DNA of 64,000 bases from contig NZ_CP042912.1 in the NCBI RefSeq assembly GCF_008087665.1, positions 3,906,001-3,970,000 of the forward strand, read 5' to 3'. The notes beneath the pieces were generated by a model. That model ran no database searches, was not told the origin of the DNA, and was given only the letters and a program-made list of their open reading frames with translations. The DNA comes from Mariniblastus fucicola (GTDB lineage: Bacteria > Planctomycetota > Planctomycetia > Pirellulales > Pirellulaceae). The stretch's first letter is position 1, and every line of letters starts with the position of its first letter. This document shows positions 1 through 64,000 of this stretch, piece after piece. A program made the translations under genes and the position numbers.

Positions 1-28
1 AAATTCCCAATCTAAGTCACGGCGAACG

Positions 29-1834
29 CTATTCGCCAGTGCTCAGGATCGACATAAACGCCTTCTGTGGAATGTCGACGCTGCCGACTGATTTCATTCG
101 CTTCTTTCCGGCTTTCTGCTTTTGAAGCAACTTGCGTTTACGCGAGATGTCTCCACCGTAACACTTCGCCGTTACGTTCTTGCGTTGCGCCTTGACGGTT
201 TCACGAGCGATCACTCGCGAGCCAATCGCGGCTTGCACGGCGACCTCAAACATGTGCCGATCGATCTCTTCTTTCAACTTTTTCACCACCGCACGTCCGC
301 GGCGATCCGCATCGGCACGGTGACAAATGACGCTTAGTGCATCAACCTTGTTGCCGTTGACCAGAATATCCATCCGCACCAGGTCAGCCATAAAATAGCC
401 AACCATGTCATAGTCCATCGTGCCGTAACCACGAGTGATACTTTTCAGCCGGTCGTGCATATCGTAAATGACTTCGGCAAGCGGCAAATCATAAGACAAC
501 ATGACTCGCGTCGCAGAAAGGTATTCTGTGTTCTGCAGCAGCCCGCGACGCTCGTTGCACAGCTTCATCACCGGGCCGACAAATTCTTCTGGTTGAATCA
601 GGTTGACCCGAACGATCGGCTGGCGAAACTCTTCGATGTCGCCGGAATCAGGAACTTCCTGCGGTCGGTGAATGTGCAGGATTTCGCCCCGCTTGGTAAG
701 GACCTCATAGGTCACGTTGGGAGCAGTTTGAACCAGATCGACGTCTGATTCCTGCTCCAACCGCTGCTGGACGACTTCCATGTGCAGCATCCCAAGAAAG
801 CCACAGCGAAACCCGAAACCGAGTGCTTCGCTGGATTCCGGAGCGAACTCAAAGCTTGGGTCGTTGATCGCCAGTTTTTCCAGCGCCTCACGCAGCTCTT
901 TAAAATCCTGACCATCAGACGGATAAAGGCCGCAATAGACCATCCGTTTGGGTTCGTGATAGCCCGGCAAAGGCTCGATGTCTTTTTCCGAATTGAGCGT
1001 TACCGTATCGCCGATATTCACATCGTTGAGCGATTTGATGTTGCAGACCAGATAGCCGACCTGACCAGCGCGAAGCTCGTCACATGGAGTTTGCTGCGGG
1101 CGAAACTGACCGATTTCGACGACTTCGTGAATCGTATTGGCGCGAACCATCCGCACCTTTTGGCCTTTGCGGACCGTGCCGTTCATGATTCGCACATAAG
1201 TAATCGCGCCCCGGTACTCGTCGTAGTGCGAATCGAAAATCATGGCCTGCAATCCAGCCTTCGCATCACCTTCAGGCGGCTTGATTTTCGTCACGATCGC
1301 ATCGATCAAGCCATCAATATTGATCCCGGTTTTGGCGCTGACGCGCACCACGTCTTCCGCATCGACACCCAACGTCTGCTCCATTTCCTGGACCACTTCG
1401 TCGGCGCGTTGATGCTTCAGGTCGATTTTGTTGACGACTGGAATAATATCGAGGTCGTGTTCGATTGCCGCGTATCCGGTAGCGACCGTTTGTGCTTCGA
1501 CGCCCTGAAACGCATCGGCCAACAGCAACGCGCCTTCGCAACAGTTTAGCGAACGGGAAACTTCGTATTGAAAGTCAACGTGGCCAGGCGTGTCAATCAA
1601 ATTCAGCTCGTACGTCGTACCTTTGTGCTGGATCGTCATCGCGACGGCGCGGGCTTTGATCGTGATCCCACGTTGCCGCTCAAGTTCCATGTCGTCGAGC
1701 AACTGTTCCTGCATGTTGCGTTTCGCGACCGAGCCGGTGTGCTCAAGGATACGATCGGCAAGCGTACTTTTGCCGTGATCGATGTGTGCGATGATGCAGA
1801 AGTTGCGAATATTGGTTTGGTCGATTTTTGCCAT
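29..1834 (-). CDS. lepA: Elongation factor 4 (LepA), translational GTPase
   Basis: This 601-residue protein is the normal length for EF-4, a ribosome-bound GTPase that acts on stalled or mistranslocated ribosomes. All GTPase motifs are visible: P-loop AHIDHGKST (16-24), RGIT switch (55-58), DTPGH (81-85) and NKID (135-138). The C-terminus carries the LepA-specific basic region rich in Lys and Arg. The start ATG shares one base with the TGA of the upstream ROK kinase gene (TGATG), so the two are probably translationally coupled. A short hairpin (21-37) spans the stop codon but has no T tract. Confidence 0.97.
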   Translation of the reverse strand: MAKIDQTNIRNFCIIAHIDHGKSTLADRILEHTGSVAKRNMQEQLLDDMELERQRGITIKARAVAMTIQHKGTTYELNLIDTPGHVDFQYEVSRSLNCCEGALLLADAFQGVEAQTVATGYAAIEHDLDIIPVVNKIDLKHQRADEVVQEMEQTLGVDAEDVVRVSAKTGINIDGLIDAIVTKIKPPEGDAKAGLQAMIFDSHYDEYRGAITYVRIMNGTVRKGQKVRMVRANTIHEVVEIGQFRPQQTPCDELRAGQVGYLVCNIKSLNDVNIGDTVTLNSEKDIEPLPGYHEPKRMVYCGLYPSDGQDFKELREALEKLAINDPSFEFAPESSEALGFGFRCGFLGMLHMEVVQQRLEQESDVDLVQTAPNVTYEVLTKRGEILHIHRPQEVPDSGDIEEFRQPIVRVNLIQPEEFVGPVMKLCNERRGLLQNTEYLSATRVMLSYDLPLAEVIYDMHDRLKSITRGYGTMDYDMVGYFMADLVRMDILVNGNKVDALSVICHRADADRRGRAVVKKLKEEIDRHMFEVAVQAAIGSRVIARETVKAQRKNVTAKCYGGDISRKRKLLQKQKAGKKRMKSVGSVDIPQKAFMSILSTGE

Positions 1835-2844
1835 CAGGCTTGCTGACCTTTCAGAAATTCAACGCGAGCCAATCCGGCGGCTCCGATATAACCGGCGTCA
1901 CCACCGAGTGAGGCGTAGCAAACGACAAGCTCTTCGGCCAGGACCGGGAACACCAATCGTCTGGTTTCTGCAATCACTCCGTCGATAAAACGGCGACCGA
2001 CGTGAGCCGTCGAGCCACCAAAATCCATGGCTCCGCCCAAAATGAAAGCTTCCGGGTCAATCACGTGAGCCAACGCGGCAATGCCGTGGCCCAGATACTT
2101 CGCGGTTTCATCGATGATCGACAGCGAAAGTTCGTCGCCTTTGTCGGCAGCCTGTGAAATCATCAGTGCGGACAACGGAGAGGCTTCTCCCATCTCCTGC
2201 GTCAGCAAACTGCTGGCTCCTCCGGCGAGTGCTTCACTGCAGCGAGCCACGACGGCAGTCGCGCTGGCGTAGGCTTCAAGATGTCCGATTTGGCCGCAGG
2301 GGCAGGGGCGGGCTGATTCGGAAGTATCAATCGTCATGTGTCCAATCTCGGCGCCGTGGCTATGAGCGCCATCGATGCTAACGTTGTCGACAATGATCCC
2401 ACCGCCAACTCCGGTGCCCAAAGTGATCAGCACAAGACTGTCGTACTGACGGCCGCTGCCGATCCAGAACTCTCCAAACGCTGCGGCCGCTGCGTCGTTG
2501 GCATACGTCACCGGTTTACCTGTGGCTTTGGACAGGATGTCTCTGACCGGATCGTTTCGCCATCCAGGCAGGTTGCTGGGAGTGAGGATCACGCCGGCGC
2601 GGATATCCATCGGACCGGGCGTGCCCAAGCCGACCGCAGCGACGTCGTCCATCGAGCGGCCGGAATCAGCCAGCAGTTTGCCAATCGACTGCTTGGCTTT
2701 TTCCATCGACAGTGAAGGCTCTTTGTCGGCCATCGTGGGGAATTTTGTTTTGGCAATCGTGCGTCCTTCGTCATCGACGACACCGATTTTTATATTTGTG
2801 CCTCCCACATCAACGCCGACAAAAAGAGGTGTCACATCACTCAT
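1834..2844 (-). CDS. ROK-family sugar kinase (glucokinase-like)
   Basis: This cytoplasmic sugar kinase has 336 residues. The ASKHA phosphate-binding motif DVGGTNIKIGV is at 12-22 and the catalytic Asp is in YANDAAAAA (Asp117). The ROK zinc site is recognisable: GAEIGHM at 165-171, then C181-x-C183-G. The usual third cysteine of CxCGxxGC is His188 here, a substitution that may still bind zinc. Glucokinase is the most common activity of this family, but N-acetylmannosamine or other hexoses cannot be excluded. It is the upstream partner of lepA, with a TGATG junction. Confidence 0.88.
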   Translation of the reverse strand: MSDVTPLFVGVDVGGTNIKIGVVDDEGRTIAKTKFPTMADKEPSLSMEKAKQSIGKLLADSGRSMDDVAAVGLGTPGPMDIRAGVILTPSNLPGWRNDPVRDILSKATGKPVTYANDAAAAAFGEFWIGSGRQYDSLVLITLGTGVGGGIIVDNVSIDGAHSHGAEIGHMTIDTSESARPCPCGQIGHLEAYASATAVVARCSEALAGGASSLLTQEMGEASPLSALMISQAADKGDELSLSIIDETAKYLGHGIAALAHVIDPEAFILGGAMDFGGSTAHVGRRFIDGVIAETRRLVFPVLAEELVVCYASLGGDAGYIGAAGLARVEFLKGQQA

Positions 2845-3165
2845 AAAAATTACGCTTGAAGCAATTGAAAAGGTTGGAACATGAACGTGCAGCCCAAAAT
2901 TTCGGACCAGTCGGCGAGAGTTTATCGGAAAGAGCTCGCTTTGAGTACGGTATTTTGCTTCGGTTGCGTCAGCGGTGTGTAAGAATTGATGCGTCCCGGA
3001 AGAATGATACGGGATGTGTTTTTTTGAGCCATTTTGCCAAATATCCCCCTAAACGTCCGTTCCACAGTAGGCAACGAAGGACGAATGAGGCCAAAATGGA
3101 CCATCGTCGGAGCGTTTTTCAGCATAAGCAGGCGTTCTTTAATTTTGATTTATGAGGATTCGAAA
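2845..3165. other. Intergenic region between divergent genes, with a terminator-like hairpin
   Basis: No convincing gene is seen. At 2992-3025 a 7-bp stem (one G:U pair) with an 11-nt loop is followed by a T-rich tract on the + strand, about 140 nt upstream of the EF-hand gene. No + strand gene precedes it, so it would act, if at all, as a leader attenuator. The rest should contain the two divergent promoters, but no clear -35/-10 pair is visible. Confidence 0.4.
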
Positions 3166-3954
3166 ATGAACGGTATCCGTCTGGCTGTATTGGCAATAGC
3201 AGCACTTGGTTTTCTGCAAATTGAACTTTCAGAGGCGATGGGGCAGCAAGGCCGTGGCCCATCCCGCGCTGACATTGAGAGAATGAGACGTCAAAACGAC
3301 GCAGACCGCGATCGGGGCAACCGGACCGATCGCGACCAGGACGATGAGGACGAGGACAGCTCGCCGCGAAGCTCACGTAGCTCCAGCGATAACGCGATTG
3401 AGTCCAATCCGCTGCTTCAGCTGTTCGACACCAACGGCGACGGCGAACTATCGCTTGAAGAAATCGATGCGGCTTCACGTTTGCTTTATTCGCTGGATAC
3501 AAACAGGGACAACACGATTACATCGGAAGAAGTCAAAGACATGATCGCCGACGGCGGTTCTTCACGTGAATCGTCTCGTGGATCGACACGCGGCAGCTCA
3601 AATCGCAGTGATCGATCAACGGCTCGCAGCAGCAATCGCGATCGTGGCAGTCGTTCCGAACGAGGAGGTTCTGGGAATGCAAGCCGTGGACAATCCTTCA
3701 ACCTCGGCGGCGGACGGGGCGGAGCCAAAAAAGGTGGCGGAGTTCCTGCCATTGGAATGGCTTCTCCAGCGACCGCTGGAGACGGTAACAAAGCTGCCGA
3801 GGACGATTTTGCGGCACACGACCGAGACAACGACGGCGTGCTCAAGCGAGGCGAAATGCCGCGTACACTTCGTACCAAGTTCACCAAAATGGACACCAAC
3901 GGCGACAAAGAAATCGACGAAGACGAGTTCTACGATTACATCGACAATCAGTAG
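3166..3954 (+). CDS. Secreted EF-hand calcium-binding protein
   Basis: This 262-residue protein starts with a signal peptide (about 1-28). Four EF-hand loops follow in two pairs: DTNGDGELSLEE (88-99), DTNRDNTITSEE (111-122), DRDNDGVLKRGE (219-230) and DTNGDKEIDEDE (243-254). The pairs are separated by a Ser/Arg/Gly-rich low-complexity linker (131-195), with another acidic/basic stretch at 40-75. The ATG at 3166 was chosen over an upstream in-frame start at 3034 because it follows a GAGG motif and directly opens the signal peptide. Secreted EF-hand proteins of this type are common in planctomycetes; the partner is unknown. A strong terminator follows. Confidence 0.85.
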   Translation: MNGIRLAVLAIAALGFLQIELSEAMGQQGRGPSRADIERMRRQNDADRDRGNRTDRDQDDEDEDSSPRSSRSSSDNAIESNPLLQLFDTNGDGELSLEEIDAASRLLYSLDTNRDNTITSEEVKDMIADGGSSRESSRGSTRGSSNRSDRSTARSSNRDRGSRSERGGSGNASRGQSFNLGGGRGGAKKGGGVPAIGMASPATAGDGNKAAEDDFAAHDRDNDGVLKRGEMPRTLRTKFTKMDTNGDKEIDEDEFYDYIDNQ

Positions 3955-4030
3955 TCGAACTTCAGAATAATGATCGTCCCAAGATCTGTTTGATCCGAGC
4001 CCAGACTCTGCAGACGACTTGAAAAAACAA

Positions 4031-4068
4031 AGCCGAACCGTGCTCCATTGCACGGCTCGGCTTTTTTA
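4031..4068 (+). terminator. Rho-independent terminator after the EF-hand gene
   Basis: A GC-rich stem of about 12 bp (one interior mismatch) with a 6-nt loop ends in a run of T on the + strand. An A tract precedes it, so it may also serve the convergent gene at 4093-4845. Confidence 0.9.
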
Positions 4069-4092
4069 TTTGGCCATCAGAATACTGTTGGC

Positions 4093-4845
4093 CTAGTTGT
4101 ACAGCACACAGGCGTACCAAAGTCCGTCAGCACCGCGGCTGACACCGATCTCGGCAGTCGGTCTCTGCCCCCAGTAGCAACACTGCTGGATCGCAGCTTG
4201 AGCCGACTGGCTTGACCAACCGACTCCTTCATAGCGGGCTCCGCCCAGTCCGCCGCCAATGTGGCCGCGAATACCAGCACGTGCAGCCTGCTGAGCTTTC
4301 CTTTGGGCAAGGCCCGAAGTGACTGCTCCGACGCCGTTGCTAACAGCTTGATAGCCTGTCGACAAAGTCGATCGTACGGGAGTCGATCGGGATGCCGAAT
4401 AGCGGGCTGGCTGAATCGCAACTGGAGTAGGCGCCGCTGCGTAAGGTGCAGCAGGCAATGCAGTCAGCGTTCCCGGAACCGCGGTGGTTGCCGTCGCAAC
4501 AGACAACTGATTCGCGGCCGGGTAAGTCGCAAAGGTTTCGTTGACAGGAGCCTGATAGGTAGCGCTGACAACGGAACCGGGGAAACTGGCAGTAGCTGGA
4601 AGTGTTTGGGTCGCAGACGACGAGTACACAACCTGTCCGACTGGATAGGCGGCACTGGATGTCATCTGTGGTGTCGACGATACGTTGGTCGAAGAGAAAT
4701 TAACCGATTGCGAACAACTCGCACACGGAGTACTCCCGGAACCAATGTACTGCTGGGCCACGACACAATTGCCGCTGGCTCCAACAGACAGCAATGCTGC
4801 AACCATGGCAACAGCCAACACGTTCGTCAGGTTTCGATAGATCAT
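4093..4845 (-). CDS. Secreted protein of unknown function
   Basis: This 250-residue protein has a signal peptide (MIYRNLTNVLAVAMVAALLS then an Ala/Gly region), a long Ala/Thr/Ser/Pro-rich middle with many TYQAP-like segments, and a compact C-terminal block with GHIGGGLGG, YEGVGWSS, CCYWGQRP and WYACVLY. The C-terminal block looks like a small conserved domain, but I cannot name it. The ATG at 4845 is preferred to the in-frame GTG at 4857 because it opens the signal peptide. It is monocistronic and convergent with the EF-hand gene across the shared terminator. Confidence 0.75.
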   Translation of the reverse strand: MIYRNLTNVLAVAMVAALLSVGASGNCVVAQQYIGSGSTPCASCSQSVNFSSTNVSSTPQMTSSAAYPVGQVVYSSSATQTLPATASFPGSVVSATYQAPVNETFATYPAANQLSVATATTAVPGTLTALPAAPYAAAPTPVAIQPARYSASRSTPVRSTLSTGYQAVSNGVGAVTSGLAQRKAQQAARAGIRGHIGGGLGGARYEGVGWSSQSAQAAIQQCCYWGQRPTAEIGVSRGADGLWYACVLYN

Positions 4846-4857
4846 CTTGGGTCTCAC

Positions 4858-5404
4858 ATCTGTGATGGACTTTTCTCAAAGCCCCAATACAAAATCCACG
4901 TGGCGAAAAAATTGTCTCGACGACGTTCGCAACACGCAGACACAACGAAATCGAATGGTGTCGATTCACGTTTCGTTTTTAGACGCTTCAATCTCCGGTC
5001 CCGACTCTGTCATCCAGCAGCGCTACTCGACAACATGAAGGGTGAGAACCCAGATTGAAATCATCCGCATCCGTGAACCCAAAGGCTCACGTCCCTCAAC
5101 CGATGTGCTTCAAACCAAATCGATTTCGTGAGCCATGGTGCAAACACGTGCCCCGACCGACAACCGCCCACAACGGGGTCAAAAACACGAAAACATAAGC
5201 GAAACTTATTCCAGCCTCATTTTCCGTTTGATACGAAACAGGAGAAAGCAATCCGGGGCAGTTTTGACAGCAGAAAGCTCGAACTGCCCTTCGTTTGGGC
5301 GGGTGAAAATTTCCAGGTATAAGTTCGCTTTAGGGCGAAAACCACGTCTCGGACGTCACGGCGCGACAGTGGTCTGAACATTGCACATGCGGGATTGAGC
5401 GAAT
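4858..5404. other. Intergenic region, no gene seen
   Basis: This stretch of about 550 bases lies between the start of a secreted protein and the end of mgtE. Short open frames exist (for example 5217-5423 on the minus strand), but none has family-like composition, a signal peptide or a ribosome binding site. No clear repeat, tRNA or terminator is visible. Confidence 0.5.
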
Positions 5405-6889
5405 CTAAACGCCGACTAACCACGCCGCGACCGTCATGTAAATTACGATCCCCAGAATGTCGATGATGCCGGCCACGAACGGGTTGCTCATCATGGCCGG
5501 ATCGAGCCCAATTTTCTCAAAGATCAACGGCAGCACGGAACCGGTTAGCGTTCCGGCCATGACGACCAGAACCAGCGTCAGCGGCACCACAAAGAATGCC
5601 AGATGCGTCAGGCTTTGAGTTTCCTGTTTGACCCGCGATTGGACTTCGCCGCCAACTTCATTCGCGATCCAGGTTTCCCCACCATCAACGCTAATCTCCA
5701 TCGCTGGCTGGTCTTCAGGCGCGATCACGCGGGGTTCGGTGTTGATCATGAACCACGACGCCAACAGCCCCAGCGTTGCCAACCCGACGCCCAACAACAG
5801 GCCCATCACCAGTTCTCGAGTCACGACTTTCGCCCAGTCAGAAACGCTGATGTGCTTACGTGAAAGCGCCGTAATGATCAGTGTCGCCGATTGCGATCCC
5901 GAGTTCCCGCCGCTGCTGATAATCAGAGGAATGAAGGGAACCAGCCAGTACAGCGTTTTCAGACGCGACTCGTATTGCTCGAGCGCGAACGCGGTCAGCA
6001 AGGCACAGACGAACAGGATCGTCAGCCAAATTCCGCGTTTCCAACTAAGCGTCAGCACGGAAGTTCGAAGGTAACTCTGGTCCAGCGGCTCGACCGCGGC
6101 GATCCGGTGAGCATCTTCGGTGGCTTCTTCGCGAACGACATCGATAACGTCATCGTGCGTGATCAGCCCGACCAGCCGACGCTCCAGATCGACAACCGGG
6201 ATGGCCAGCAGATCCATCCGAGCCACCTTGTTGGCGACTTCTTCCTGGTCGTCCATCACGTGAGCCGCTACGACATCGGTCTGCATCAGCTCGCCAAGCT
6301 TTTGCGTCGGTTTCCGCATTCCGGTCAGCAGCTGACGCGCCGAAACGAGGCCTCGCAGGTGATTTTCGTCGTCGACAATGTACAGATAGTAGATAGTTTC
6401 GAAGTCTTCAGCCTGGACCGTCAGCGCGTCCATGGCTTCGCGGACGCTCATCGTTTCCGAAAACTTGGTGACGTCCGTCGTCATCATCGCCCCGGCGGTG
6501 TCTTCGGGGTATTGGTCCAGCCGCAGGATATCGCGACGAACCTCCGCAGGCATCAGCGCGATCAGCTCTTCTCGAACGTCGTCCTCGACTTCCTGGAGCA
6601 AATCGACGCGATCATCGGGCTGCAACAGCTCAACCAGTTTCGCGGCTTCGTTGCGATCAAGCTCGCTAACGACTTCAACCTGCTTTTGCCGGTCAAAATA
6701 CGAAAGAATGTCCGAGCGATTGTCCGGATCGGTGTGCTGGAAAACCTGCGAGATCTCTTCGCTGGTCAGCCCGGCCATAAATTCAGCGGTCCGAGACGCG
6801 TGCAGCGCAACGCAGAATTCAGACAGCTCTGCGTGATTGTTGTCAGCCAGCATTTCGCGAAGCTCGGGAAGGAAGAGGGTGTTGATCAT
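5405..6889 (-). CDS. mgtE: Magnesium transporter MgtE
   Basis: This 494-residue inner-membrane Mg2+ channel has the family order: helical N domain (about 1-130), paired CBS domains (about 135-255), a plug/linker helix, and five membrane helices (about 285-494). The conserved GGNSGSQSAT is at 327-336 and the ion-pathway motif GLDPAMMSNP at 461-470. It is longer than typical MgtE of about 450 residues because of an extramembrane insertion at about 382-428, between two membrane helices. Gating by cytosolic Mg2+ through the N and CBS domains is expected from the family. No Mg2+ riboswitch is recognised upstream. Confidence 0.95.
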   Translation of the reverse strand: MINTLFLPELREMLADNNHAELSEFCVALHASRTAEFMAGLTSEEISQVFQHTDPDNRSDILSYFDRQKQVEVVSELDRNEAAKLVELLQPDDRVDLLQEVEDDVREELIALMPAEVRRDILRLDQYPEDTAGAMMTTDVTKFSETMSVREAMDALTVQAEDFETIYYLYIVDDENHLRGLVSARQLLTGMRKPTQKLGELMQTDVVAAHVMDDQEEVANKVARMDLLAIPVVDLERRLVGLITHDDVIDVVREEATEDAHRIAAVEPLDQSYLRTSVLTLSWKRGIWLTILFVCALLTAFALEQYESRLKTLYWLVPFIPLIISSGGNSGSQSATLIITALSRKHISVSDWAKVVTRELVMGLLLGVGLATLGLLASWFMINTEPRVIAPEDQPAMEISVDGGETWIANEVGGEVQSRVKQETQSLTHLAFFVVPLTLVLVVMAGTLTGSVLPLIFEKIGLDPAMMSNPFVAGIIDILGIVIYMTVAAWLVGV

Positions 6890-6985
6890 GGGAAAGCCCT
6901 CAACGAGATTCGTCGCATGACAGAAAGGAAAATTGATTGGCGAGTCGGACTGGTACCGCGCGAGCTGGAACTCGCGAATCGGAGG

Positions 6986-8125
6986 CTACGCTTTGGATGC
7001 GATTAGCTTGTCCAGCTCCGATTTTAGCTTGGGAAGAATTTCGTCATATGGGTAAGCTCCCAAAGCTTCCTCACCTTTCTTGAGATTCACGACTTTCGGA
7101 CCGCACCAGAGCCCAAGATCAGCGTCATCCGTCTCGCCCGGACCGTTGACTCGACAACCCATGACGGCAATCGTGATCGCGTGGTCTTTCGCATAAGTCG
7201 TCATTTCCTTCACTTGAGCCGCGAGGTCGACGAAGGCCTCGTTCTCGACGCGTGAACAACTGGGGCAGGAAATGATGTTTAGCGAATTCGGATCAAAGGT
7301 CACCACACTGCGGACGCGGCCGGCGTAAATGTCGTCCACGATCTCCCGACCGGCGACGATTTCTTCTCCCTTGCGAGCGTTCGGCAGCGTCAGCGAAACG
7401 CGAACGGTGTCTCCAATGCCGCGACCAATCAATTGCTCAAACGCGATCCGCGTTTTGATGATTCCTTCCGGAGGCATGCCGGCTTCGGTGACGCCGAGGT
7501 GCAGCGGGATGTCGGGGCGAGCTTCTGCGAATCGCAAATTGACATCGACGACTTTCGACGGATCGGAGTCTTTCAGGGAAACGCAGTAGCGAACGAAATC
7601 GATGCTGTCCAGGAATTCACAATGCTCGAGAGCACTTTCCAGCATCGGCGTGATCGAATCCGCCGCGTCGTATTTCTCTTTTTTGGCCGGATCGACGCTG
7701 CCACAGTTCACACCGACGCGAATCGCACAATCGTTTTCACGACAAGTTTCCGCGATCAGCTTAACTTTTTCCTGCCACGGTTTTTCCGTTTCGTGGTGGT
7801 AAAGATGCCCGGGGTTGTAGCGAACTTTGTCGACGTGAGGCGCGACCAACGTGACCAGGCGATAGTTCTCCTGCAAATCGACCGATAGGTTGGCGGTCGA
7901 CTGTTTGCGGATTTCCGCCAGCGCTTCGGCGTCTTTTTTGCTATCGACGGCGATACGGACCACGTCGGCACCGGCGTCCTGCATCAGTTTGACCAAGGCA
8001 ACCGTCGCGTCGACGTCTTGCGTCTTGGTGGCTGTCATGGATTGAACAGCGATCGGGCTGTTGTCGCCGATGGTGACCGATCCGATGCGGACGGGCCGAG
8101 TTTGATTTCGTTCGATTTTGACCAC
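6986..8125 (-). CDS. ispG: 4-hydroxy-3-methylbut-2-en-1-yl diphosphate synthase (IspG/GcpE)
   Basis: This is the penultimate enzyme of the MEP isoprenoid pathway, converting MEcPP to HMBPP with a [4Fe-4S] cluster. With a GTG start at 8125 it has 379 residues, close to the short bacterial form. Cluster ligands are visible as CPSC (287 and 290) and [10 protein letters not shown] (Cys324, Glu331). The open frame continues to 8296 but would run over the divergent trmL start, and the extra residues look unlike IspG, so the GTG was chosen. A 6-bp hairpin at about 6958-6975 lies just downstream, between ispG and mgtE. Confidence 0.95.
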
Positions 8126-8283
8126 GGAGGGTTCCTTCTGGTTGACGCGTCGCGGAAGCTGTCGGTCGGAATTTTCGGTCGGATTTGCCGAGAGGTTGAG
8201 TCTCCCGCTACAGCGCCATTTTGCTCCATCGCCTGGCTTCCTACAATGTCGCCATCGCAATAATCGTAGCCACGGAGCTTTCA

Positions 8284-8763
8284 TTGGCGTCGCCAAAATA
8301 CCAACCGCAACTTCATGTCGTTCTTCATCAGCCCGAGATTCCGCCCAATACGGGTGCGATTGGGCGGACCTGCGTTGCCTTGCAGGCGAAACTGTGGCTG
8401 ATCAAGCCGCTGGGGTTTGAGATCACGGAAAAGACGCTGCGGCGAGCCGGATTGGATTATTGGCAGCACCTCGAATGGGAAGTCTGCGAGAACTGGCAGG
8501 ACTTTCTGGACAAACGGGAACCAGATTCGATGTGGCTGTTCTCTCGCTTTGCGACCAAGAGCTATTTGGAAGTCGATTATCACGTTGCCACGACGCTGGT
8601 GTTCGGCTGCGAGACGGCGGGGCTTCCCAAATCGATCACGGAACAGCACTCCGATTCGTTGCTCAGAATTCCGACTCACGAAAATGTCCGCAGCATCAAT
8701 TTGAGCAACGCCGTAGCGGTCGCAGGGTTTGAAGCGGCCAGACAGATCGGACTGAGCCTCTGA
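8284..8763 (+). CDS. trmL: tRNA (cytidine/uridine-2'-O-)-methyltransferase TrmL
   Basis: This 159-residue SPOUT methyltransferase modifies the wobble ribose 34 of tRNA-Leu isoacceptors in the TrmL family. It opens with the family signature [19 protein letters not shown], then shows the knot motifs [10 protein letters not shown] and the C-terminal [16 protein letters not shown]. The TTG at 8284 is chosen because GGAG (8274-8277) sits 6 nt upstream and the protein then begins like other TrmL proteins. An in-frame TTG at 8221 would add 21 unrelated residues. It is divergent from ispG and precedes the initiator tRNA. Confidence 0.93.
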
Positions 8764-8839
8764 TTTGGCCGCGATGAAAAAACCTGGAAAGAAATTTCCA
8801 ACAGGCCTCGACATCAAGCATCATCTCGCTAGTATATCG

Positions 8840-8913
<74 letters not shown>

Positions 8914-8964
8914 ACTTAGCTTGGCATGGCAATCTAACGATCGCTGTTGTCGAGTCTACCGCTC

Positions 8965-9006
8965 AAAGGCCGATGTTCGAAAGCAATTTCAAGCATCGGC
9001 CTTTTT
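8965..9006 (+). terminator. Rho-independent terminator after the initiator tRNA
   Basis: An 11-bp perfect stem (AAAGGCCGATG and its complement) with a loop of about 18 nt is followed by TTTTT. The A run on the other side lets it also work for the convergent lipoprotein gene at 9088-9459. Confidence 0.85.
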
Positions 9007-9087
9007 CGTTTGTCTCTGCCGTTTTTGTCTGCGGCCTCCCACCGATATCGGTGCGAGCGGCCCTCGGCAGCCATCGCAACAGGATGG

Positions 9088-9459
9088 CTACTCTTCGGTT
9101 TTAGGTTCCGGAATCTTCGTCGCGGCGATGACCTTTTCGGCGTCTTTTTCCAGATAGTCGCAGCAGGATTGGCCGCAGAAATGCAGCTCGTAACCTTCGA
9201 CTTTGGTTGCGATCTCAGGTTTACCTTTCATTCCCAACGCACAGGTGTAGCAGTTTTCTATGACTTTATCTGCCTTGCCATCTACCTCGTCCGCCAACGC
9301 CAGCTTGGCCTTTGATTCTGGAGTCAGCGTCAACGAGACGTCTGTCGTCACATCAGCCGCGTCGGTGTCGGACGCAGGATCCGCTTGCGTTTTCGATTCA
9401 CAGCCGGCCAACGCAACGGCTGAAACCAATGCGATCGCCATCAATATCAAATTCTTCAT
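9088..9459 (-). CDS. Small lipoprotein with a cysteine-rich, metal-binding-like motif
   Basis: This 123-residue protein has a lipoprotein signal ending in the lipobox LAGC (Cys20). The mature part has two cysteine pairs, CYTC and FCGQSCCDYLEKDAEKV. The second resembles the YHS/TRASH type of metal-binding segment (FC-x-x-x-C followed by F/YLxDPEKY-like residues). A role in metal sensing or trafficking at the envelope is plausible but inferred. ATG 9459 follows an AAGG motif; an in-frame GTG one codon upstream is less likely. Confidence 0.75.
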   Translation of the reverse strand: MKNLILMAIALVSAVALAGCESKTQADPASDTDAADVTTDVSLTLTPESKAKLALADEVDGKADKVIENCYTCALGMKGKPEIATKVEGYELHFCGQSCCDYLEKDAEKVIAATKIPEPKTEE

Positions 9460-9856
9460 CACTCATCCCTTTTCAGTTTGGTTTGGCTAATAATCTCTTT
9501 GACTTGCATCAACCGCCAGTCAATCACGATTCTCTGTCAACCGCTTCTGCTTCAACAGCCCACTCGAATGATCGTTTCGTTCATTGCGACGACGGTTTGG
9601 CAGCGACTTGTAAAGAATCGCGTTTCGTGTGATTGTAGACGTATAGCTGCAAAATTTGATGCTCCATAACTACCCAGCCAACGAAACCGGTTTCGGCCGT
9701 TTCTCAAATTGGAGGGTTCCGCCGTGCAGTAGCGCTCCCGGAACCAGTGTTCCGCAGCCTGTGAGTCGTCGGGCTGGCGTTGTTAAAGATCGTCTATCGC
9801 CGGACCGCAAAATCGTCGCAGCTCAAACAGACAGTTGATTTTCCCAGCCTGGCTCC
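9460..9856. other. Intergenic region between divergent genes, no gene seen
   Basis: About 400 bases separate the lipoprotein and the DTW-domain gene. Only short open frames without recognisable features occur. It should hold both promoters; no confident promoter boxes, repeats or hairpins were found. Confidence 0.45.
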
Positions 9857-11107
9857 ATGAATCGCTCCTCCAAAATTCAACAACGAATTCGAACTCTGCC
9901 GGAAGGAGAGTTTCGCGAGCGCTGTTATGGATGCTATCGACCGGTCCAGCACTGTTTTTGTGCGGCAATTCCTCGAGTCGACAACCAAACGGACGTACTG
10001 ATCCTGCAGCACCAACGCGAGCGTTCGCACCCTTTCAACACGGCACGAATCGTGAATCAGGCTCTGGTTCGGTGCAAGTTACTGTTTGACAGAAACGAGA
10101 CGTTTGCCGCCCGCGACTTGCCGATCGGCGACGGCGCAGCGTTGCTGTATCCGGGTAAAGGTTCGCGACTGCTGGACGAGTTAAGTGAGGAAGAACTTCC
10201 CAAACAGCTGGTCATCATCGACGGGACCTGGGATCAAGCCAAAACGCTGTTTCGCGACGTTCCGCAATTGCATCAGCTGCCACAGGTAAAGCTGGCTCCC
10301 TCGACTCCGGGTCAATATCGAATTCGCCTGGAACCGACGGACACTTCATTGTCGACGCTCGAAGCGACCGTGCAATCGCTGCAGCAGCTTGAGCCTCACA
10401 CGACAGGGCTGGATGAACTTTCCCAGGCGTTCAACACGATGGTCGAACAACAGTTGGCTCATCCGAACGCCAGCTACGGGGACGGTTCACCGCGGCCGAA
10501 GATGGAAACGCCGAATATTCCTAGCTCCTTTCGCCGTGATCCGTCGCAAATCGTTGTCGCCTACGCCGAGGCAACGCCTGTCGATTATCAGGCGGGTATG
10601 CCGTGGACGGAACTTAATCGTCTCAAGAAACTGGCCGCGAAAGAGCCTCCGGTTTATTGCATCGCCCAGCGGATGTCGGAAAATCAAGGCCCTGCAGACT
10701 CGTTCTGCCAAACGATTACGCCCGCCAAACCGATTTCGCAAGCCAACCTGGATCACATGGGGCTTTCACAGTCCGATTTCGAGAGCCAGGTTTCCGTTCC
10801 GACGTTTTGCGAGCGCTGGAATCATTTTCTTCGGCCCGACGATTTGCTGATCGTGCCCAATCAGAAGACGATTCGACTGCTCGCGCGAACTGGAGTTCAG
10901 GTTCCCGACTACGAATTGCTCAAAGCAATCAACTTCGATCCACGAAACGAGTTTCCGGATTTGACGGAGTTTCTCAACGCAAACGATTGCTCAACTTTCG
11001 CCGCACGCCACCAGGGTCGAGCCGGCAAACGGCTCGCCAGCGCCGTCGCGCTGGTTCACCATTTTAGATCCGTGCTCGCCGACAACAACAGCCAGACCCG
11101 GCAATGA
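9857..11107 (+). CDS. DTW-domain protein (TapT-like tRNA aminocarboxypropyltransferase) with an extra C-terminal domain
   Basis: The N-terminal half (about 1-215) is a DTW domain. It has zinc-type cysteines C23, C26, C33 and C35, the QHxxERxHPFNTA segment (about 51-63) and the signature DGTW (122-125). Family members (TapT/YfiP, DTWD) add acp to uridine 47 or 20 of tRNA using SAM. Usual family length is about 200-230 residues; this protein has 416. The remaining 190 residues resemble the outline of a DnaQ-like exonuclease fold (VVAYAEAT near 245, PISQANLDHMGLS, a C-terminal ASAVALVHHF helix), but its catalytic acids appear to be missing. Activity of that half is uncertain. Confidence 0.8.
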   Translation: MNRSSKIQQRIRTLPEGEFRERCYGCYRPVQHCFCAAIPRVDNQTDVLILQHQRERSHPFNTARIVNQALVRCKLLFDRNETFAARDLPIGDGAALLYPGKGSRLLDELSEEELPKQLVIIDGTWDQAKTLFRDVPQLHQLPQVKLAPSTPGQYRIRLEPTDTSLSTLEATVQSLQQLEPHTTGLDELSQAFNTMVEQQLAHPNASYGDGSPRPKMETPNIPSSFRRDPSQIVVAYAEATPVDYQAGMPWTELNRLKKLAAKEPPVYCIAQRMSENQGPADSFCQTITPAKPISQANLDHMGLSQSDFESQVSVPTFCERWNHFLRPDDLLIVPNQKTIRLLARTGVQVPDYELLKAINFDPRNEFPDLTEFLNANDCSTFAARHQGRAGKRLASAVALVHHFRSVLADNNSQTRQ

Positions 11108-11133
11108 CTTTCGCATTACGCTACGCCACCAAG

Positions 11134-12681
11134 CTATTTGATCGTGACCTTAAACACGGTTGCGATCTCATTGGCCTTCGTTGGTGCGAGAGCAGTGAAT
11201 TTCAGGACGCCTTCTTCAAACTTCCAATCCAGCGTCTGATCGCTGCCCAGTTGCACGACTTCGTCAATGATGAATTCGCCAGTGGAACCGATCGCCAGGT
11301 GTTTGATGGCGAGAGTTGAACCAGCTTCTGGCTGGCCAAGCAAAAACACGAATATCTTTTTGCCGTCCGTGGAACGCGTGAAGCGAACATCCTTCGACGA
11401 GTATTTGTTGGTCGCGGATTGACCTCCGAAATGGCCGTCTTTAATTTGGGCTTCGCCGTAACCGTAGATCGCGTGCGGACGCGTCCCATAGATGGCCTCG
11501 CCGTACAGCTTCATGAATTCGCCAAGCCCCTTGAGTCGCTGACGTTGCTCATCGATGATCACGCCATCGGCTTTGGGAGAGATATTCAGCAATACAACGC
11601 CACGTTTACTCCACACGTCGACCATGTTTCGCACCAGCAGCGGAAGCGGTTTGTACTTTTGGTTCTGCACAAAGCACCAACCGTTGGTGCTGAGCGTAAC
11701 GTCAGTCATCCAGACGCGATCCGGCATCTCTTTCAAACCGCCTTGTTCAATGTCGAGGACACGCAGATCGTTCGGCAAGTCTTCCTGTTTGCAGATCAAG
11801 GCAACTTTCTGCCCACGCGACTCCGCGGCGTTGAAATGATGAGCCGCCATGCGTTGGCGATAGTTTTCGGGGATGACGTCCAGCCACGAATCGAACCAGA
11901 TCGCGTCGGGTTCGTATTTGTCGACAACTTCCTGGACAAGATTCAGCCAATATTCGTTGAATTCGGCCTCCGGCATATTGCCATAGAGTTTGCGAAGTTT
12001 GGGGTCGTCCGTCGACGTGAACAGGTCCTTGTCATACGGATAATAGCTCATCGTCCGCCCCTCGACAGGCTTGCCGTCTCGGCTGCGCTGCCCGGTAAAC
12101 GAATGATGAAACGTGGCGATCGTTTTCATGTTCCGCTTCTTCAGCTCGGCCAACAACTCACCCGTGATGTCGCGTTTGGGGCCTTCGGCTTTGGCGTTGT
12201 TCGGATTGACCTGACTGTCCCACATCGAGAAACCGTCGTGGTGCTGAGCCACCGGTCCGGCGAATTTCGCACCGACTGCCTGAAAGAGCTCAGCCCATTC
12301 TTGCGGATCGAAATGTTCGGCAGTAAACATCGGAATGAAGTGGTGATAGCCGAATTCCTCGACCGGACCATAGTTCTCGATGTGGTACTCTCGCGAACCA
12401 GAGCCCCATTTTTTGGGATTCTTCATGTGCATCCAACGCGGATACCACTCAGTCTTGAAAGCCGGAACGCTGTATGGCCCCCAGTGAAAGTAAATCCCCA
12501 ACTTGGCGTCATCGAGCCATTCCGGTGCACTACCGTGTTTGGAAAGCGATTCCCAGTTCGGTTTGTAGACTTCCGGATATTGTTTGGGAACAAAGGCTGA
12601 GTCGGACTCCTGAGCAACGCTGGACGTCGCGAGTATCAGACAAAGTGAAAAAAGGACTGCGAAAACGGTTCGAATTTGCAT
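11134..12681 (-). CDS. Secreted GH29 alpha-L-fucosidase
   Basis: This 515-residue enzyme has a signal peptide (MQIRTVFAVLFSLCLILATS region). Glycoside hydrolase 29 landmarks are present: KLGIYFHWGPYSVP near the N-terminus, YHHFIPMFTAEHFDPQEW, QHHDGFSMWDS, and the nucleophile motif AIWFDSW. It should remove alpha-L-fucose from glycans outside the cytoplasm, in keeping with a planctomycete feeding on algal or host polysaccharide. The ATG at 12681 is preferred over an upstream in-frame start at 12810 because it opens the signal peptide. It is convergent with the DTW gene, 26 bases apart. Confidence 0.93.
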   Translation of the reverse strand: MQIRTVFAVLFSLCLILATSSVAQESDSAFVPKQYPEVYKPNWESLSKHGSAPEWLDDAKLGIYFHWGPYSVPAFKTEWYPRWMHMKNPKKWGSGSREYHIENYGPVEEFGYHHFIPMFTAEHFDPQEWAELFQAVGAKFAGPVAQHHDGFSMWDSQVNPNNAKAEGPKRDITGELLAELKKRNMKTIATFHHSFTGQRSRDGKPVEGRTMSYYPYDKDLFTSTDDPKLRKLYGNMPEAEFNEYWLNLVQEVVDKYEPDAIWFDSWLDVIPENYRQRMAAHHFNAAESRGQKVALICKQEDLPNDLRVLDIEQGGLKEMPDRVWMTDVTLSTNGWCFVQNQKYKPLPLLVRNMVDVWSKRGVVLLNISPKADGVIIDEQRQRLKGLGEFMKLYGEAIYGTRPHAIYGYGEAQIKDGHFGGQSATNKYSSKDVRFTRSTDGKKIFVFLLGQPEAGSTLAIKHLAIGSTGEFIIDEVVQLGSDQTLDWKFEEGVLKFTALAPTKANEIATVFKVTIK

Positions 12682-12833
12682 AAGACGATTCTGGATTTTG
12701 TGGGCCAACGAACGATCGCTTCCCATCATATCCGAATCGTTTTCTATCGATCCCCTGTAAACGCAGATTCTTGGCACCCGCTGCGGCCTAACACGATTGC
12801 TGGCTCGCACGTTGAACCAACGCCAACGTTCGG

Positions 12834-13232
12834 CTAGTTCCCGGAGGCGGCAGCCTGATCAGTCGCATGCATTTCGAGAGCGTCCCAAATCGTCTTGACC
12901 AGCTCTAGTTCTTTGACTGGCTTCAGCAGATAGCGATACACGCCTGCCTCATTGATCGCAGCCTGCATGCTGGGCACACTTGGTTGACCGGTCAAAATGA
13001 TCCGTGCGGTTTCCGGAAAATGCTCGGCGACCCAGCATAGCAACTCTGTGCCTTTCATTCCCTGCATCGATTCGTCGGAAACGATGACGTCGACGCCTTT
13101 TCGTTTCAACATATGCATGGCTTCTTCAGCAGACCTTGCGCAAATTACGTCCAATGGCTGCTCGCTCAGCGTTCGCATCAAACCGCGGAGCAGGTTGTGA
13201 TTGTCATCAACAAGAAGAACCGTTGGATTCAT
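12834..13232 (-). CDS. Stand-alone response regulator receiver domain
   Basis: This 132-residue protein consists of a receiver domain only. The acidic pair D9/D10, phospho-acceptor D53 (VIVSDESMQGMKG), T81 (ILTGQ) and K104 (LLKPV) are all in place, so it should be phosphorylatable. There is no output domain and no kinase gene beside it, so its partner must be encoded elsewhere. The LTGQPSV and YRYLLKPV segments resemble receivers of the RpfG/hybrid-kinase type. Confidence 0.92.
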   Translation of the reverse strand: MNPTVLLVDDNHNLLRGLMRTLSEQPLDVICARSAEEAMHMLKRKGVDVIVSDESMQGMKGTELLCWVAEHFPETARIILTGQPSVPSMQAAINEAGVYRYLLKPVKELELVKTIWDALEMHATDQAAASGN

Positions 13233-13945
13233 GATTTTGCTCGATTGATCTTATCCGCGTTGCGCCGGTCTGAACCGGGCGGCAATAAAAGTAGAAAATG
13301 GCTGGTCAAAATTGGCTGAGACCAAACCGCGACGAGGAATCACCAACAAGAGTCAGTTCGCGACAACATATCGATTCTCAGTTTCGCGTCCGACCTTAAA
13401 AACCGTACCCCACCGACGATTCCATGCACCGACAACTGGTGCAAATATTCTGTTTCCTTTGAAAGCAATCGGCATGAATGCAAGTAGTTCGGGTTTGCCC
13501 TGAACTAAATTGAGTAACCTGAGTTTTCGTAAAACGGAAGCCACGTTGCAGTTGGCAACCGTCAGCAAATGGCACGTAAGAAACAGATGGATGCGCGGAC
13601 TGGTCAATCGTCAGTCCGGCCCAAAGAAGTTTGCTACGGGCGGTTTGCTTCAACCTCGAGCATTGCTGTCGCAACAGTGAGGACGGATTCGACTTCGACA
13701 GTTTGACGAGTTTTGAGCTTCGAAGTCGGGATAACCAACCGAATCCTTCTAACCGGATTGAAGATCGAAGGGTCGCGACGATTATATGCATCAGCTGGTT
13801 CTTTAGACACTTTTTCGCGTCGGCCGCACAACTTTGCTCCGATCGCGCCGTGAATCAATCGTACGTTGCAATAGGTCCTCAATCGCGTTCGCACTGGACT
13901 TGCTGGTCCAGCTAACGTATCCAACTCAAACAAAAGTCCAACGCT
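13233..13945. other. Long intergenic region upstream of the tad-like genes
   Basis: About 710 bases lie between the divergent receiver gene and the first TadE-like gene. Open frames here (for example 13396-13791 and 13634-14398, both minus) have unremarkable composition and overlap the tad gene antisense. I see no tRNA, strong hairpin or repeat. It presumably carries the promoter of the tad-like operon. Confidence 0.45.
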
Positions 13946-14479
13946 ATGTTTTCGTGTTTTAATCGAAACTCGAAGCCTCAAGCTGCCAAATCTTTTCGGT
14001 CCCAACTGAGGAAACCGAATCGAAAGGGTACTTCGACGGTCGAGTGCGCCCTTTGCTTGGTAGTTCTGATCCCAATCATTTTTGGAACCCTCGAATCTTG
14101 TGCGGGATATCTCGTCAAGCAATCTTTGTCGGTTTGCGCCTATGAAAGCGTACGGGCCGGGGTTGGCCGAGGCACCACGAATGCCGACATATTGACTCGG
14201 ACCTCTCAAATTCTTGAATTCAGAAACGTCAGTCTTGGTGAAGCCTCCACGACTGAATTCGCTGAACCGGGCGACGAGTACGGAATCTTTCTGATCACCC
14301 GAGACGGCTTGGCTGTTGAGGACCTTGACGCCCTTGATCCTATCACGGTACGGATTGTGGCGCCATCTGATGAGAACGCTACACCCGTTTTCAAGCACCT
14401 GCTAAATCGCAAGATCGAAGCGAGCGCCACCATGGTGCGTGAATTCGATAAACCTATTGGAAACATTACCGTCGACTGA
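13946..14479 (+). CDS. TadE-like pseudopilin protein 1
   Basis: This 177-residue protein has a basic N-terminus followed by RKGTSTVECALCLVVLIP, the TadE-like prepilin pattern (G, then a Glu at position +5 in a single membrane helix), and an extracytoplasmic C-terminal domain. TadE-type minor pilins belong to Flp/Tad pilus machines or envelope-associated derivatives. It is first of three such genes (13946, 14503, 15140) on the same strand with short gaps. No tadA ATPase or prepilin peptidase is in the window. Confidence 0.8.
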   Translation: MFSCFNRNSKPQAAKSFRSQLRKPNRKGTSTVECALCLVVLIPIIFGTLESCAGYLVKQSLSVCAYESVRAGVGRGTTNADILTRTSQILEFRNVSLGEASTTEFAEPGDEYGIFLITRDGLAVEDLDALDPITVRIVAPSDENATPVFKHLLNRKIEASATMVREFDKPIGNITVD

Positions 14480-14502
14480 ACCATCTTTCAGAACTCAAAA
14501 CC

Positions 14503-15021
14503 ATGTTGAAAACACTTCGATTGAAACGATCTAACCGTCGCGCGGAACGTCGCGGAGCCACTGCGGTGGAGTTCGCGATGGTCATTCCGATTTTCGTTCT
14601 ATTCTCGGTGATCAGTTTGGACTTTGCGAGACTCAGTCTCGCTCGACACGTCGTCCAAAACGCGGTCTATCGAGCCGGCCGCCTTGCCATGACCGAAGGC
14701 GCGACCAGAGAAGACACCATTGAAGCCGTCGATGAGTACCTGAACCTTTTTGGTTTGGAGCCGGCAGAAGGTGCAATCATCGTCGGGCAAGTTTATCTTG
14801 ACGACGACGGCCACGTTATGCCGGTCAACACAACCGACGAATTCGATAGTTCAGCTGTCGAATTTCACGTGGAAGCAAGTGTTCCCTTTGACAACGCAAC
14901 CGTTGTGCTCCCAGCTTTCTTTTCAAGCTGGGTCGAAGACCGGGAAATCGGATCACAAGTTCGTGTCCGCTCGGAACGCTATAGCGGATTTTTTAATCCG
15001 GCTGAAGCTTACGCAGATTGA
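14503..15021 (+). CDS. TadE-like pseudopilin protein 2
   Basis: This 172-residue protein has an arginine-rich leader followed by RRGATAVEFAMVIPIFVLF, the classic TadE motif with Glu five residues after Gly. One membrane helix and a soluble domain of about 120 residues rich in acidic residues follow. It lies 23 nt after the first TadE gene, so probably in the same transcript. It is expected to sit in the inner membrane with its C-terminus outside. Confidence 0.85.
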   Translation: MLKTLRLKRSNRRAERRGATAVEFAMVIPIFVLFSVISLDFARLSLARHVVQNAVYRAGRLAMTEGATREDTIEAVDEYLNLFGLEPAEGAIIVGQVYLDDDGHVMPVNTTDEFDSSAVEFHVEASVPFDNATVVLPAFFSSWVEDREIGSQVRVRSERYSGFFNPAEAYAD

Positions 15022-15139
15022 TGATACCCAAAAGATGCCCAACGTCTAACGATGTTCAACGATAACGCCTAATCAGAAATAACACTTTGTTCCCGAACCA
15101 GCAACTTTGGTTGGGGTTCTGACGCAACCGGAGAAACCA

Positions 15140-16894
15140 ATGCAAAAAGTTGCTTACCAACGTCGAGGGGCAATTGTTCCTTTGTTCGCTATCGTCCTTC
15201 CAGCACTTCTCGTTATCAGTGCGATTGCAATCAATCTGGCATACGTCCAGCTGTCAGATACTGAAATGCAAATTGCAGTCGATGCCGCCACCCACGCCGG
15301 AGGGCGTCGATTGGGGACGCCAAGGCCCAATGCAGATGGCTCAGTGCAGACTCTCGCGGAAACAAAAGCAGAAGTGATTGATTTTGCCGCTGAAATTGCA
15401 GCCATGAACAAGGTAGCAGGCAGCCCAGCCGCAATCTCGGAATCAGACATGCAGTTTGGCCGTTCAACGCGAGTCTTGCGAAGCAACGGCACCATGGCAC
15501 CGTATCAGTTCCAGCCCACGGTCGGCAACCAGATCCCGAGTAGCTTTCGAATTATCAGTAACGACATAGAACTGCCGCATGCGATCGGGGCGGCAGGCAT
15601 GGCCGATTCGTTCACAGTCAAAGCTGACGCTGTTTCAACACAGGTTGACCGCGATTTGGTCCTCGTGCTCGATCGATCAGGCTCGATGATTTATTTCGAA
15701 GACGAAGCGTTGTTTGAAGACACGCTTTACGATCTCAGCCAGGAAACGTATACAGTCGAAAGTGAAACGACTTATGAATACCGCGTTCAATGGAGAAGGG
15801 CGGACTCGTCGGGTAGTTGGAGCAACTCGTCACACGGACCATATATGACGGAGGCAGAATTCGCCGTCTATCCAAGCTTTCCATCACGCAACGATTACCG
15901 GCTAAATTACTCGAACCAAAGAACACGAAGTGGTGGAAGTAGCGAAACTCGCTACAAGATCAGCAACTCCGAATATCAGGACGGGAAGGATGGCGTTTAC
16001 GATCGTTGGTACACGAAAAACGTAATATACTGGTTAGAGGTTGATCAGAACAACCAGCACACACTTGGCGACGACCCTGACACATGGGCTGATGGACTTA
16101 CGACGGACCAACAACGTGAGGAACTGACGACGAACATGGCATTGTATGCTCATGATTATCGTTACCGGTACAAATTAAATAACTCGAGCATTAGTTCTTC
16201 TTCTCAGATCAATAGTCGCCAGGCCCCTGCCTATAGCCGATGGTATCACCTTGAACGAGGAGTTAACGTGTTCCTGAATGTACTTGGTGGCGGAGTTGAC
16301 CCGGATGGAACAGTACGAGACGGTACGGTTCAAAAGGAGCAGGTCGCGATCCTACCGTTCAATGCTTCGCCTGATACGCAGAACAGTAACAAGAACCCTG
16401 ATTTCGACTACGGTCTTCAGGACGATGGGTTCCCCGCGGCCTACGTCAACGACAGTAGCGAGCCAGGCTATGACGTGCCCTATGAGGGTTCAACGATTTC
16501 GATCAGAGACGTTCTTCCCACGATCTGCCCCTATGCTGGTACCGCCATCGGCGACTCGATGCGAGAAGGAGCCTGGCTGATTCGGAACATGACTGTCGAC
16601 GACACTGACGCGAGAGCGCGAGCGTTTGCAGCTAAGACGATTGTTGTGCTGACCGATGGCGATAGTAACACCGGCGACGATCCCGTCGATGTCGCCCGAG
16701 AGGAACTTGCCCATCAGGACGTGATCGTTCACACGATCACATTCACACCGGGTGTGTCAGCGAACGGGAAAAGCAAAATGGCTGACGTCGCCATGTACGG
16801 GCGCGGCAAGCACTATCACACCGACTCGGGAGCAGGTTTGTCGAAAATCTTCGAAGAAATCGCCAACAACCTGCCGACCATTCTGACTCAATAG
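15140..16894 (+). CDS. TadG-like protein with an interrupted von Willebrand A domain
   Basis: This 584-residue protein begins with a TadG-type N-terminus (RRGAIVPLFAIVLPALLVIS, membrane helix about 12-35). The VWA metal site is complete: DRSGS at 178-182, Thr468 in AGTAIGDSM and Asp506 in VVLTDGDSNTG. Between the first motif and the next helix lies an insertion of about 185 residues (185-370) rich in Tyr, Ser, Asn and Trp. The ATG at 15140 follows GGAGAAA and starts the TadG leader; the in-frame upstream start at 15107 lacks support. It ends the TadE/TadE/TadG set and is followed by a strong terminator. Confidence 0.87.
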   Translation: MQKVAYQRRGAIVPLFAIVLPALLVISAIAINLAYVQLSDTEMQIAVDAATHAGGRRLGTPRPNADGSVQTLAETKAEVIDFAAEIAAMNKVAGSPAAISESDMQFGRSTRVLRSNGTMAPYQFQPTVGNQIPSSFRIISNDIELPHAIGAAGMADSFTVKADAVSTQVDRDLVLVLDRSGSMIYFEDEALFEDTLYDLSQETYTVESETTYEYRVQWRRADSSGSWSNSSHGPYMTEAEFAVYPSFPSRNDYRLNYSNQRTRSGGSSETRYKISNSEYQDGKDGVYDRWYTKNVIYWLEVDQNNQHTLGDDPDTWADGLTTDQQREELTTNMALYAHDYRYRYKLNNSSISSSSQINSRQAPAYSRWYHLERGVNVFLNVLGGGVDPDGTVRDGTVQKEQVAILPFNASPDTQNSNKNPDFDYGLQDDGFPAAYVNDSSEPGYDVPYEGSTISIRDVLPTICPYAGTAIGDSMREGAWLIRNMTVDDTDARARAFAAKTIVVLTDGDSNTGDDPVDVAREELAHQDVIVHTITFTPGVSANGKSKMADVAMYGRGKHYHTDSGAGLSKIFEEIANNLPTILTQ

Positions 16895-16922
16895 AGCCTA
16901 TCTGAACCAAGCTTTCTCGATC

Positions 16923-16957
16923 AGCCTCCTCGATTCCAAAAATCGAGGAGGCTCTTT
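16923..16957 (+). terminator. Strong Rho-independent terminator after the TadG-like gene
   Basis: A perfect 13-bp stem with a 4-5 nt loop is followed by a T run (CTTTT). It closes the TadE/TadE/TadG transcript. Confidence 0.93.
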
Positions 16958-17119
16958 TCGTTAGGCGGAAATATGCAACCCGATGGACCATGCAAAACTT
17001 TCGTAGACCTACATGGCTTTCTTGGGCAATATCCCGCACACTGCATTTACGACTTTCCTAAACATCGCAGACGTGGCATAAATCAAGTGCTCGCCAATTT
17101 TCGCCCGCACCAAGCCAAC

Positions 17120-18166
17120 ATGTTCGAACGTTCCATCAATCACAGTTACCAGGATCCGGTCGATCTGATCTGGCTAAAAGCAGCGGCGGATCTGGGCCTC
17201 AAGATCGCTCGGTCGGCAGACGCATTTGCGGCCTATGACGGCAATGGCACGCTTACTATTGCGACGGCCGAACACTTCGATGCAGATGACTGTTTGGCGC
17301 AAATGATCTTCCATGAGATTTGTCACTGGATGATTGCCGGGCGACGAGGTTTCCAGCTGGAAGATTGGGGGCTTTCCAGCATCGACGATAGCGATATTGT
17401 CTATGAGTATGCTGCGATCCGCCTACAAGCCGCACTTTCACGTCCTTACGGGCTGCGATCATTTATGGCGGTGACGACCGACTGGCGTCCGTACTGGGAG
17501 TCGCTCCCGGAAGATCCACTGGGCGATGGAGATGATCCGGCGATCCCGTTGGCTCAAGACGGCCACTTCATGTCGCGTTTGGAACCCTTCGAAGCGGTGC
17601 TCAAGCGTGCCCTGTCCGCGACCGCGACGATTGCCGACGCGGTCCGTGGTGCGACGGAGCCATCGTCGCTCTGGAGCATTACTAAGCCTCGCCATCGACT
17701 GGGATCGCTGTTGTCAGAATCGGATAGCTTGAAGTGTGGCACGTGTGCCTGGGCGTCTTCTGACGATGATGCAGGTTCCATTCTGGGATGCCGTCAGCAC
17801 AAGGAGTTTGAGCAGCCTGCTCCCGCGGTTAAGCGCGATGAGCATGCTTGTGAGAAGTGGGAACCGAAGTTTACGATCGAAGACTGCGGTTCTTGTGGAG
17901 CCTGCTGTCGCGAGGGATTTGATATTCTGACTGTGACTGATGACGATCCGTTCAAGAGGCTTCACCCTGAACTGGTTCAACTTCGTGACGATGGTGAGCA
18001 TGGCGTTCCCAGGCCTGATGGGCTATGTGTTGCGCTCGATGGTGATGGTGAGGCGTCGCCGTATCGCTGTCGACATTACGATTCGAGACCACGGAACTGT
18101 CGTGATTTTGAAGTCGGAGAAGACGGCTGTTTGCTGGCCCGCCGCCGCGTCGGCTTGAGCCGCTAA
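17120..18166 (+). CDS. HExxH metallopeptidase-like domain fused to a YkgJ-type CxxCxxCC domain
   Basis: With ATG 17120 the protein has 348 residues. The N-terminal part carries HEICH (65-69) in a helical context (AQMIFHEICHWMIAG), as in zinc metallopeptidases. The middle has a further cysteine cluster (C206, C209, C224, C244). The C-terminus holds CGSCGACC (256-263) with downstream CVALDGDGEASPYRCRHYDSRP, the pattern of the YkgJ/DUF-type zinc- or iron-chelating family. No signal peptide is seen, so it is likely cytoplasmic. The open frame extends to 16973 but the extra residues are unlike the rest. The function is unknown. Confidence 0.7.
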   Translation: MFERSINHSYQDPVDLIWLKAAADLGLKIARSADAFAAYDGNGTLTIATAEHFDADDCLAQMIFHEICHWMIAGRRGFQLEDWGLSSIDDSDIVYEYAAIRLQAALSRPYGLRSFMAVTTDWRPYWESLPEDPLGDGDDPAIPLAQDGHFMSRLEPFEAVLKRALSATATIADAVRGATEPSSLWSITKPRHRLGSLLSESDSLKCGTCAWASSDDDAGSILGCRQHKEFEQPAPAVKRDEHACEKWEPKFTIEDCGSCGACCREGFDILTVTDDDPFKRLHPELVQLRDDGEHGVPRPDGLCVALDGDGEASPYRCRHYDSRPRNCRDFEVGEDGCLLARRRVGLSR

Positions 18167-18356
18167 AAACGATCTGACTAAACTACTCGATTCGTTTCGG
18201 GACCGTTGGCTGCCGCATTCAAGGCTGATTTCGTTGCAGCATGCCCGGGCAGGGCAAAAGCATGACGAACTCGATTCTCGCACGCACGCCACTACAAAGA
18301 ATCAACCGCTCGCGTTCTAATTGAGCGTTCAATTGGCCACCCAAACAGGAACATCC

Positions 18357-19367
18357 ATGAAGACTCTCTTTTGCTCTCTCGCCATCGTTGGCTTGGCTCT
18401 TACGACTCACGCTGTGTCCGCGCAGGATGCTGAAACCGTAGCTCCTGTTCGGATGGGATGCGGCATGATGACCTTTGACACGGTTCCTGGCTGGGGACTG
18501 CGTCCTGACGGCAACTCCGCGATTGGGCCAACACATGGCGGTGTCGTTGTCGATTCGGCGGGTCATATTTACACCAGCGCGAAACAGGGCGTCTACGTTT
18601 TTACGCCTGAAGGCCAAGTCGTGAAATCGTACCTGGGCAAAGATTACTCCAATATGCACGACATCGAAATTCGCACCGAAGACGGAATCGAATACATCTA
18701 TGGTGCTCGCAACGAAGCAGCCGAAGCGGTCAAGTTCAAGGCTCACGGCGGCGAGATTGTTTTGAAGATGCCATTCCCGGAAGCCTCAGGGTTGAAGCCC
18801 AAAGCCTATCGCCCAACGGCAATTACCGTCGCCGAAAATGGAGACATCTATGTGGCCGATGGGTACGCCAGCAATCTTATTTTTCGATTCGACAAAACGG
18901 GCAAGTACCTGAGCCACTTCGGTGAAAAGGGCAACGACCTGAAACAGTTCAACACCTGTCACGGCATGACGCTGGATACGCGTTATGACAAACCACGACT
19001 GTTAATCTGCGATCGGAACCACCAACCCAAAGGCCGCCTGGTCCACTACGATCTGGACGGCAACTTCATCGAAGAAGTCGTCACTGGACTCGGCATGCCA
19101 ACCTCGGTTGCCATCCAGGGCGACTACGTTTCGGTGCCTGATCTTCATGGCCGACTCGTGATCCTCGACAAGAGCAACACGATCATGGCTGTTTTGGGGC
19201 ACAACACAAATCCGGACACACGACGCAATTTCAACGTTCCGCAGAAAGACTGGATCGAAGGCACGTTTAGCGGCACCCACGGATCGTACTGGGACAAAGA
19301 AGGCAACCTCTATGTCCAGGACTGGAACGTGTCCGGCCGCTTGATGAAACTGGTTCGAGTAAAGTAG
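18357..19367 (+). CDS. Secreted NHL-repeat / six-bladed propeller protein
   Basis: This 336-residue protein has a signal peptide ending in AVSA-QDAE. The mature part has repeated NHL-like blades (GVVVDSAGHIYTSAKQGVYVF, AITVAENGDIYVADGYASNL, GSYWDKEGNLYVQDW), as in peptidyl-alpha-hydroxyglycine lyase-like propellers. The catalytic function cannot be assigned. The ATG at 18357 opens the signal peptide; the 12 upstream in-frame codons are ignored. It is convergent with the SBP56 gene. Confidence 0.82.
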   Translation: MKTLFCSLAIVGLALTTHAVSAQDAETVAPVRMGCGMMTFDTVPGWGLRPDGNSAIGPTHGGVVVDSAGHIYTSAKQGVYVFTPEGQVVKSYLGKDYSNMHDIEIRTEDGIEYIYGARNEAAEAVKFKAHGGEIVLKMPFPEASGLKPKAYRPTAITVAENGDIYVADGYASNLIFRFDKTGKYLSHFGEKGNDLKQFNTCHGMTLDTRYDKPRLLICDRNHQPKGRLVHYDLDGNFIEEVVTGLGMPTSVAIQGDYVSVPDLHGRLVILDKSNTIMAVLGHNTNPDTRRNFNVPQKDWIEGTFSGTHGSYWDKEGNLYVQDWNVSGRLMKLVRVK

Positions 19368-19393
19368 TTCGGCTGGTCGAAGGCTCTTCGGAA

Positions 19394-20830
19394 CTAAACC
19401 CAGATATCCGAAGTGCAATCGCCACCCGGAAAACGGATCTCGTGAGCCCGAGCTGGACCGCCGGGCTCTTTGCCGAAGTCGACCATGAACTTTTCATTGA
19501 CTGAAAGCCCGCCGCTGTCCGTGTTGCAATCGATCTGCAACATGTAGCAACCTTCCGTTTTCATGTCCGGATAGAACTGGTTGTCCCACGGACTGTAGAG
19601 TGAACTGGTGACGTAAAGTCGTTTGCCATCGAGGCTGAGCTGCAACATCTGCGGGCCGCCGCCAAGCTTGCGACCAGCGACAGGCTCACCCTTGCCAATC
19701 ACGCCACCAAGCCAAACCTGTCCGACCAGCTTTGGCTTCGCCGGATCGGAAACGTCGTACTGGCGAATGTCGCCGTGCAGCCAGTTGGAGAAGTACAAAT
19801 ACTTGTCGTCCATCGACAGAACCAGATCCGTGATCAGGCCCGGAACCGGGAAAGGCCAACCTTCGGTTTCGACCGATTCGACCGCCACGACTGAGTCCGC
19901 AGTCCACTTGTCGCCTTCCTTGCACCAGTGCCAGATGGTGCTGCTCAGTGCCGCTCCGACGAAACCGTGAACGCTGTCGGGGTCATGGTGAAAGCGGACT
20001 TCCAGAGGAATCATTCCTGTTTCGCCGAGGTCGAGCGACTGGTTGATCTTCTTCTCTTTCCAGTCCCAGAAATGCAATTGCTGCCCGTACTTTCCGGCTT
20101 GGACGTCTTCCAGCTTGAAACCCTGTGAAACAGTATTCGGCGATCCCCACTCGCTGGAAACCATCACGTTGTGGCGCGGCTGATACCAGTAGTCGTAGTT
20201 GAATTTCATACCGGTCAGGTCGTTCTCCCAGCGACCCTTGATGTTGAACTCTTCGTCAAGCAACATGAATCCGCCAGGTCCGTCGCCTTTGGCATCGCCC
20301 AGCATCGAAATCATGATGTTGCCATCAGCCAGACAGTGAACCGTGTGCGGCGCGGATAGATTCAGCTTTTCCGCGATGTCTTTGCCTTCGATGACTTTGT
20401 GGAGCTTCGGATTCTTAGGATCCTCTGTGTCGACGATGTGAATCCGCCCCGACCCAATGCCTGGCAGGACGATGTAGCGACGGTGCTTGCCATCTTCGCC
20501 ATGACAACTACTGCAGGCATTCCATCCAAAGTGGTGCAGTTCGTCGCCGACATTGGGCATGGGCAAGCGAGAGATGACCTGACTGTATGTCTTTGAGTCA
20601 GGATCGACATCGATGGTCGCAAGGTAATCCGGTTTGTTGACATCAGTTCCCGCATAGATCGCCGGAACGTAGGCAATCGTTTCCGGCGGCGCTTTCATTG
20701 CGTCGGCGGGTGACGCATACGTTCGATCGCAACAGGCGGCTTCGTCATCAAACGCAAACGCAGTCCCTCCGGCAGCAGAAAGGAGAACGGTTGAAGCAGC
20801 AGTCGATTTCAAAAATTCGCGGCGTTGCAT
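19394..20830 (-). CDS. Selenium-binding protein 56 family (methanethiol oxidase-like), Tat-exported
   Basis: This 478-residue protein is full length for SBP56/SELENBP1. A twin-arginine leader is present (MQRREFLKSTAAST). Family landmarks include ACSSCHGEDGKHRRYIVLPG, SAPHTVHCLADGNIMISMLG, EVRFHHDPDSVHGFVGAALS, YFSNWLHGDIRQYD and the C-terminal PAHEIRFPGGDCTSDIW-type ending. Characterised members are copper-dependent methanethiol oxidases making formaldehyde, H2S and H2O2. The Tat leader places it outside the inner membrane, matching the tat genes at the end of the window. The name does not mean it contains selenocysteine. Confidence 0.93.
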   Translation of the reverse strand: MQRREFLKSTAASTVLLSAAGGTAFAFDDEAACCDRTYASPADAMKAPPETIAYVPAIYAGTDVNKPDYLATIDVDPDSKTYSQVISRLPMPNVGDELHHFGWNACSSCHGEDGKHRRYIVLPGIGSGRIHIVDTEDPKNPKLHKVIEGKDIAEKLNLSAPHTVHCLADGNIMISMLGDAKGDGPGGFMLLDEEFNIKGRWENDLTGMKFNYDYWYQPRHNVMVSSEWGSPNTVSQGFKLEDVQAGKYGQQLHFWDWKEKKINQSLDLGETGMIPLEVRFHHDPDSVHGFVGAALSSTIWHWCKEGDKWTADSVVAVESVETEGWPFPVPGLITDLVLSMDDKYLYFSNWLHGDIRQYDVSDPAKPKLVGQVWLGGVIGKGEPVAGRKLGGGPQMLQLSLDGKRLYVTSSLYSPWDNQFYPDMKTEGCYMLQIDCNTDSGGLSVNEKFMVDFGKEPGGPARAHEIRFPGGDCTSDIWV

Positions 20831-20952
20831 GGTGATCTCCAGCAGGAAAAAAGTTGGATCTGGTTGCGGAAGATTGTAACGAATTGCGACAGAAAACCAT
20901 CAATCCTCCATTCAAAATTGAATTGGGGCGATTGGTTCGCTATTATTGCAAT

Positions 20953-21549
20953 ATGAGCAACGCAAAGTCACTTCAGAAGACTTCGATCGCCGACTATTTG
21001 AAAGGCGAGTTGGATGCCAAGCGACGACATGAATTTGTTGACGGCGTGGTTTACGCAATGGTCGGGGCGAGGAATCGCCACAACATGATCGCCACCAATG
21101 CAACGATATCGATGGGAGGCCAACTTCGCGAAAGTCCGTGCATGGCTTTCAACTCCGACACGAAAATTCGAATTCAACAATCCGGTGGAACGCGCTTTTA
21201 TTATCCGGACGCGATGGTGGATTGCGATTCCAATCCGGACACAGACACCTTTCAGGACAAACCGGTTGTAGTCGTTGAGGTAATCTCCGAGTCGACCAGG
21301 CGGACGGATGAAAAAGAAAAACGGGATGGATACCTTTCGATTAATTCACTGCAAGTCTATCTCCGCGTCGAACAGGGAACGCCATGTGTGAAAGTCGACC
21401 GCCGCAACGACGAATGCTTTGATTCTCAGCTTTACGAAGAACTCTCCGCAGTCATTCCTCTGCCTGAAATCGGCATGGAGTTGCCGTTGAGTGAGCTTTA
21501 TCGCGGTGTGACGTTTCCGGGACCACCGGAAACCGTAGACGAGGAGTAA
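20953..21549 (+). CDS. Uma2-family PD-(D/E)xK nuclease-like protein
   Basis: This 198-residue protein has the Uma2 (DUF820) order: a helical N-terminus (TSIADYLKGE), RHEFVDGVVYAM, then the nuclease core PDAMVDC, VVVEVISEST and KEKRDGYLSI, supplying the Asp, Glu-x-Val and Lys of the PD-(D/E)xK fold. The family is widely expanded in cyanobacteria and planctomycetes; its biological role is not established. ATG 20953 starts at MSNAKS; the longer frame from 20854 lacks family resemblance. The next gene starts 8 bases after its stop. Confidence 0.85.
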   Translation: MSNAKSLQKTSIADYLKGELDAKRRHEFVDGVVYAMVGARNRHNMIATNATISMGGQLRESPCMAFNSDTKIRIQQSGGTRFYYPDAMVDCDSNPDTDTFQDKPVVVVEVISESTRRTDEKEKRDGYLSINSLQVYLRVEQGTPCVKVDRRNDECFDSQLYEELSAVIPLPEIGMELPLSELYRGVTFPGPPETVDEE

Positions 21550-21557
21550 CCGAAAAG

Positions 21558-22280
21558 GTGCCTGAAGTTTCCAATCTGACTCGGCCAATTGAGAGACGGA
21601 TCGCAATTTTCGACGCTCGTCCTGGCGATCGACAACTTGGAACGGACCTTGGCTATGGCTTGATGGGCGGTTCGCCGCAGAAGTTTGACGAAGATAGCAA
21701 GTTCTTTAAAGTCGGGCCTCAAACCATCCCACCAAAATTTGTTGCGATCTGGATGTACTTTGTTTTGGCCGCAATCTCCATCACATTTGTTTGCATGGGC
21801 ATCAAAGAAATGGCAGCGTGGGGCATTGTCATTGGCGGTGCAATTCTTATCGTGCCCACCATGATCGCCATGTTCAGCTGGATAAATCACTTGACGGGAA
21901 AAGAACCGTTTCTGGTTTTTGATAAAGTAACAGGCATCGTTGAGCTGCCGCGTCTGGCGTCAAAGTACTCCGTCAAGCAACTTCGCGAAGTGATCTTTCT
22001 GGATCGTTTTGTCGATCGCAATCAGCATTGGCATATCGGGCTGCTTGCTGAAGAAGGCAACGGTTCGTGGACTTACCTGCACCTGTTCAACACGGCTCAC
22101 ATATGTTCCGGAAACGGATCTGGCTGGCTGGGCTTCAAAGACGACGACCAAAAGATTGCAGAAGCCCTCGGCATTGGCTTCCGTCGCATCACATTTACAA
22201 AAGATGAGTCGCTGGAATTGGCGTCGCTTGTTCCATGGCTCAACAGAACGGCGAACAACAATGCGAAACAGCCATCATGA
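21558..22280 (+). CDS. Membrane protein of unknown function
   Basis: This protein has up to 240 residues, starting at GTG 21558. An ATG at 21663 would also give a protein carrying both membrane helices. Two adjacent hydrophobic helices (about 62-105 of the long form) are followed by a soluble domain with FLVFDKVTGIVELPR, which reads like a PH-like or bPH domain strand pattern, though I am not sure. It is 8 bases after the Uma2 gene and probably co-transcribed. Function is not recognised. Confidence 0.65.
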   Translation: MPEVSNLTRPIERRIAIFDARPGDRQLGTDLGYGLMGGSPQKFDEDSKFFKVGPQTIPPKFVAIWMYFVLAAISITFVCMGIKEMAAWGIVIGGAILIVPTMIAMFSWINHLTGKEPFLVFDKVTGIVELPRLASKYSVKQLREVIFLDRFVDRNQHWHIGLLAEEGNGSWTYLHLFNTAHICSGNGSGWLGFKDDDQKIAEALGIGFRRITFTKDESLELASLVPWLNRTANNNAKQPS

Positions 22281-22416
22281 AGACACCGGGAATCCTGGCT
22301 GGTTTCGTCACCGTAGAACCGAGGCTCTTGCTTTCGTTTAACGCCTAGACGAAGGCGTCGGCGTTTGGCACTTCGAAACAATGTCGCCTTCGGCTCAACG
22401 TCAACGACCTCATCGC

Positions 22417-25155
22417 CTAAGCCGTTACTGGCTCAGCAATTTTCTCGACCCGAACAGCACAAACTTTGTACTCGCCCGTGCCTGTGACCGCATCGCCGGC
22501 GTCGTTGGTCAGCAAGTTCGCACGCTGCTCCGCGAAGTGCATTGGCATCCAGACGCAACCGCGACGTACGCGGGGCGACACCCAGACTTCGGCTTGAATC
22601 ATTCCGCGGCGTGAGGCGACGTTGACGATTTCGCCGTGGGATACGCCCAACCTCTTCGCATCGCCACGATGCATCTCGATGAAGTTCTGACGTTGTTTGG
22701 CCACGGGACCGGCGTCACGCCGCGTCTGCGTTGCGCTGTTGTAGTGGTAAAGCGTCCGACCCGTCGAAAGCACCAGCGGATAATCGTTGTCTGGCAGCTC
22801 GGCACTCGGCCGATAGTCCACCGCTTGAAACGGAGCTTTTCCGATCAGCGGACCGTCGCTGTGAAGTGTCGGCGTTCCTGGATGGTTCGGATCCGGGCAA
22901 GGCCACTGCAACCCCTGAACGTTGTCTTCAAGTCGCTCGTACGAGATCCCCGCAATCTTCGGCGTCAGCGACGCGTACTCCGCAAAGATCTCCTTCGGCC
23001 CCGGGTAGTGTGGCATCGCGTAACCTGCGGCTCGAGCAACATCGCAGAGGATCTGCCAATCCGGTCGCGCACTTCCCGGCGGATCGACGGCTTTGCGGAC
23101 TCGCTGCACGCGACGGTCGCTATTGGTAAACACGCCATCCTTTTCCGCGAAGCAGGCTCCTGGCAAAACGACGTCGGCAAAGCGAGTGGTCTCGTTGTGG
23201 AAAATCTCCTGGCAGACCACAAACTCACAGCTGTTCAAACCTTTTTCCACTTTCGAAACGTTGGGCTCAGAGATCACAATATCCTCACCCATCACGTAAA
23301 CGGCTTTCATCCGTCCCGCCGCCATCTCCTTCATCATCACGTTCAGGTTCAAACCATCGTGCGGCGAAAGTTCTGCATTCCAAGCGGCTTCGAACTTCTG
23401 TCGAACGTCGTCGTCGGTGACCTTCTGATACCCAGGATAGTAGATCGGCGTCGCGCCGGCGTCGTTGGCACCCTGAACGTTGTTCTGTCCCCGCAGCGGA
23501 TTCATGCCGGCCGCGCGAACGCCCAGATGCCCCGTCATCAGCACCAGATTCGCCAGACAATACACGTTGTCCGTGCCATGCGTGTGCTCGGTGATGCCCA
23601 ACGTGTAGTAGATTCCCGCGTGCTTCGTCTCCGCGTACCAACGAGCCGCCGTACGGATGTCTTCCGCCGGAACGCCAGTGACTTTCTCGGCTTCTTCGGG
23701 CGTGTAGCTGGCAACTTTGGCCTGAACGGCATCGAACCCTTCAGTGTGTTTGTCGATGAAGTCCTGATCGTAAAGCCCTTCGGTGATGATCACATGTGCC
23801 ATCGCCTGCAACAGCCAAACATCGGTTCCGGGTTTGAGCTGCATGTGAATGTCAGCCATTTCCGCAAGCCAGATTTCTCGCGGATCGGCGACGACCAGTT
23901 TCGCACCGCGCTGCCGAGCCCGCTTCATCTCCATCGCAATAATCGGATGAGCTTCAGTCGTATTCGAGCCAATCACGAACATCATCTCACTGTCGCGGAT
24001 CTCATCGATCGCGTTCGTCATGGCACCCGCTCCAAACATAGTCACCAGACCGGCGACGGTAGGAGCATGTCAGGTAGCGGCACACTGATGAATGTTGTTG
24101 GTCCCGAACGCGGCTCGGGAAAGTTTTTGCATCAAATAGTTTTCTTCACCCGTGCATCGCGAAGAAGAAATGAAGCCCAGCGAATCGGCTCCGTGCCTTT
24201 CTTTGACTCGCAGCAATCCATCCGCAGTCGCTTTGATCGCTTCGTCCCATGTCGCTGGCTGAAGCACGCCGTTTTCGTCGCGGATCAACGGTTCGGTGAT
24301 CCGGTCTTCGTGGTGAATGAAGTCATAGGCAAAGCGGCCTTTGACACATAGATTTCCATCATTGAGCGTTTCACCGGGTTCAGGACTGGTGACTTTGACG
24401 ACGCGATCGTTGCTGACGTGCAAGTCCAGCTGACAGCCGACGCCACAGAAGTTGCAGGTTGAGCGAACTTTCTCGGTGCCGAGTTGAACGAGGTTCTTCG
24501 GCGCCTTCTTTTCGATCAGAGCACCGGTTGGACAGGTATCAATACACCCGCCGCAGAGTTCGCAACTGGTGTCGATCAGGCTGCGTTGTCCTGCAGTCGC
24601 GATGGTCGTTTCGCTTCCGCGACCTGAAAGTGTGATCGCATTGACGGCTTCGACTTCGTCACAGTATCGCGTGCAGCGAGCACAGAGAATGCACAGATCG
24701 GGGTTGAATTCGATGTAGGGATTGTCGTCGCCGTGCCTGGCCGCGCGAGGTGCATCGACGGGTTCGAGCGGGATCGGGGTCACGGTTTGGCAGAGTTGCC
24801 TGAGCTCGTTCGCGTTCGCGGTTTCGACCGGCGTACCGCTGTCGTCGGTCTCATGATCCGCCGCGTACATGCTGTAGAGCACGGTTCGGTGGCGTTCGAT
24901 ACGCTGGCTCTCGGTCGTAACGACCATGCCGGGGTGAACTTTCCACGCACAACCCGGCTGCATGCGGCGTTGCCCTTCGACTTCCACCAGACAAACACGA
25001 CACGCGCCGGCGGGCTTGAGCCGCGGATCGTGACAGAGTGTTGGGATATTGATCCCGGCACGATTCGCGACCTCGACGACGGTTTCGCCAGCGAAGGCAG
25101 GGTATTGGTTGCCGTTGATGGTGATCGTAAATTTTTCGTTGTTAGTAGCGTTCAT
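22417..25155 (-). CDS. fdhA: NAD-dependent formate dehydrogenase alpha subunit, selenoprotein (Sec362)
   Basis: This is one 912-residue protein if the in-frame TGA at 24070-24072 is read as selenocysteine. Around it, HQCAAT-U-HAPTVAGL matches the FDH active site (E. coli FDH-H: CARV-U-HGPSVAGL), and the two halves share one frame. Domains in order are: a [2Fe-2S] NuoG-like N-terminus (CHDPRLKPAGACRVC), two [4Fe-4S] sites (CILCARCTRYC and CELCGGCIDTCP), then the molybdopterin domain with CNFCGVGC. It oxidises formate to CO2. The usual His-Cys3 cluster motif of NuoG-type N-termini is not seen. ATG 25155 lies 11 bases from the REP edge. Confidence 0.93.
24029..24066 (-). promoter_or_regulatory. 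Bacterial SECIS-like hairpin directing selenocysteine insertion in fdhA
   Basis: Reading the minus strand after the TGA, a 5-bp lower stem (GCTCC/GGAGC), an internal loop and a 6-bp upper stem (GTCGCC/GGTGAC, one G:U pair) cap a GGTCT loop. The upper stem begins 12 nt after the TGA. E. coli fdhF has about the same spacing and a loop with the same GGUCU sequence, which SelB recognises. Confidence 0.8.
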
Positions 25156-25165
25156 GGTTTTTCTC

Positions 25166-25188
25166 GTGGTTGTGGCTTCCAGCCGCAA
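25166..25188 (+). repeat. REP palindrome, left end of the RAYT element
   Basis: A GTGG foot is followed by an 8-bp stem (TTGTGGCT/AGCCGCAA, one G:U) with a TCC loop. It is the same as the right copy in inverted orientation. GTxG feet next to a hairpin are typical of REP sequences recognised by RAYT proteins. Confidence 0.82.
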
Positions 25189-25893
25189 TCATTCGCATTG
25201 AAGCTCACTGTAGATAGAATACTGTACCGTCCTCATTGGACATTCTTCGACTTGCAATCCAGCTTTTGATGGATTTGCCCGTATGTACTCTTGCGTACGA
25301 AGCAGTTCACTTTCGTCACGTACGAGCCTGTCGTAGGATTCTGACATCCAAAGCGCCCCTGTTTTCGATAACCGTTTATTAATCTTGTTTGCAGAGAAGC
25401 TCTTTATCGAATGCAAAACATTTTCAAGATCGAACGACGCCAACGGGGTTATCAAGGCATGGACGTGGTTTGACATAACGACATAGTCGCCAATCTCCAA
25501 CCTGCTACCATGGAAAAACTCAAGCGATTCCGCAACAACTTTAGCAACTTCACTCATTGAAAGACAGTTGCTTCCGTGGCACTTATCTAACTCTTCAAAA
25601 AGACGGATTGCATAGGCCCTTTCAAATGAAGCCTTATCCTGTTCAGAAAGAGCGTCGAATTTCTCATTGAAACCAGGTTCTCCAATCTCGATACTACGGG
25701 CCTTGAGCCAACCAAAGCGTTCTGACCTCCACTGTCGAAGTACTTTTTCGGGAACTGAATCGTCTAAGCGAAAAGTGACAAAATAGGTGCAGCCTGCCTG
25801 GCGAAGATGAGGAAGAAAGCCGTTTCGGTAAATGCGAACGGGTCCTTTGTCATCAAACGGCTGAAATTTGAGTGGTTGAGAAATTGTACTCAT
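25189..25893 (-). CDS. REP-associated tyrosine transposase (RAYT, Y1/HUH family)
   Basis: This 234-residue single-strand transposase of the HUH superfamily has the His-x-His metal motif VVMSNHVHALITP and the RAYT C-terminal segment EYIRANPSKAGL, including the expected catalytic Tyr. It also has FLPHLRQAGCTYFVTFRL near the N-terminus, typical of family openings (YFVTFR). The stop codon touches the left REP. It is read in the same direction as fdhB and fdhA, so it may be transcribed with them. The IS630 insertion now starts 7 bases upstream of its start codon, which should have removed its native promoter. Confidence 0.9.
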   Translation of the reverse strand: MSTISQPLKFQPFDDKGPVRIYRNGFLPHLRQAGCTYFVTFRLDDSVPEKVLRQWRSERFGWLKARSIEIGEPGFNEKFDALSEQDKASFERAYAIRLFEELDKCHGSNCLSMSEVAKVVAESLEFFHGSRLEIGDYVVMSNHVHALITPLASFDLENVLHSIKSFSANKINKRLSKTGALWMSESYDRLVRDESELLRTQEYIRANPSKAGLQVEECPMRTVQYSIYSELQCE

Positions 25894-25900
25894 GTTGCTA

Positions 25901-27111
25901 GTAGTCTGTCAAAGTTGAGTTGACTAGTTTTTGGCTATCGTTCATTGTCTTCTTTTTTGCCACGGAGGGCGAGATGAAAACGAAGTCAGAACGTTTTGTT
26001 GTTGATTTGACTGATAGCGAACGTCATTTACTCAAAGACTTGATTCGCAAAGGCGGTAAGTCGGTTTCTGTTCTTGGTCGAGCTCGCGTTCTGCTCAAAG
26101 CCGACCAGGGAAAGACTGATCAGGAGAACGCAGAGTTTTCAGGAGTGGGCCTTTCGACGGTATTTCGCATTCGTCGGCGGTTCGTCGAAGAGGGGTTGGA
26201 GTCGGCAGTGTTTCGCAAGAACACTGGCAAGCGGATTTATCGTAAGCTTGACGGTAAAGCTGAGGCGACGTTGATTGCAACTGCATGTAGTGAAGCTCCT
26301 GAGGGCAGAAGTCGGTGGACATTGCGTTTGCTTGCTGATCGTCTGATCGCTTTGGAAGTTGTTGACTCGGTCAGCCACGAGTGTGTCCGCGAGACGCTGA
26401 AAAAAACGAACTTAAGCCTCACTTGAAGGAGCAATGGGTGATCCCTCCCGAGAAGAACGCTGAATTCGTAGCTGCCATGGAAGATGTCCTTGAGGTGTAT
26501 CAACGCCCCTACGACGCCAAACGTCCTGTTGTGTGTCTTGACGAAACGAGCAAGCAACTCGTTGGCGAAACTCGAACTCCTATCCCCGCCAAGCCGGGCA
26601 CTCCAGTTTGGGAGGACTACGAATACAAACGCAACGGTGTCGCGAACCTGTTTGTGCTTTTTGAGCCACTGGCAGGGTGGCGCCACGTCGAAGTGACCGA
26701 TCGACGAACGAAAGTTGACTTCGCCCACGTCGTCAAGAAACTCGTTGACGAGCTTGATCCTGACGCAGAGAAAATTGTTTTGGTCATGGATAACCTCAAC
26801 ACCCACAAGCTTGGATCACTGTACGAAGCCTTTGAACCGCAGGAGGCTCGTCGGTTGATCGAGAAGTTGGAAATCCACTATACGCCCAAACACGGCAGCT
26901 GGCTCAACATGGCCGAAACCGAACTGGCTTCTTTGGCAAAGCAATGTCTCAACAGGCGAATCCCAACCAAAAAGACACTTGAAAAACAGGTTGCAGCCTG
27001 GAACCGTGGAAGAAACGAGTCGGAAGCAACCGTTGATTGGCAATTCAAAACTGACGATGCAAGAATAAAACTAAAGAAGCTTTACCCATCAATTCAGCTC
27101 TGACAGACCAC
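25901..27111 (+). mobile_element. IS630-family insertion sequence nested in the RAYT element
   Basis: This 1211-bp element is bounded by imperfect terminal inverted repeats of 23 bp (25901-25923 and 27089-27111, 19 of 23 matching). It is flanked by TA on both sides (25899-25900 and 27112-27113), the target duplication expected of IS630/Tc1-mariner elements. It carries one transposase in two overlapping frames on the + strand, opposite to the fdh operon. Confidence 0.92.
25974..27103 (+). CDS. IS630-family DDE transposase in two frames (possible programmed -1 frameshift)
   Basis: The first frame (25974-26426) encodes an N-terminal helix-turn-helix region (SGVGLSTVFRIRRRFVEEG). The second (26381-27103) encodes the DDE core: VVCLDETSKQL, VLVMDNLNTHK and LNMAETELASL supply the two Asp and the Glu. 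A -1 shift at the seven-A run at 26400-26406 joins them into about 376 residues. Many IS elements use such A-rich slippery sites, so the gene may be active. A chance single-base loss is the alternative. The ATG at 25974 follows GGAGGG. Confidence 0.85.
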
Positions 27112-27138
27112 TAGTTGAAACTAATGATGTGCAAATGA

Positions 27139-27161
27139 TTGCGGCTGGAAGCCACAACCAC
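27139..27161 (-). repeat. REP palindrome, right end of the RAYT element
   Basis: This is an exact inverted copy of 25166-25188. Identity extends inward by several bases (AATGATT) and outward by CGA. It lies between the IS630 and the 3' end of fdhB. Confidence 0.82.
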
Positions 27162-27165
27162 GAAG

Positions 27166-28680
27166 TCACTCAAACGCCTCCGGGAAGTATTTCCTCGCCG
27201 ACTCCAATGGCTTCGCGGCAACCATTCCCAAACCACAGATGGATCCTTCTTCCATCTCCCAGCCGACGTCATCGGCGTATTGCAATGCAGAACTATCGCC
27301 GAGTTGAATAAACTTGTCGGCTTGCCGATTCAGATACCTAGTCCCAATCCGACAAGGCGCACATTGGCCGCAGCTTTCTCGCTCGAAAAAGTCCAGTTGC
27401 CACTTGGCGGCCATCGCCATGTTGATCGTGTCGTTGATCACGACGACTCCAGCGCTTCCCATCATCGATCCAACGTCAGCAAGATTCTTGTAGTCCAAGG
27501 GCAAATCGCGTTGCTTGATCGGCAGGAAACCGCTCGACGCACCGCCTGGCGAAAACGCAATCGGGTTGCCAAGGTACCCGCCGGCGGCTTCCACAAGTTC
27601 GTCCAAGGTCACGCCAAGCGGTAGCTCAAATACGCCCGGCTTGTTCACGTGACCGGAGATGCAGTACAGTTTGGAACCGGCTTCGGTGCGGCCCAGATTT
27701 TTGAACCACTCGCCGCCGCGATGAACAATCGACGGCACGCAGGCAATTGTCTCCACGTTATGAATTAGCGATGGTTTTCCGCGAAAGCCAGCTTCGGTGG
27801 GGTAGGGCGGTTTGAGTCGCGGCATTCCGCGGCGGCCTTCCATTGATTCCAACATCGCGGTCTCTTCGCCGCAGATGTAGGCACCGTGGCCTTTGACGAT
27901 TTCGATCTCAAAATCAGAAAGCTGTGCGTCGCGGACTTCCGCAATGGCTTTCTCCAGCGAACGATACTCATTGGTGTACTCGCCGCGAATGTAAATCCAG
28001 ATGGACTTCGTTCCAATCGTCTCGGCCGCGATTGCCAGCCCTTCAAGCACCTTGTGCGGCTGCCGCAAAATCGTTTCACGATCTTTGAACGTGCCGGGCT
28101 CGGCTTCGTCTGCGTTGCAGATCACGTAGCGTTCGGTTTCGGCCTGGCCGCTGACGGAAGTCCATTTGAAATGAGCCGGAAATCCAGCTCCGCCGCGTCC
28201 CTGCAGTCCGGCTTCCTTAATTTGCTCGATGACCGCTTCGGATCCCATCTTTCGGGCCTTCGCCAACGCCGAGTAGCTCATGTCGACGGGTCCGGCCAGG
28301 TTCAAAGCCAGTCGCTCTTCGTCGGCGGGCGTGATCGACGTCTTGACTTCCGCGTACGTCACCAGCTCCATCTCTTCGTCTAGAGTCGCCGGAGCCAAAT
28401 CGCATTGACCAAGACAGCTGACTCGCTCGCAATCGCGTCCTGCTGATTGGATCTGTTTGGCAATCTCATCCGCCCCGGCCATTTGGCACGACAGGCCATC
28501 GCAAACGCGAACCCGTTTCCCGGGCCGATCGATCAGGGTATAAAACATCCCCGCGCCCCAGATGTCGGCTTCCGGAACGCCGGTTTCCGCAGCGACTTTG
28601 CGAACCGATTCCTCCGTCACGCCTCCTTCATGCTCAAGGAGTTCGAGGATTTTTTCGCGTTGTGCGTGTGGGACTTGCAA
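27166..28680 (-). CDS. fdhB: NAD-dependent formate dehydrogenase beta subunit (NuoE-NuoF fusion)
   Basis: This 504-residue diaphorase subunit passes electrons from FdhA to NAD+. The N-terminal NuoE-like part has a [2Fe-2S] set C60, C65, C89 and C93 (RVCDGLSC and VSCLGQC). The NuoF-like part has the FMN/NAD motif GLQGRGGAGFPAHFKW, then VICNADEAEPGTFKDR, GHGAYICGEETAM and a [4Fe-4S] site ESCGQCAPCRIGT plus ICGLG. The TTG start at 28680 follows GGAG with about 6 nt spacing; longer frames to 28797 would cross the divergent proB start. It is the upstream gene of the interrupted fdh operon. Confidence 0.93.
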   Translation of the reverse strand: MQVPHAQREKILELLEHEGGVTEESVRKVAAETGVPEADIWGAGMFYTLIDRPGKRVRVCDGLSCQMAGADEIAKQIQSAGRDCERVSCLGQCDLAPATLDEEMELVTYAEVKTSITPADEERLALNLAGPVDMSYSALAKARKMGSEAVIEQIKEAGLQGRGGAGFPAHFKWTSVSGQAETERYVICNADEAEPGTFKDRETILRQPHKVLEGLAIAAETIGTKSIWIYIRGEYTNEYRSLEKAIAEVRDAQLSDFEIEIVKGHGAYICGEETAMLESMEGRRGMPRLKPPYPTEAGFRGKPSLIHNVETIACVPSIVHRGGEWFKNLGRTEAGSKLYCISGHVNKPGVFELPLGVTLDELVEAAGGYLGNPIAFSPGGASSGFLPIKQRDLPLDYKNLADVGSMMGSAGVVVINDTINMAMAAKWQLDFFERESCGQCAPCRIGTRYLNRQADKFIQLGDSSALQYADDVGWEMEEGSICGLGMVAAKPLESARKYFPEAFE

Positions 28681-28776
28681 GTCGGTTCTCCAATGGCGTT
28701 GTAGCGGCAAAGAGCCGTCACACGGAATTCGCGACGGCCGGACACCGCCACTTCGATCAATATAGCAAATTCCAGA

Positions 28777-29910
28777 ATGACAGAATTCCTTTCTCAATAC
28801 AAACGCGTTGTCATCAAGATCGGCTCGTCATTGCTGGTCGATCCGGAAAACGGTCTCAGAAAAACCTGGCTGGACAGCTTGCTCAAGGACGTCGCCGAAT
28901 TGGCCAATCAGGACACGGAGATCCTGATCGTGTCTTCCGGAGCGATCGCGCTCGGGCGTCGGGAGTTGTTAGAAAAAGGCATCGAACTGCGTGACGGTTT
29001 TTTAAAGCTTGAAGAAAGCCAGGCCGCTGCCGCTATCGGCCAGATCGCGCTTTCGCGGCTGTTTAGCGAAACGCTCAAAGCCCACTCGCTGGTGGCCGCC
29101 CAGATTTTGCTAACGATCGGAGACACTGAACAGCGGCGTCGATATTTGAATGCTCGCAACACGATCGCGACGGCACTGAAATGGAAAGCCATCCCGATCA
29201 TCAACGAAAACGATTCGGTGGCGACGTCCGAGATTCGCTATGGTGACAACGACCGGCTGGCGGCTCGCGTGGCGACGATGTGCAGTGCGGATTTGCTGAT
29301 TCTGTTTTCCGATATCGATGGGCTGTATGATGCGCCTCCTGCCGACAATCCGAATGCGAAACTGATCCCGCGAGTAAAATCAATCGACGCTGACATCGAA
29401 GCGATGGCTGGCGAGGCGGCTTCGATTCATTCGCGAGGTGGAATGAAGACGAAGATTGATGCGGCGAAGATTGCAACGTCGAGCGGCACGACGATGGTGA
29501 TCGCGTCGGGCAAGGATTTGCATCCGCTGAGTCGGCTTGCTGATTCAGGCCGCGGCACGTGGTTCGACCCGAATCCGAATTCGATCAGCGACCGGAAGAA
29601 GTGGATCGCTGGCGGGTTGGAGATCAGTGGCTCGATCGAGATCGACGCGGGCGCGTTGGTGGCGCTGGAGCGAGGCAAGAGTTTGCTGTCAGCGGGCGTG
29701 ACGAAGATCGAAGGCAAGTTTCAACGCGGCGATACGGTTGCAATTCTGGGTCCGCACGGACACGCGGTGGCAAGAGGCTTGGCGGAGTACGACAGCAAGG
29801 ATGCGATTTCGATCGTGGGTTTGAAGAGCAGCGAGATTTCTAATCTACTGGGTCCGAGTGCACGAAGTGCGTTGGTGCATCGGGATAATCTGGTGTTGGA
29901 AACGCAGTAA
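28777..29910 (+). CDS. proB: Glutamate 5-kinase (ProB) with a PUA domain
   Basis: This cytoplasmic enzyme catalyses the first step of proline synthesis, ATP-dependent phosphorylation of glutamate. Its 377 residues fit the long form. The kinase domain shows [31 protein letters not shown] and [22 protein letters not shown] lies near its end. A C-terminal PUA domain (about 285-370, [30 protein letters not shown]) completes it. It is divergent from fdhB by about 100 bases. No proA follows; a REPIN-like palindrome does. Confidence 0.96.
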
Positions 29911-29931
29911 CTTGGAATGCTTGAGCTTGTT

Positions 29932-30010
29932 GGTGGGATAGGCTTCCAGCCAGTCATTGCATTGGCAGGTTATTCGGCAGCGCGTCCACAGGCTGGAAGC
30001 CTATCCCACC
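29932..30010. repeat. REPIN-like palindrome between convergent genes
   Basis: A 79-bp element has perfect 20-bp inverted ends (29932-29951 and 29991-30010). Each end starts with GGTGG and includes GGCTTCCAGCC. That core also forms the hairpin of the REPs at 25166 and 27139. Two inverted REPs with a short spacer are the architecture of REPINs, spread by RAYT proteins. It lies at the proB/SDR junction, where it could also act as a bidirectional transcription stop. Confidence 0.75.
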
Positions 30011-30023
30011 TTTCGAACGACGA

Positions 30024-30803
30024 CTACTGTCCGAACTTGGCGATGATCCGATTGGCTATACCGGGGATCATTCGATCCAGCCAAACCAAAATCCGCCCGC
30101 CGAAGGTAAGAATGATTTCGTGGCGACGCTTTTTGATGGCCCGTACCGTTCGTGAGGCGACGACTTCAGGTGACATCGCGCCGCCCTTTTTCCAGTCACG
30201 TTTCGTTGGATCGTCGATCGCAGCATCAAAAAACTCGCTGTCCGTCGTACTTGGGCTGACCAACAGCATGTCGATCCCGTCCGCCGCAAACTCCGCCCGC
30301 AAAGCGTCGCTCAAACCGTGAATCGCAAACTTGCTGGCGCAGTATTCGCTCTTGAGCGGCACAGCGCGGTGTCCCAACACGCTATTGAGGTTCACAATCA
30401 CCGCTTCGTTGCCAGATTTGAGCAAGGGCAGACATTCGCGGATCAGTTCGGCGACGGCGAAGAAGTTAACCTCAAAAATCTGCCGCAATCGATCCTCACT
30501 GGCCTCATCGAAACGACCCATTGCACCGATTCCGGCGTTGTTGACGAGAATATCGAGCCCGCCAAACTTTTCTTTCGCGGTCGCCAGCAACTGACTGCGA
30601 ACTGCGGAGTCGGTAACGTCGCCGACAACGACGGCACAGCGATCGCCAATCGCAAGTTCATCCGCAAGTTCGACAAGACGATCTTCGCGACGCGCGTTGA
30701 TGACCAACCGGGAACCCTCAGCCGCCATTTGCCTGGCAAGCTCGCGCCCAATGCCGCTTGACGCGCCGGTGATGATGACGCGTTTATCCTTGAGGTTCCG
30801 CAT
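30024..30803 (-). CDS. Short-chain dehydrogenase/reductase (classical SDR)
   Basis: This 259-residue NAD(P)-dependent oxidoreductase has the Rossmann motif TGASSGIG (14-21), NNAG after a VGDVTD segment, the catalytic Ser in LNSVLGH, and Tyr-x-x-x-Lys in EYCASKFAIHG. NARRED after strand 2 suggests a preference for NADP(H). The substrate is unknown. Its ATG overlaps the hflX stop by one base (TGATG), implying translational coupling. Confidence 0.88.
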   Translation of the reverse strand: MRNLKDKRVIITGASSGIGRELARQMAAEGSRLVINARREDRLVELADELAIGDRCAVVVGDVTDSAVRSQLLATAKEKFGGLDILVNNAGIGAMGRFDEASEDRLRQIFEVNFFAVAELIRECLPLLKSGNEAVIVNLNSVLGHRAVPLKSEYCASKFAIHGLSDALRAEFAADGIDMLLVSPSTTDSEFFDAAIDDPTKRDWKKGGAMSPEVVASRTVRAIKKRRHEIILTFGGRILVWLDRMIPGIANRIIAKFGQ

Positions 30804-32251
30804 CAGTCGCGAGGTGCTTCGATCGGAGCAATCGGCGTCTCGACCGGTTCAGCTGGAGCCGTCGGCAATGCCGATTCCGCCTGTTCGGTTGTGGAATGCT
30901 CAACAGTTCCACCATCGCCCGTCACTTCGCCTTCAATTTCCGCGTCGCCTTCTTCCGAGACCCAACCGGCAGCATTGTGCGGCGTAACGATGGCGTTGTC
31001 GTAGTCGATCCGCCCCAGATACTTTTGCGGAATGCGACAGTGAACCAATACGACGTCTTCGCGATACTGCGTCGAGACAATCTCGCCTTTCGCGGCAAGG
31101 TAGGCCAACAGTTTTCCGTTGCCGACCGACATCTCGATATCGACATCCTGAAACGAGCGACTAAGAGCATCGCCAACGACGCTGTGCAGCCGATCGAATC
31201 CTTCTTTCGTTTTCGCACTGACTGCAATCGCGTTCGGGTATCGATTCAGTAGCGAATTAAAGTGCGGCATGTCGCGAGCCACGTCGCTTTTATTCAGCAC
31301 CAGCAACGCGTCTTTTTCCTTGATCCCGATTTCTTCGAGCACATCATAAACCGACATGATCTGATCGATGACTTTGGGATTACTCGCGTCGGCAACGTGC
31401 AACAACAAGTCGGCTTGGCGAGTTTCTTCGAGCGTTGCTTTAAAACTGGCGATCAACGCGTGCGGCAAATCGCGAATGAAACCAACGGTGTCGCTGAGCA
31501 AAATTGGGCCCCACTGCGGCAAGTGCCAGCGCCGCGTTCGCGTATCGAGGGTCGCGAAAAGTTTATCCTGAGCCAACACATCGGCATCGGTCAACGCGTT
31601 CATCAGCGTGCTCTTGCCGGCGTTGGTATAGCCGACCAGCGAACAGGTCATGGTGCCTTTTCGCGATCGAACCTGACGCTCTTTTCGCAGTTCGACTTTC
31701 TTGAGTTCGTCTTTGAGATCGTGGATCCGTTTCTCAACCAAGCGTCTGTCAGTTTCCAGCTGCTTTTCACCCGGACCACGCATACCGACGCCCATTTTCA
31801 GACGTGACAGGTGAGTCCACATTCGCTTCAGCCGCGGCAGCGCGTATTGAAGCTGAGCCAGCTCAACCGCCAGACGAGCTTCAAGCGTTCGCGCGTGCGT
31901 GGCGAAGATGTCGAGGATGACTTCGGTTCGATCCAAGACTTTGACTTTCAGTTCCAGCTCAAGGTTACGATTCTGCGCCGGCGAAAGATTGTTGTCGAAC
32001 AGAACCACATCTGCCGCATGAAAGTCAACCAGCTCCTTCAACTCGGCGACTTTTCCTTTGCCGATGTAAGTCGTGGGGTCTGGCTTGTCCCGGCGTTGTA
32101 CGATGCCAGCCATGACGATCGCTCCAGCCGTTTCCGCCAAGCCCTGGATTTCTTCCAGGGGATCGAGTTCTACGGGATCGTCTGGAAACTGGACGCGGAC
32201 GATCAGCGCGATTTCCTGATTGACCTGATCTTTTTTCTTGCGATCTTGCAC
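30803..32251 (-). CDS. hflX: Ribosome-associated GTPase HflX
   Basis: This 482-residue GTPase, known in other bacteria to split stalled 70S ribosomes, has an N-terminal HflX domain (TYIGKGKVAELKELV), the glycine-rich RGPGEKQLETDRR segment, then G motifs GYTNAGKST, DTVGFIRDLP and LNKSD. The C-terminal tail is extended by Pro/Glu/Ala-rich residues (about 440-482), not typical of the core family. The start is GTG 32251; no strong Shine-Dalgarno is visible. It is coupled to the downstream SDR gene. Confidence 0.95.
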   Translation of the reverse strand: MQDRKKKDQVNQEIALIVRVQFPDDPVELDPLEEIQGLAETAGAIVMAGIVQRRDKPDPTTYIGKGKVAELKELVDFHAADVVLFDNNLSPAQNRNLELELKVKVLDRTEVILDIFATHARTLEARLAVELAQLQYALPRLKRMWTHLSRLKMGVGMRGPGEKQLETDRRLVEKRIHDLKDELKKVELRKERQVRSRKGTMTCSLVGYTNAGKSTLMNALTDADVLAQDKLFATLDTRTRRWHLPQWGPILLSDTVGFIRDLPHALIASFKATLEETRQADLLLHVADASNPKVIDQIMSVYDVLEEIGIKEKDALLVLNKSDVARDMPHFNSLLNRYPNAIAVSAKTKEGFDRLHSVVGDALSRSFQDVDIEMSVGNGKLLAYLAAKGEIVSTQYREDVVLVHCRIPQKYLGRIDYDNAIVTPHNAAGWVSEEGDAEIEGEVTGDGGTVEHSTTEQAESALPTAPAEPVETPIAPIEAPRD

Positions 32252-32423
32252 GTTGTACCGAATTGAGTGGGGCGATCTGAAGGCTGCATGACAAGGAGTG
32301 TCTGCAAAAGGTTCAGAGCAGATATTTACAACTATTTATAGTCAAAGCCCGTATCTGTGAACAGTTCAAGCGTCTGGGCACCGCTGGGCGAACGAAACAC
32401 TGTCCGCATAAATACGATTGCTC

Positions 32424-32429
32424 TATAAT
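32424..32429 (+). promoter_or_regulatory. Candidate -10 box upstream of the FKBP gene
   Basis: A consensus TATAAT lies about 43 bases before the FKBP start. No good -35 box is found at 16-18 bp spacing, so only the -10 element is supported. Confidence 0.3.
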
Positions 32430-32471
32430 CTGTGGTCTTGTAACCGACACCGCCGCAAGGCACCCAACTCA

Positions 32472-33293
32472 ATGAAAGTTTTTTTGATGTCTCTTAAATT
32501 CAACGTTCTTTTTTCCGTGCTTTGCCTTGCCGCCACAGTGACTCCGTTCTCCATTGCTACGGCTCAGGAATCTGGCGCCGTTCCAGGCATCACGCCCTCC
32601 GTTGTGGCAACGGAGATGAGCGAAGAAGAGATGATGAAAAAGGCCAGCATTATCCTGATCTACAATCGACTTGGACAGATGCTGGTCCAGCTTAAAGCCG
32701 ACGGCATCGAGCTCGATCAGGAAGCCGCGATGGAAGGTGCCCGTCGTGCATTGGCCGGAGAACCGATCGGCGTGTCGCTGGACGATGCTCGTTCGATCAT
32801 GGGCCAACTGCAAAAGAAAGCCGAACAATCTCGAATCGAGAAAGTCAAAGCCGCTGCCGCCAAGAATAAAGCCGAAGGAGACGCCTATCTTGCTGAGAAT
32901 GCGAAAAAGGAAGGTGTGAAGTCGATGGACAACGGCGTCCAATACGAAGTCATGGTTGAAGGCGACGGCCCTAAACCCAAGCCAACAGACACGGTCAAAA
33001 TCAATTACCACGGCACGTTTATCGACGGCAAAGTATTCGATTCGACACTGGTCCCAAGCCAGGGCCAACCTGCCAAGCCCTACGTTGCCAATGCGAGTGT
33101 GTTTGTTGATGGTTTTAATGCCGCGTTGCAATCGATGCCGGTGGGAAGCAAATGGAAAATTGCGATCCCGGGCGAACAAGCCTACGGTTTGGAGGGGCGT
33201 GGTCCGATTGGCCCAAACCAGACGATCGTTTTCGAACTTGAACTGCTGGAAATTGTTAAGGCAGACGAAGTAGCTCCTTCCCAGAATCAGTAA
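32472..33293 (+). CDS. Exported FKBP-type peptidyl-prolyl isomerase (Mip/FkpA-like)
   Basis: This 273-residue protein has a signal peptide, a helical FKBP_N dimerisation region (EEEMMKKASIILIYNRLGQ to about 120) and a C-terminal FKBP domain (VKINYHGTFIDGKVFDST, SVFVDGFNAALQSM, GSKWKIAIPGEQAYG, TIVFELELLEI). Such proteins assist folding outside the inner membrane. A second in-frame ATG at 32487 is possible. It is followed 14 bases later by a secreted TPR-like protein, so the two are probably one transcript. Confidence 0.9.
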   Translation: MKVFLMSLKFNVLFSVLCLAATVTPFSIATAQESGAVPGITPSVVATEMSEEEMMKKASIILIYNRLGQMLVQLKADGIELDQEAAMEGARRALAGEPIGVSLDDARSIMGQLQKKAEQSRIEKVKAAAAKNKAEGDAYLAENAKKEGVKSMDNGVQYEVMVEGDGPKPKPTDTVKINYHGTFIDGKVFDSTLVPSQGQPAKPYVANASVFVDGFNAALQSMPVGSKWKIAIPGEQAYGLEGRGPIGPNQTIVFELELLEIVKADEVAPSQNQ

Positions 33294-33307
33294 TCCCGGA
33301 GTCAGTG

Positions 33308-34612
33308 ATGGTTGATACATTTCGTTTTGCGGTCGTCATCGCCGTGCTGTTGATGGTGACTCCAGTTGATTCGAGCTATGCGCAGAAAGCGAACGGATTC
33401 AGCAAATCCGGTCGCGGTTCACGCCCAGCCACCGCCAGTTCGTCACCGCGAAGTTCAGGGCAAGGCCAGGGTTCCGCTTCGCGCGGAAACCGTGGCAACT
33501 CGAATCAAGGTCGCGGCAATCGTGGTCCGCAGCGTGGAAGCAATCACAACAGCCACGGTCACAGCGGTCGCGGCCACAATTCAAGCGGGCGTGGCAACTA
33601 CAGCAGGCCGACGCAACAGTTCAACCATCACTCTTTTTATTCGTCGCGCGGACCGGTTATCCGGTACAGCTTCACGCCAAGCTACAGTCTACGTGGCCAC
33701 TATCTGCCGGTCGTACCGTATGGATATTCTGATTACCCCTACGGTTACGGGCCAACGATTTACCAGGATCCTTACGCGTCGGGTTACGGATACAGCAGTG
33801 GATACCCGAACTACAATCCGGCGTATTCGACATACGGAAGCCATCTCAATGCTGGCGTGCTTTCCTCAAATGTCGTCGGCAGCAGCGTTGCGGCTCAGGC
33901 ACTGGAACGACTTCGCAACGAACAGGCGATCGTGCCGATGGATCAGGGAGCCAGTGACGCTCGCGACGCAGAGATTTTGCGTTTGCAGATCGAGCTCGAA
34001 CGAGCCAAGCAGGCTTTGGCAAACCAAAATGCTCCAGGGCAACAGCAAACGTTGCTCAAGCCACCAGTTGAGGAAGTTCCAGCGCCGGATCCGATCGAAG
34101 TCGAGGACCAGCTGGGATTGGCTCCAATCATCGAGACCAATCAGCTTGCGGCGGCGTCCCATTTGAAAGCCGAGCGTGCGTTTCGAACCGGTGATTATGG
34201 GCAAGCCGCTCGGTTTGCAGGCTTGGCACAGTCGCTTGATGAGTCCAACGGAAAGCTGATGCTGTTCGCGGCACAGGCTCATTTTGCAAACGGCGAATAT
34301 CGCGAAGCGGCTCAGGATTTAACGAAAGCCAATTCGTTGCTTTCGCCAGAAGAAATGTGCTGGGTGGTCGAAAACTTCAAGCTGTTTTACGGCAAGAACG
34401 ATTTCGTGACTCAGGTCAAAAACCTGTCGGCTCATTTGAAACAGGAACCCAACGACGCTCGCGCGTGGCTGCTCCGCGGGTACCAGTATTGTGCCTTGGG
34501 CCATCACGACGCTGCTCGAAAGGATTTGAATCGAGCGAGAGATCTTGGTGCAAGCGCCGAGTTGACCGCCACATTGCTGCAGCGCTGCGTGGTTGACGTG
34601 CTGGATCAGTAG
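33308..34612 (+). CDS. Secreted protein with a low-complexity N-terminus and C-terminal TPR-like repeats
   Basis: This 434-residue protein has a signal peptide (cleavage near SSYAQ). It is followed by a Gly/Ser/Arg/Asn-rich segment (about 30-95), a Tyr/Gly/Pro-rich segment (about 100-185), a short coiled coil (AEILRLQIELERAKQAL), and helical TPR-type pairs (LKAERAFRTGDYGQAARFAG, LFAAQAHFANGEYREAAQDL, WLLRGYQYCALGHHDAARKDL). It resembles planctomycete envelope or matrix proteins; no activity is assigned. Confidence 0.78.
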   Translation: MVDTFRFAVVIAVLLMVTPVDSSYAQKANGFSKSGRGSRPATASSSPRSSGQGQGSASRGNRGNSNQGRGNRGPQRGSNHNSHGHSGRGHNSSGRGNYSRPTQQFNHHSFYSSRGPVIRYSFTPSYSLRGHYLPVVPYGYSDYPYGYGPTIYQDPYASGYGYSSGYPNYNPAYSTYGSHLNAGVLSSNVVGSSVAAQALERLRNEQAIVPMDQGASDARDAEILRLQIELERAKQALANQNAPGQQQTLLKPPVEEVPAPDPIEVEDQLGLAPIIETNQLAAASHLKAERAFRTGDYGQAARFAGLAQSLDESNGKLMLFAAQAHFANGEYREAAQDLTKANSLLSPEEMCWVVENFKLFYGKNDFVTQVKNLSAHLKQEPNDARAWLLRGYQYCALGHHDAARKDLNRARDLGASAELTATLLQRCVVDVLDQ

Positions 34613-34704
34613 GCGTCGCAATTCGGTCGACCGATGAGCGGCAATGTGTTCGCTCCAAGGCCGATCGAACCCAACGGCCCGCGCACCTTTCCGGGCACAG
34701 ACCA

Positions 34705-35154
34705 CTACTTTCCGAAGTCTTCTTCCATCTGCTTCACCTTGTCGACGCGGCGAGCGTGCCGACCGCCTTCGAATTCCGTTTCAAGCCAAACGGAAACCAG
34801 CTCTTTAACGGCGGACTCCTCGAAAGAGTCGCCTGGAATGCACAAAACGTTGGCGTCGTTGTGCTGGCGGCTGAGTCTGGATTGAGCGACGTTGTTGCAA
34901 ACCGCGGCGCGAACTCCTTTGACTTTATTGGCGGCGATCGACATGCCGATCCCGGTTCCGCAGATCAGAATCCCGCAATCGGTATTGCCGGAAACGACGG
35001 ACTGGCCGAGCGCTTTCGCGATATCCGGATAGTCACAGGACTCGGTCGAGTTGGTGCCATGGTCGACGACCTCGTGGCCAAGCGATTCAGCGATCCGGGA
35101 AACCATGCGCTTTTGTTCAAGACCGCGATGGTCAGTTCCAACAGAGATTTTCAT
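34705..35154 (-). CDS. rpiB: Ribose 5-phosphate isomerase B
   Basis: This 149-residue enzyme interconverts ribose 5-phosphate and ribulose 5-phosphate. The RpiB motifs are clear: SVGTDHRGLEQK, the catalytic-loop ILICGTGIGMSIAANKVKG with its active-site Cys, AVCNN and RQHNDANVLCIPGD. It is downstream of the Sua5/arginine-phosphatase fusion on the same strand with a 35-base gap. The same three functions are neighbours in Bacillus (ywlC, ywlE, ywlF/rpiB). Confidence 0.95.
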   Translation of the reverse strand: MKISVGTDHRGLEQKRMVSRIAESLGHEVVDHGTNSTESCDYPDIAKALGQSVVSGNTDCGILICGTGIGMSIAANKVKGVRAAVCNNVAQSRLSRQHNDANVLCIPGDSFEESAVKELVSVWLETEFEGGRHARRVDKVKQMEEDFGK

Positions 35155-35189
35155 GAAAAGAATGTCCGACGATTCAACCGGACCAAAAT

Positions 35190-36326
35190 TCAGTTAGTTT
35201 TAAATTGGTCAAAATCGATTTTACCAACCCAGTGTCGAAGGCAAGCTTCAATCTGCTCGGCACAGGCCTGATAAACAGGAATTGGACTACCGATTGGATC
35301 CGAAACATCTCCACCGTCTTCGCGAATCGTGCGGACTCGGGAATCCAGCGTCGGCCACTGATTTACAATCGCCGTTCGGTGACCATTGGTCATCGTCAGA
35401 ATCAAGTCGGCATAATTCGCCAGCCGCGCGGTCACCGGGCGGCTTTGGTGGTCTGAAATATTGATTCCGTAGTCCTGCATCACCGTCACCGATTGCATGG
35501 CAGGCGGAGCACCCGGACCGGCAGCGATTCCGGCGGACACGATCGTAATTCCGTGGCTGGCCAGATCTTCCATCTCACAGCCAATTTTCTCTGCAACCAG
35601 TTTCCTAAAAATGGCCTCGCCCATTGGACTGCGACAGGTATTGCCCGTACAGACAACGACGCCGATGAATCCGCTTAGCTGATCGATCGTGGCCCTGTCG
35701 ACGACTCCTTCGCGAAGCACTTTCACAGATTGGCCATCGACTTGAACGACAGTCGAAGGAGCGGCAAAATGCGTTTTGCCGGCTTTGACAATCAGATCAA
35801 CATGTCCATCCAGCTTTTCAAGCTCCGTATCATCCGTCGCGGGCGGTTCGCCGGCAAAGTTGGCACTTGTTAGCACCAGCGGTCCGGCGGTCAAGCCAAG
35901 CACCTGCTCAAGCAACTCGTCGGGCGAAACACGGATCCCGATCGTATCGCCTGGATTGACAGCTTTTTGAACCGCAGGATCCAGCTGAAAAACGACGCTG
36001 TCGCGATGATTGTTGGGCAACACCAATGTAACCGGGCCGGGCCAGACTCGGCGAGAAATCCGCAGCGCTAATGGAGACATATCGGGAACATAGTCCTTGC
36101 ACTCGTCGCTTGAACGAATCGCGAGGGCGAATGGTTTGTCGCCATCCCGCGCTTTCAGCTCACGAAGCCGCTCGACGGCCGCAGGCTGCAATGCACTTGC
36201 CGCGACACCATAAACGGTTTCCGTCGGAAGCGCGACGAGTTTTCCGGCAGAGAGAAACTCTACGATTCGATGCACCACATCACGCGAATCTTCAACCTTT
36301 TGTAGATCAATGATCTCGGTTGGCAT
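35190..36326 (-). CDS. Fused threonylcarbamoyl-AMP synthase (Sua5/YrdC) and low-molecular-weight protein-arginine phosphatase-like domain
   Basis: Residues 1-210 form a YrdC/Sua5 domain (LVALPTETVYGVAASAL, KARDGDKPFALAI, WPGPVTLVL, IGIRVS, LVLTSANFAGE, STVVQV), which makes the L-threonylcarbamoyl-AMP used for tRNA t6A37. Residues 220-378 form a low-molecular-weight phosphatase: the loop VVCTGNTCRSPMGE (Cys226, Thr230, Arg232) and a general-acid Asp343 in DVSDPIG. Thr after Asn in the loop, rather than Ile, is the feature that marks YwlE-type arginine phosphatases. Both halves keep their catalytic residues. Confidence 0.88.
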   Translation of the reverse strand: MPTEIIDLQKVEDSRDVVHRIVEFLSAGKLVALPTETVYGVAASALQPAAVERLRELKARDGDKPFALAIRSSDECKDYVPDMSPLALRISRRVWPGPVTLVLPNNHRDSVVFQLDPAVQKAVNPGDTIGIRVSPDELLEQVLGLTAGPLVLTSANFAGEPPATDDTELEKLDGHVDLIVKAGKTHFAAPSTVVQVDGQSVKVLREGVVDRATIDQLSGFIGVVVCTGNTCRSPMGEAIFRKLVAEKIGCEMEDLASHGITIVSAGIAAGPGAPPAMQSVTVMQDYGINISDHQSRPVTARLANYADLILTMTNGHRTAIVNQWPTLDSRVRTIREDGGDVSDPIGSPIPVYQACAEQIEACLRHWVGKIDFDQFKTN

Positions 36327-36490
36327 GGAGGACTCGCAGAAACCGGAAAAGAATTGTGGTAAGTTGGATTAAACTGAGATGCACACGCCCGATGCGTGTT
36401 CCGCAGAATTGCGACTCACAGGATCGAGCAAACATGATTTGCAGCCATTCAATAATATCTGCTGCAATGGACCGGGGTCAAGCCGCACGA

Positions 36491-37495
36491 ATGAGCAATC
36501 TGCAACCTCGTTCCCCCAGCCGTCAAACTCGACTGATCCTGCTGTTTCCATTGGTCGCTTGCCTTCTTTTTGTCGGCTGCACTCCGCCACCAGTTGAATC
36601 AGTCGCTGAAGTTTGGGGACGAAAAGGGCTCGACGACGGCCGCTTCATCAAGCCGCGCGCTATCGCGGTCGATGAATCTGACCAGCTTTACATTATCGAC
36701 ATGACCAGTCGGATTCAGGTTTTCGATCACCTGGGAAAACTGCAAAATTTCTGGAAGACGCCCGAATGCGTCAATGGAAAGCCGTGCGGAATTTCAATTC
36801 TGCGTGACGGAAGAATTGCTGTTCCGGACACGCACTACTTTCGCGTGCTGTTTTACACGCCGGAAGGCCAGCTGCTTTCGGAGCAAACGATTGGTGGACA
36901 AAACGGGCGTGGAGAAGGCGAGTTTGGCTTTCTGACGGACGTCGTCGAAGATTCACAAGGCAACCTCTACGTCTCTGAGTACGGTGACTTTGACCGAATA
37001 CAAAAGTTCACTTCTGACGGAAAGTACATTTGTTCGCTGGGGGCTCACGGAACCGAAGAGGGAGAGTTTCTGCGACCGCAGGGAATGCTGGTCGACGAGA
37101 AAGATCAACTTTGGGTCGCCGATGCCTGTAATCATCGCATTCAGGTTTTCGATGCGACCACGGAACCTCCGACTTTTAAATTCAGCTTTGGTTCGTCCGG
37201 TTCCGGAATCGGAGAACTCAGCTACCCGTACAACATGTTGTTCGACGGGCAAGGCTTTCTCTACGTTTGCGAATTCGGCAACCATCGATTGCAAAAGTTT
37301 GATCTGGAAGGAAACTCACACGGGATCTGGGGCGGTCCGGGACGTGAACCGGGGCAGTTACATCAACCGTGGGGAATGACGCTGGACTCGCAAGGCTATT
37401 TTCACGTCATCGATTCGTACAACCATCGCGTCCAACGTTTCAAAGGCGTCGCAAAGGAAGGCGAACCGCCGATCGATTGTTGGCAGACCGAGTAG
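36491..37495 (+). CDS. NHL-repeat lipoprotein
   Basis: This protein has about 334 residues, starting at ATG 36491. ATGs at 36467 and 36434 are possible alternatives. A lipoprotein signal ends in the lipobox FVGC. The mature part has five to six NHL blades with the repeated pattern (F/L)xxPxGIAVDexdxLYVaDxxNHRIQvFD, for example QGMLVDEKDQLWVADACNHR and WGMTLDSQGYFHVIDSYNHR. It probably forms a beta-propeller anchored to a membrane facing outward. The ligand is unknown. Confidence 0.85.
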   Translation: MSNLQPRSPSRQTRLILLFPLVACLLFVGCTPPPVESVAEVWGRKGLDDGRFIKPRAIAVDESDQLYIIDMTSRIQVFDHLGKLQNFWKTPECVNGKPCGISILRDGRIAVPDTHYFRVLFYTPEGQLLSEQTIGGQNGRGEGEFGFLTDVVEDSQGNLYVSEYGDFDRIQKFTSDGKYICSLGAHGTEEGEFLRPQGMLVDEKDQLWVADACNHRIQVFDATTEPPTFKFSFGSSGSGIGELSYPYNMLFDGQGFLYVCEFGNHRLQKFDLEGNSHGIWGGPGREPGQLHQPWGMTLDSQGYFHVIDSYNHRVQRFKGVAKEGEPPIDCWQTE

Positions 37496-37503
37496 GACGA
37501 CTT

Positions 37504-38328
37504 TTAAGTTTCAATCTGGCCGCCGGTTTCGGCCACCGATTCCAGATAGGCGATGACTCCAGAGGCGACTTCGCGACAGCTCCAGGTTCCCTCGTCGGGT
37601 ACTCTCTCCATCACATTTTGCGCCAATTCGCAAACGTCGCCGACCAGTTGACGCTCCATGTTGGCTCGCTGGGCAAGAGCAACCATTGCCGAATCCGTGG
37701 TCCAGTCCAGCGGCCCCCGGGTTACGTCGGCGACTTTGGAGTCCTGCAGCGAGACCGCGTTCATCCGCTCCAGATTCACAGCCAACTGGGCTGCCGCAAG
37801 TTGAATTCGCCTCACCCATTCCGTCGACGAAAATCCGGCCTCCACCGGCGGAGGAAACAACATCACGGCCAGCAACGAGTCGACTTGTTCGAGGTCGAAC
37901 TGTTCGGACAGGGCGACGGCACGCTCCCAGCTTTGAAGGCAGTCCTTGCTGGACGCCACGACGTCCGCGCAAGCCAACTTGATGGCCAGTTTCGGATCAT
38001 CGGCTATGGGAACGAGACTGTCGTCTGACAATTCCCACAACGGATTCGTTGCCGTTGATGAACGTGGATCGGGTTCGGGAATTGCTGCCGAAACCGTTTC
38101 AAACTCCAGCTTGTTTTCGGCCTTGTCGAGCATCAACTGGATTGCGATTCCAACCGATGGTGGCTCAAGTGTGTCCACGTTGAAGATGATTTTTTCAATC
38201 GAATGGTCAGCGTCGATGATCTCTTTGACTTGCTTCAGAACCGCGACGGTCGCATCTTTGACAGGGGGAAACAGCGATTCTCCTGAAAGTGCTTTGCCCC
38301 AACCGAAGGGCTTTTGCTTCCATGGCAT
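37504..38328 (-). CDS. Protein of unknown function
   Basis: This 274-residue protein, probably soluble, is not recognised. It opens with MPWKQKPFGW and has helical, acidic segments, with no signal peptide or membrane helix. ATG 38328 begins 2 bases after the stop of the upstream TPR-like gene, arguing for co-translation and a joint role. An alternative TTG at 38340 would overlap that gene. Confidence 0.65.
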   Translation of the reverse strand: MPWKQKPFGWGKALSGESLFPPVKDATVAVLKQVKEIIDADHSIEKIIFNVDTLEPPSVGIAIQLMLDKAENKLEFETVSAAIPEPDPRSSTATNPLWELSDDSLVPIADDPKLAIKLACADVVASSKDCLQSWERAVALSEQFDLEQVDSLLAVMLFPPPVEAGFSSTEWVRRIQLAAAQLAVNLERMNAVSLQDSKVADVTRGPLDWTTDSAMVALAQRANMERQLVGDVCELAQNVMERVPDEGTWSCREVASGVIAYLESVAETGGQIET

Positions 38329-38330
38329 AT

Positions 38331-39473
38331 TCAATCCCAATCCGCGCCCGATAACGACATTTCAATTGTCGCTTCGGGACATGCGCAATCGGATCCTTCG
38401 TCCAACGCTTCCAAATGTTGCTTGACCAAATCCGCTTCAACATCCCACGGACTCAATTGAGTCGCTGCTTTCCCAAGGAATCGTTTGGCAGCGTCTCGCT
38501 GACCGTCATGCATCAGCGCGATGCCGAGCCATGCGATCGCGAGCGAGAACTTTTCTTCGTCTCCGGCTTTCTTCGCAACGCCTGCAGCGATCCGCAGAAT
38601 CCGTTGAGCTTCGTTTGGTTTCCTGATTCGTAGCAGGAACCGGCCGAAGTCCAACAATCCGGCGAGCCGGAGTTTGGTGCGTTGTTTCAGTTTTGACTTT
38701 TTCAGCACCTGAACGAACAGGTCAGACGCTCGTTGTTTCTTTCCGCGAATCGCGTATTCATTCGCCAGCTCAAGCGACGTCTCGACAGCCAACTCGCGTT
38801 CGCCTTCGGCATAGAACTGTTTGATTTGAGCACGGAGATCGTGAATCTTTTCATCGACTGGATTGGTTGGCTCGACTGTTTCAGGCTCGGGCTCGTCGGG
38901 CTGGATTGCTGGCGATGGCTCAATCGCGTGAACAGGCTCGACCTCTGGTACAGGATCGACTTCTGGGACAGGCTCGACTTCTGCGACAGGCTCGACGTCT
39001 GGGACAGGCTCGATCTCTGTTGAAGGCTCGTCCAGCGACTCAAACGATACGACTGGTTCGGCAATCGATTCCTCAGCCAGAGATGGCTCTGTCTCGACCT
39101 CGTTCTCGACCTCGTTCTCAAATGCGGACTCTCCAATCCAGCGACTCAAAAAACTTCTCACGTCGGAGAGCATTTTTGCTGACGCATCGTTACTGCAATC
39201 GTCGTGAAGTTTCGCGGCTTCTTCCAGCAACGAAAACGAAAGCGATTTCGGCAAATCGTCGAGTGACTCAAACAGGTCACCGTCTGCACGATTTCCCTCA
39301 CTGGCATAACGCAGCAGCGAAAGTAGCGGCAATGCTTCAGCAATCCGGTCGTCGCCCAACTTCCAAAATTCGTCGACAGCCAATTCGGCTTGCTGTGCAG
39401 CGGCGGGCAAATCTCCTTCATCGAGCAAAGCTCGGGCAGCCACTAAATGGGACTGCAACTGTTCGACGTTCAT
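38331..39473 (-). CDS. TPR-like protein with an acidic Pro/Glu/Val repeat linker
   Basis: This 380-residue protein has helical N- and C-terminal parts with TPR-type pairs (ARALLDEGDLPAAAQQAELA, SLELANEYAIRGKKQRASDL, AIAWLGIALMHDGQRDAAKR). Between them (about 120-205) is a strongly acidic linker with six-residue EPVPEV-type repeats. No signal peptide is present, so it is probably cytoplasmic. It ends 2 bases before the next gene. The binding partner is unknown. Confidence 0.72.
   Translation of the reverse strand: MNVEQLQSHLVAARALLDEGDLPAAAQQAELAVDEFWKLGDDRIAEALPLLSLLRYASEGNRADGDLFESLDDLPKSLSFSLLEEAAKLHDDCSNDASAKMLSDVRSFLSRWIGESAFENEVENEVETEPSLAEESIAEPVVSFESLDEPSTEIEPVPDVEPVAEVEPVPEVDPVPEVEPVHAIEPSPAIQPDEPEPETVEPTNPVDEKIHDLRAQIKQFYAEGERELAVETSLELANEYAIRGKKQRASDLFVQVLKKSKLKQRTKLRLAGLLDFGRFLLRIRKPNEAQRILRIAAGVAKKAGDEEKFSLAIAWLGIALMHDGQRDAAKRFLGKAATQLSPWDVEADLVKQHLEALDEGSDCACPEATIEMSLSGADWD
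38932..39021 (-). repeat. Five tandem copies of an 18-bp coding repeat
   Basis: Five near-identical 18-bp units (38932, 38950, 38968, 38986 and 39004) each encode one Pro/Glu/Val hexapeptide in the linker of the TPR-like protein. Copies differ at one to four positions. The unit length keeps the frame, so copy-number change would only alter linker length. Confidence 0.85.
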
Positions 39474-39562
39474 GAGAATGCTTTCGATAGTTCAACGCAG
39501 ATATGGCACCACGATAACAAACGAATCCGAATTCGGGCAAGGAAGCTTTACCGCAATCACCA

Positions 39563-40501
39563 TTATTTGGTCGACGTAGATGAACTTGGGCGATCGCTGT
39601 GACGCAATTTCCGATCGAGGGCGGATTCAACTGTTGCGAAATGAATGTCCACAATGTCACCAACATCGTTGGCATAGCCACCCGCCATCGAAACAGCGAC
39701 AGGCAACTTCGCATCAAAACAGCGCCGAAACAACCATTCGTCTCGCCGCCGCAGGCCGGATTTGGAAACTGCCAGCTTGCCCAATCGATCGCCTTCGTAA
39801 GGATCTGCGCCGGCCAGGTAGAACACGATATCAGGCTCGAATTCTGTCAAAGCCTGCTGGACTCCCTGTGAAATCGCTGTGAGATATCTCTCATCCCCTG
39901 TGCCGACTGGCAAATTAATATCGAGATCGCCGTTGGTTTTGCGAAACGGAAAATTGGATTCGCACTGAATCGAGAAAGTGAAAATGGAGTCGTCGCCATC
40001 TACGATCGACGCGGTCCCGTTGCCTTGATGAACGTCACAGTCAACGACCATCGCCCGCTCGATCAGTCCTTCAGATTGCAGGACTCGTGCCGCAACGCAC
40101 GCGTCATTAAACACGCAATAGCCTTGGCCTCGATCCGCAAAAGCATGATGAGTTCCGCCGGCAAGGTTGAACGCGACGCCATCGGAAAGTGCGGCTTTGG
40201 CTGCAGCAATCGTGGCGCCGGTGGAACGACGTGAACGCTCGACCATTTTGAGTGACCACGGAAATCCGATCCGGCGCTGCTCGAGCTGGCTCAGTCCTCC
40301 GTACTTGACGCGATCGAGATACTCGCGCGAATGGACCAGCAATATCTGCCGATCGGTCGCTGCGGGTGGCAGCACCAGTTCCGCGCCTCGTCCGACCAAG
40401 CGCTCCGCGATCCGCTCACGCAGCAACGTGTACTTCGACATCGGAAATCGATGCCCACCAGGAAGCGGAAGCTCAAAGACGTCGGAATAGAAAAGCTTCA
40501 T
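39563..40501 (-). CDS. Histone deacetylase-family (AcuC/APAH-like) zinc amidohydrolase
   Basis: This 312-residue protein has the HDAC fold motifs: HSREYLDRV, FNLAGGTHHAFADRGQGYCVFND with the paired His, VVDCDVHQGNGT supplying zinc ligands Asp and His, and FYLAGADPYEGDRLG supplying the last Asp. The order and spacing resemble bacterial class IV/AcuC-like deacetylases. The substrate could be an acetyl-lysine protein or an acetylated small molecule; it cannot be told from the sequence. Confidence 0.9.
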   Translation of the reverse strand: MKLFYSDVFELPLPGGHRFPMSKYTLLRERIAERLVGRGAELVLPPAATDRQILLVHSREYLDRVKYGGLSQLEQRRIGFPWSLKMVERSRRSTGATIAAAKAALSDGVAFNLAGGTHHAFADRGQGYCVFNDACVAARVLQSEGLIERAMVVDCDVHQGNGTASIVDGDDSIFTFSIQCESNFPFRKTNGDLDINLPVGTGDERYLTAISQGVQQALTEFEPDIVFYLAGADPYEGDRLGKLAVSKSGLRRRDEWLFRRCFDAKLPVAVSMAGGYANDVGDIVDIHFATVESALDRKLRHSDRPSSSTSTK

Positions 40502-40564
40502 GGCGTAGGGAACGATTCGCTGAACATCCCCCGTTGAAATAAATCAAACGCGGGACTCTCTCGG

Positions 40565-41062
40565 TCAGTTGAACGATCGCGTGGCGTTCGTGAACTGCAA
40601 CCTGGCGTCGGCAGACTCGCGACTGACATCACACGTCACTGTCGCAGATGACTTCTCTGTTTCCCAAACCACGACCTTGGAAAGTTTCAGATCATATCCC
40701 TTGATGGTCTCGATCAGTCGCGGGCCGATTTCACGCATCAGATACCGAGCCATATTTTCGGCCGTCGGATTGTAGGGCAGCTGATAAATCCGGTTCGGAG
40801 TAACCTGTTCCAGAGCATTGATCGCGTTGTCGTCCTGGTCCCACAAGATAAAACCGTGGTCCCAATTCTCGTCGATCCAGCCTTTAAACAGTTTGTTGAT
40901 CACTGCAAAATCCACGACCCGACCAAGCTCATCGACATCGTTTCCTGTCACGTGAAATTCGACAATGTAGTTGTGGCCGTGCAGATTGGCGCATTTGCCT
41001 TCGTGGTTTAGCAACCGGTGGCCCGCACAGAAACGGACTTGTCGCATTACAGTGATGCTCAT
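40565..41062 (-). CDS. queD: 6-carboxy-tetrahydropterin synthase (QueD/PTPS family)
   Basis: This 165-residue protein has zinc ligands in FCAGHRLLNHEGKCANLHGHNY order: His16 (GHR) and the HGH pair, with the catalytic Cys just before it (GKCANLHGH). VVDFAVINK and the Glu in VVVWETEKSSATV complete the family pattern. QueD makes the first committed pterin of queuosine synthesis, but 6-pyruvoyl-tetrahydropterin synthase activity is an alternative. No other que genes are adjacent. Confidence 0.88.
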   Translation of the reverse strand: MSITVMRQVRFCAGHRLLNHEGKCANLHGHNYIVEFHVTGNDVDELGRVVDFAVINKLFKGWIDENWDHGFILWDQDDNAINALEQVTPNRIYQLPYNPTAENMARYLMREIGPRLIETIKGYDLKLSKVVVWETEKSSATVTCDVSRESADARLQFTNATRSFN

Positions 41063-41086
41063 GGGTTCTCGATGTCGTAGAGAAAT

Positions 41087-41470
41087 TCAGGATTGAAGTT
41101 TTTTGTTGTCGCGATGCCGAGTTGCGTCGCGCCGTGTCTTTTTTTGCAGGTTTTCGTGGAATGCTTCCGTCAAATCAATGCCGGTCTGGTTCGCCAAACA
41201 AACCAGCACGAAAAGCACGTCAGCCAGTTCGTCCTTGAGAGAAGCGTCCTTGTCTGAGTCTTTGGAAGACTGCTCGCCGTACGTCCGAGAAATGATCCGG
41301 GCGACTTCGCCGACTTCTTCGACCAACTGAGCCAGATTCGTTAGCTCTGAAAAGTATCGCACGCCAACATCTTTGATCCACTGGTCGACTCGATCCTGAG
41401 CCTGTCGTAGTGTGACAGGTTCGACGGATTGAGGTTCGGATGACGATGTCTCGGGCACAGAAGCTTTCAT
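41087..41470 (-). CDS. MazG-like nucleotide pyrophosphohydrolase
   Basis: This 127-residue all-alpha NTP pyrophosphatase-type protein has the Mg2+-binding pattern NLAQLVEEVGEVARII followed by LKDELADVLFVLVCLANQ (ExxE then ExxD). It probably hydrolyses a non-canonical or damaged nucleoside triphosphate. It is 24 bases upstream of queD on the same strand, so likely co-transcribed. Confidence 0.87.
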   Translation of the reverse strand: MKASVPETSSSEPQSVEPVTLRQAQDRVDQWIKDVGVRYFSELTNLAQLVEEVGEVARIISRTYGEQSSKDSDKDASLKDELADVLFVLVCLANQTGIDLTEAFHENLQKKTRRDATRHRDNKKLQS

Positions 41471-41546
41471 ACTGCTAAAAGTTGGAAGGCTCGATTATAT
41501 TGGCGAACCCTTTCTTTTCCATGCCCAAAACTGCCAGCGATCCCGA

Positions 41547-42563
41547 ATGTCCGACGCCCCAACCATCGTCACCTGTTTCCCGATCACGCCTGCTCAACTG
41601 GAAACCGTGAGAACAACCGTTGCTCCGGAATTCGAGGTTCTTGACGCCAGCCAGGATTCGATCAACGACGACATTTTTAAAGCGGACATTTTCTTTGGCC
41701 ATGCCAAGAAAGCTCCGATCGACTGGGCCGGAGTTGTAGAGCAGGGTCGTTTGAAGTGGATTCAGTCTTCAGCCGCGGGGCTGGATCACTGCCTTTCGCC
41801 GGAAGTCATTGCCTGCGATCAAATCGTGGTCAGCGGTTGCAGCGGTTTGTTCGCGCCGCAAGTCGCCGAGACTTCGATGGCGTTGCTGATGGGATTGTTG
41901 CGAAGCCTGCCGGTTTTCTTCGAAGCCAAAGCCAAGCGAGAATACGTTCGCCGTTTCACCGACGAGATCTTTGGCAAAACAGTCGGCATCGTTGGCTATG
42001 GAGGCAACGGACAGCAAATCGCGAAAACGCTCAGCCCAATGGCGGGCAAAATTTTGGCGACCGACAAGTTCCCCGACGCGACGGTCACCAACGGGTTTGA
42101 GGGATTCGCTCACACCGTATACTCGGACTCGCAATTGCACGAGATGCTGCCGCAGTGCGATGTCGTGATCGCGACGTTGCCACTAAGCGATGAAAACGAG
42201 CAGTTGCTTTCGGTGAAAGAGTTTGGGCTGATGAAAAAAGGCAGTTACTTCATCAACGTTGGTCGGGGCAGTGTCGTTGACCAAAATGCCCTGATTGCGG
42301 CGATCGAAAGCGAGCATCTGGCTGGAGTCGGCATCGACGTCGCCAGTCCGGAACCGATTGAACAGGACAGCAAGCTCTGGCAGTTTCCCAACGTGATCAT
42401 CACGCCGCACATCGGTGCTCAATCTGTTCATCGGGTGCCGAGAACAATCGACCTGTTCTGCAAAAATTTCCAACGCTACGTCGGGGGAGAAACGCTGATC
42501 AATTTGGTCGAAAAGCAGCTTGGCTATCCGCTGCCGAAAGATCGTTTTGATATGCAATTCTGA
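41547..42563 (+). CDS. D-2-hydroxyacid dehydrogenase family protein
   Basis: This 338-residue NAD-dependent enzyme is of the phosphoglycerate/glyoxylate reductase type. The Rossmann motif is VGIVGYGGNGQQIAKTL. The catalytic Arg (INVGRGSVVD), Glu (VASPEPIEQD) and His (ITPHIGAQS) are all present. ATDKFPDA after strand 2 indicates an acidic residue that favours NAD+. The specific hydroxyacid is unknown. It is divergent from the MazG-like gene. Confidence 0.88.
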   Translation: MSDAPTIVTCFPITPAQLETVRTTVAPEFEVLDASQDSINDDIFKADIFFGHAKKAPIDWAGVVEQGRLKWIQSSAAGLDHCLSPEVIACDQIVVSGCSGLFAPQVAETSMALLMGLLRSLPVFFEAKAKREYVRRFTDEIFGKTVGIVGYGGNGQQIAKTLSPMAGKILATDKFPDATVTNGFEGFAHTVYSDSQLHEMLPQCDVVIATLPLSDENEQLLSVKEFGLMKKGSYFINVGRGSVVDQNALIAAIESEHLAGVGIDVASPEPIEQDSKLWQFPNVIITPHIGAQSVHRVPRTIDLFCKNFQRYVGGETLINLVEKQLGYPLPKDRFDMQF

Positions 42564-42608
42564 AATCCGGGCTTCGCCACTCAACTCGCAACGCGATTCT
42601 GTGCAAAC

Positions 42609-43649
42609 TCAGTCAACGACACAGTCCCGCTCAACGACTGCTTCGACCTGCGCCGGATCCACTTTGCCATCTTCGGGAAACGCCCGCGGCAGCAACCACC
42701 AGTCGACCGTAAACGAATCGCTCTCATTGGGCTGCAGCTTCTTCATCGGACCAATCGGCTCCACCTCACAGGCGGGGACAAAAGCTTTCTGCGGATACCA
42801 AATCGAAAGGTTGTAGCCGGCCAGTTCTCCATACTCGGCCAGATTCGACACCGGAAAGCGTTTGACGAACAATTGGTTCTGACGCGTTTGATACGCGACC
42901 CAGCCGCGAACTGAATCCATTCCCAGTTTTGCATGTTCCGGTGGTCCGTCGATCACGAGGAAATCATCGACGCGGCGGATTGCGGGATCTTCGGGGCGAA
43001 AATTAATCGTTTTGCCGTTGGGGCACATGCAGTAAAGGTTCGGCATCAGGCTGCGATTTGAATCGCAGGGCACGATGACGACGCCGCCGTGGTTAGCAAA
43101 AGTGCGGCTCCAAAAACACTGACGCACGGGCCGCGTGCCTCGATTGGTAACGGTCTGGGTGATTGTCAGACGAGAAGTCGTTTCGTCGAGCCGAAAAACA
43201 CGCTCGACCTGCAAGCCTGAAGCTGCATCGACTTCACTGCTCAGTTTGACGGTGCGAGATCCGATGACTTCCGGCTTCCATACGCCTTCCCAAAGTTCTG
43301 CACCACGAACCTGCAACTGCTCGGGCCCAACATCGAATCGCCCGGCCGACAAATGCTTCTCAATTCCCTTCGCGTTCGGATCCCAGTTTGATTCGTCTTT
43401 CAGATAAAGCACATTTTTCCCGTCCCGTTCGTAAACCAGAATGCGTCCACCGCGATGATGCCCCAATACGACGCGTGCTGTCTCGTTTCGGAGTTCGTAA
43501 CAGCCCTCGTAGCTGTCGACATCCACCAACGCAACGCCGTCGGCAAGCGAGACGCCCGCGGGTGCAATATCCGTTTGCGCCGATGCGGTCACATCGGACG
43601 TCACCAGCAGAATCACTGCAACAACAAGAGATAGCCAATAAGAATTCAT
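42609..43649 (-). CDS. Secreted protein, mutarotase-like fold suspected
   Basis: This 346-residue protein has a signal peptide ending near TASAQTD. The rest is rich in beta strands with ETARVVLGHHRGGRILVYE near the start and RLTITQTVTNRGTRPV in the middle. This matches the general look of galactose-mutarotase-like / DUF4380-type proteins, but the assignment is tentative. Its ATG directly follows the TAG of the ankyrin gene. Confidence 0.7.
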   Translation of the reverse strand: MNSYWLSLVVAVILLVTSDVTASAQTDIAPAGVSLADGVALVDVDSYEGCYELRNETARVVLGHHRGGRILVYERDGKNVLYLKDESNWDPNAKGIEKHLSAGRFDVGPEQLQVRGAELWEGVWKPEVIGSRTVKLSSEVDAASGLQVERVFRLDETTSRLTITQTVTNRGTRPVRQCFWSRTFANHGGVVIVPCDSNRSLMPNLYCMCPNGKTINFRPEDPAIRRVDDFLVIDGPPEHAKLGMDSVRGWVAYQTRQNQLFVKRFPVSNLAEYGELAGYNLSIWYPQKAFVPACEVEPIGPMKKLQPNESDSFTVDWWLLPRAFPEDGKVDPAQVEAVVERDCVVD

Positions 43650-44777
43650 CTATGGTGCCTTTCGAGCATTCAATCGTTTTCTCACTTCCGGCTTCCTGGC
43701 GACCGAAGCGGGCAGCTGGTCTTTGCGGTTCTTCGTCTCCACGTCCGCTCCGGCTTGTAGAAGCATATCGATCACCGCAAGCTGCTGAACCGTCTTTTTG
43801 ATCGTTGAGCGTGCTGCATCGAAGAGCGGCGTCTCCTGATCACGGTCGCGAACGTAAACCGACGCACCGTTTTCCAGCAGGATTGATGTCGTTTCAACGA
43901 ACCCCGCTTTGGCCGCGCGATGCAGCGCCGTTTTGCCTTTGCTGTCCTGAAAATTGACGTCAGCTCCGTGCTGCAACATTTGCCGCACGGTTTCCGGATC
44001 TCCACCTCGATCTCCGCGACAAAGATAAACAAGCTCCTCATTGAGTTCCGCCTTGCTCATTCGCACACCGTACGACGCGACCAGTTTGTAGAGTTCGCTG
44101 CCGTCAGGGCAGACTCGTGGAGCAAACTTTTTATCGGCGCCGTTCTCGAGCAACGCTTTAACCATCTCAAAGTTGTCATCAGCGGCGATAAACATTTGCT
44201 CATCAAAGCCATCGATCGTCGCTCCAGCTTCAATCAAAAATTTCACGGTCTCAATGTCGCCTCCTCGCAAAGCATAGCAAAGCGGCGTTGCCCAGGGAGC
44301 GGCCCGCGACACGAACTCCAGCCCGTCTTCGTCCTTGCCTGCCATTTTATGTTGAGGATGGCCCAAATTGAGTCGTTTGGGACTTCGGGAGAGAAACTTT
44401 TTGAGTGAGTTCAGGTCGCCAAGGAACGCCGCCATGTGGATATTTGACTTGGCGCCGGAGCTCCTGAGAAATTCCGCGACTGCGTGATGTTTTTTGTGGA
44501 CCGAGATGCACAGAGCACTCACTTCGACGAAATAAGGCGTGTAGTGGGTGCCGCAAGCGTTGATATCCGCCGCTCGATCGGCCAAAAATTTCACGACTTC
44601 CAGCTTACCTCGATGAGCCGCCTCCCAGAGCATCGTCCGTCCGTGTGAGCCAACGTGTTTGTGCCAATGCGGACGCTGCTCCAGCACGGACTTCACTGCC
44701 TTCAAATCGCCTCGTCCTGCAGCGGAAACTGCGAGCTTTAGAAAATCACCGGTTTTTCCGGTCAATCTAACGGTCAC
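43650..44777 (-). CDS. Ankyrin-repeat protein
   Basis: This 375-residue protein has no signal peptide. Ankyrin repeats run through its length: GRTMLWEAAHRGKLEVVKFL, ATPLCYALRGGDIETVKFLI, GKTALHRAAKAGFVETTSIL and QETPLFDAARS are clear copies. It should be a protein-protein interaction scaffold. The GTG start at 44777 overlaps the stop region of the upstream gene by 11 bases. Its partners are unknown. Confidence 0.85.
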   Translation of the reverse strand: MTVRLTGKTGDFLKLAVSAAGRGDLKAVKSVLEQRPHWHKHVGSHGRTMLWEAAHRGKLEVVKFLADRAADINACGTHYTPYFVEVSALCISVHKKHHAVAEFLRSSGAKSNIHMAAFLGDLNSLKKFLSRSPKRLNLGHPQHKMAGKDEDGLEFVSRAAPWATPLCYALRGGDIETVKFLIEAGATIDGFDEQMFIAADDNFEMVKALLENGADKKFAPRVCPDGSELYKLVASYGVRMSKAELNEELVYLCRGDRGGDPETVRQMLQHGADVNFQDSKGKTALHRAAKAGFVETTSILLENGASVYVRDRDQETPLFDAARSTIKKTVQQLAVIDMLLQAGADVETKNRKDQLPASVARKPEVRKRLNARKAP

Positions 44778-45225
44778 CGGCAGAATCCTGAAGAATTTGA
44801 GAATAGAGTTTTTCGCTGATATCCGAAGACACCTTGGCTTCGTTATACATCAAAGTCTTCCAGAACTTCCTGTATGCGTTTTCCTTTTTGGAGAACCATG
44901 TTGCTTCTGCCTGGTAGTGAAACGTCACTCGCGTCCCTGATTCTATTGTCTTGGGAAAGTAGTTGGCGGGCGCTTGTGTAACCACGAAGTCCCAAGGTTG
45001 ACCGGCCATATCAGCCGGCTCGGTGAAATGAAACTGAATCTGCAGAACGTTCTCGGAGGTTCGTTCGACGAACCGATATTTGTCGATCACAGCCACGCAA
45101 CGACGTCGGTTGTATTGCGTGAGATACCACAAGCAAACTGCGATCAGAGCAATCAACACCATCAAATTCACAAGGCTGATTCTGAACCTTCTGGACGCGA
45201 CTCGGTTTACTGGCTCCAGCTTCAT
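44767..45225 (-). CDS. Small membrane-anchored protein of unknown function
   Basis: This 152-residue protein has one N-terminal membrane helix (SLVNLMVLIALIAVCLWYL, about 17-35) after a basic segment, then a soluble domain with no recognised motif. The pattern FRISLVNLMVLIALIAVCLW is a common planctomycete membrane-anchor opening. It overlaps the ankyrin gene by 11 bases, suggesting one operon (this protein, ankyrin, secreted protein). Confidence 0.65.
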   Translation of the reverse strand: MKLEPVNRVASRRFRISLVNLMVLIALIAVCLWYLTQYNRRRCVAVIDKYRFVERTSENVLQIQFHFTEPADMAGQPWDFVVTQAPANYFPKTIESGTRVTFHYQAEATWFSKKENAYRKFWKTLMYNEAKVSSDISEKLYSQILQDSAGDR

Positions 45226-45245
45226 GGCGCGGCGGGTGCTTGCAG

Positions 45246-47252
45246 ATGAATACAGGATTTCGTCTCGTGCCCGTTGACGAGATCTTTCGGTTGAGAAGCA
45301 AATTGCAAAAGCTCGGCTTCATTTTCGTAGCTGGATTTGCTTTCGGACTTGTCTCGGCAACCGTGCTTGGCAGCAGCCTGCGAGCGACCGAATCGTCCGA
45401 CGATCATACACTCCATGTCCGTCGAGGGAGCAGAACTTTTGACGTTTATGTCAGCGAGGGTCGTTCCAGCGTTCAACGGCATCTGAAAGTTTGGGACGGA
45501 TTCTGCCAGCTGATGGCCCGTGACGTTGAAGAGTATGTTTTGGAAAACCAAACCAGTGTCCATCTGGATTTGCTGATTACGTTCGTCGCAAGGTGCCGGC
45601 CAAAAGCCGTTCAGGATTTCCTGGATGATACGTTTACGCAGACTCGTCAGCCGGAGGTAAAACAACGCGCCGCCCGCTGGCTGCAGTACCTCGATGACGA
45701 TCGCGGCTTTCGCTGGGCGGTTTCCGAACTCGAATTGCAGAACACATCTCACTCTGTAGAGTTACTGTCGATCGTGGCTGCATGGTATGCCTGGCATGAC
45801 TCCATGATGTCTCAGCATGAAACGTCCGATCGCCGATCGTTGAAGCTGACCCCTGCCGTGGCGTCTGCACTCGATGACGCATTCCGGGTCGCAGTCAACG
45901 AAACACCTGGCGATCTGGATTCCCCTTCGCCGGCGGCGATCGATGTACTTGGCGATGCAATCGTCGGCCTTTCCGATTCGGATGCCAGAGATCTGTTGGT
46001 CGATTTCCTGGAACAGGTCGGCGGCAGAACGGCGGCGAAAAAGCCACAGGTCTTTGATCGCCTGATTTCGGAGTACAGTCGTCGATATTGTGACCGCTGG
46101 TTGCTGGATTATTGCGTTGATCAAGCTCAGTTTCAGATCGATGATCGGCGACGCATGTCTGAATCGATTCAACGCTGTCTAAATCGACTGTGCCGAAAAT
46201 CGGAAGCGGAACTAAAGATCTCTGCGATTGAATCCTATGATATGCTGCTCAGACAACTGCCAACCAAAGCAGCGATTGACGCTGGACTGTTTGCGATTGA
46301 AAACGGCGTACTGTTTTCGCATGAGTTTCTAAGGTGGTATCGACAGCGAGTGGATTCATGGGCGGAATCGAAAGCGAATTTTGTTGCGGTCACCGATCAG
46401 TTGAACCACAGAAAGCCGGATCGATTTGATTTTGTGAGTGCAGAGATTCTGGCGGCAGCCTACAGCGGCACACAGAACCGCAGGATCACGAATTCGCTAA
46501 CGAATCGGATTTGGCCCGCGCCTCGTTCGGCAGACAAACTCGCTAACAGCCCTGGTTTACACAAAGATTTGCTTGCCATTGATCTGATCAGTGACGATCC
46601 TCCCGGCTACGAAAGCCTGAGACTACTTTCGAGGATTGCGATTCCTGTGGTGCAGTGCGAATACACGACCATTCGCAACAACAAGTCAACATCGGATCTG
46701 TTCAAGCTGTTTCATCGTCATGACTTTGCGATGGATCTCGATCCTGACGAGTACCTTGAATTGCTTCGGCAACAGATTATTGAGAACGGCGAACTTGACA
46801 GTTGCTGCAACGGAAAACTGGTCGGCAGTCGTTATCTGTTTTCCAGCTACGAGAAAATTTGCGGTGTGTTTTCAATGCTGAACCGCGAGACGTCGATCAA
46901 CGGCAAGCGTTCGATCGTCAACGATTTTTGGAAGCTGGCAGATTTGACCGACGGAAAGTTTCAACCGTCTGCCTTGCGTATCGGGCTGAACAAGCATTCT
47001 TCCGAGACAACCTGTTCGTTTATCTGGCGTGACAAAACGTTTTCGTTTCCCGTCAGCGATTATTCCGCAAGCCTGATCCCGCCCTTGAATGCAATCCTGC
47101 GCAGCGAAGGGTTAGACGAGTGCTTTGTGGTCGTGCAGGGCTATCCCACAGTCAAATTGCTGGACGACAATTCGGAAGTTGTCCTTTGCGGTCCGACAGA
47201 AGTTTTCGACGAACTTGAGACGGAATTTGGCCTGTTCATTTCTGTCCGGTAG
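45246..47252 (+). CDS. Large protein of unknown function with an N-terminal membrane anchor
   Basis: This protein has about 668 residues. A hydrophobic segment near 24-42 (LGFIFVAGFAFGLVSATVLG) is likely a membrane anchor or uncleaved signal. The remainder is mostly helical, with segments such as FVARCRPKAVQDFLDDTFT and VKQRAARWLQYLDDDRG that hint at HEAT-like repeats. No catalytic motif is seen. ATG 45246 is preferred to the TTG at 45240. It is divergent from the small membrane protein, only 20 bases apart. Confidence 0.6.
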   Translation: MNTGFRLVPVDEIFRLRSKLQKLGFIFVAGFAFGLVSATVLGSSLRATESSDDHTLHVRRGSRTFDVYVSEGRSSVQRHLKVWDGFCQLMARDVEEYVLENQTSVHLDLLITFVARCRPKAVQDFLDDTFTQTRQPEVKQRAARWLQYLDDDRGFRWAVSELELQNTSHSVELLSIVAAWYAWHDSMMSQHETSDRRSLKLTPAVASALDDAFRVAVNETPGDLDSPSPAAIDVLGDAIVGLSDSDARDLLVDFLEQVGGRTAAKKPQVFDRLISEYSRRYCDRWLLDYCVDQAQFQIDDRRRMSESIQRCLNRLCRKSEAELKISAIESYDMLLRQLPTKAAIDAGLFAIENGVLFSHEFLRWYRQRVDSWAESKANFVAVTDQLNHRKPDRFDFVSAEILAAAYSGTQNRRITNSLTNRIWPAPRSADKLANSPGLHKDLLAIDLISDDPPGYESLRLLSRIAIPVVQCEYTTIRNNKSTSDLFKLFHRHDFAMDLDPDEYLELLRQQIIENGELDSCCNGKLVGSRYLFSSYEKICGVFSMLNRETSINGKRSIVNDFWKLADLTDGKFQPSALRIGLNKHSSETTCSFIWRDKTFSFPVSDYSASLIPPLNAILRSEGLDECFVVVQGYPTVKLLDDNSEVVLCGPTEVFDELETEFGLFISVR

Positions 47253-47301
47253 TCCAATCGCCGTTTAAGCTGGCCACGGCTATGATGAGGCTTTTGCAGC
47301 G

Positions 47302-47844
47302 ATGTCCTCGAAAGCCAAATTGATGCCCAACATTACCGGGATCACCATTGCCGACTCACTCCGCCTTGTGTTGGGATACGCGGAAAATCTCCTCAAGGAC
47401 GTGACTCCGGAAACGTTTGGCCGCTTTGCGACAGGAGTCAACGGAAACCCCATCGACTCAAACCATCCGGCATTCATCTACGGGCATCTCAGCATTTACG
47501 GGCATCGGATCTTGAAAGATCTCGGCAAACCGGTTGACGACTTGCCGCCAGGATTCGAAGAAAATTTCGCGAAAGGCTGCGTTTGCCGGGACGATATCGA
47601 CGGAACACTGCCGGACATGAAGACTGTGACCGCGTACTTTTTCAAGATCTGGAACGAGGCACTCGACGTTGTACTGGCGTCAGATGATGAGACTTTTCAG
47701 CAACCGAATCCGCTTGGTGGAGGATTTACTGAAAGATTCCCTACGCTGGGTTCCGTCCACAACTTCTACGCTTGCGGCCACAACATGTTGCACCTTGGCC
47801 AAATGAGTGCCTGGCGAAGAATGATGGGACTTGGTGCGGCCTAG
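47302..47844 (+). CDS. DinB-like four-helix protein
   Basis: This 180-residue protein has the layout of the DinB/YfiT metal-binding superfamily: an N-terminal helix (ADSLRLVLGYAENLLKDVT), HPAFIYGHLSIYGHRIL, and a C-terminal HNMLHLGQMSAWRRMMGL helix that supplies metal-binding histidines. Known relatives are thiol-dependent transferases, but no specific substrate is evident. It is a single gene, convergent with the AsnC/Lrp regulator. Confidence 0.75.
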   Translation: MSSKAKLMPNITGITIADSLRLVLGYAENLLKDVTPETFGRFATGVNGNPIDSNHPAFIYGHLSIYGHRILKDLGKPVDDLPPGFEENFAKGCVCRDDIDGTLPDMKTVTAYFFKIWNEALDVVLASDDETFQQPNPLGGGFTERFPTLGSVHNFYACGHNMLHLGQMSAWRRMMGLGAA

Positions 47845-47896
47845 AGACAACCAACCGCTTCGAGGGGCAAAAAACTTTTTTCGGTGCAATTTACTG

Positions 47897-48379
47897 TTAA
47901 ACTTCTTTGGATGCCAACAGTTGATGACACCGATTTTCAATTTGCGTCTTCAGCACGATCGCCGTTGAGGTTCTTGCGATGTCAGGGATCGTCAGCACTT
48001 TCTCCAACACGTCCATCAGGTGTTGATTCGAACGCGCCGCGATGAGGCACAACAAATCTCCCTGAGCGGCGACGGAATGCACTTCGACGACTTCATCGAT
48101 CTTCGCCAGCGGCTGGACCACGCTCTCGATCTGGCCTTCCTTCACCTCGACCGTCACGTAAGCCTTCACGTGATAGCCAAGTGCATCAAGGCTCAGGTTG
48201 GCGGCAAAGTTTCGAATCACTCCCGCTTCCACCATCCGATCGAGCCTGGCTTGCACCGTTCCGCGAGCTACGCCCAACCGACGCGACAATTCCAATACGC
48301 CGATCCGCGCGTCATGCTGAAGCTCGCCTAACAAAGAAGCATCTAACTCGTCGATTTGATAGTCAAATTGTTCAGGCAT
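47897..48379 (-). CDS. AsnC/Lrp-family transcriptional regulator
   Basis: This 160-residue regulator starts at ATG 48379 (MPEQFDYQIDELDASLLGEL). A winged helix-turn-helix (ELSRRLGVARGTVQARLDRM) is followed by a RAM ligand-binding domain (YHVKAYVTVEVKEGQIESVV, VEVHSVAAQGDLLCLIAARS). It is divergent from the homogentisate operon and is the obvious candidate for its regulator, perhaps sensing an aromatic amino acid. That link is inferred from position only. Confidence 0.9.
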   Translation of the reverse strand: MPEQFDYQIDELDASLLGELQHDARIGVLELSRRLGVARGTVQARLDRMVEAGVIRNFAANLSLDALGYHVKAYVTVEVKEGQIESVVQPLAKIDEVVEVHSVAAQGDLLCLIAARSNQHLMDVLEKVLTIPDIARTSTAIVLKTQIENRCHQLLASKEV

Positions 48380-48536
48380 GCCTAAAACCACCTCCACTAA
48401 CCGGACAAACTGCACATTGATCATCGCAACGATTGCCCAATCGGTCAAGCATCGCTAAAATTCATGAACGAATTGCCAAAACGACAGCAGACGTATCCGC
48501 ACTGTTTCACCCTCACGATGTTAACGGGAGACTGCT

Positions 48537-49643
48537 TTGGGACCCTTTCCACATACCGCCCCGCGGGCGACGATCAGCGAGCAAAACCCTGCCGGAACTG
48601 ACGGATTCGAGTTCGTCGAATTTGCGCACCCGGAGCCTCAAGTGTTGCGAGATTTATTCTCCGCGATGGGCTATGTTCATGTTGCTTCGCACAAATCGAA
48701 AGCGATAGAGCTTTGGCAGCAAGGCGACATCTCTTACCTGATCAACGCCGAACCCGGAACGCACGCGGCCGAGTTCATCGATGTGCACGGTCCCTGTGCG
48801 CCGTCGATGGGTTGGCGAGTCGTCGATGCGGAACATGCTTTCAAGCACGCCGTTGCAAAAGGGGCTCAGCCGTACCAGGGTTCGGGCAAGGCTCTGGACG
48901 TTCCCGCCATCGTTGGAATCGGCGGATCACTGATTTACTTCATCGATCAGTACTTCGACACCAGTCCGTACAACACCGAATTCGAATGGATCACTGACGC
49001 ACATCCTACCGGAGTCGGATTTCACTATCTGGACCATCTGACTCACAACGTCTTCAAAGGCAATATGGACAAGTGGTTCAAGTTTTACGGCGACCTGTTT
49101 AACTTTCGCGAGATTCGATTTTTCGACATTCAAGGCAAGCACACGGGTCTGTTTAGCCGTGCTCTGACGTCTGCTTGCGGTCGTATCCGAATTCCTATCA
49201 ACGAAGACCGAGGCGAAACGGGTCAGATCGTGAACTACCTGAAAAAGTACAATGGTGAGGGAATTCAACACATCGCTGTGGGGGCTCACGACATTTACGA
49301 TTCGGTAGACGCAATTTCCGAACGAGGCGTTCGCTTCATGCCCGGTCCGCCGGAAGCGTACTATAAGATGTCGCATGACCGCGTGGTTGGTCACAATGAG
49401 CCAATCGATCGAATGCAGAAGCACGGCATCCTGATCGACGGAGAAGGCGTTGTGGACGGCGGCGAGACGAAGATTCTGCTGCAGATTTTCTCAAAGACCG
49501 TGATCGGTCCGATCTTCTTTGAGTTCATCCAACGCAAGGGCGATGATGGGTTTGGCGAGGGCAACTTTAAAGCTCTGTTCGAATCCATCGAAGCCGAAGA
49601 AATGGCTCGCGGCGATTACGGCGATCAAGTCTCGGCCGATTAG
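48537..49643 (+). CDS. hppD: 4-hydroxyphenylpyruvate dioxygenase
   Basis: This 368-residue non-haem iron enzyme converts 4-hydroxyphenylpyruvate to homogentisate. The iron ligands are in place: His in YLDHLTHNV, His in GIQHIAVGAHDI and Glu in IFFEFIQRKGDDGFGEGN. The vicinal-oxygen-chelate domains are in the normal order. The start is TTG 48537 with GGGAG at 48526-48530. It is the first gene of the operon that continues to 54204. Confidence 0.95.
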   Translation: MGPFPHTAPRATISEQNPAGTDGFEFVEFAHPEPQVLRDLFSAMGYVHVASHKSKAIELWQQGDISYLINAEPGTHAAEFIDVHGPCAPSMGWRVVDAEHAFKHAVAKGAQPYQGSGKALDVPAIVGIGGSLIYFIDQYFDTSPYNTEFEWITDAHPTGVGFHYLDHLTHNVFKGNMDKWFKFYGDLFNFREIRFFDIQGKHTGLFSRALTSACGRIRIPINEDRGETGQIVNYLKKYNGEGIQHIAVGAHDIYDSVDAISERGVRFMPGPPEAYYKMSHDRVVGHNEPIDRMQKHGILIDGEGVVDGGETKILLQIFSKTVIGPIFFEFIQRKGDDGFGEGNFKALFESIEAEEMARGDYGDQVSAD

Positions 49644-49694
49644 ACGGTCATGACGTGACCATTCGTTTCACAGTAATTAACCTCCGCAAAGCCT

Positions 49695-50429
49695 ATGCTG
49701 CACTTTCTATCCGACTCCAATCCGCCGCAGAAAGGCGACCTCACGATCGTATCGTTCCGCGACTTCTACGCCTTTGAGCAACATGTGAAGACTTGCCGAG
49801 CCAAACGTGGCCTGGACATGATTCCGCAGTGGTACGACCAACCCGTGTTCTACTTTTCCAACGCTCAATCGATCGTCGGTGACGGCGCCAGCATCACCGC
49901 GCCGCAAGGCTGCGAAGAACTGGACTACGAATTGGAACTTGGAATCGTGATCGGCAAAACGGGACGCAACATTGCTCCGGAGAACGCGTGGGAACACATC
50001 GCCGGGTTCACGATCATTAATGATTTCAGCGCACGTGATCTGCAACGCCAGGAAATGGCTGTAGGGCTTGGACCGTCAAAAGGGAAAGACTTCGCGACGG
50101 CCGTTGGCCCGAAACTGATACCGCTGTCCGATCTTCGCGATCGCATCGACAGCGAAGGTCGCATTGACCTTTCGATGACCGCCACGGTTAATGGCAAAGT
50201 GCTCAGTCAGGGCAACGCCAAAACGATGTACTTTACCTGGCCGCAAATCGTGGCTCACGCTTCACGCGATGTCACGCTGGTCGAAGGTGAACTTCTCGGC
50301 AGCGGAACCGTGGGGACGGGTTGCATCCTGGAACTGGGGCCGGAAAATACAGGAGGCTGGCTGAAACCCGGCGACGTCATTGAGCTGACAATCGAAGAAC
50401 TCGGCACTCTCAAGAACACCATCATTTGA
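49695..50429 (+). CDS. Fumarylacetoacetate hydrolase-family protein
   Basis: This 244-residue protein has the FAH fold core: the metal-binding CEELDYELELGIVIGKTG (ExE), INDFSARDLQRQEM, LGPSKGKDFATAVGP and VGTGCILELG near the end. In this operon it should hydrolyse fumarylacetoacetate to fumarate and acetoacetate, although the family also includes related hydrolases and decarboxylases. It is shorter than eukaryotic FAH but typical for bacterial members. It starts 51 bases after hppD. Confidence 0.85.
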   Translation: MLHFLSDSNPPQKGDLTIVSFRDFYAFEQHVKTCRAKRGLDMIPQWYDQPVFYFSNAQSIVGDGASITAPQGCEELDYELELGIVIGKTGRNIAPENAWEHIAGFTIINDFSARDLQRQEMAVGLGPSKGKDFATAVGPKLIPLSDLRDRIDSEGRIDLSMTATVNGKVLSQGNAKTMYFTWPQIVAHASRDVTLVEGELLGSGTVGTGCILELGPENTGGWLKPGDVIELTIEELGTLKNTII

Positions 50430-50441
50430 TCAGGACACGAA

Positions 50442-51617
50442 ATGCCTTTCTATCGCACGATGGGATCCGTCCCGCCCAAACGCCACATCAAACATCGACG
50501 CAGCGGAAACAGTCACCTCGACGAAGGCATTTACTACGAACATGTTTTGACGACCGAAGGTTTCGATCGCGTCTACTCGATCACCTATCACCTGCGTCCT
50601 CCGACTCGCGTCGTGGGAACTTCGTTGCTGAGAAATGTCGAACTCGAAGCCGCAGAAGATTTACCGCTGCGAGTCCATCACTTCATGAGTGCAAATATGC
50701 CTCGCGGTGGAGACTTCATCGACGGTCGCGTACCGATGATGTTCAATGATGATCTCGTGGCGTATCGCTGTCGTCCGGCTGAACAACAATCAATGCTGTT
50801 TCGCAACGCTGCGGCGGACGAAATCATTTTCGTTCAGCAAGGAAGCGGGAAAGTCGAAACAACTTACGGGACGTTGCCATATCGCCGAGGCGACTACATC
50901 GTCATTCCTCGAACGACGACGTTTCAAATGGTCGCCGACGATATCGAGAAAGAAGACTATTTGATTCTCGAAAGCAACAGCCCGTGTCGCGTGCCGCAGC
51001 AGTACCTCAACGTTGACGGTCAAATGATGTTGGGTGCACCGTACTATGAACGCGACCTGCACGGCCCAACAGAATTAAATCCGGTCGACAAAAACGAGAC
51101 CACGACGATTATCGTCAAGGAGCGTCATCGGCTGACGAAAGTCGAGATGGCAAACCATCCGCTGGACGTGGTGGGCTGGGATGGCTACCTGTATCCGTTC
51201 ACCTTTAACGCGTGGGATTTCGAACCGCTGACCGGAACGGTTCATTTGCCGCCGCCGTACCAGCAGACTTTTGAGTGCGACGGATTTGTGATTTGCACGT
51301 TTGCACCGCGGTACCTCGATCATCATCCGGAAGCTGTCAAAGTGCCTTACGCGCACTCTAACACGCAGGCTGATGAAGTTCTGTTCTATGTCGATGGCCA
51401 GTTCGGATCTCGCAAAGGCGTCGAAGCCTGTTCGTTCTCGTTCCATCCCGGCGGCATTCCGCACGGGCCTCACCCTGGCACAATCGTCGGCAGCGAGTCG
51501 CACGATCGGACTGAAGAGATGGCAGTCATGTTCGACACCGACCATCCCTTGACCATCACGAAAGAAGCGATGGAAATGGACGACCCGCAGTATCCGTTAA
51601 GCTGGATCGACGAGTGA
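50442..51617 (+). CDS. hmgA: Homogentisate 1,2-dioxygenase
   Basis: This 391-residue iron enzyme opens the homogentisate ring to give maleylacetoacetate. The iron site is read from YAHSNTQADEVLFYVDG (His and Glu) and HPGGIPHGPHPG (His). The double-cupin core (ADEIIFVQQGSGKVETTYG) is clear. It starts 12 bases after the FAH-family gene with an AGGA motif. No maleylacetoacetate isomerase gene is in the operon, so isomerisation must be supplied elsewhere or non-enzymatically. Confidence 0.94.
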   Translation: MPFYRTMGSVPPKRHIKHRRSGNSHLDEGIYYEHVLTTEGFDRVYSITYHLRPPTRVVGTSLLRNVELEAAEDLPLRVHHFMSANMPRGGDFIDGRVPMMFNDDLVAYRCRPAEQQSMLFRNAAADEIIFVQQGSGKVETTYGTLPYRRGDYIVIPRTTTFQMVADDIEKEDYLILESNSPCRVPQQYLNVDGQMMLGAPYYERDLHGPTELNPVDKNETTTIIVKERHRLTKVEMANHPLDVVGWDGYLYPFTFNAWDFEPLTGTVHLPPPYQQTFECDGFVICTFAPRYLDHHPEAVKVPYAHSNTQADEVLFYVDGQFGSRKGVEACSFSFHPGGIPHGPHPGTIVGSESHDRTEEMAVMFDTDHPLTITKEAMEMDDPQYPLSWIDE

Positions 51618-51629
51618 TTTCGGGATATT

Positions 51630-52284
<655 letters not shown>

Positions 52285-52288
<4 letters not shown>

Positions 52289-54204
52289 GCAAACGGGCCA
52301 TCATCGAAAAATGGCGCAGCGTTTCTGATTGGAAGCAACTTCGACAACTCTCCGTTGCCGAGCGTATTGCGCTGCACGCAGCGACGTTTGCCGAGTGGGA
52401 CGCGGAGCATGATGGTCCGGCTCCGATCTGGTTTCCCACAGACCAGGCTATCGCCGCCAGCAACCTGACGGATTTCCTGATTCAAACCAATCATTCCGAT
52501 TTTCAATCGCTAAAAACCTGGTGGCAGAATTCGCCTTCGGAGTTCTGGAAAGCCGCGATTGAAACGCTGAACGTCGCCTTTCGTGAGCCGCCGGTGTCGA
52601 TTCTGGAGTTCGATGATCCGCGAGATCCGACCTGGCTGCCAAAGGCCCGTTTGAATATCGTCGAGTCCTGTTTTCAGGCAGACGATTCTGCAACCGCGCT
52701 GCGATTCGGCGGTGCGGACGGGCAGATTGAGTCGATGACTTATGGCGAGCTTTACGCTCAAGTCCAACTGGTCGCAGCGCATCTTCGGGACGCAGGATTC
52801 GAACCGGGAGATCGTCTGGCGATCGTGATGCCGATGGATTCAACGTCGGTGGTGACTTATTTGGCCATCCTGTACGCAGGCTGTGCCGCGGTGTCGATTG
52901 CGGATTCTTTTGCGCCATCAGAAATCGCGAAGCGGATTCGAATCAGCCAAGCCAAAGGCGTTTTCTACTGTGAAAGTTACCAGCGAGCCGGCAAGACGAT
53001 TGCTCTGGGTGAAAACGTCACCGCGGCCAAGCAGATTTGCGAATCCGAAGGTCAACTCGTTCGGCTGTTCTCTGATCGCTACCCCTGGCCGGATGTTGCG
53101 CCGCTTGAATCGCCGCATATTGGTGCTCCGGACGACGTCATCAATGTGCTTTTCTCGTCCGGCACGACGGGCGATCCGAAAGCCATTCCCTGGGACCAAA
53201 CGACGCCGATCAAGTGTGCTGCTGATGGGCGTTTTCACCAGGACATACGAACAGGTGACGTCGTTGTCTGGCCGACGAATCTGGGATGGATGATGGGACC
53301 ATGGTTGATTTTCGCAACGCTGATCAACGGCGCGACGATCGGCCTGTTTGAGGACGCGCCAACGGGCGAAGCGTTCGGAAAGTTTGTGCAGGACGCGAAG
53401 ACGACGATGCTGGGCGTGGTTCCGGCTCTGGTTCGACACTGGAAAAACACGAAGTGCATGGAAGCTTTCGACTGGTCCGCGATCCGTTGTTTTAGCTCAA
53501 CCGGAGAAGCCTCCAACGCAGTTGACATGACCTATTTGTCGGCCTTGGCGGGCTTCAAACCGATCATTGAATACTGCGGAGGCACGGAAATCGGCGGCGG
53601 ATATATCAGCAGCACCGTGATCCAACCTAACGTTCCCGGCACATTTTCTACTGTCGCGGTCGGCAATCGGTTCGTGTTGCTCGACGAAGAAGGTCAGCCA
53701 ACAAAGGAAGGTGAACTGTTCCTGGTTCCGCCTTCGATCGGTCTTTCGCGAAAGCTGCTCAACCGCGATCACTTTGAGACTTACTACGCCGGAGTCCCCG
53801 ATCACGAACTTCCGCTGCGACGTCATGGCGATCGTTTGCAGCAGCTTCCTGGCGGATACTTTCGCGCATGCGGACGAACAGACGACACAATGAATCCCGG
53901 TGGCATCAAAGTCGGATCAGCAGAGATCGAATCGATCATCAATGGCGTTTCTGGTATCCAGGAGTCGGCCGTGATCGCCGTTTCCGATCAAGGCACCGGG
54001 CCTGACCAATTGGTCGCGTTTCTGGTGGGCGACTCGTCTCTCGAATCCGAATCGAAGCTGAAAGAAATCAATCTTGCGATCCGCCAGAATCTGAACCCGT
54101 TGATTCGTATCGCGCGGGTTCGCGTTCTGGACAAACTTCCTCGCACGGCTTCGAACAAAATCATGCGGCGAAATTTGAGGAAGTTGGAAGCGGATCAGTC
54201 CTGA
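52285..54204 (+). CDS. Acyl-CoA synthetase, acetoacetyl-CoA synthetase-like
   Basis: This 639-residue adenylate-forming enzyme shows the P-loop-like VLFSSGTTGDPKAIPWD, WPTNLGWMMGPW, CGGTEIGGG, the GRTDDTMNPGGIKVGSAEIE hinge region and the C-terminal Lys in RTASNKIMRR. The overall form resembles acetyl/acetoacetyl-CoA synthetases. In a homogentisate operon, activation of the acetoacetate product is the natural role, but another acid is possible. It is translationally coupled to the flavin reductase gene by a 4-base overlap and ends the operon. Confidence 0.8.
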
Positions 54205-54261
54205 GGCCTTTGGCTATGCGATTTCGCCGCGGCAGCTGATCGACAGCTGAGCGACAGACTT

Positions 54262-55599
54262 CTATTTGTCCGCAACTGCCAGTCTCAGCACACCGCAGAT
54301 CTGCTGTTGTGCGATGTCGCAAATTCGATCGACGTCCGGGTCGGAATCAGGCTCGAAACTCATCCGGGCAAAAAACATGGACTCGGAAAGACGAGCGTAG
54401 GCTTTTTGATGCTTCGATGACTCCACAAGTTTCGCCGACTGTTTAACCGAGTTGGCGACTTTGGCAATTGCATAGTTCTTCTTCAAAACACGATCCGATT
54501 CGCCGGCTTTGAGTTGGATCGACTGCTCGAAACGGACTCGCTTTTTTGTGCAACTATTAAAGTACGTAAGCTCGACATCGATTTTGGTCGGCTTCCGCGA
54601 TCCAAACTTTCCGACCACGACCTGAGTCGCGCCATAGCTCATATTTTCAAGCGGCACACGGTATCCGTTGGCCAATTTTTCCGGTTGGTAGCCAAAGATT
54701 TTGGGCAGTTTTCCGACTTCGGGAAAGCGGATCGTCAACGTCACATCCATCGCTGCCGGGCTGAGCAGGCTATCGAACTCATCGACAAAAACCTTTTGAA
54801 TGTCGTCCACATCGGCGACGAAATGAATCGCCCCGCGGCCTGCGTCGGCCAGCTCACGGAGCAAGCTCTGGTTGAAATTCGAGCCCAGCCCAATCGTCGA
54901 GAGCCCAATTTCCCTGTCGTTGTATTTTTTGGATTCGCGCGCGATCTGAGCCTCATCGGTGACGCCGCGATTGGCAATCCCATCGGTCAACAGGATGACT
55001 CGATTGGCACGCTCGCTGTCAAAGTTATCCTCTGCGACCTTGTAGCCCAGCATCAGGCCTGTGTTGAGGTTCGTGCTGCCGCCAGTTTGGATACGGGTGA
55101 TGGCCGATTTAATCGTTTCAAGATCGAGGACTCGAGTTCCTTCCAAACAGGTTTTCGCGTCGTCACTGTAGGTCACAATCGAAACGAGATCCTTTGGCGA
55201 GAGCTTGTTCATCAAGGCCACGAGCGCCGTTTTCACTTTCGCGATCCGATTGCCGCTCATCGATCCGCTTCGATCAATCACCAGAACCAGATTTAGCGGA
55301 ATACGAAACTCTTCCACGATGTCACGATGCGTCGCCAGTCCGATTTGAAAAGCATGCTTTCCATCGTTCATTTTTCCGGAGCGAACATCAAGTCCGATTC
55401 GCTTGTCCCACGCGGGCAAGGCAATTTGATGGCGGTGATAGTTCACGAGCTCTTCAACACGAATCTCGTCGTGCTTCAAGATCATTCCTGAACGCAGAGC
55501 GCTGGATGTCATCGAAGACACACCCGCTTGGCCATAGACTGATTCGGAAGACAACGCGCAAAGTACAATTAAAGCAGTGACGATCGTTCCAATTCTCAT
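54262..55599 (-). CDS. Secreted von Willebrand factor A domain protein (YfbK-like)
   Basis: This 445-residue protein has a signal peptide (about 1-23). A YfbK-type N-terminal segment (IRVEELVNYHRHQIALP) is followed by a VWA domain with a complete metal site: LVLVIDRSGSMSGN (Asp109, Ser111, Ser113), TGGSTNLNTG and ILLTDGIANRG. The C-terminal third holds a beta-rich region and a helical tail. It is the last gene of the sigma-factor operon (57465 to 54262). Confidence 0.88.
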   Translation of the reverse strand: MRIGTIVTALIVLCALSSESVYGQAGVSSMTSSALRSGMILKHDEIRVEELVNYHRHQIALPAWDKRIGLDVRSGKMNDGKHAFQIGLATHRDIVEEFRIPLNLVLVIDRSGSMSGNRIAKVKTALVALMNKLSPKDLVSIVTYSDDAKTCLEGTRVLDLETIKSAITRIQTGGSTNLNTGLMLGYKVAEDNFDSERANRVILLTDGIANRGVTDEAQIARESKKYNDREIGLSTIGLGSNFNQSLLRELADAGRGAIHFVADVDDIQKVFVDEFDSLLSPAAMDVTLTIRFPEVGKLPKIFGYQPEKLANGYRVPLENMSYGATQVVVGKFGSRKPTKIDVELTYFNSCTKKRVRFEQSIQLKAGESDRVLKKNYAIAKVANSVKQSAKLVESSKHQKAYARLSESMFFARMSFEPDSDPDVDRICDIAQQQICGVLRLAVADK

Positions 55600-55624
55600 A
55601 GTGCAATCCTTCTATTTCGGGAAT

Positions 55625-56404
55625 TCAAAAATCTGTGTCCACTGATTGGGGTGAAACCAGCTCGCGACTCAATTTCCTGCGCAATTCCATCGCATCTTCA
55701 ATCTCTCCGTCAAATTTCCTGAGTTCATTGAAATCCTCCCGTGAATCGATGTATTTCTTGAGCATTTTTTCAACCATCGATTGCTTCGCCTTCTTTTCAG
55801 CAATCTCAAGTGAGACCTCAAACATTGCATGAGCCAAAGCAGGGGAGGCCTGTTCCGACTTGACTTCGAACTCTCCCAATCGCAGCTGCGCCTCAGCAAG
55901 CAACTGCTCAGCCTGATGCTGATCTGCTTGACTCGCTGCCCCCTTTTTCACAAGTCGCATGGTAAGCTCAAGTCGTTCGCTTTGGTTTGCGACGTATCGC
56001 TTAAGTAGATCACGCTGCATTTCCAAGGCCGACTCATTCTCCAAGCCGGAAGAACTGATTTTGCGTTCCAACAGTTCCAAACGTGCATTAAGTCCCTCGA
56101 GCTCAATCGCCAATTCCACCTTCTGAACATGCAACATTCGAAACACGTCTTCGAACGAGATGTCCGAAATTGCCTTCTCGCGAAATTCAGCAAGTCGATT
56201 CTTCCTTGCATCATGCAGATTCTCGATTCTCGTGGCCAATTCGGCAGAAGTCTTGCGAAGCATTTCAATCCGGCTATTCGCCTCCGAACCACGTGGAACT
56301 TCGACCCTACTTGCCTCTCCAGGTGACTGAGCCTTAATGACCCCTTCACCCGCGAAGACAATCAGAAGGCCATAGAAAAGCAACGCACAGATTCGATTTT
56401 TCAT
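55625..56404 (-). CDS. Exported coiled-coil protein
   Basis: This 259-residue protein (ATG 56404, after GGAGAT) has a signal peptide and then almost continuous heptad-patterned helices (RIEMLRKTSAELATRIENLH, LEGLNARLELLERKI, LAEAQLRLGEFEVKSEQ). It has no catalytic motif. It lies between the putative anti-sigma and VWA genes, so it may form part of an envelope assembly controlled by the same sigma factor. Confidence 0.75.
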   Translation of the reverse strand: MKNRICALLFYGLLIVFAGEGVIKAQSPGEASRVEVPRGSEANSRIEMLRKTSAELATRIENLHDARKNRLAEFREKAISDISFEDVFRMLHVQKVELAIELEGLNARLELLERKISSSGLENESALEMQRDLLKRYVANQSERLELTMRLVKKGAASQADQHQAEQLLAEAQLRLGEFEVKSEQASPALAHAMFEVSLEIAEKKAKQSMVEKMLKKYIDSREDFNELRKFDGEIEDAMELRRKLSRELVSPQSVDTDF

Positions 56405-56422
56405 TTTATCTCCAAGCAAGTT

Positions 56423-56950
56423 CTATAAGTTGAGTTGCAACAAGTCGCGAGCCTTTTGTGCCCCTCGCGTATCTGGATAAAAAGCGACAATACTTTCGAG
56501 TTCTTTTTTGACCGAATCGAAACTTGCACCTTTATCGAGCGCAGATTGCCACGACATGCTTTTTGCAAGAGCCACTGTTTCATCAGGCTCAAACACTGGT
56601 TCAATACTGAGCGAATAATTCTGTTGAGTTGCGATTTCTTGAGCCTTCAGGATCTCGTCCATCGAGTCCAGGTTTCGCTGCAAATCGGCGAGTAACAATG
56701 CAACGGCTTCCGCGTCACGAACATCAGAATTGCTCTTCGCCACATTGGATGGAGCAAAGTAGACAAACAGCAACACCGTAGCGGCAATCACTGCCAAAGT
56801 GCCAAGCAAAGTGGAGTACGAACGCGACGCTCTCTCCACAACCGGTTGATCCGAAGCTTCCGATGGAATCTGCAGTAACTTCGCCTGCAAATCGTCAGGC
56901 ACGCTGACGTCGCGAAGCATTTCGTCAAGTTGTTCGTCATTAAGCGTCAT
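56423..56950 (-). CDS. Putative membrane anti-sigma factor
   Basis: This 175-residue protein has a cytoplasmic N-terminus (DEQLDEMLRDVSVPDDLQAKLL) and one membrane helix (LLGTLAVIAATVLLFVYF, about 48-65). An outside helical domain (about 70-175) follows. No HxxxCxxC zinc motif is seen, so the anti-sigma call rests on position: its start overlaps the ECF sigma stop by four bases (ATGA), the common arrangement for such pairs. Confidence 0.65.
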   Translation of the reverse strand: MTLNDEQLDEMLRDVSVPDDLQAKLLQIPSEASDQPVVERASRSYSTLLGTLAVIAATVLLFVYFAPSNVAKSNSDVRDAEAVALLLADLQRNLDSMDEILKAQEIATQQNYSLSIEPVFEPDETVALAKSMSWQSALDKGASFDSVKKELESIVAFYPDTRGAQKARDLLQLNL

Positions 56951-57465
56951 GATGTTTTGTTCTGGTTTGGAAACTCTCTCTCAATAATTTCTTTCATTCG
57001 TTTCCTGCCACGATGCATTCGGGAAAGCACCGTGCCTCGCGGGACGTTCAAAATTTCTGCAGCTTCTTCTGCCGAAAGGCCTTCCATCGAAACCAACAGA
57101 ATCGGAAGCCGCTGGTCTTCATCGAGTTGCTCAAGGGCACGCTGAACGATGTCGACACAATCCGGTTTCGATGTCTCGACGCTATGGCGATCCGCCACGG
57201 TTTCAATGCCGCCGGTCGCCAAAACTTTCTTTTGCCGCACGGCCTTGAGGTTCTGGTTTCTCAAGATCGCAAACATCCAGCTCCGCATCTTCGTCGCGTC
57301 TCTCAACGAATCGATCTTCTGCCAAGCCTGCGAAAACGTTTCCTGAACCAACTCCTCCGCAGCGTTTCCGTCACCGGTCAAACGCCAGGCAACCCGATAC
57401 ATCGACTCCGAACAGGATTCGACGCAGGCTTCAAAGAGCTTTCGGGGATCGGGACTATCTGGCAT
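56947..57465 (-). CDS. ECF-family RNA polymerase sigma factor
   Basis: This 172-residue sigma factor has region 2 ([27 protein letters not shown] with the following WMFAILRN) and region 4 ([44 protein letters not shown]). It heads an operon of sigma factor, putative anti-sigma, coiled-coil and VWA genes. Its overlap with the anti-sigma gene suggests autoregulated release in response to an envelope signal. Confidence 0.94.
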
Positions 57466-57792
57466 CTGGCTCGCAGAATTTGTTCGTTTCCAATGAAGTA
57501 CCCATTGGAGCGTTTGGATTCCCGGAAAATTGAAGTTTTGCGAAATCTGGATTCACGCCAGAGCCGAAACGCACTCTGCCAAATTGACACCGCTCGGGAA
57601 AGTCCGGGGAAAAGGGCAAGGAATACCCCGAAAAGTGGCTTGAAAGGAAATTCATGGCTTCGGCACAGGGTTTGCTTTCAGTGGTGGGGTTGCCGAGATG
57701 CCTGCCAGTGGGCGTTTGGGCAAGAGACCCAACCTCACAACGCCACAAGCTGGCGAAATATATTTAACAGGAAAATTTGCAGGAGAGCACTC
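57466..57792. other. Intergenic region between ECF sigma gene and dnaK
   Basis: This is a divergent promoter region. A TTGACA at 57584-57589 resembles a -35 box but has no matching -10. No CIRCE inverted repeat is visible, so HrcA control of dnaK is not supported. The long open frame that joins dnaK upstream (from 57013) runs antisense to the sigma gene and is not considered coding. Confidence 0.5.
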
Positions 57793-59724
57793 ATGGCTCA
57801 AGGTGAAAAAATCATCGGAATCGACCTCGGCACCACAAACTCGGTTGTCGCCGTGATGGAAGGTAACGAGCCGACCGTCATCGCCAACCAGGAAGGCGCC
57901 CGAACGACCCCAAGCGTTATCGCGTTCTCGGACAGCGGTGAAACACTCGTCGGTGCACCGGCTCGTAACCAACGTGTTACCAATCCGCACCGCACCGTTT
58001 ATTCGGTGAAGCGTTTCATGGGCCGTCGTCACAACGAAGTCGGCAGCGAAGAGAAAATGGTGCCTTACAAAGTCACCGGTGGCGCTGACGAGTACGTCAA
58101 AATTGAAATCGACGGGCAAGAGTACACGCCGCAGGAGATTTCGGCCAAGACGCTTCGTAAACTCAAGGAAGCTGCCGAGTCTTACCTTGGGCACAAGGTC
58201 AATAAAGCCGTTGTGACCGTCCCGGCTTACTTCAACGACGCTCAACGTCAGGCAACCAAGGACGCTGGCGAAATCGCCGGTCTGGAAGTTGCCCGTATCA
58301 TCAACGAGCCAACTGCGGCAGCGATTGCTTACGGATTGGACAAGTCTGACAGCGAGCAAAAGATCGTTGTCTTTGACCTTGGTGGCGGTACGTTCGACGT
58401 TTCCGTGTTGGAGCTTAACGACGACGACGGCATGAAAGTCTTCGAAGTTATCAGCACCAGCGGCGACACGCACCTCGGCGGTGATGACTTTGACGAAGTC
58501 CTGATCAACCATGTCGCTGACGAGTTCAAAAAAGACACAGGTGTGGATCTGCGATCTGACACGATGGCTCTGCAGCGTTTGCAGGAAGGCTGCGAGAATG
58601 CCAAGAAAGAACTTTCGACGGCTCAGCAGACTTCGATTAACCTGCCGTTCATCACAGCGGATGCGAGCGGACCGAAGCACTTGCAGATGGATATCACACG
58701 CGCAAAGTTCGAAGAGCTGATCGATGGCCTGGTTGAGCGTTGTAAAATTCCACTCGAGCGAGCACTCAAGGATGCCAAGCTTTCTGCGAGCGACATCGAT
58801 GAGGTCGTTCTGGTCGGTGGTTCGACACGCGTCCCCAAAGTTCAGGCTATGGTGAAAAGCGTTTTCGGCAAGGATCCGCACAAAGGCGTGAATCCTGACG
58901 AAGTCGTCGCCGTTGGTGCTGCGATTCAGGGATCAGTTTTGGCTGGCGATCGCAAAGACGTTCTTCTGCTCGACGTGACTCCGCTGACTCTCGGTATCGA
59001 AACCGAAGGCGGCGTGATGACGGCTTTGGTTGAGCGTAACACGACGATTCCAACTGAGAAGAAGCAGGTCTTCAGTACTGCTGCGGACAATCAGACTGCG
59101 GTAACCATCCAGGTTTACCAGGGCGAACGGAAGATGGCGAACAACAACCGTTTGCTGGACAAGTTCGACCTGACCGGGCTGCCACCGGCTCCGCGAGGCG
59201 TGCCTCAGATCGAAGTCAAATTCGACATCGACCAGAACGGTATCCTGAATGTTTCGGCCAAGGATCTGGCAACGGGGACCGAAGCCAATGTCGAGATCAA
59301 GCAGTCGTCTGGACTTTCTGAGGAAGAGATTTCGAAGATGAAGTCGGACGCTGAAGCGAACGCTGATGAGGACCGTAAGCAATTCGAATTGGTGACGGCA
59401 CGGAACGAAGGCGAGTCAATGTGCTACCAGATGGAAAAGATGATGTCTGAGCACGAAGACAAGCTTTCGGATGACGACAAAGCTCCTTTGACGACTGCGA
59501 TTGCGAAAGTTCGCGAAGCGGCCAAGGAAGACGATGTTGATGCGATCAAGAGTGCCGTCAAGGAACTCGAACAGGCGTCTCACGCGTTGAGCAAAGCAAT
59601 GTATGACGACTCTGGAGCAGCCCAGGGAGCGGACGCGGGTTCACAGACTCCTGCTGATGAATCGGCTCCTGCGGATGCCGAGGACGATGCGATCGACGCT
59701 GAATTTGAAGTCAAAAACGACTAG
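57793..59724 (+). CDS. dnaK: Molecular chaperone DnaK (Hsp70)
   Basis: This 643-residue ATP-dependent chaperone is the normal length. The nucleotide-binding domain begins with [13 protein letters not shown] and includes [41 protein letters not shown] and [11 protein letters not shown]. The substrate-binding domain follows (about 385-510), ending with an acidic, alanine-rich tail. ATG 57793 with GGAG upstream is the true start; the open frame continues upstream to 57013 by chance. No grpE or dnaJ is adjacent. A terminator follows. Confidence 0.97.
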
Positions 59725-59796
59725 ATCAGCTGACCTGACACGACTGTCCAGGCAGTCGGGCGAAATTTCGGCCTCCAGCAGGCCGAGCGAATACTG

Positions 59797-59823
59797 AAAC
59801 GGCTCCGTTTGGAGCCGTTTTTT
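59797..59823 (+). terminator. Rho-independent terminator after dnaK
   Basis: A 10-bp stem with a GTTT loop (AAACGGCTCC / GGAGCCGTTT) is followed by TTT at the end of the stem. Confidence 0.9.
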
Positions 59824-59927
59824 AATGCAATCACTGCTTGAAACCGAACCGCTATGGACCGTTTCGGCTCCGAGGAAATAATATAGTAGCCACACCCACC
59901 ACCAAGACGCGACGGATCGCGACTCCT

Positions 59928-61094
59928 ATGACAACCGAAGACCAAGACCTTTTTATTCAGACCGGCGAGCTCGTCGATCTCGCCGCCACGGTAACGCACA
60001 CGCAAGAGCCGCCGGTTCCTCAATGCGCCGAACTGATTCGATTGTACGACGACCTGCTGGAGACCAAACGACATAGCTGGACGACTCATCTTCGAATGAT
60101 TAAAGAGCTAGGCCGTGGAGGGCAGGGCGTTGTCTACCTGACTCAGCGTCGCGGCGCCGACGACTTCACTTTGCCTGTCGCAATCAAGGTATTTTCCCCT
60201 GAACGCTATCCGGGGCCAGCCGAGTACGACGGCGACATGTTGCGGATGGCGAGGGTCGCTTCTCGTGTCGCCAGAATCCAGCACGAGAACCTGCTGCAAG
60301 TCTACAACTTTCTGGATCGCGATCGAATTCGCATGATGGTCATGGAGTGGGTTGAAGGGTACGACTTGCGCCGTTTGATGACGCCAAAAATGTTTGGCAT
60401 CGTTCAGGAAAGGTTCAGCAAAAAACGCTGGGACTACATCAACGATGTGCTGATCACGGTAGGAGAAGATCAACCAAGGTTCCGACCGGGTGTGGCCGTT
60501 GCGATTGTTCGCGAATGTCTGGAAGGACTCGCAGCGATGCACCGGCAGGGAATCGTGCATGGCGATGTGAAACCGGCAAATATCATGCTCAAACGCAGCG
60601 GTCATGTAAAAATGATTGACATGGGTTCTGCCTTTGAGGTTAACAATCCGATGAACCGAAGAACGTGCACGCCAACCTATGCGTCGGCCGAAGTGCTGAC
60701 CGGAGGCGATTGCACGCCGTTGTCCGATTTGGCCAGTGTAGGCTATGTATTGCTGGAATTGATCGCCGGGCGGAACCTGTTCTCGGATTGCAAAAATCTG
60801 GACGAACTGATCTCCGCCAAAGAAAACCTGTGGGAAAACTTGCAGGAACGGCTGCCAGCTGAAATCGCTGACAACGATTTGCTGATGGGACTTTGCCGCG
60901 GACTGACTGATCCGGATCCGGATGCTCGATTCCAAAGTGCGGAAGCTGCGGACCATTTCGAAGATGGCGCTTCGGCTTTCCATCGCCAACTGATCAAGGC
61001 TGACCTGGCGACTGAGTACGATCAGGACATTCGCGTCTGGATCGATGAGTTGTTGGAGATCGAAGAAACGATGCTGATGAAAGACGATTTTTAA
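59928..61094 (+). CDS. Hanks-type Ser/Thr protein kinase
   Basis: This 388-residue kinase starts at ATG 59928 (MTTEDQ). The glycine loop LGRGGQGVVYL (61-71), Lys87 (VAIKVF), catalytic HGDVKPANI with Asp213 and Asn218, and Asp231 are all present, so it should be active. The metal-binding DFG is DMG (231-233) and the HRD is HGD. No membrane helix or extracytoplasmic sensor is found, so it is cytoplasmic. An upstream in-frame start (59838) is possible but not supported. It is convergent with selA. Confidence 0.9.
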   Translation: MTTEDQDLFIQTGELVDLAATVTHTQEPPVPQCAELIRLYDDLLETKRHSWTTHLRMIKELGRGGQGVVYLTQRRGADDFTLPVAIKVFSPERYPGPAEYDGDMLRMARVASRVARIQHENLLQVYNFLDRDRIRMMVMEWVEGYDLRRLMTPKMFGIVQERFSKKRWDYINDVLITVGEDQPRFRPGVAVAIVRECLEGLAAMHRQGIVHGDVKPANIMLKRSGHVKMIDMGSAFEVNNPMNRRTCTPTYASAEVLTGGDCTPLSDLASVGYVLLELIAGRNLFSDCKNLDELISAKENLWENLQERLPAEIADNDLLMGLCRGLTDPDPDARFQSAEAADHFEDGASAFHRQLIKADLATEYDQDIRVWIDELLEIEETMLMKDDF

Positions 61095-61252
61095 TCGCGT
61101 CTATTTTTCAGGGATTGCTTCAAATGGCGACAATGTCTCTTTGACGTTGTTTCGCACATCGATGCCCCATTGAATCAGGTTTGCGAACAGCCTTCAACCA
61201 GAGTGCGATCTAACGCCCGGTCACATTCCAAACTGGGAGCCAACGTCCTGGT

Positions 61253-62641
61253 TCAGGCTTCCAGTGTTTCGAAGACTTTAACCAGCTCAAGATCTTCTGC
61301 TGGCGAAATCGTTCGCGTGTCGAGCAACAGTTTTCCCTGTTGGACGCGGCCCATCACCGCAGGAGTCCCACTTCGCAGCTTGGCCGACAGAGCGTCGACG
61401 GAACCGGCGGGTGTGATCGATACGCACCATGTCGGAATCTTTTGAGCCGGCAAACTTCCGCCACCAAGCATGGCTTCTTCCTGGATCGCTTCGCACGATC
61501 CGACGCAGGGAACTGCCGACAACAAAGACGCCAATTTCTCCGCACGCAGCTTCAAATTTTCCGCCGGCATCGAGAGCATTCGCAATAGTGGAATCGACTG
61601 CTTGGCTTTCTCCTGATCGCGGTAAAGGCTGAGCGTTGCATGCAATGCCGATAGAGTCATTTTGCCAACCCGCATCGCTCTCATGAGAGGATTCTTCAGG
61701 ATGCGATCAACGTACTTTTTCTTTCCAGCAATGATTCCACACTGAGGTCCGCCGATCAGCTTGTCGCCACTGAACAGAATCAGGTCCGCGCCATCGCGAA
61801 TGCTTTCCGACGCAACAGGCTCGTTCCTCAATCCAAACTGGGCGTAGTCCAACAACGCGCCGGAACCGATATCGTCGATCAGCGGAAGATCGTGTTTCGC
61901 TGCGAGTTTTGAAAGCTCTTTTGTGGAAATCGTTTTGGTAAACCCGATGACTTCGAAGTTGCTTGGATGCACCTTCAGCAACGCCCCGGTCAATTCGGGG
62001 TCGATCGCGTTTTCGTAGTCGGCGAGATGAGTCTTGTTTGTCGTGCCGACTTCTTTCAGTTTCGCGCCGCTGCACTCCATGACGTCGGGCAAACGATAGC
62101 TGCCGCCGATTTCGATCAGTTGGCCGCGAGAAACAATGACTTCCTTACCCGCCGCCATCGCGGACAGAGTCAGCATCGTTGCAGCGGCGTTGTTATTGGT
62201 AACAACGGCAGCTTCAGCGCCTGTCAGTTCACAGATCAGACGTTCCACAGCCTTGACACGCTGCCCGCGTTCACCAGTCATCAGGTTGATTTCGACACTG
62301 GCGTAGCTCTTGGAGTTTTCGTTCACCGCTGCCAGAGCCTCGGCGGCCAAAGGTGCTCTGCCGAGTCCCGTATGCAGCACGATGCCGGTTCCATTGATGA
62401 CGCGGCGGAGATACGGTCGCTCTTCGTTGCTTAACCAGTCCGCAATTCTGTCCGCCATCTCTGTCGGCGTCGGGATCGGAACCTCTCCAGCGGCGTCGAC
62501 GACTTGCGTGCGGAGATCATCCAGAAACGTGCGAACACCTTCGGCGACAACGCCATGATTGATGTTCTCGACCATCTTTTTCAGCTGCGGGCTTTCCAAA
62601 AGTTGGCTGACCGAAGGGAGATTGCGAAGGATGTTTGACAT
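61253..62641 (-). CDS. selA: L-seryl-tRNA(Sec) selenium transferase (SelA)
   Basis: This 462-residue PLP enzyme converts seryl-tRNA(Sec) to selenocysteyl-tRNA(Sec) using selenophosphate. The PLP lysine is in LFSGDKLIGGPQCG (Lys294), matching E. coli SelA Lys295; NGTGIVLHTGLGRAPL and VVTNNNAAAT are family hallmarks. It lies about 36 kb from the Sec-encoding fdhA and supports its decoding. selB, selC and selD are not in the window. The ATG at 62641 was chosen; the open frame to 62668 adds only a few residues. Confidence 0.96.
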   Translation of the reverse strand: MSNILRNLPSVSQLLESPQLKKMVENINHGVVAEGVRTFLDDLRTQVVDAAGEVPIPTPTEMADRIADWLSNEERPYLRRVINGTGIVLHTGLGRAPLAAEALAAVNENSKSYASVEINLMTGERGQRVKAVERLICELTGAEAAVVTNNNAAATMLTLSAMAAGKEVIVSRGQLIEIGGSYRLPDVMECSGAKLKEVGTTNKTHLADYENAIDPELTGALLKVHPSNFEVIGFTKTISTKELSKLAAKHDLPLIDDIGSGALLDYAQFGLRNEPVASESIRDGADLILFSGDKLIGGPQCGIIAGKKKYVDRILKNPLMRAMRVGKMTLSALHATLSLYRDQEKAKQSIPLLRMLSMPAENLKLRAEKLASLLSAVPCVGSCEAIQEEAMLGGGSLPAQKIPTWCVSITPAGSVDALSAKLRSGTPAVMGRVQQGKLLLDTRTISPAEDLELVKVFETLEA

Positions 62642-62728
62642 GATTGGCTCTGTTTTGAGTTCGATCAATTCATTGTAGCCGCGGTGCTCCGTCTGCCCAG
62701 AGTGAGGGGTTTGGATCAGTCGACCGCG

Positions 62729-63121
62729 TTACTCTTCCTGTTCGCGTCGCTCACGCTCAAGACCTTCTTCCCGATCTTCGCTAAGCGTTTTCGCAGAAAG
62801 CCGTTTGACTCGTTCGTCCATCTCGGTCCCGGACTTGAAGGTGACCACCTTTTTGGCTGGCAGCATAATCGGTTCGCCGGTGTTTGGGTTCCGACCCTTC
62901 TTGGCCGCCCGATCCTTGATCTCAAAGACACCGAACTTTCGCAGCTCGATCCGGCCATCGCTCACCAGCCCGTCAAGGATCGAGTCGAGCGTTTTCTGGA
63001 CCGCTTCCCGAGCCAGCGTCTGGGGAATATCCAGAGCCTCGGCGACTTCTTTGGCGATTTCTTTTTTCGTCTTCAAACTGCGACCAAAAAATTCGGCTTG
63101 TGTCTTAACTACTGTCGCCAC
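62729..63121 (-). CDS. HU/IHF-family DNA-bending protein with an acidic tail
   Basis: This protein has about 130 residues, with a core of about 90 (TKKEIAKEVAEALDIPQTLA, IELRKFGVFEIKDRAAKKGR, NPNTGEPIMLPAKKVVTFK), then an extra highly charged tail (EDREEGLERERREQEE). No ATG is available near the core. GTG 63121 was chosen, with GTG 63136 the alternative; neither has a clear Shine-Dalgarno. It should bind and bend DNA as a dimer; the tail is not part of standard HU. Confidence 0.88.
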   Translation of the reverse strand: MATVVKTQAEFFGRSLKTKKEIAKEVAEALDIPQTLAREAVQKTLDSILDGLVSDGRIELRKFGVFEIKDRAAKKGRNPNTGEPIMLPAKKVVTFKSGTEMDERVKRLSAKTLSEDREEGLERERREQEE

Positions 63122-63336
63122 CCCCAGCGGACTCACTATAGGATTGCCGTGGTCGATGGTCAACGAAGACAGAACGGATCCGGACACGTTGAAGTTCGGG
63201 AACTTTTTACAAAACCGCAGAAGTCTCACAAACTATTCGCAACCGTTACCAGGAACTGAACCTGCCGGTGAGTGCGACAGCCGTAGCGGGAAAGAAAGAA
63301 TCTGGCGAACGACCATTTTGCCATCGCCTGACGGGC

Positions 63337-63612
63337 TTAAATGTCTTCAGGAGGATCGTAGCTGGGACCAGGATCGTCGTCGCTGCTGTCGTTGTAGGCC
63401 GTCTCAATCTCGTGAGGAATCTTTTTGACGTCTTCCAGTTCCCGATCCAGTTCGGATTTGATCGAAGTCTGGATATCGTTCAGTCCCTTTCGAAACTGAG
63501 TGTACGACTGGCCAACAGAGCGAGCGACCTCTGGAAGTTTGCTACCGAACAACACGACTGCGACGATCGCAATCAGAACTAATTCAGAGGTACCGATTCC
63601 GCCTGGTAACAT
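63337..63612 (-). CDS. TatA/TatB-type twin-arginine translocase subunit
   Basis: This 91-residue protein has an N-terminal membrane helix (ELVLIAIVAVVLFG), the FGSKLPEVARSVG hinge and amphipathic helix, and an acidic Pro-rich tail. It fits TatA/TatB; which of the two is not certain. It starts 4 bases after the stop of the small TatA-like gene, so it is very likely translated from the same transcript. Confidence 0.88.
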   Translation of the reverse strand: MLPGGIGTSELVLIAIVAVVLFGSKLPEVARSVGQSYTQFRKGLNDIQTSIKSELDRELEDVKKIPHEIETAYNDSSDDDPGPSYDPPEDI

Positions 63613-63616
63613 GGGG

Positions 63617-63715
63617 TCAACGCTGGATCTGACAAATGAGTAGATAAACGAAAGCGACTAAACACAGAATTGCCAAAAGAGTGACTTCCGCGAAGCCGAT
63701 GCCGCCGGGAAACAT
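63617..63715 (-). CDS. 32-residue TatA-like microprotein
   Basis: This small open frame has its ATG 1 base after the stop of one tatA and its TGA 4 bases before the start of the next. The peptide MFPGGIGFAEVTLLAILCLV continues AFVYLLICQIQR. Its first half aligns with the TatA opening MLPGGIGTSELVLIAIV, but it lacks the FG hinge and the amphipathic helix. The tight spacing and conserved start argue it is translated. It could be a truncated tatA remnant instead. Confidence 0.6.
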   Translation of the reverse strand: MFPGGIGFAEVTLLAILCLVAFVYLLICQIQR

Positions 63716-63716
63716 G

Positions 63717-63941
63717 CTAGACGTCCGCAGTTTCTTTTTCTTCGACTTTTGACTTTGAATCTGAAGTCGATTCTTCCTCTGAATCCTCTTCGAGCGACTT
63801 TGGTTTCTGAGCCATTCCGGCTTTGAATTCGTTGACGCTTCTGCCCATGTTGCGCATCAGCGAAGGCAGCTTTGCTCCACCGAACAACAGCACGAAAATT
63901 CCAGCGATGAGGGCGACTTCGGCCCAGCCTAAACCAAACAT
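63717..63941 (-). CDS. tatA: TatA-type twin-arginine translocase subunit
   Basis: This 74-residue protein has the TatA layout: membrane helix (WAEVALIAGIFVLLFGG), the FGGAKLPSLMRNMGRSVNEF amphipathic helix and an acidic tail. TatA oligomers form the export channel for folded twin-arginine proteins, such as the SBP56 protein in this window. It is the first gene of the tat cluster (tatA, microprotein, tatA/B-like); tatC is not in the window. Confidence 0.9.
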   Translation of the reverse strand: MFGLGWAEVALIAGIFVLLFGGAKLPSLMRNMGRSVNEFKAGMAQKPKSLEEDSEEESTSDSKSKVEEKETADV

Positions 63942-64000
63942 GTTTTTTCCCTTAAGCAGAGTTCTTTCTGTTCTGCGACAGCAGCCTCAAAAATCAGATC

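Follow-up and report, generated by a model that had tools for sequence, protein, structure and literature searches.

TatE of Escherichia coli is a complete TatA-type protein with an amphipathic helix. It acts as an extra TatA-type component beside TatA and TatB and docks at helix 5 of TatC (PMC5777986). A polar cluster of TatC is described as holding a polar transmembrane residue of TatA or TatB (PMC10197872), and the amphipathic helix is described as essential, with TatA F39A dominant negative (PMC13186574). The short TatA helix, together with membrane thinning, has been proposed to drive recruitment (PMC13323110, PMC12609122). It is an open question how Tat lets folded proteins through and yet stays sealed to ions. 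Current models rest on the short and amphipathic helices of TatA; in a protein with the docking end of TatA and neither of these helices, docking would be uncoupled from the forming of a pore. Membrane complexes can have small accessory proteins with a single helix, for example the AcrB-associated small protein, CcmD and CcoQ/CcoS (PMC10903887). Like the protein studied here these are short membrane proteins, and they work beside a larger membrane complex. A TatA-like start is stated there for none of them, and for Tat the paper gives TatAy, which is a whole TatA. Among the matches listed from open-licence PMC, none describes a TatA-like microprotein in its title or at the start of its abstract.

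The window (the whole 64,000-nt stretch of Mariniblastus fucicola DNA that was analysed) contains a gene for a microprotein of 32 residues at 63617..63715 on the minus strand. It starts with ATG, and its product, MFPGGIGFAEVTLLAILCLVAFVYLLICQIQR, opens with GIGFAE and ends with QIQR. The gene sits between two tatA-type genes on the same strand. The upstream neighbour, tatA1 (63717..63941, minus strand), encodes 74 residues and matches PF02416 with 40.2 bits; the downstream neighbour, tatA2 (63337..63612, minus strand), encodes 91 residues with a longer second helix and scores 44.5 bits. Both lie above the cut-off of 21 bits and they are the only PF02416 matches in the whole host genome (6.57 Mb, a single contig). 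The best NCBIfam model for tatA1 is TIGR01411 (tatAE) with 49.2 bits, short of the 53.9 set as its cut-off; tatA2 scores 46.8 bits with TIGR01411 and 45.3 bits with TIGR01410 (tatB), again below cut-off. The gap between tatA1 and tatA2 is 104 nt, of which 1 nt (63716..63716, minus strand) separates the tatA1 stop from the microprotein start and 4 nt (63613..63616, minus strand) separate the microprotein stop from the tatA2 start. These results confirm the frame, its spacing and the TatA-type nature of both neighbours as given in the first-pass annotation. In Pfam, PF02416 does not match the microprotein at E ≤ 1, the only match being to PufX (E 0.13, 12.3 bits, cut-off 25), and a search of NCBIfam gave no match at E ≤ 1. 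Solved structures returned only receptor transmembrane segments (E 0.034 and 0.97) and PHROGs a single match (E 0.22), all of which were taken as chance; no near match was found among plasmid records.

In the host genome tatC is remote from the tatA pair, at a distance of around 1.8 Mb. The only copy found (G000:C1:5765812-5767101, outside the window, minus strand of its stretch) encodes 478 residues; its Pfam TatC match is split in two because about 217 residues separate the first helix region from the rest. Upstream of tatA1, beyond the end of the window and on the minus strand (L128 1221-6586), lies a gene for a FliG-like protein with FliG_N, M and C all over cut-off. A secretin of 1130 residues is also encoded there, as is a frame whose start resembles a lipobox by eye and which has no match in Pfam. 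Downstream of tatA2 are an HU-type DNA-binding protein (62729-63229, minus strand; mechanical frame of 166 residues) and a SelA homologue (61253-62668, minus strand).

Two PF02416 matches each were located in 25 of the 28 genomes of the genus; G004, G022 and G024, which are 71-83% complete, gave none and were left out of the genus counts. A microprotein of 30-36 residues, with one helix after a TatA-type opening, occupies the tatA1-tatA2 gap in three of these 25 genomes, namely the host, G015 and G016. The G016 copy begins with GTG and has 30 residues, MFSGGIGYSDPVLLIVAVIVLVLLPSFLNR; the G015 copy has 36, MSGIGSYELLIIAAGLVVVGVLAGLFLLVVLFSKRR. The junction with tatA1 is 1 nt in G015 and 6 nt in G016, and that with tatA2 is 4 nt in G016 and a TGATG stop/start overlap in G015. 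Since the same arrangement recurs in these two further assemblies, an assembly error is unlikely. In a tree built from joined TatA1 and TatA2 cores (the 25 genomes and three outgroups) the three carriers fall together with a split support of 100, and G015 pairs with G016 with a support of 99. The other 22 gaps in the genus (20-145 nt, starts taken mechanically) hold no microprotein. In the wider family, PF02416 matches were found in 56 of 59 genomes from other genera and the microprotein in none of these 56 loci; long mechanical frames overlapping the tat genes were excluded from the gap counts. Two of the 56 gaps carry a small hydrophobic TTG frame without the opening (23 residues in G080, 31 in G033), which we take as background. 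A TatA2 scan of named GTDB genomes gave 28 loci. Two are the same relatives, uncultured Pirellulaceae MAGs (CALLUY and CALFWR); the frame is absent from the other 26, five of which show just one tatA in the stretch. Conservation between the tat genes of relatives, to which the first-pass annotation had looked, therefore holds within the clade of three genomes and does not extend to the rest of the genus or to other genera.

When the host peptide alone was searched against 60 genomes, including G015 and G016, neither copy was recovered at E ≤ 1, and the best foreign matches were TatA N-termini. The three copies share 8-12 identities in 27-30 aligned residues. As a single-sequence search misses the copies of the relatives, it is by place and architecture that we group the three.

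In all three copies a G-x-G-x-x-E/D opening precedes the helix (GIGFAE in the host, GIGYSD and GIGSYE in the relatives), with an acidic residue (E, D and E) three positions after the second glycine. A GGIG opening is common to the host and G016 copies and their tatA2. The opening, an N-terminal membrane helix and the location of the gene between two family members are shared with TatA, TatB and TatE (PF02416, TIGR01411, TIGR01410). The microprotein differs from these in that it has no FG..LP hinge, no amphipathic helix and no family match, and it is about half the length of E. coli TatE; the hinge is also absent from the other frames of the gap. The uncharged span after the opening covers 21 residues in the host, 19 in G016 and 25 in G015. 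Of 28 tatA1 proteins, 27 have a span of 15 residues; that of G020 was measured wrongly, within an N-terminal extension, and its helix is 15 residues by eye. Among 28 tatA2 proteins the span is 14 residues in 26 and 13 in the other two. The microproteins of all three genomes have one hydrophobic helix, long enough to cross nearly the whole membrane. AlphaFold2 predicts a single helix from residue 8 to 31 for the microprotein (three sequences, mean pLDDT 85.7) and helices 8-23 and 26-76 for tatA2, where confidence is low (mean pLDDT 61); the first helix therefore starts at residue 8 in both models and ends at 31 in one and, with low confidence, at 23 in the other. The hydrophobic stretch stops four residues before the C-terminus of the microprotein. 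The last residue is basic in all three copies, and the net charge of the last eight residues is +3 in G015 and a weak +1 in the host and G016. The microprotein is not TatA minus its tail, as its uncharged span is longer than that of TatA in every copy. By the usual definition it lies outside the TatA family, for the short helix, the hinge with amphipathic helix and the family match are all missing. The proposal, made from the first, of a gene packed into the operon whose product has a TatA-type opening and neither hinge nor amphipathic helix is supported; the accompanying idea that the TatA membrane helix is kept is not, since the span is 19-25 residues against 13-15 in TatA.

Over a 17-codon segment the three copies are only 41-49% identical in nucleotide sequence, and at this level of identity the borders, the GIG..(E/D) opening, the hydrophobic helix and the basic last residue persist. 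The host and G016 copies show 31 differences in their first 60 nt. Drift was simulated for this pair only (50,000 runs), over the first 20 codons, ungapped and on the assumption that the frames align. Under uniform drift the observed BLOSUM score was reached in 1 of the 50,000 runs, and score and hydrophobicity together in none; with transition bias, similarity as high as observed arose in 2 of 50,000. The frame stayed free of stops over the 20 codons in 25,324 runs, and almost none of the runs kept the chemistry. The pN/pS test is limited by the near saturation of synonymous sites; with this reservation, the three pairs gave 0.48/0.64, 0.55/0.71 and 0.42/0.60 over the whole aligned frame, and 0.51/0.78, 0.52/0.55 and 0.50/0.53 over the 17-codon segment, pN being near pS in two of the three pairs for the segment. 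In the matched segment of tatA1 and tatA2 pN is 0.19-0.35, against 0.50-0.52 in the microprotein, which evolves about twice as fast as the TatA helix. The drift and pN/pS results together indicate that chemistry and borders have been kept and individual residues hardly so. The substitution pattern, suggested at the outset as a test of the frame, speaks for it in the chemistry that the host and G016 copies have kept against drift, and against it in the two pairs where pN is near pS.

Taken together, the data make it very probable that the microprotein gene is real and translated. Its role is more tentative. The reading that we prefer, and hold with considerable reserve, is that of a genuine clade-specific small gene of one Pirellulaceae lineage whose product would be a TatA-type, non-productive subunit that tunes Tat. 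The protein would be co-translated with both TatA-type proteins and inserted with its N-terminus out and its C-terminus in, and it could contact TatA and TatC through the same helix face and the acidic residue. This residue sits at the place of the polar residue held by TatC, consistent with the idea of TatA-like docking. With neither an amphipathic helix nor a short, membrane-thinning helix, the microprotein should be unable to form a pore itself; a subunit that docks and cannot join the pore would be non-productive. By taking up docking positions it might tune Tat assembly or the resting, sealed state. An action on Tat as such a subunit is suggested by sequence features and we regard it as possible. 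Points that weigh against it are the fast evolution of the microprotein, its occurrence in only three genomes, the failure of the single-sequence search to recover the other copies, the existence of similar microproteins with no tat gene in view and the distance to tatC. It would point to Tat control in these bacteria.

A bolder version, in which the microprotein is a new kind of Tat subunit that closes the translocon as a plug or cap between rounds of transport, seems to us unlikely. It would be a decoy, a TatA of which only the docking helix is left: the TatC-docking acidic residue is kept, the amphipathic helix required for the pore is lost, and the full-length membrane helix does not thin the bilayer. 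If this were true, the stand-alone look-alikes described below might likewise regulate TatA or other complexes. Even with no role in Tat, membrane proteins of 30-41 residues that have no Pfam or NCBIfam match (where tested) are easily missed.

The short frame could instead serve translational coupling, carrying ribosomes from tatA1 to tatA2 and setting their ratio, in which case the peptide itself would matter little. The close packing in three genomes, with the TGATG overlap in G015 and the 4-nt spacing in the host and G016, fits this explanation, as does the absence by eye of an obvious Shine-Dalgarno sequence before tatA2 in the window. However, 22 of the 25 loci of the genus manage without the microprotein, and coupling alone requires neither a TatA-like opening nor a hydrophobic helix, both of which persist against drift in the host and G016. 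We therefore consider it rather unlikely, although it fares best among the alternatives to a non-productive subunit.

A further explanation is that a membrane microprotein of Pirellulaceae type has settled in the tat operon without any role in Tat. Its basis is a set of stand-alone look-alikes elsewhere in the family. A profile of the three tat-site peptides, run over 241 family genomes, located a stand-alone frame of 35 residues in G126 (E 0.0055), and a search with the G126 peptide led to look-alikes in G117, G070 and G092. A seven-row profile seeded with the three tat-site peptides and these four then gave, over the same 241 genomes, seven more look-alikes, in G124, G112, G176, G026, G138, G172 and G188 (E 3.4e-5 to 3.0e-3 per genome). 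The tally covers the matches at E ≤ 0.01 apart from that in G143, and a minority of those above this limit; a match in G007 within the limit was rejected as a frame without the opening. Among 392 genomes of the phylum there were seven matches at E ≤ 0.01, of which only the host protein and that of G138 are such microproteins. The look-alikes (34-41 residues) have the GxGxxE opening, single helix and basic K/R tail of the tat-site copies, and differ from them in an uncharged span of 22-26 residues and in having no tat neighbour in view: inspection of 11 neighbourhoods by eye found a tat gene adjoining none (the flanks of L199 and L207 being short), and the only neighbour common among them is the gene upstream in G172 and G176. 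For this same-genus pair pN is 0.12 against a pS of 0.41, and with the common upstream gene this suggests that the look-alike is a real, constrained gene. The G015 copy is the most look-alike-like of the three, its span of 25 residues falling within their range, yet those of the host (21) and G016 (19) are shorter and these two copies carry the GGIG opening of their own tatA2. Moreover, the three-peptide profile ranks several TatA N-termini above G126, and a search with only the G126 peptide gives no match in the host genome (G000), G015 or G016. Short hydrophobic sequences can converge; the profile matches may be convergent and no single family is claimed. On balance we think it unlikely that the microprotein merely settled in the operon.

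Descent from tatA itself was also considered. A partial duplicate of the 5′ end of tatA, on its way to being lost and open by chance, would agree with the fast evolution of the microprotein and with its resemblance to its neighbours: of 17 residues compared, 7 are identical to tatA1 and 8 to tatA2 in the host, 3 and 6 in G016, and 7 and 8 in G015, a slight lean towards an origin from tatA2 that is not decisive. Three clustered tatA-type genes, not two, occur in G035, G066, G103 and G106, all of other genera. Nonetheless, no stop interrupts the frame in any of the three lineages, whose copies have 41-49% of their nucleotides in common, drift rarely keeps the chemistry, and the span exceeds that of TatA in every copy; we judge this explanation to be quite improbable. 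Three tandem full tatA genes were rejected as the source because a half-length middle copy appears in none of the 56 loci of other genera. A frameshifted, decayed tatA, the refutation envisaged by the first-pass annotation, is ruled out in its simple form and only the truncated duplicate just discussed stays a rival. Up to where its amphipathic helix ends, a whole Tat core needs about 45 codons, more than the 104-nt gap can hold, and the hinge is found in no frame of the gap.

Each gap was also shuffled 20,000 times with dinucleotides preserved, and scored for a frame of at least 20 codons lying no more than 12 nt from both borders and, in addition, for a hydrophobic helix (18-residue mean KD ≥ 2.0). 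The G016 gap gave 1,123 such frames, 185 of them with the helix, and the G015 gap 882 and 75. That a non-coding gap should hold this frame by chance is highly improbable, for though the host gap yields a border-to-border frame in 596 of 20,000 shuffles, and hydrophobic TTG frames do turn up in two of 56 other-genus gaps, the helix is present as well in only 8 of the 20,000 and the same arrangement recurs in two relatives.

The searches for stand-alone genes provided some further observations. In G176 (L204) and G172 (L209), around position 1501 of each stretch, the start of the look-alike overlaps the stop of the upstream gene, which encodes 392 residues, so tight packing is seen again. In G189 (L195, match at 1501) a protein of 74 residues begins with an opening and helix like those of TatA and ends in a segment that resembles a zinc ribbon; its best Pfam match is PF12773 (E 1.4e-4, 22.4 bits, below the cut-off of 27.3). 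Several hundred bases downstream of the look-alike in G070 (L198), the end of a mechanical frame of 159 residues is a candidate second single-helix protein, with an internal ATG as its start and KKQG at its C-terminus.
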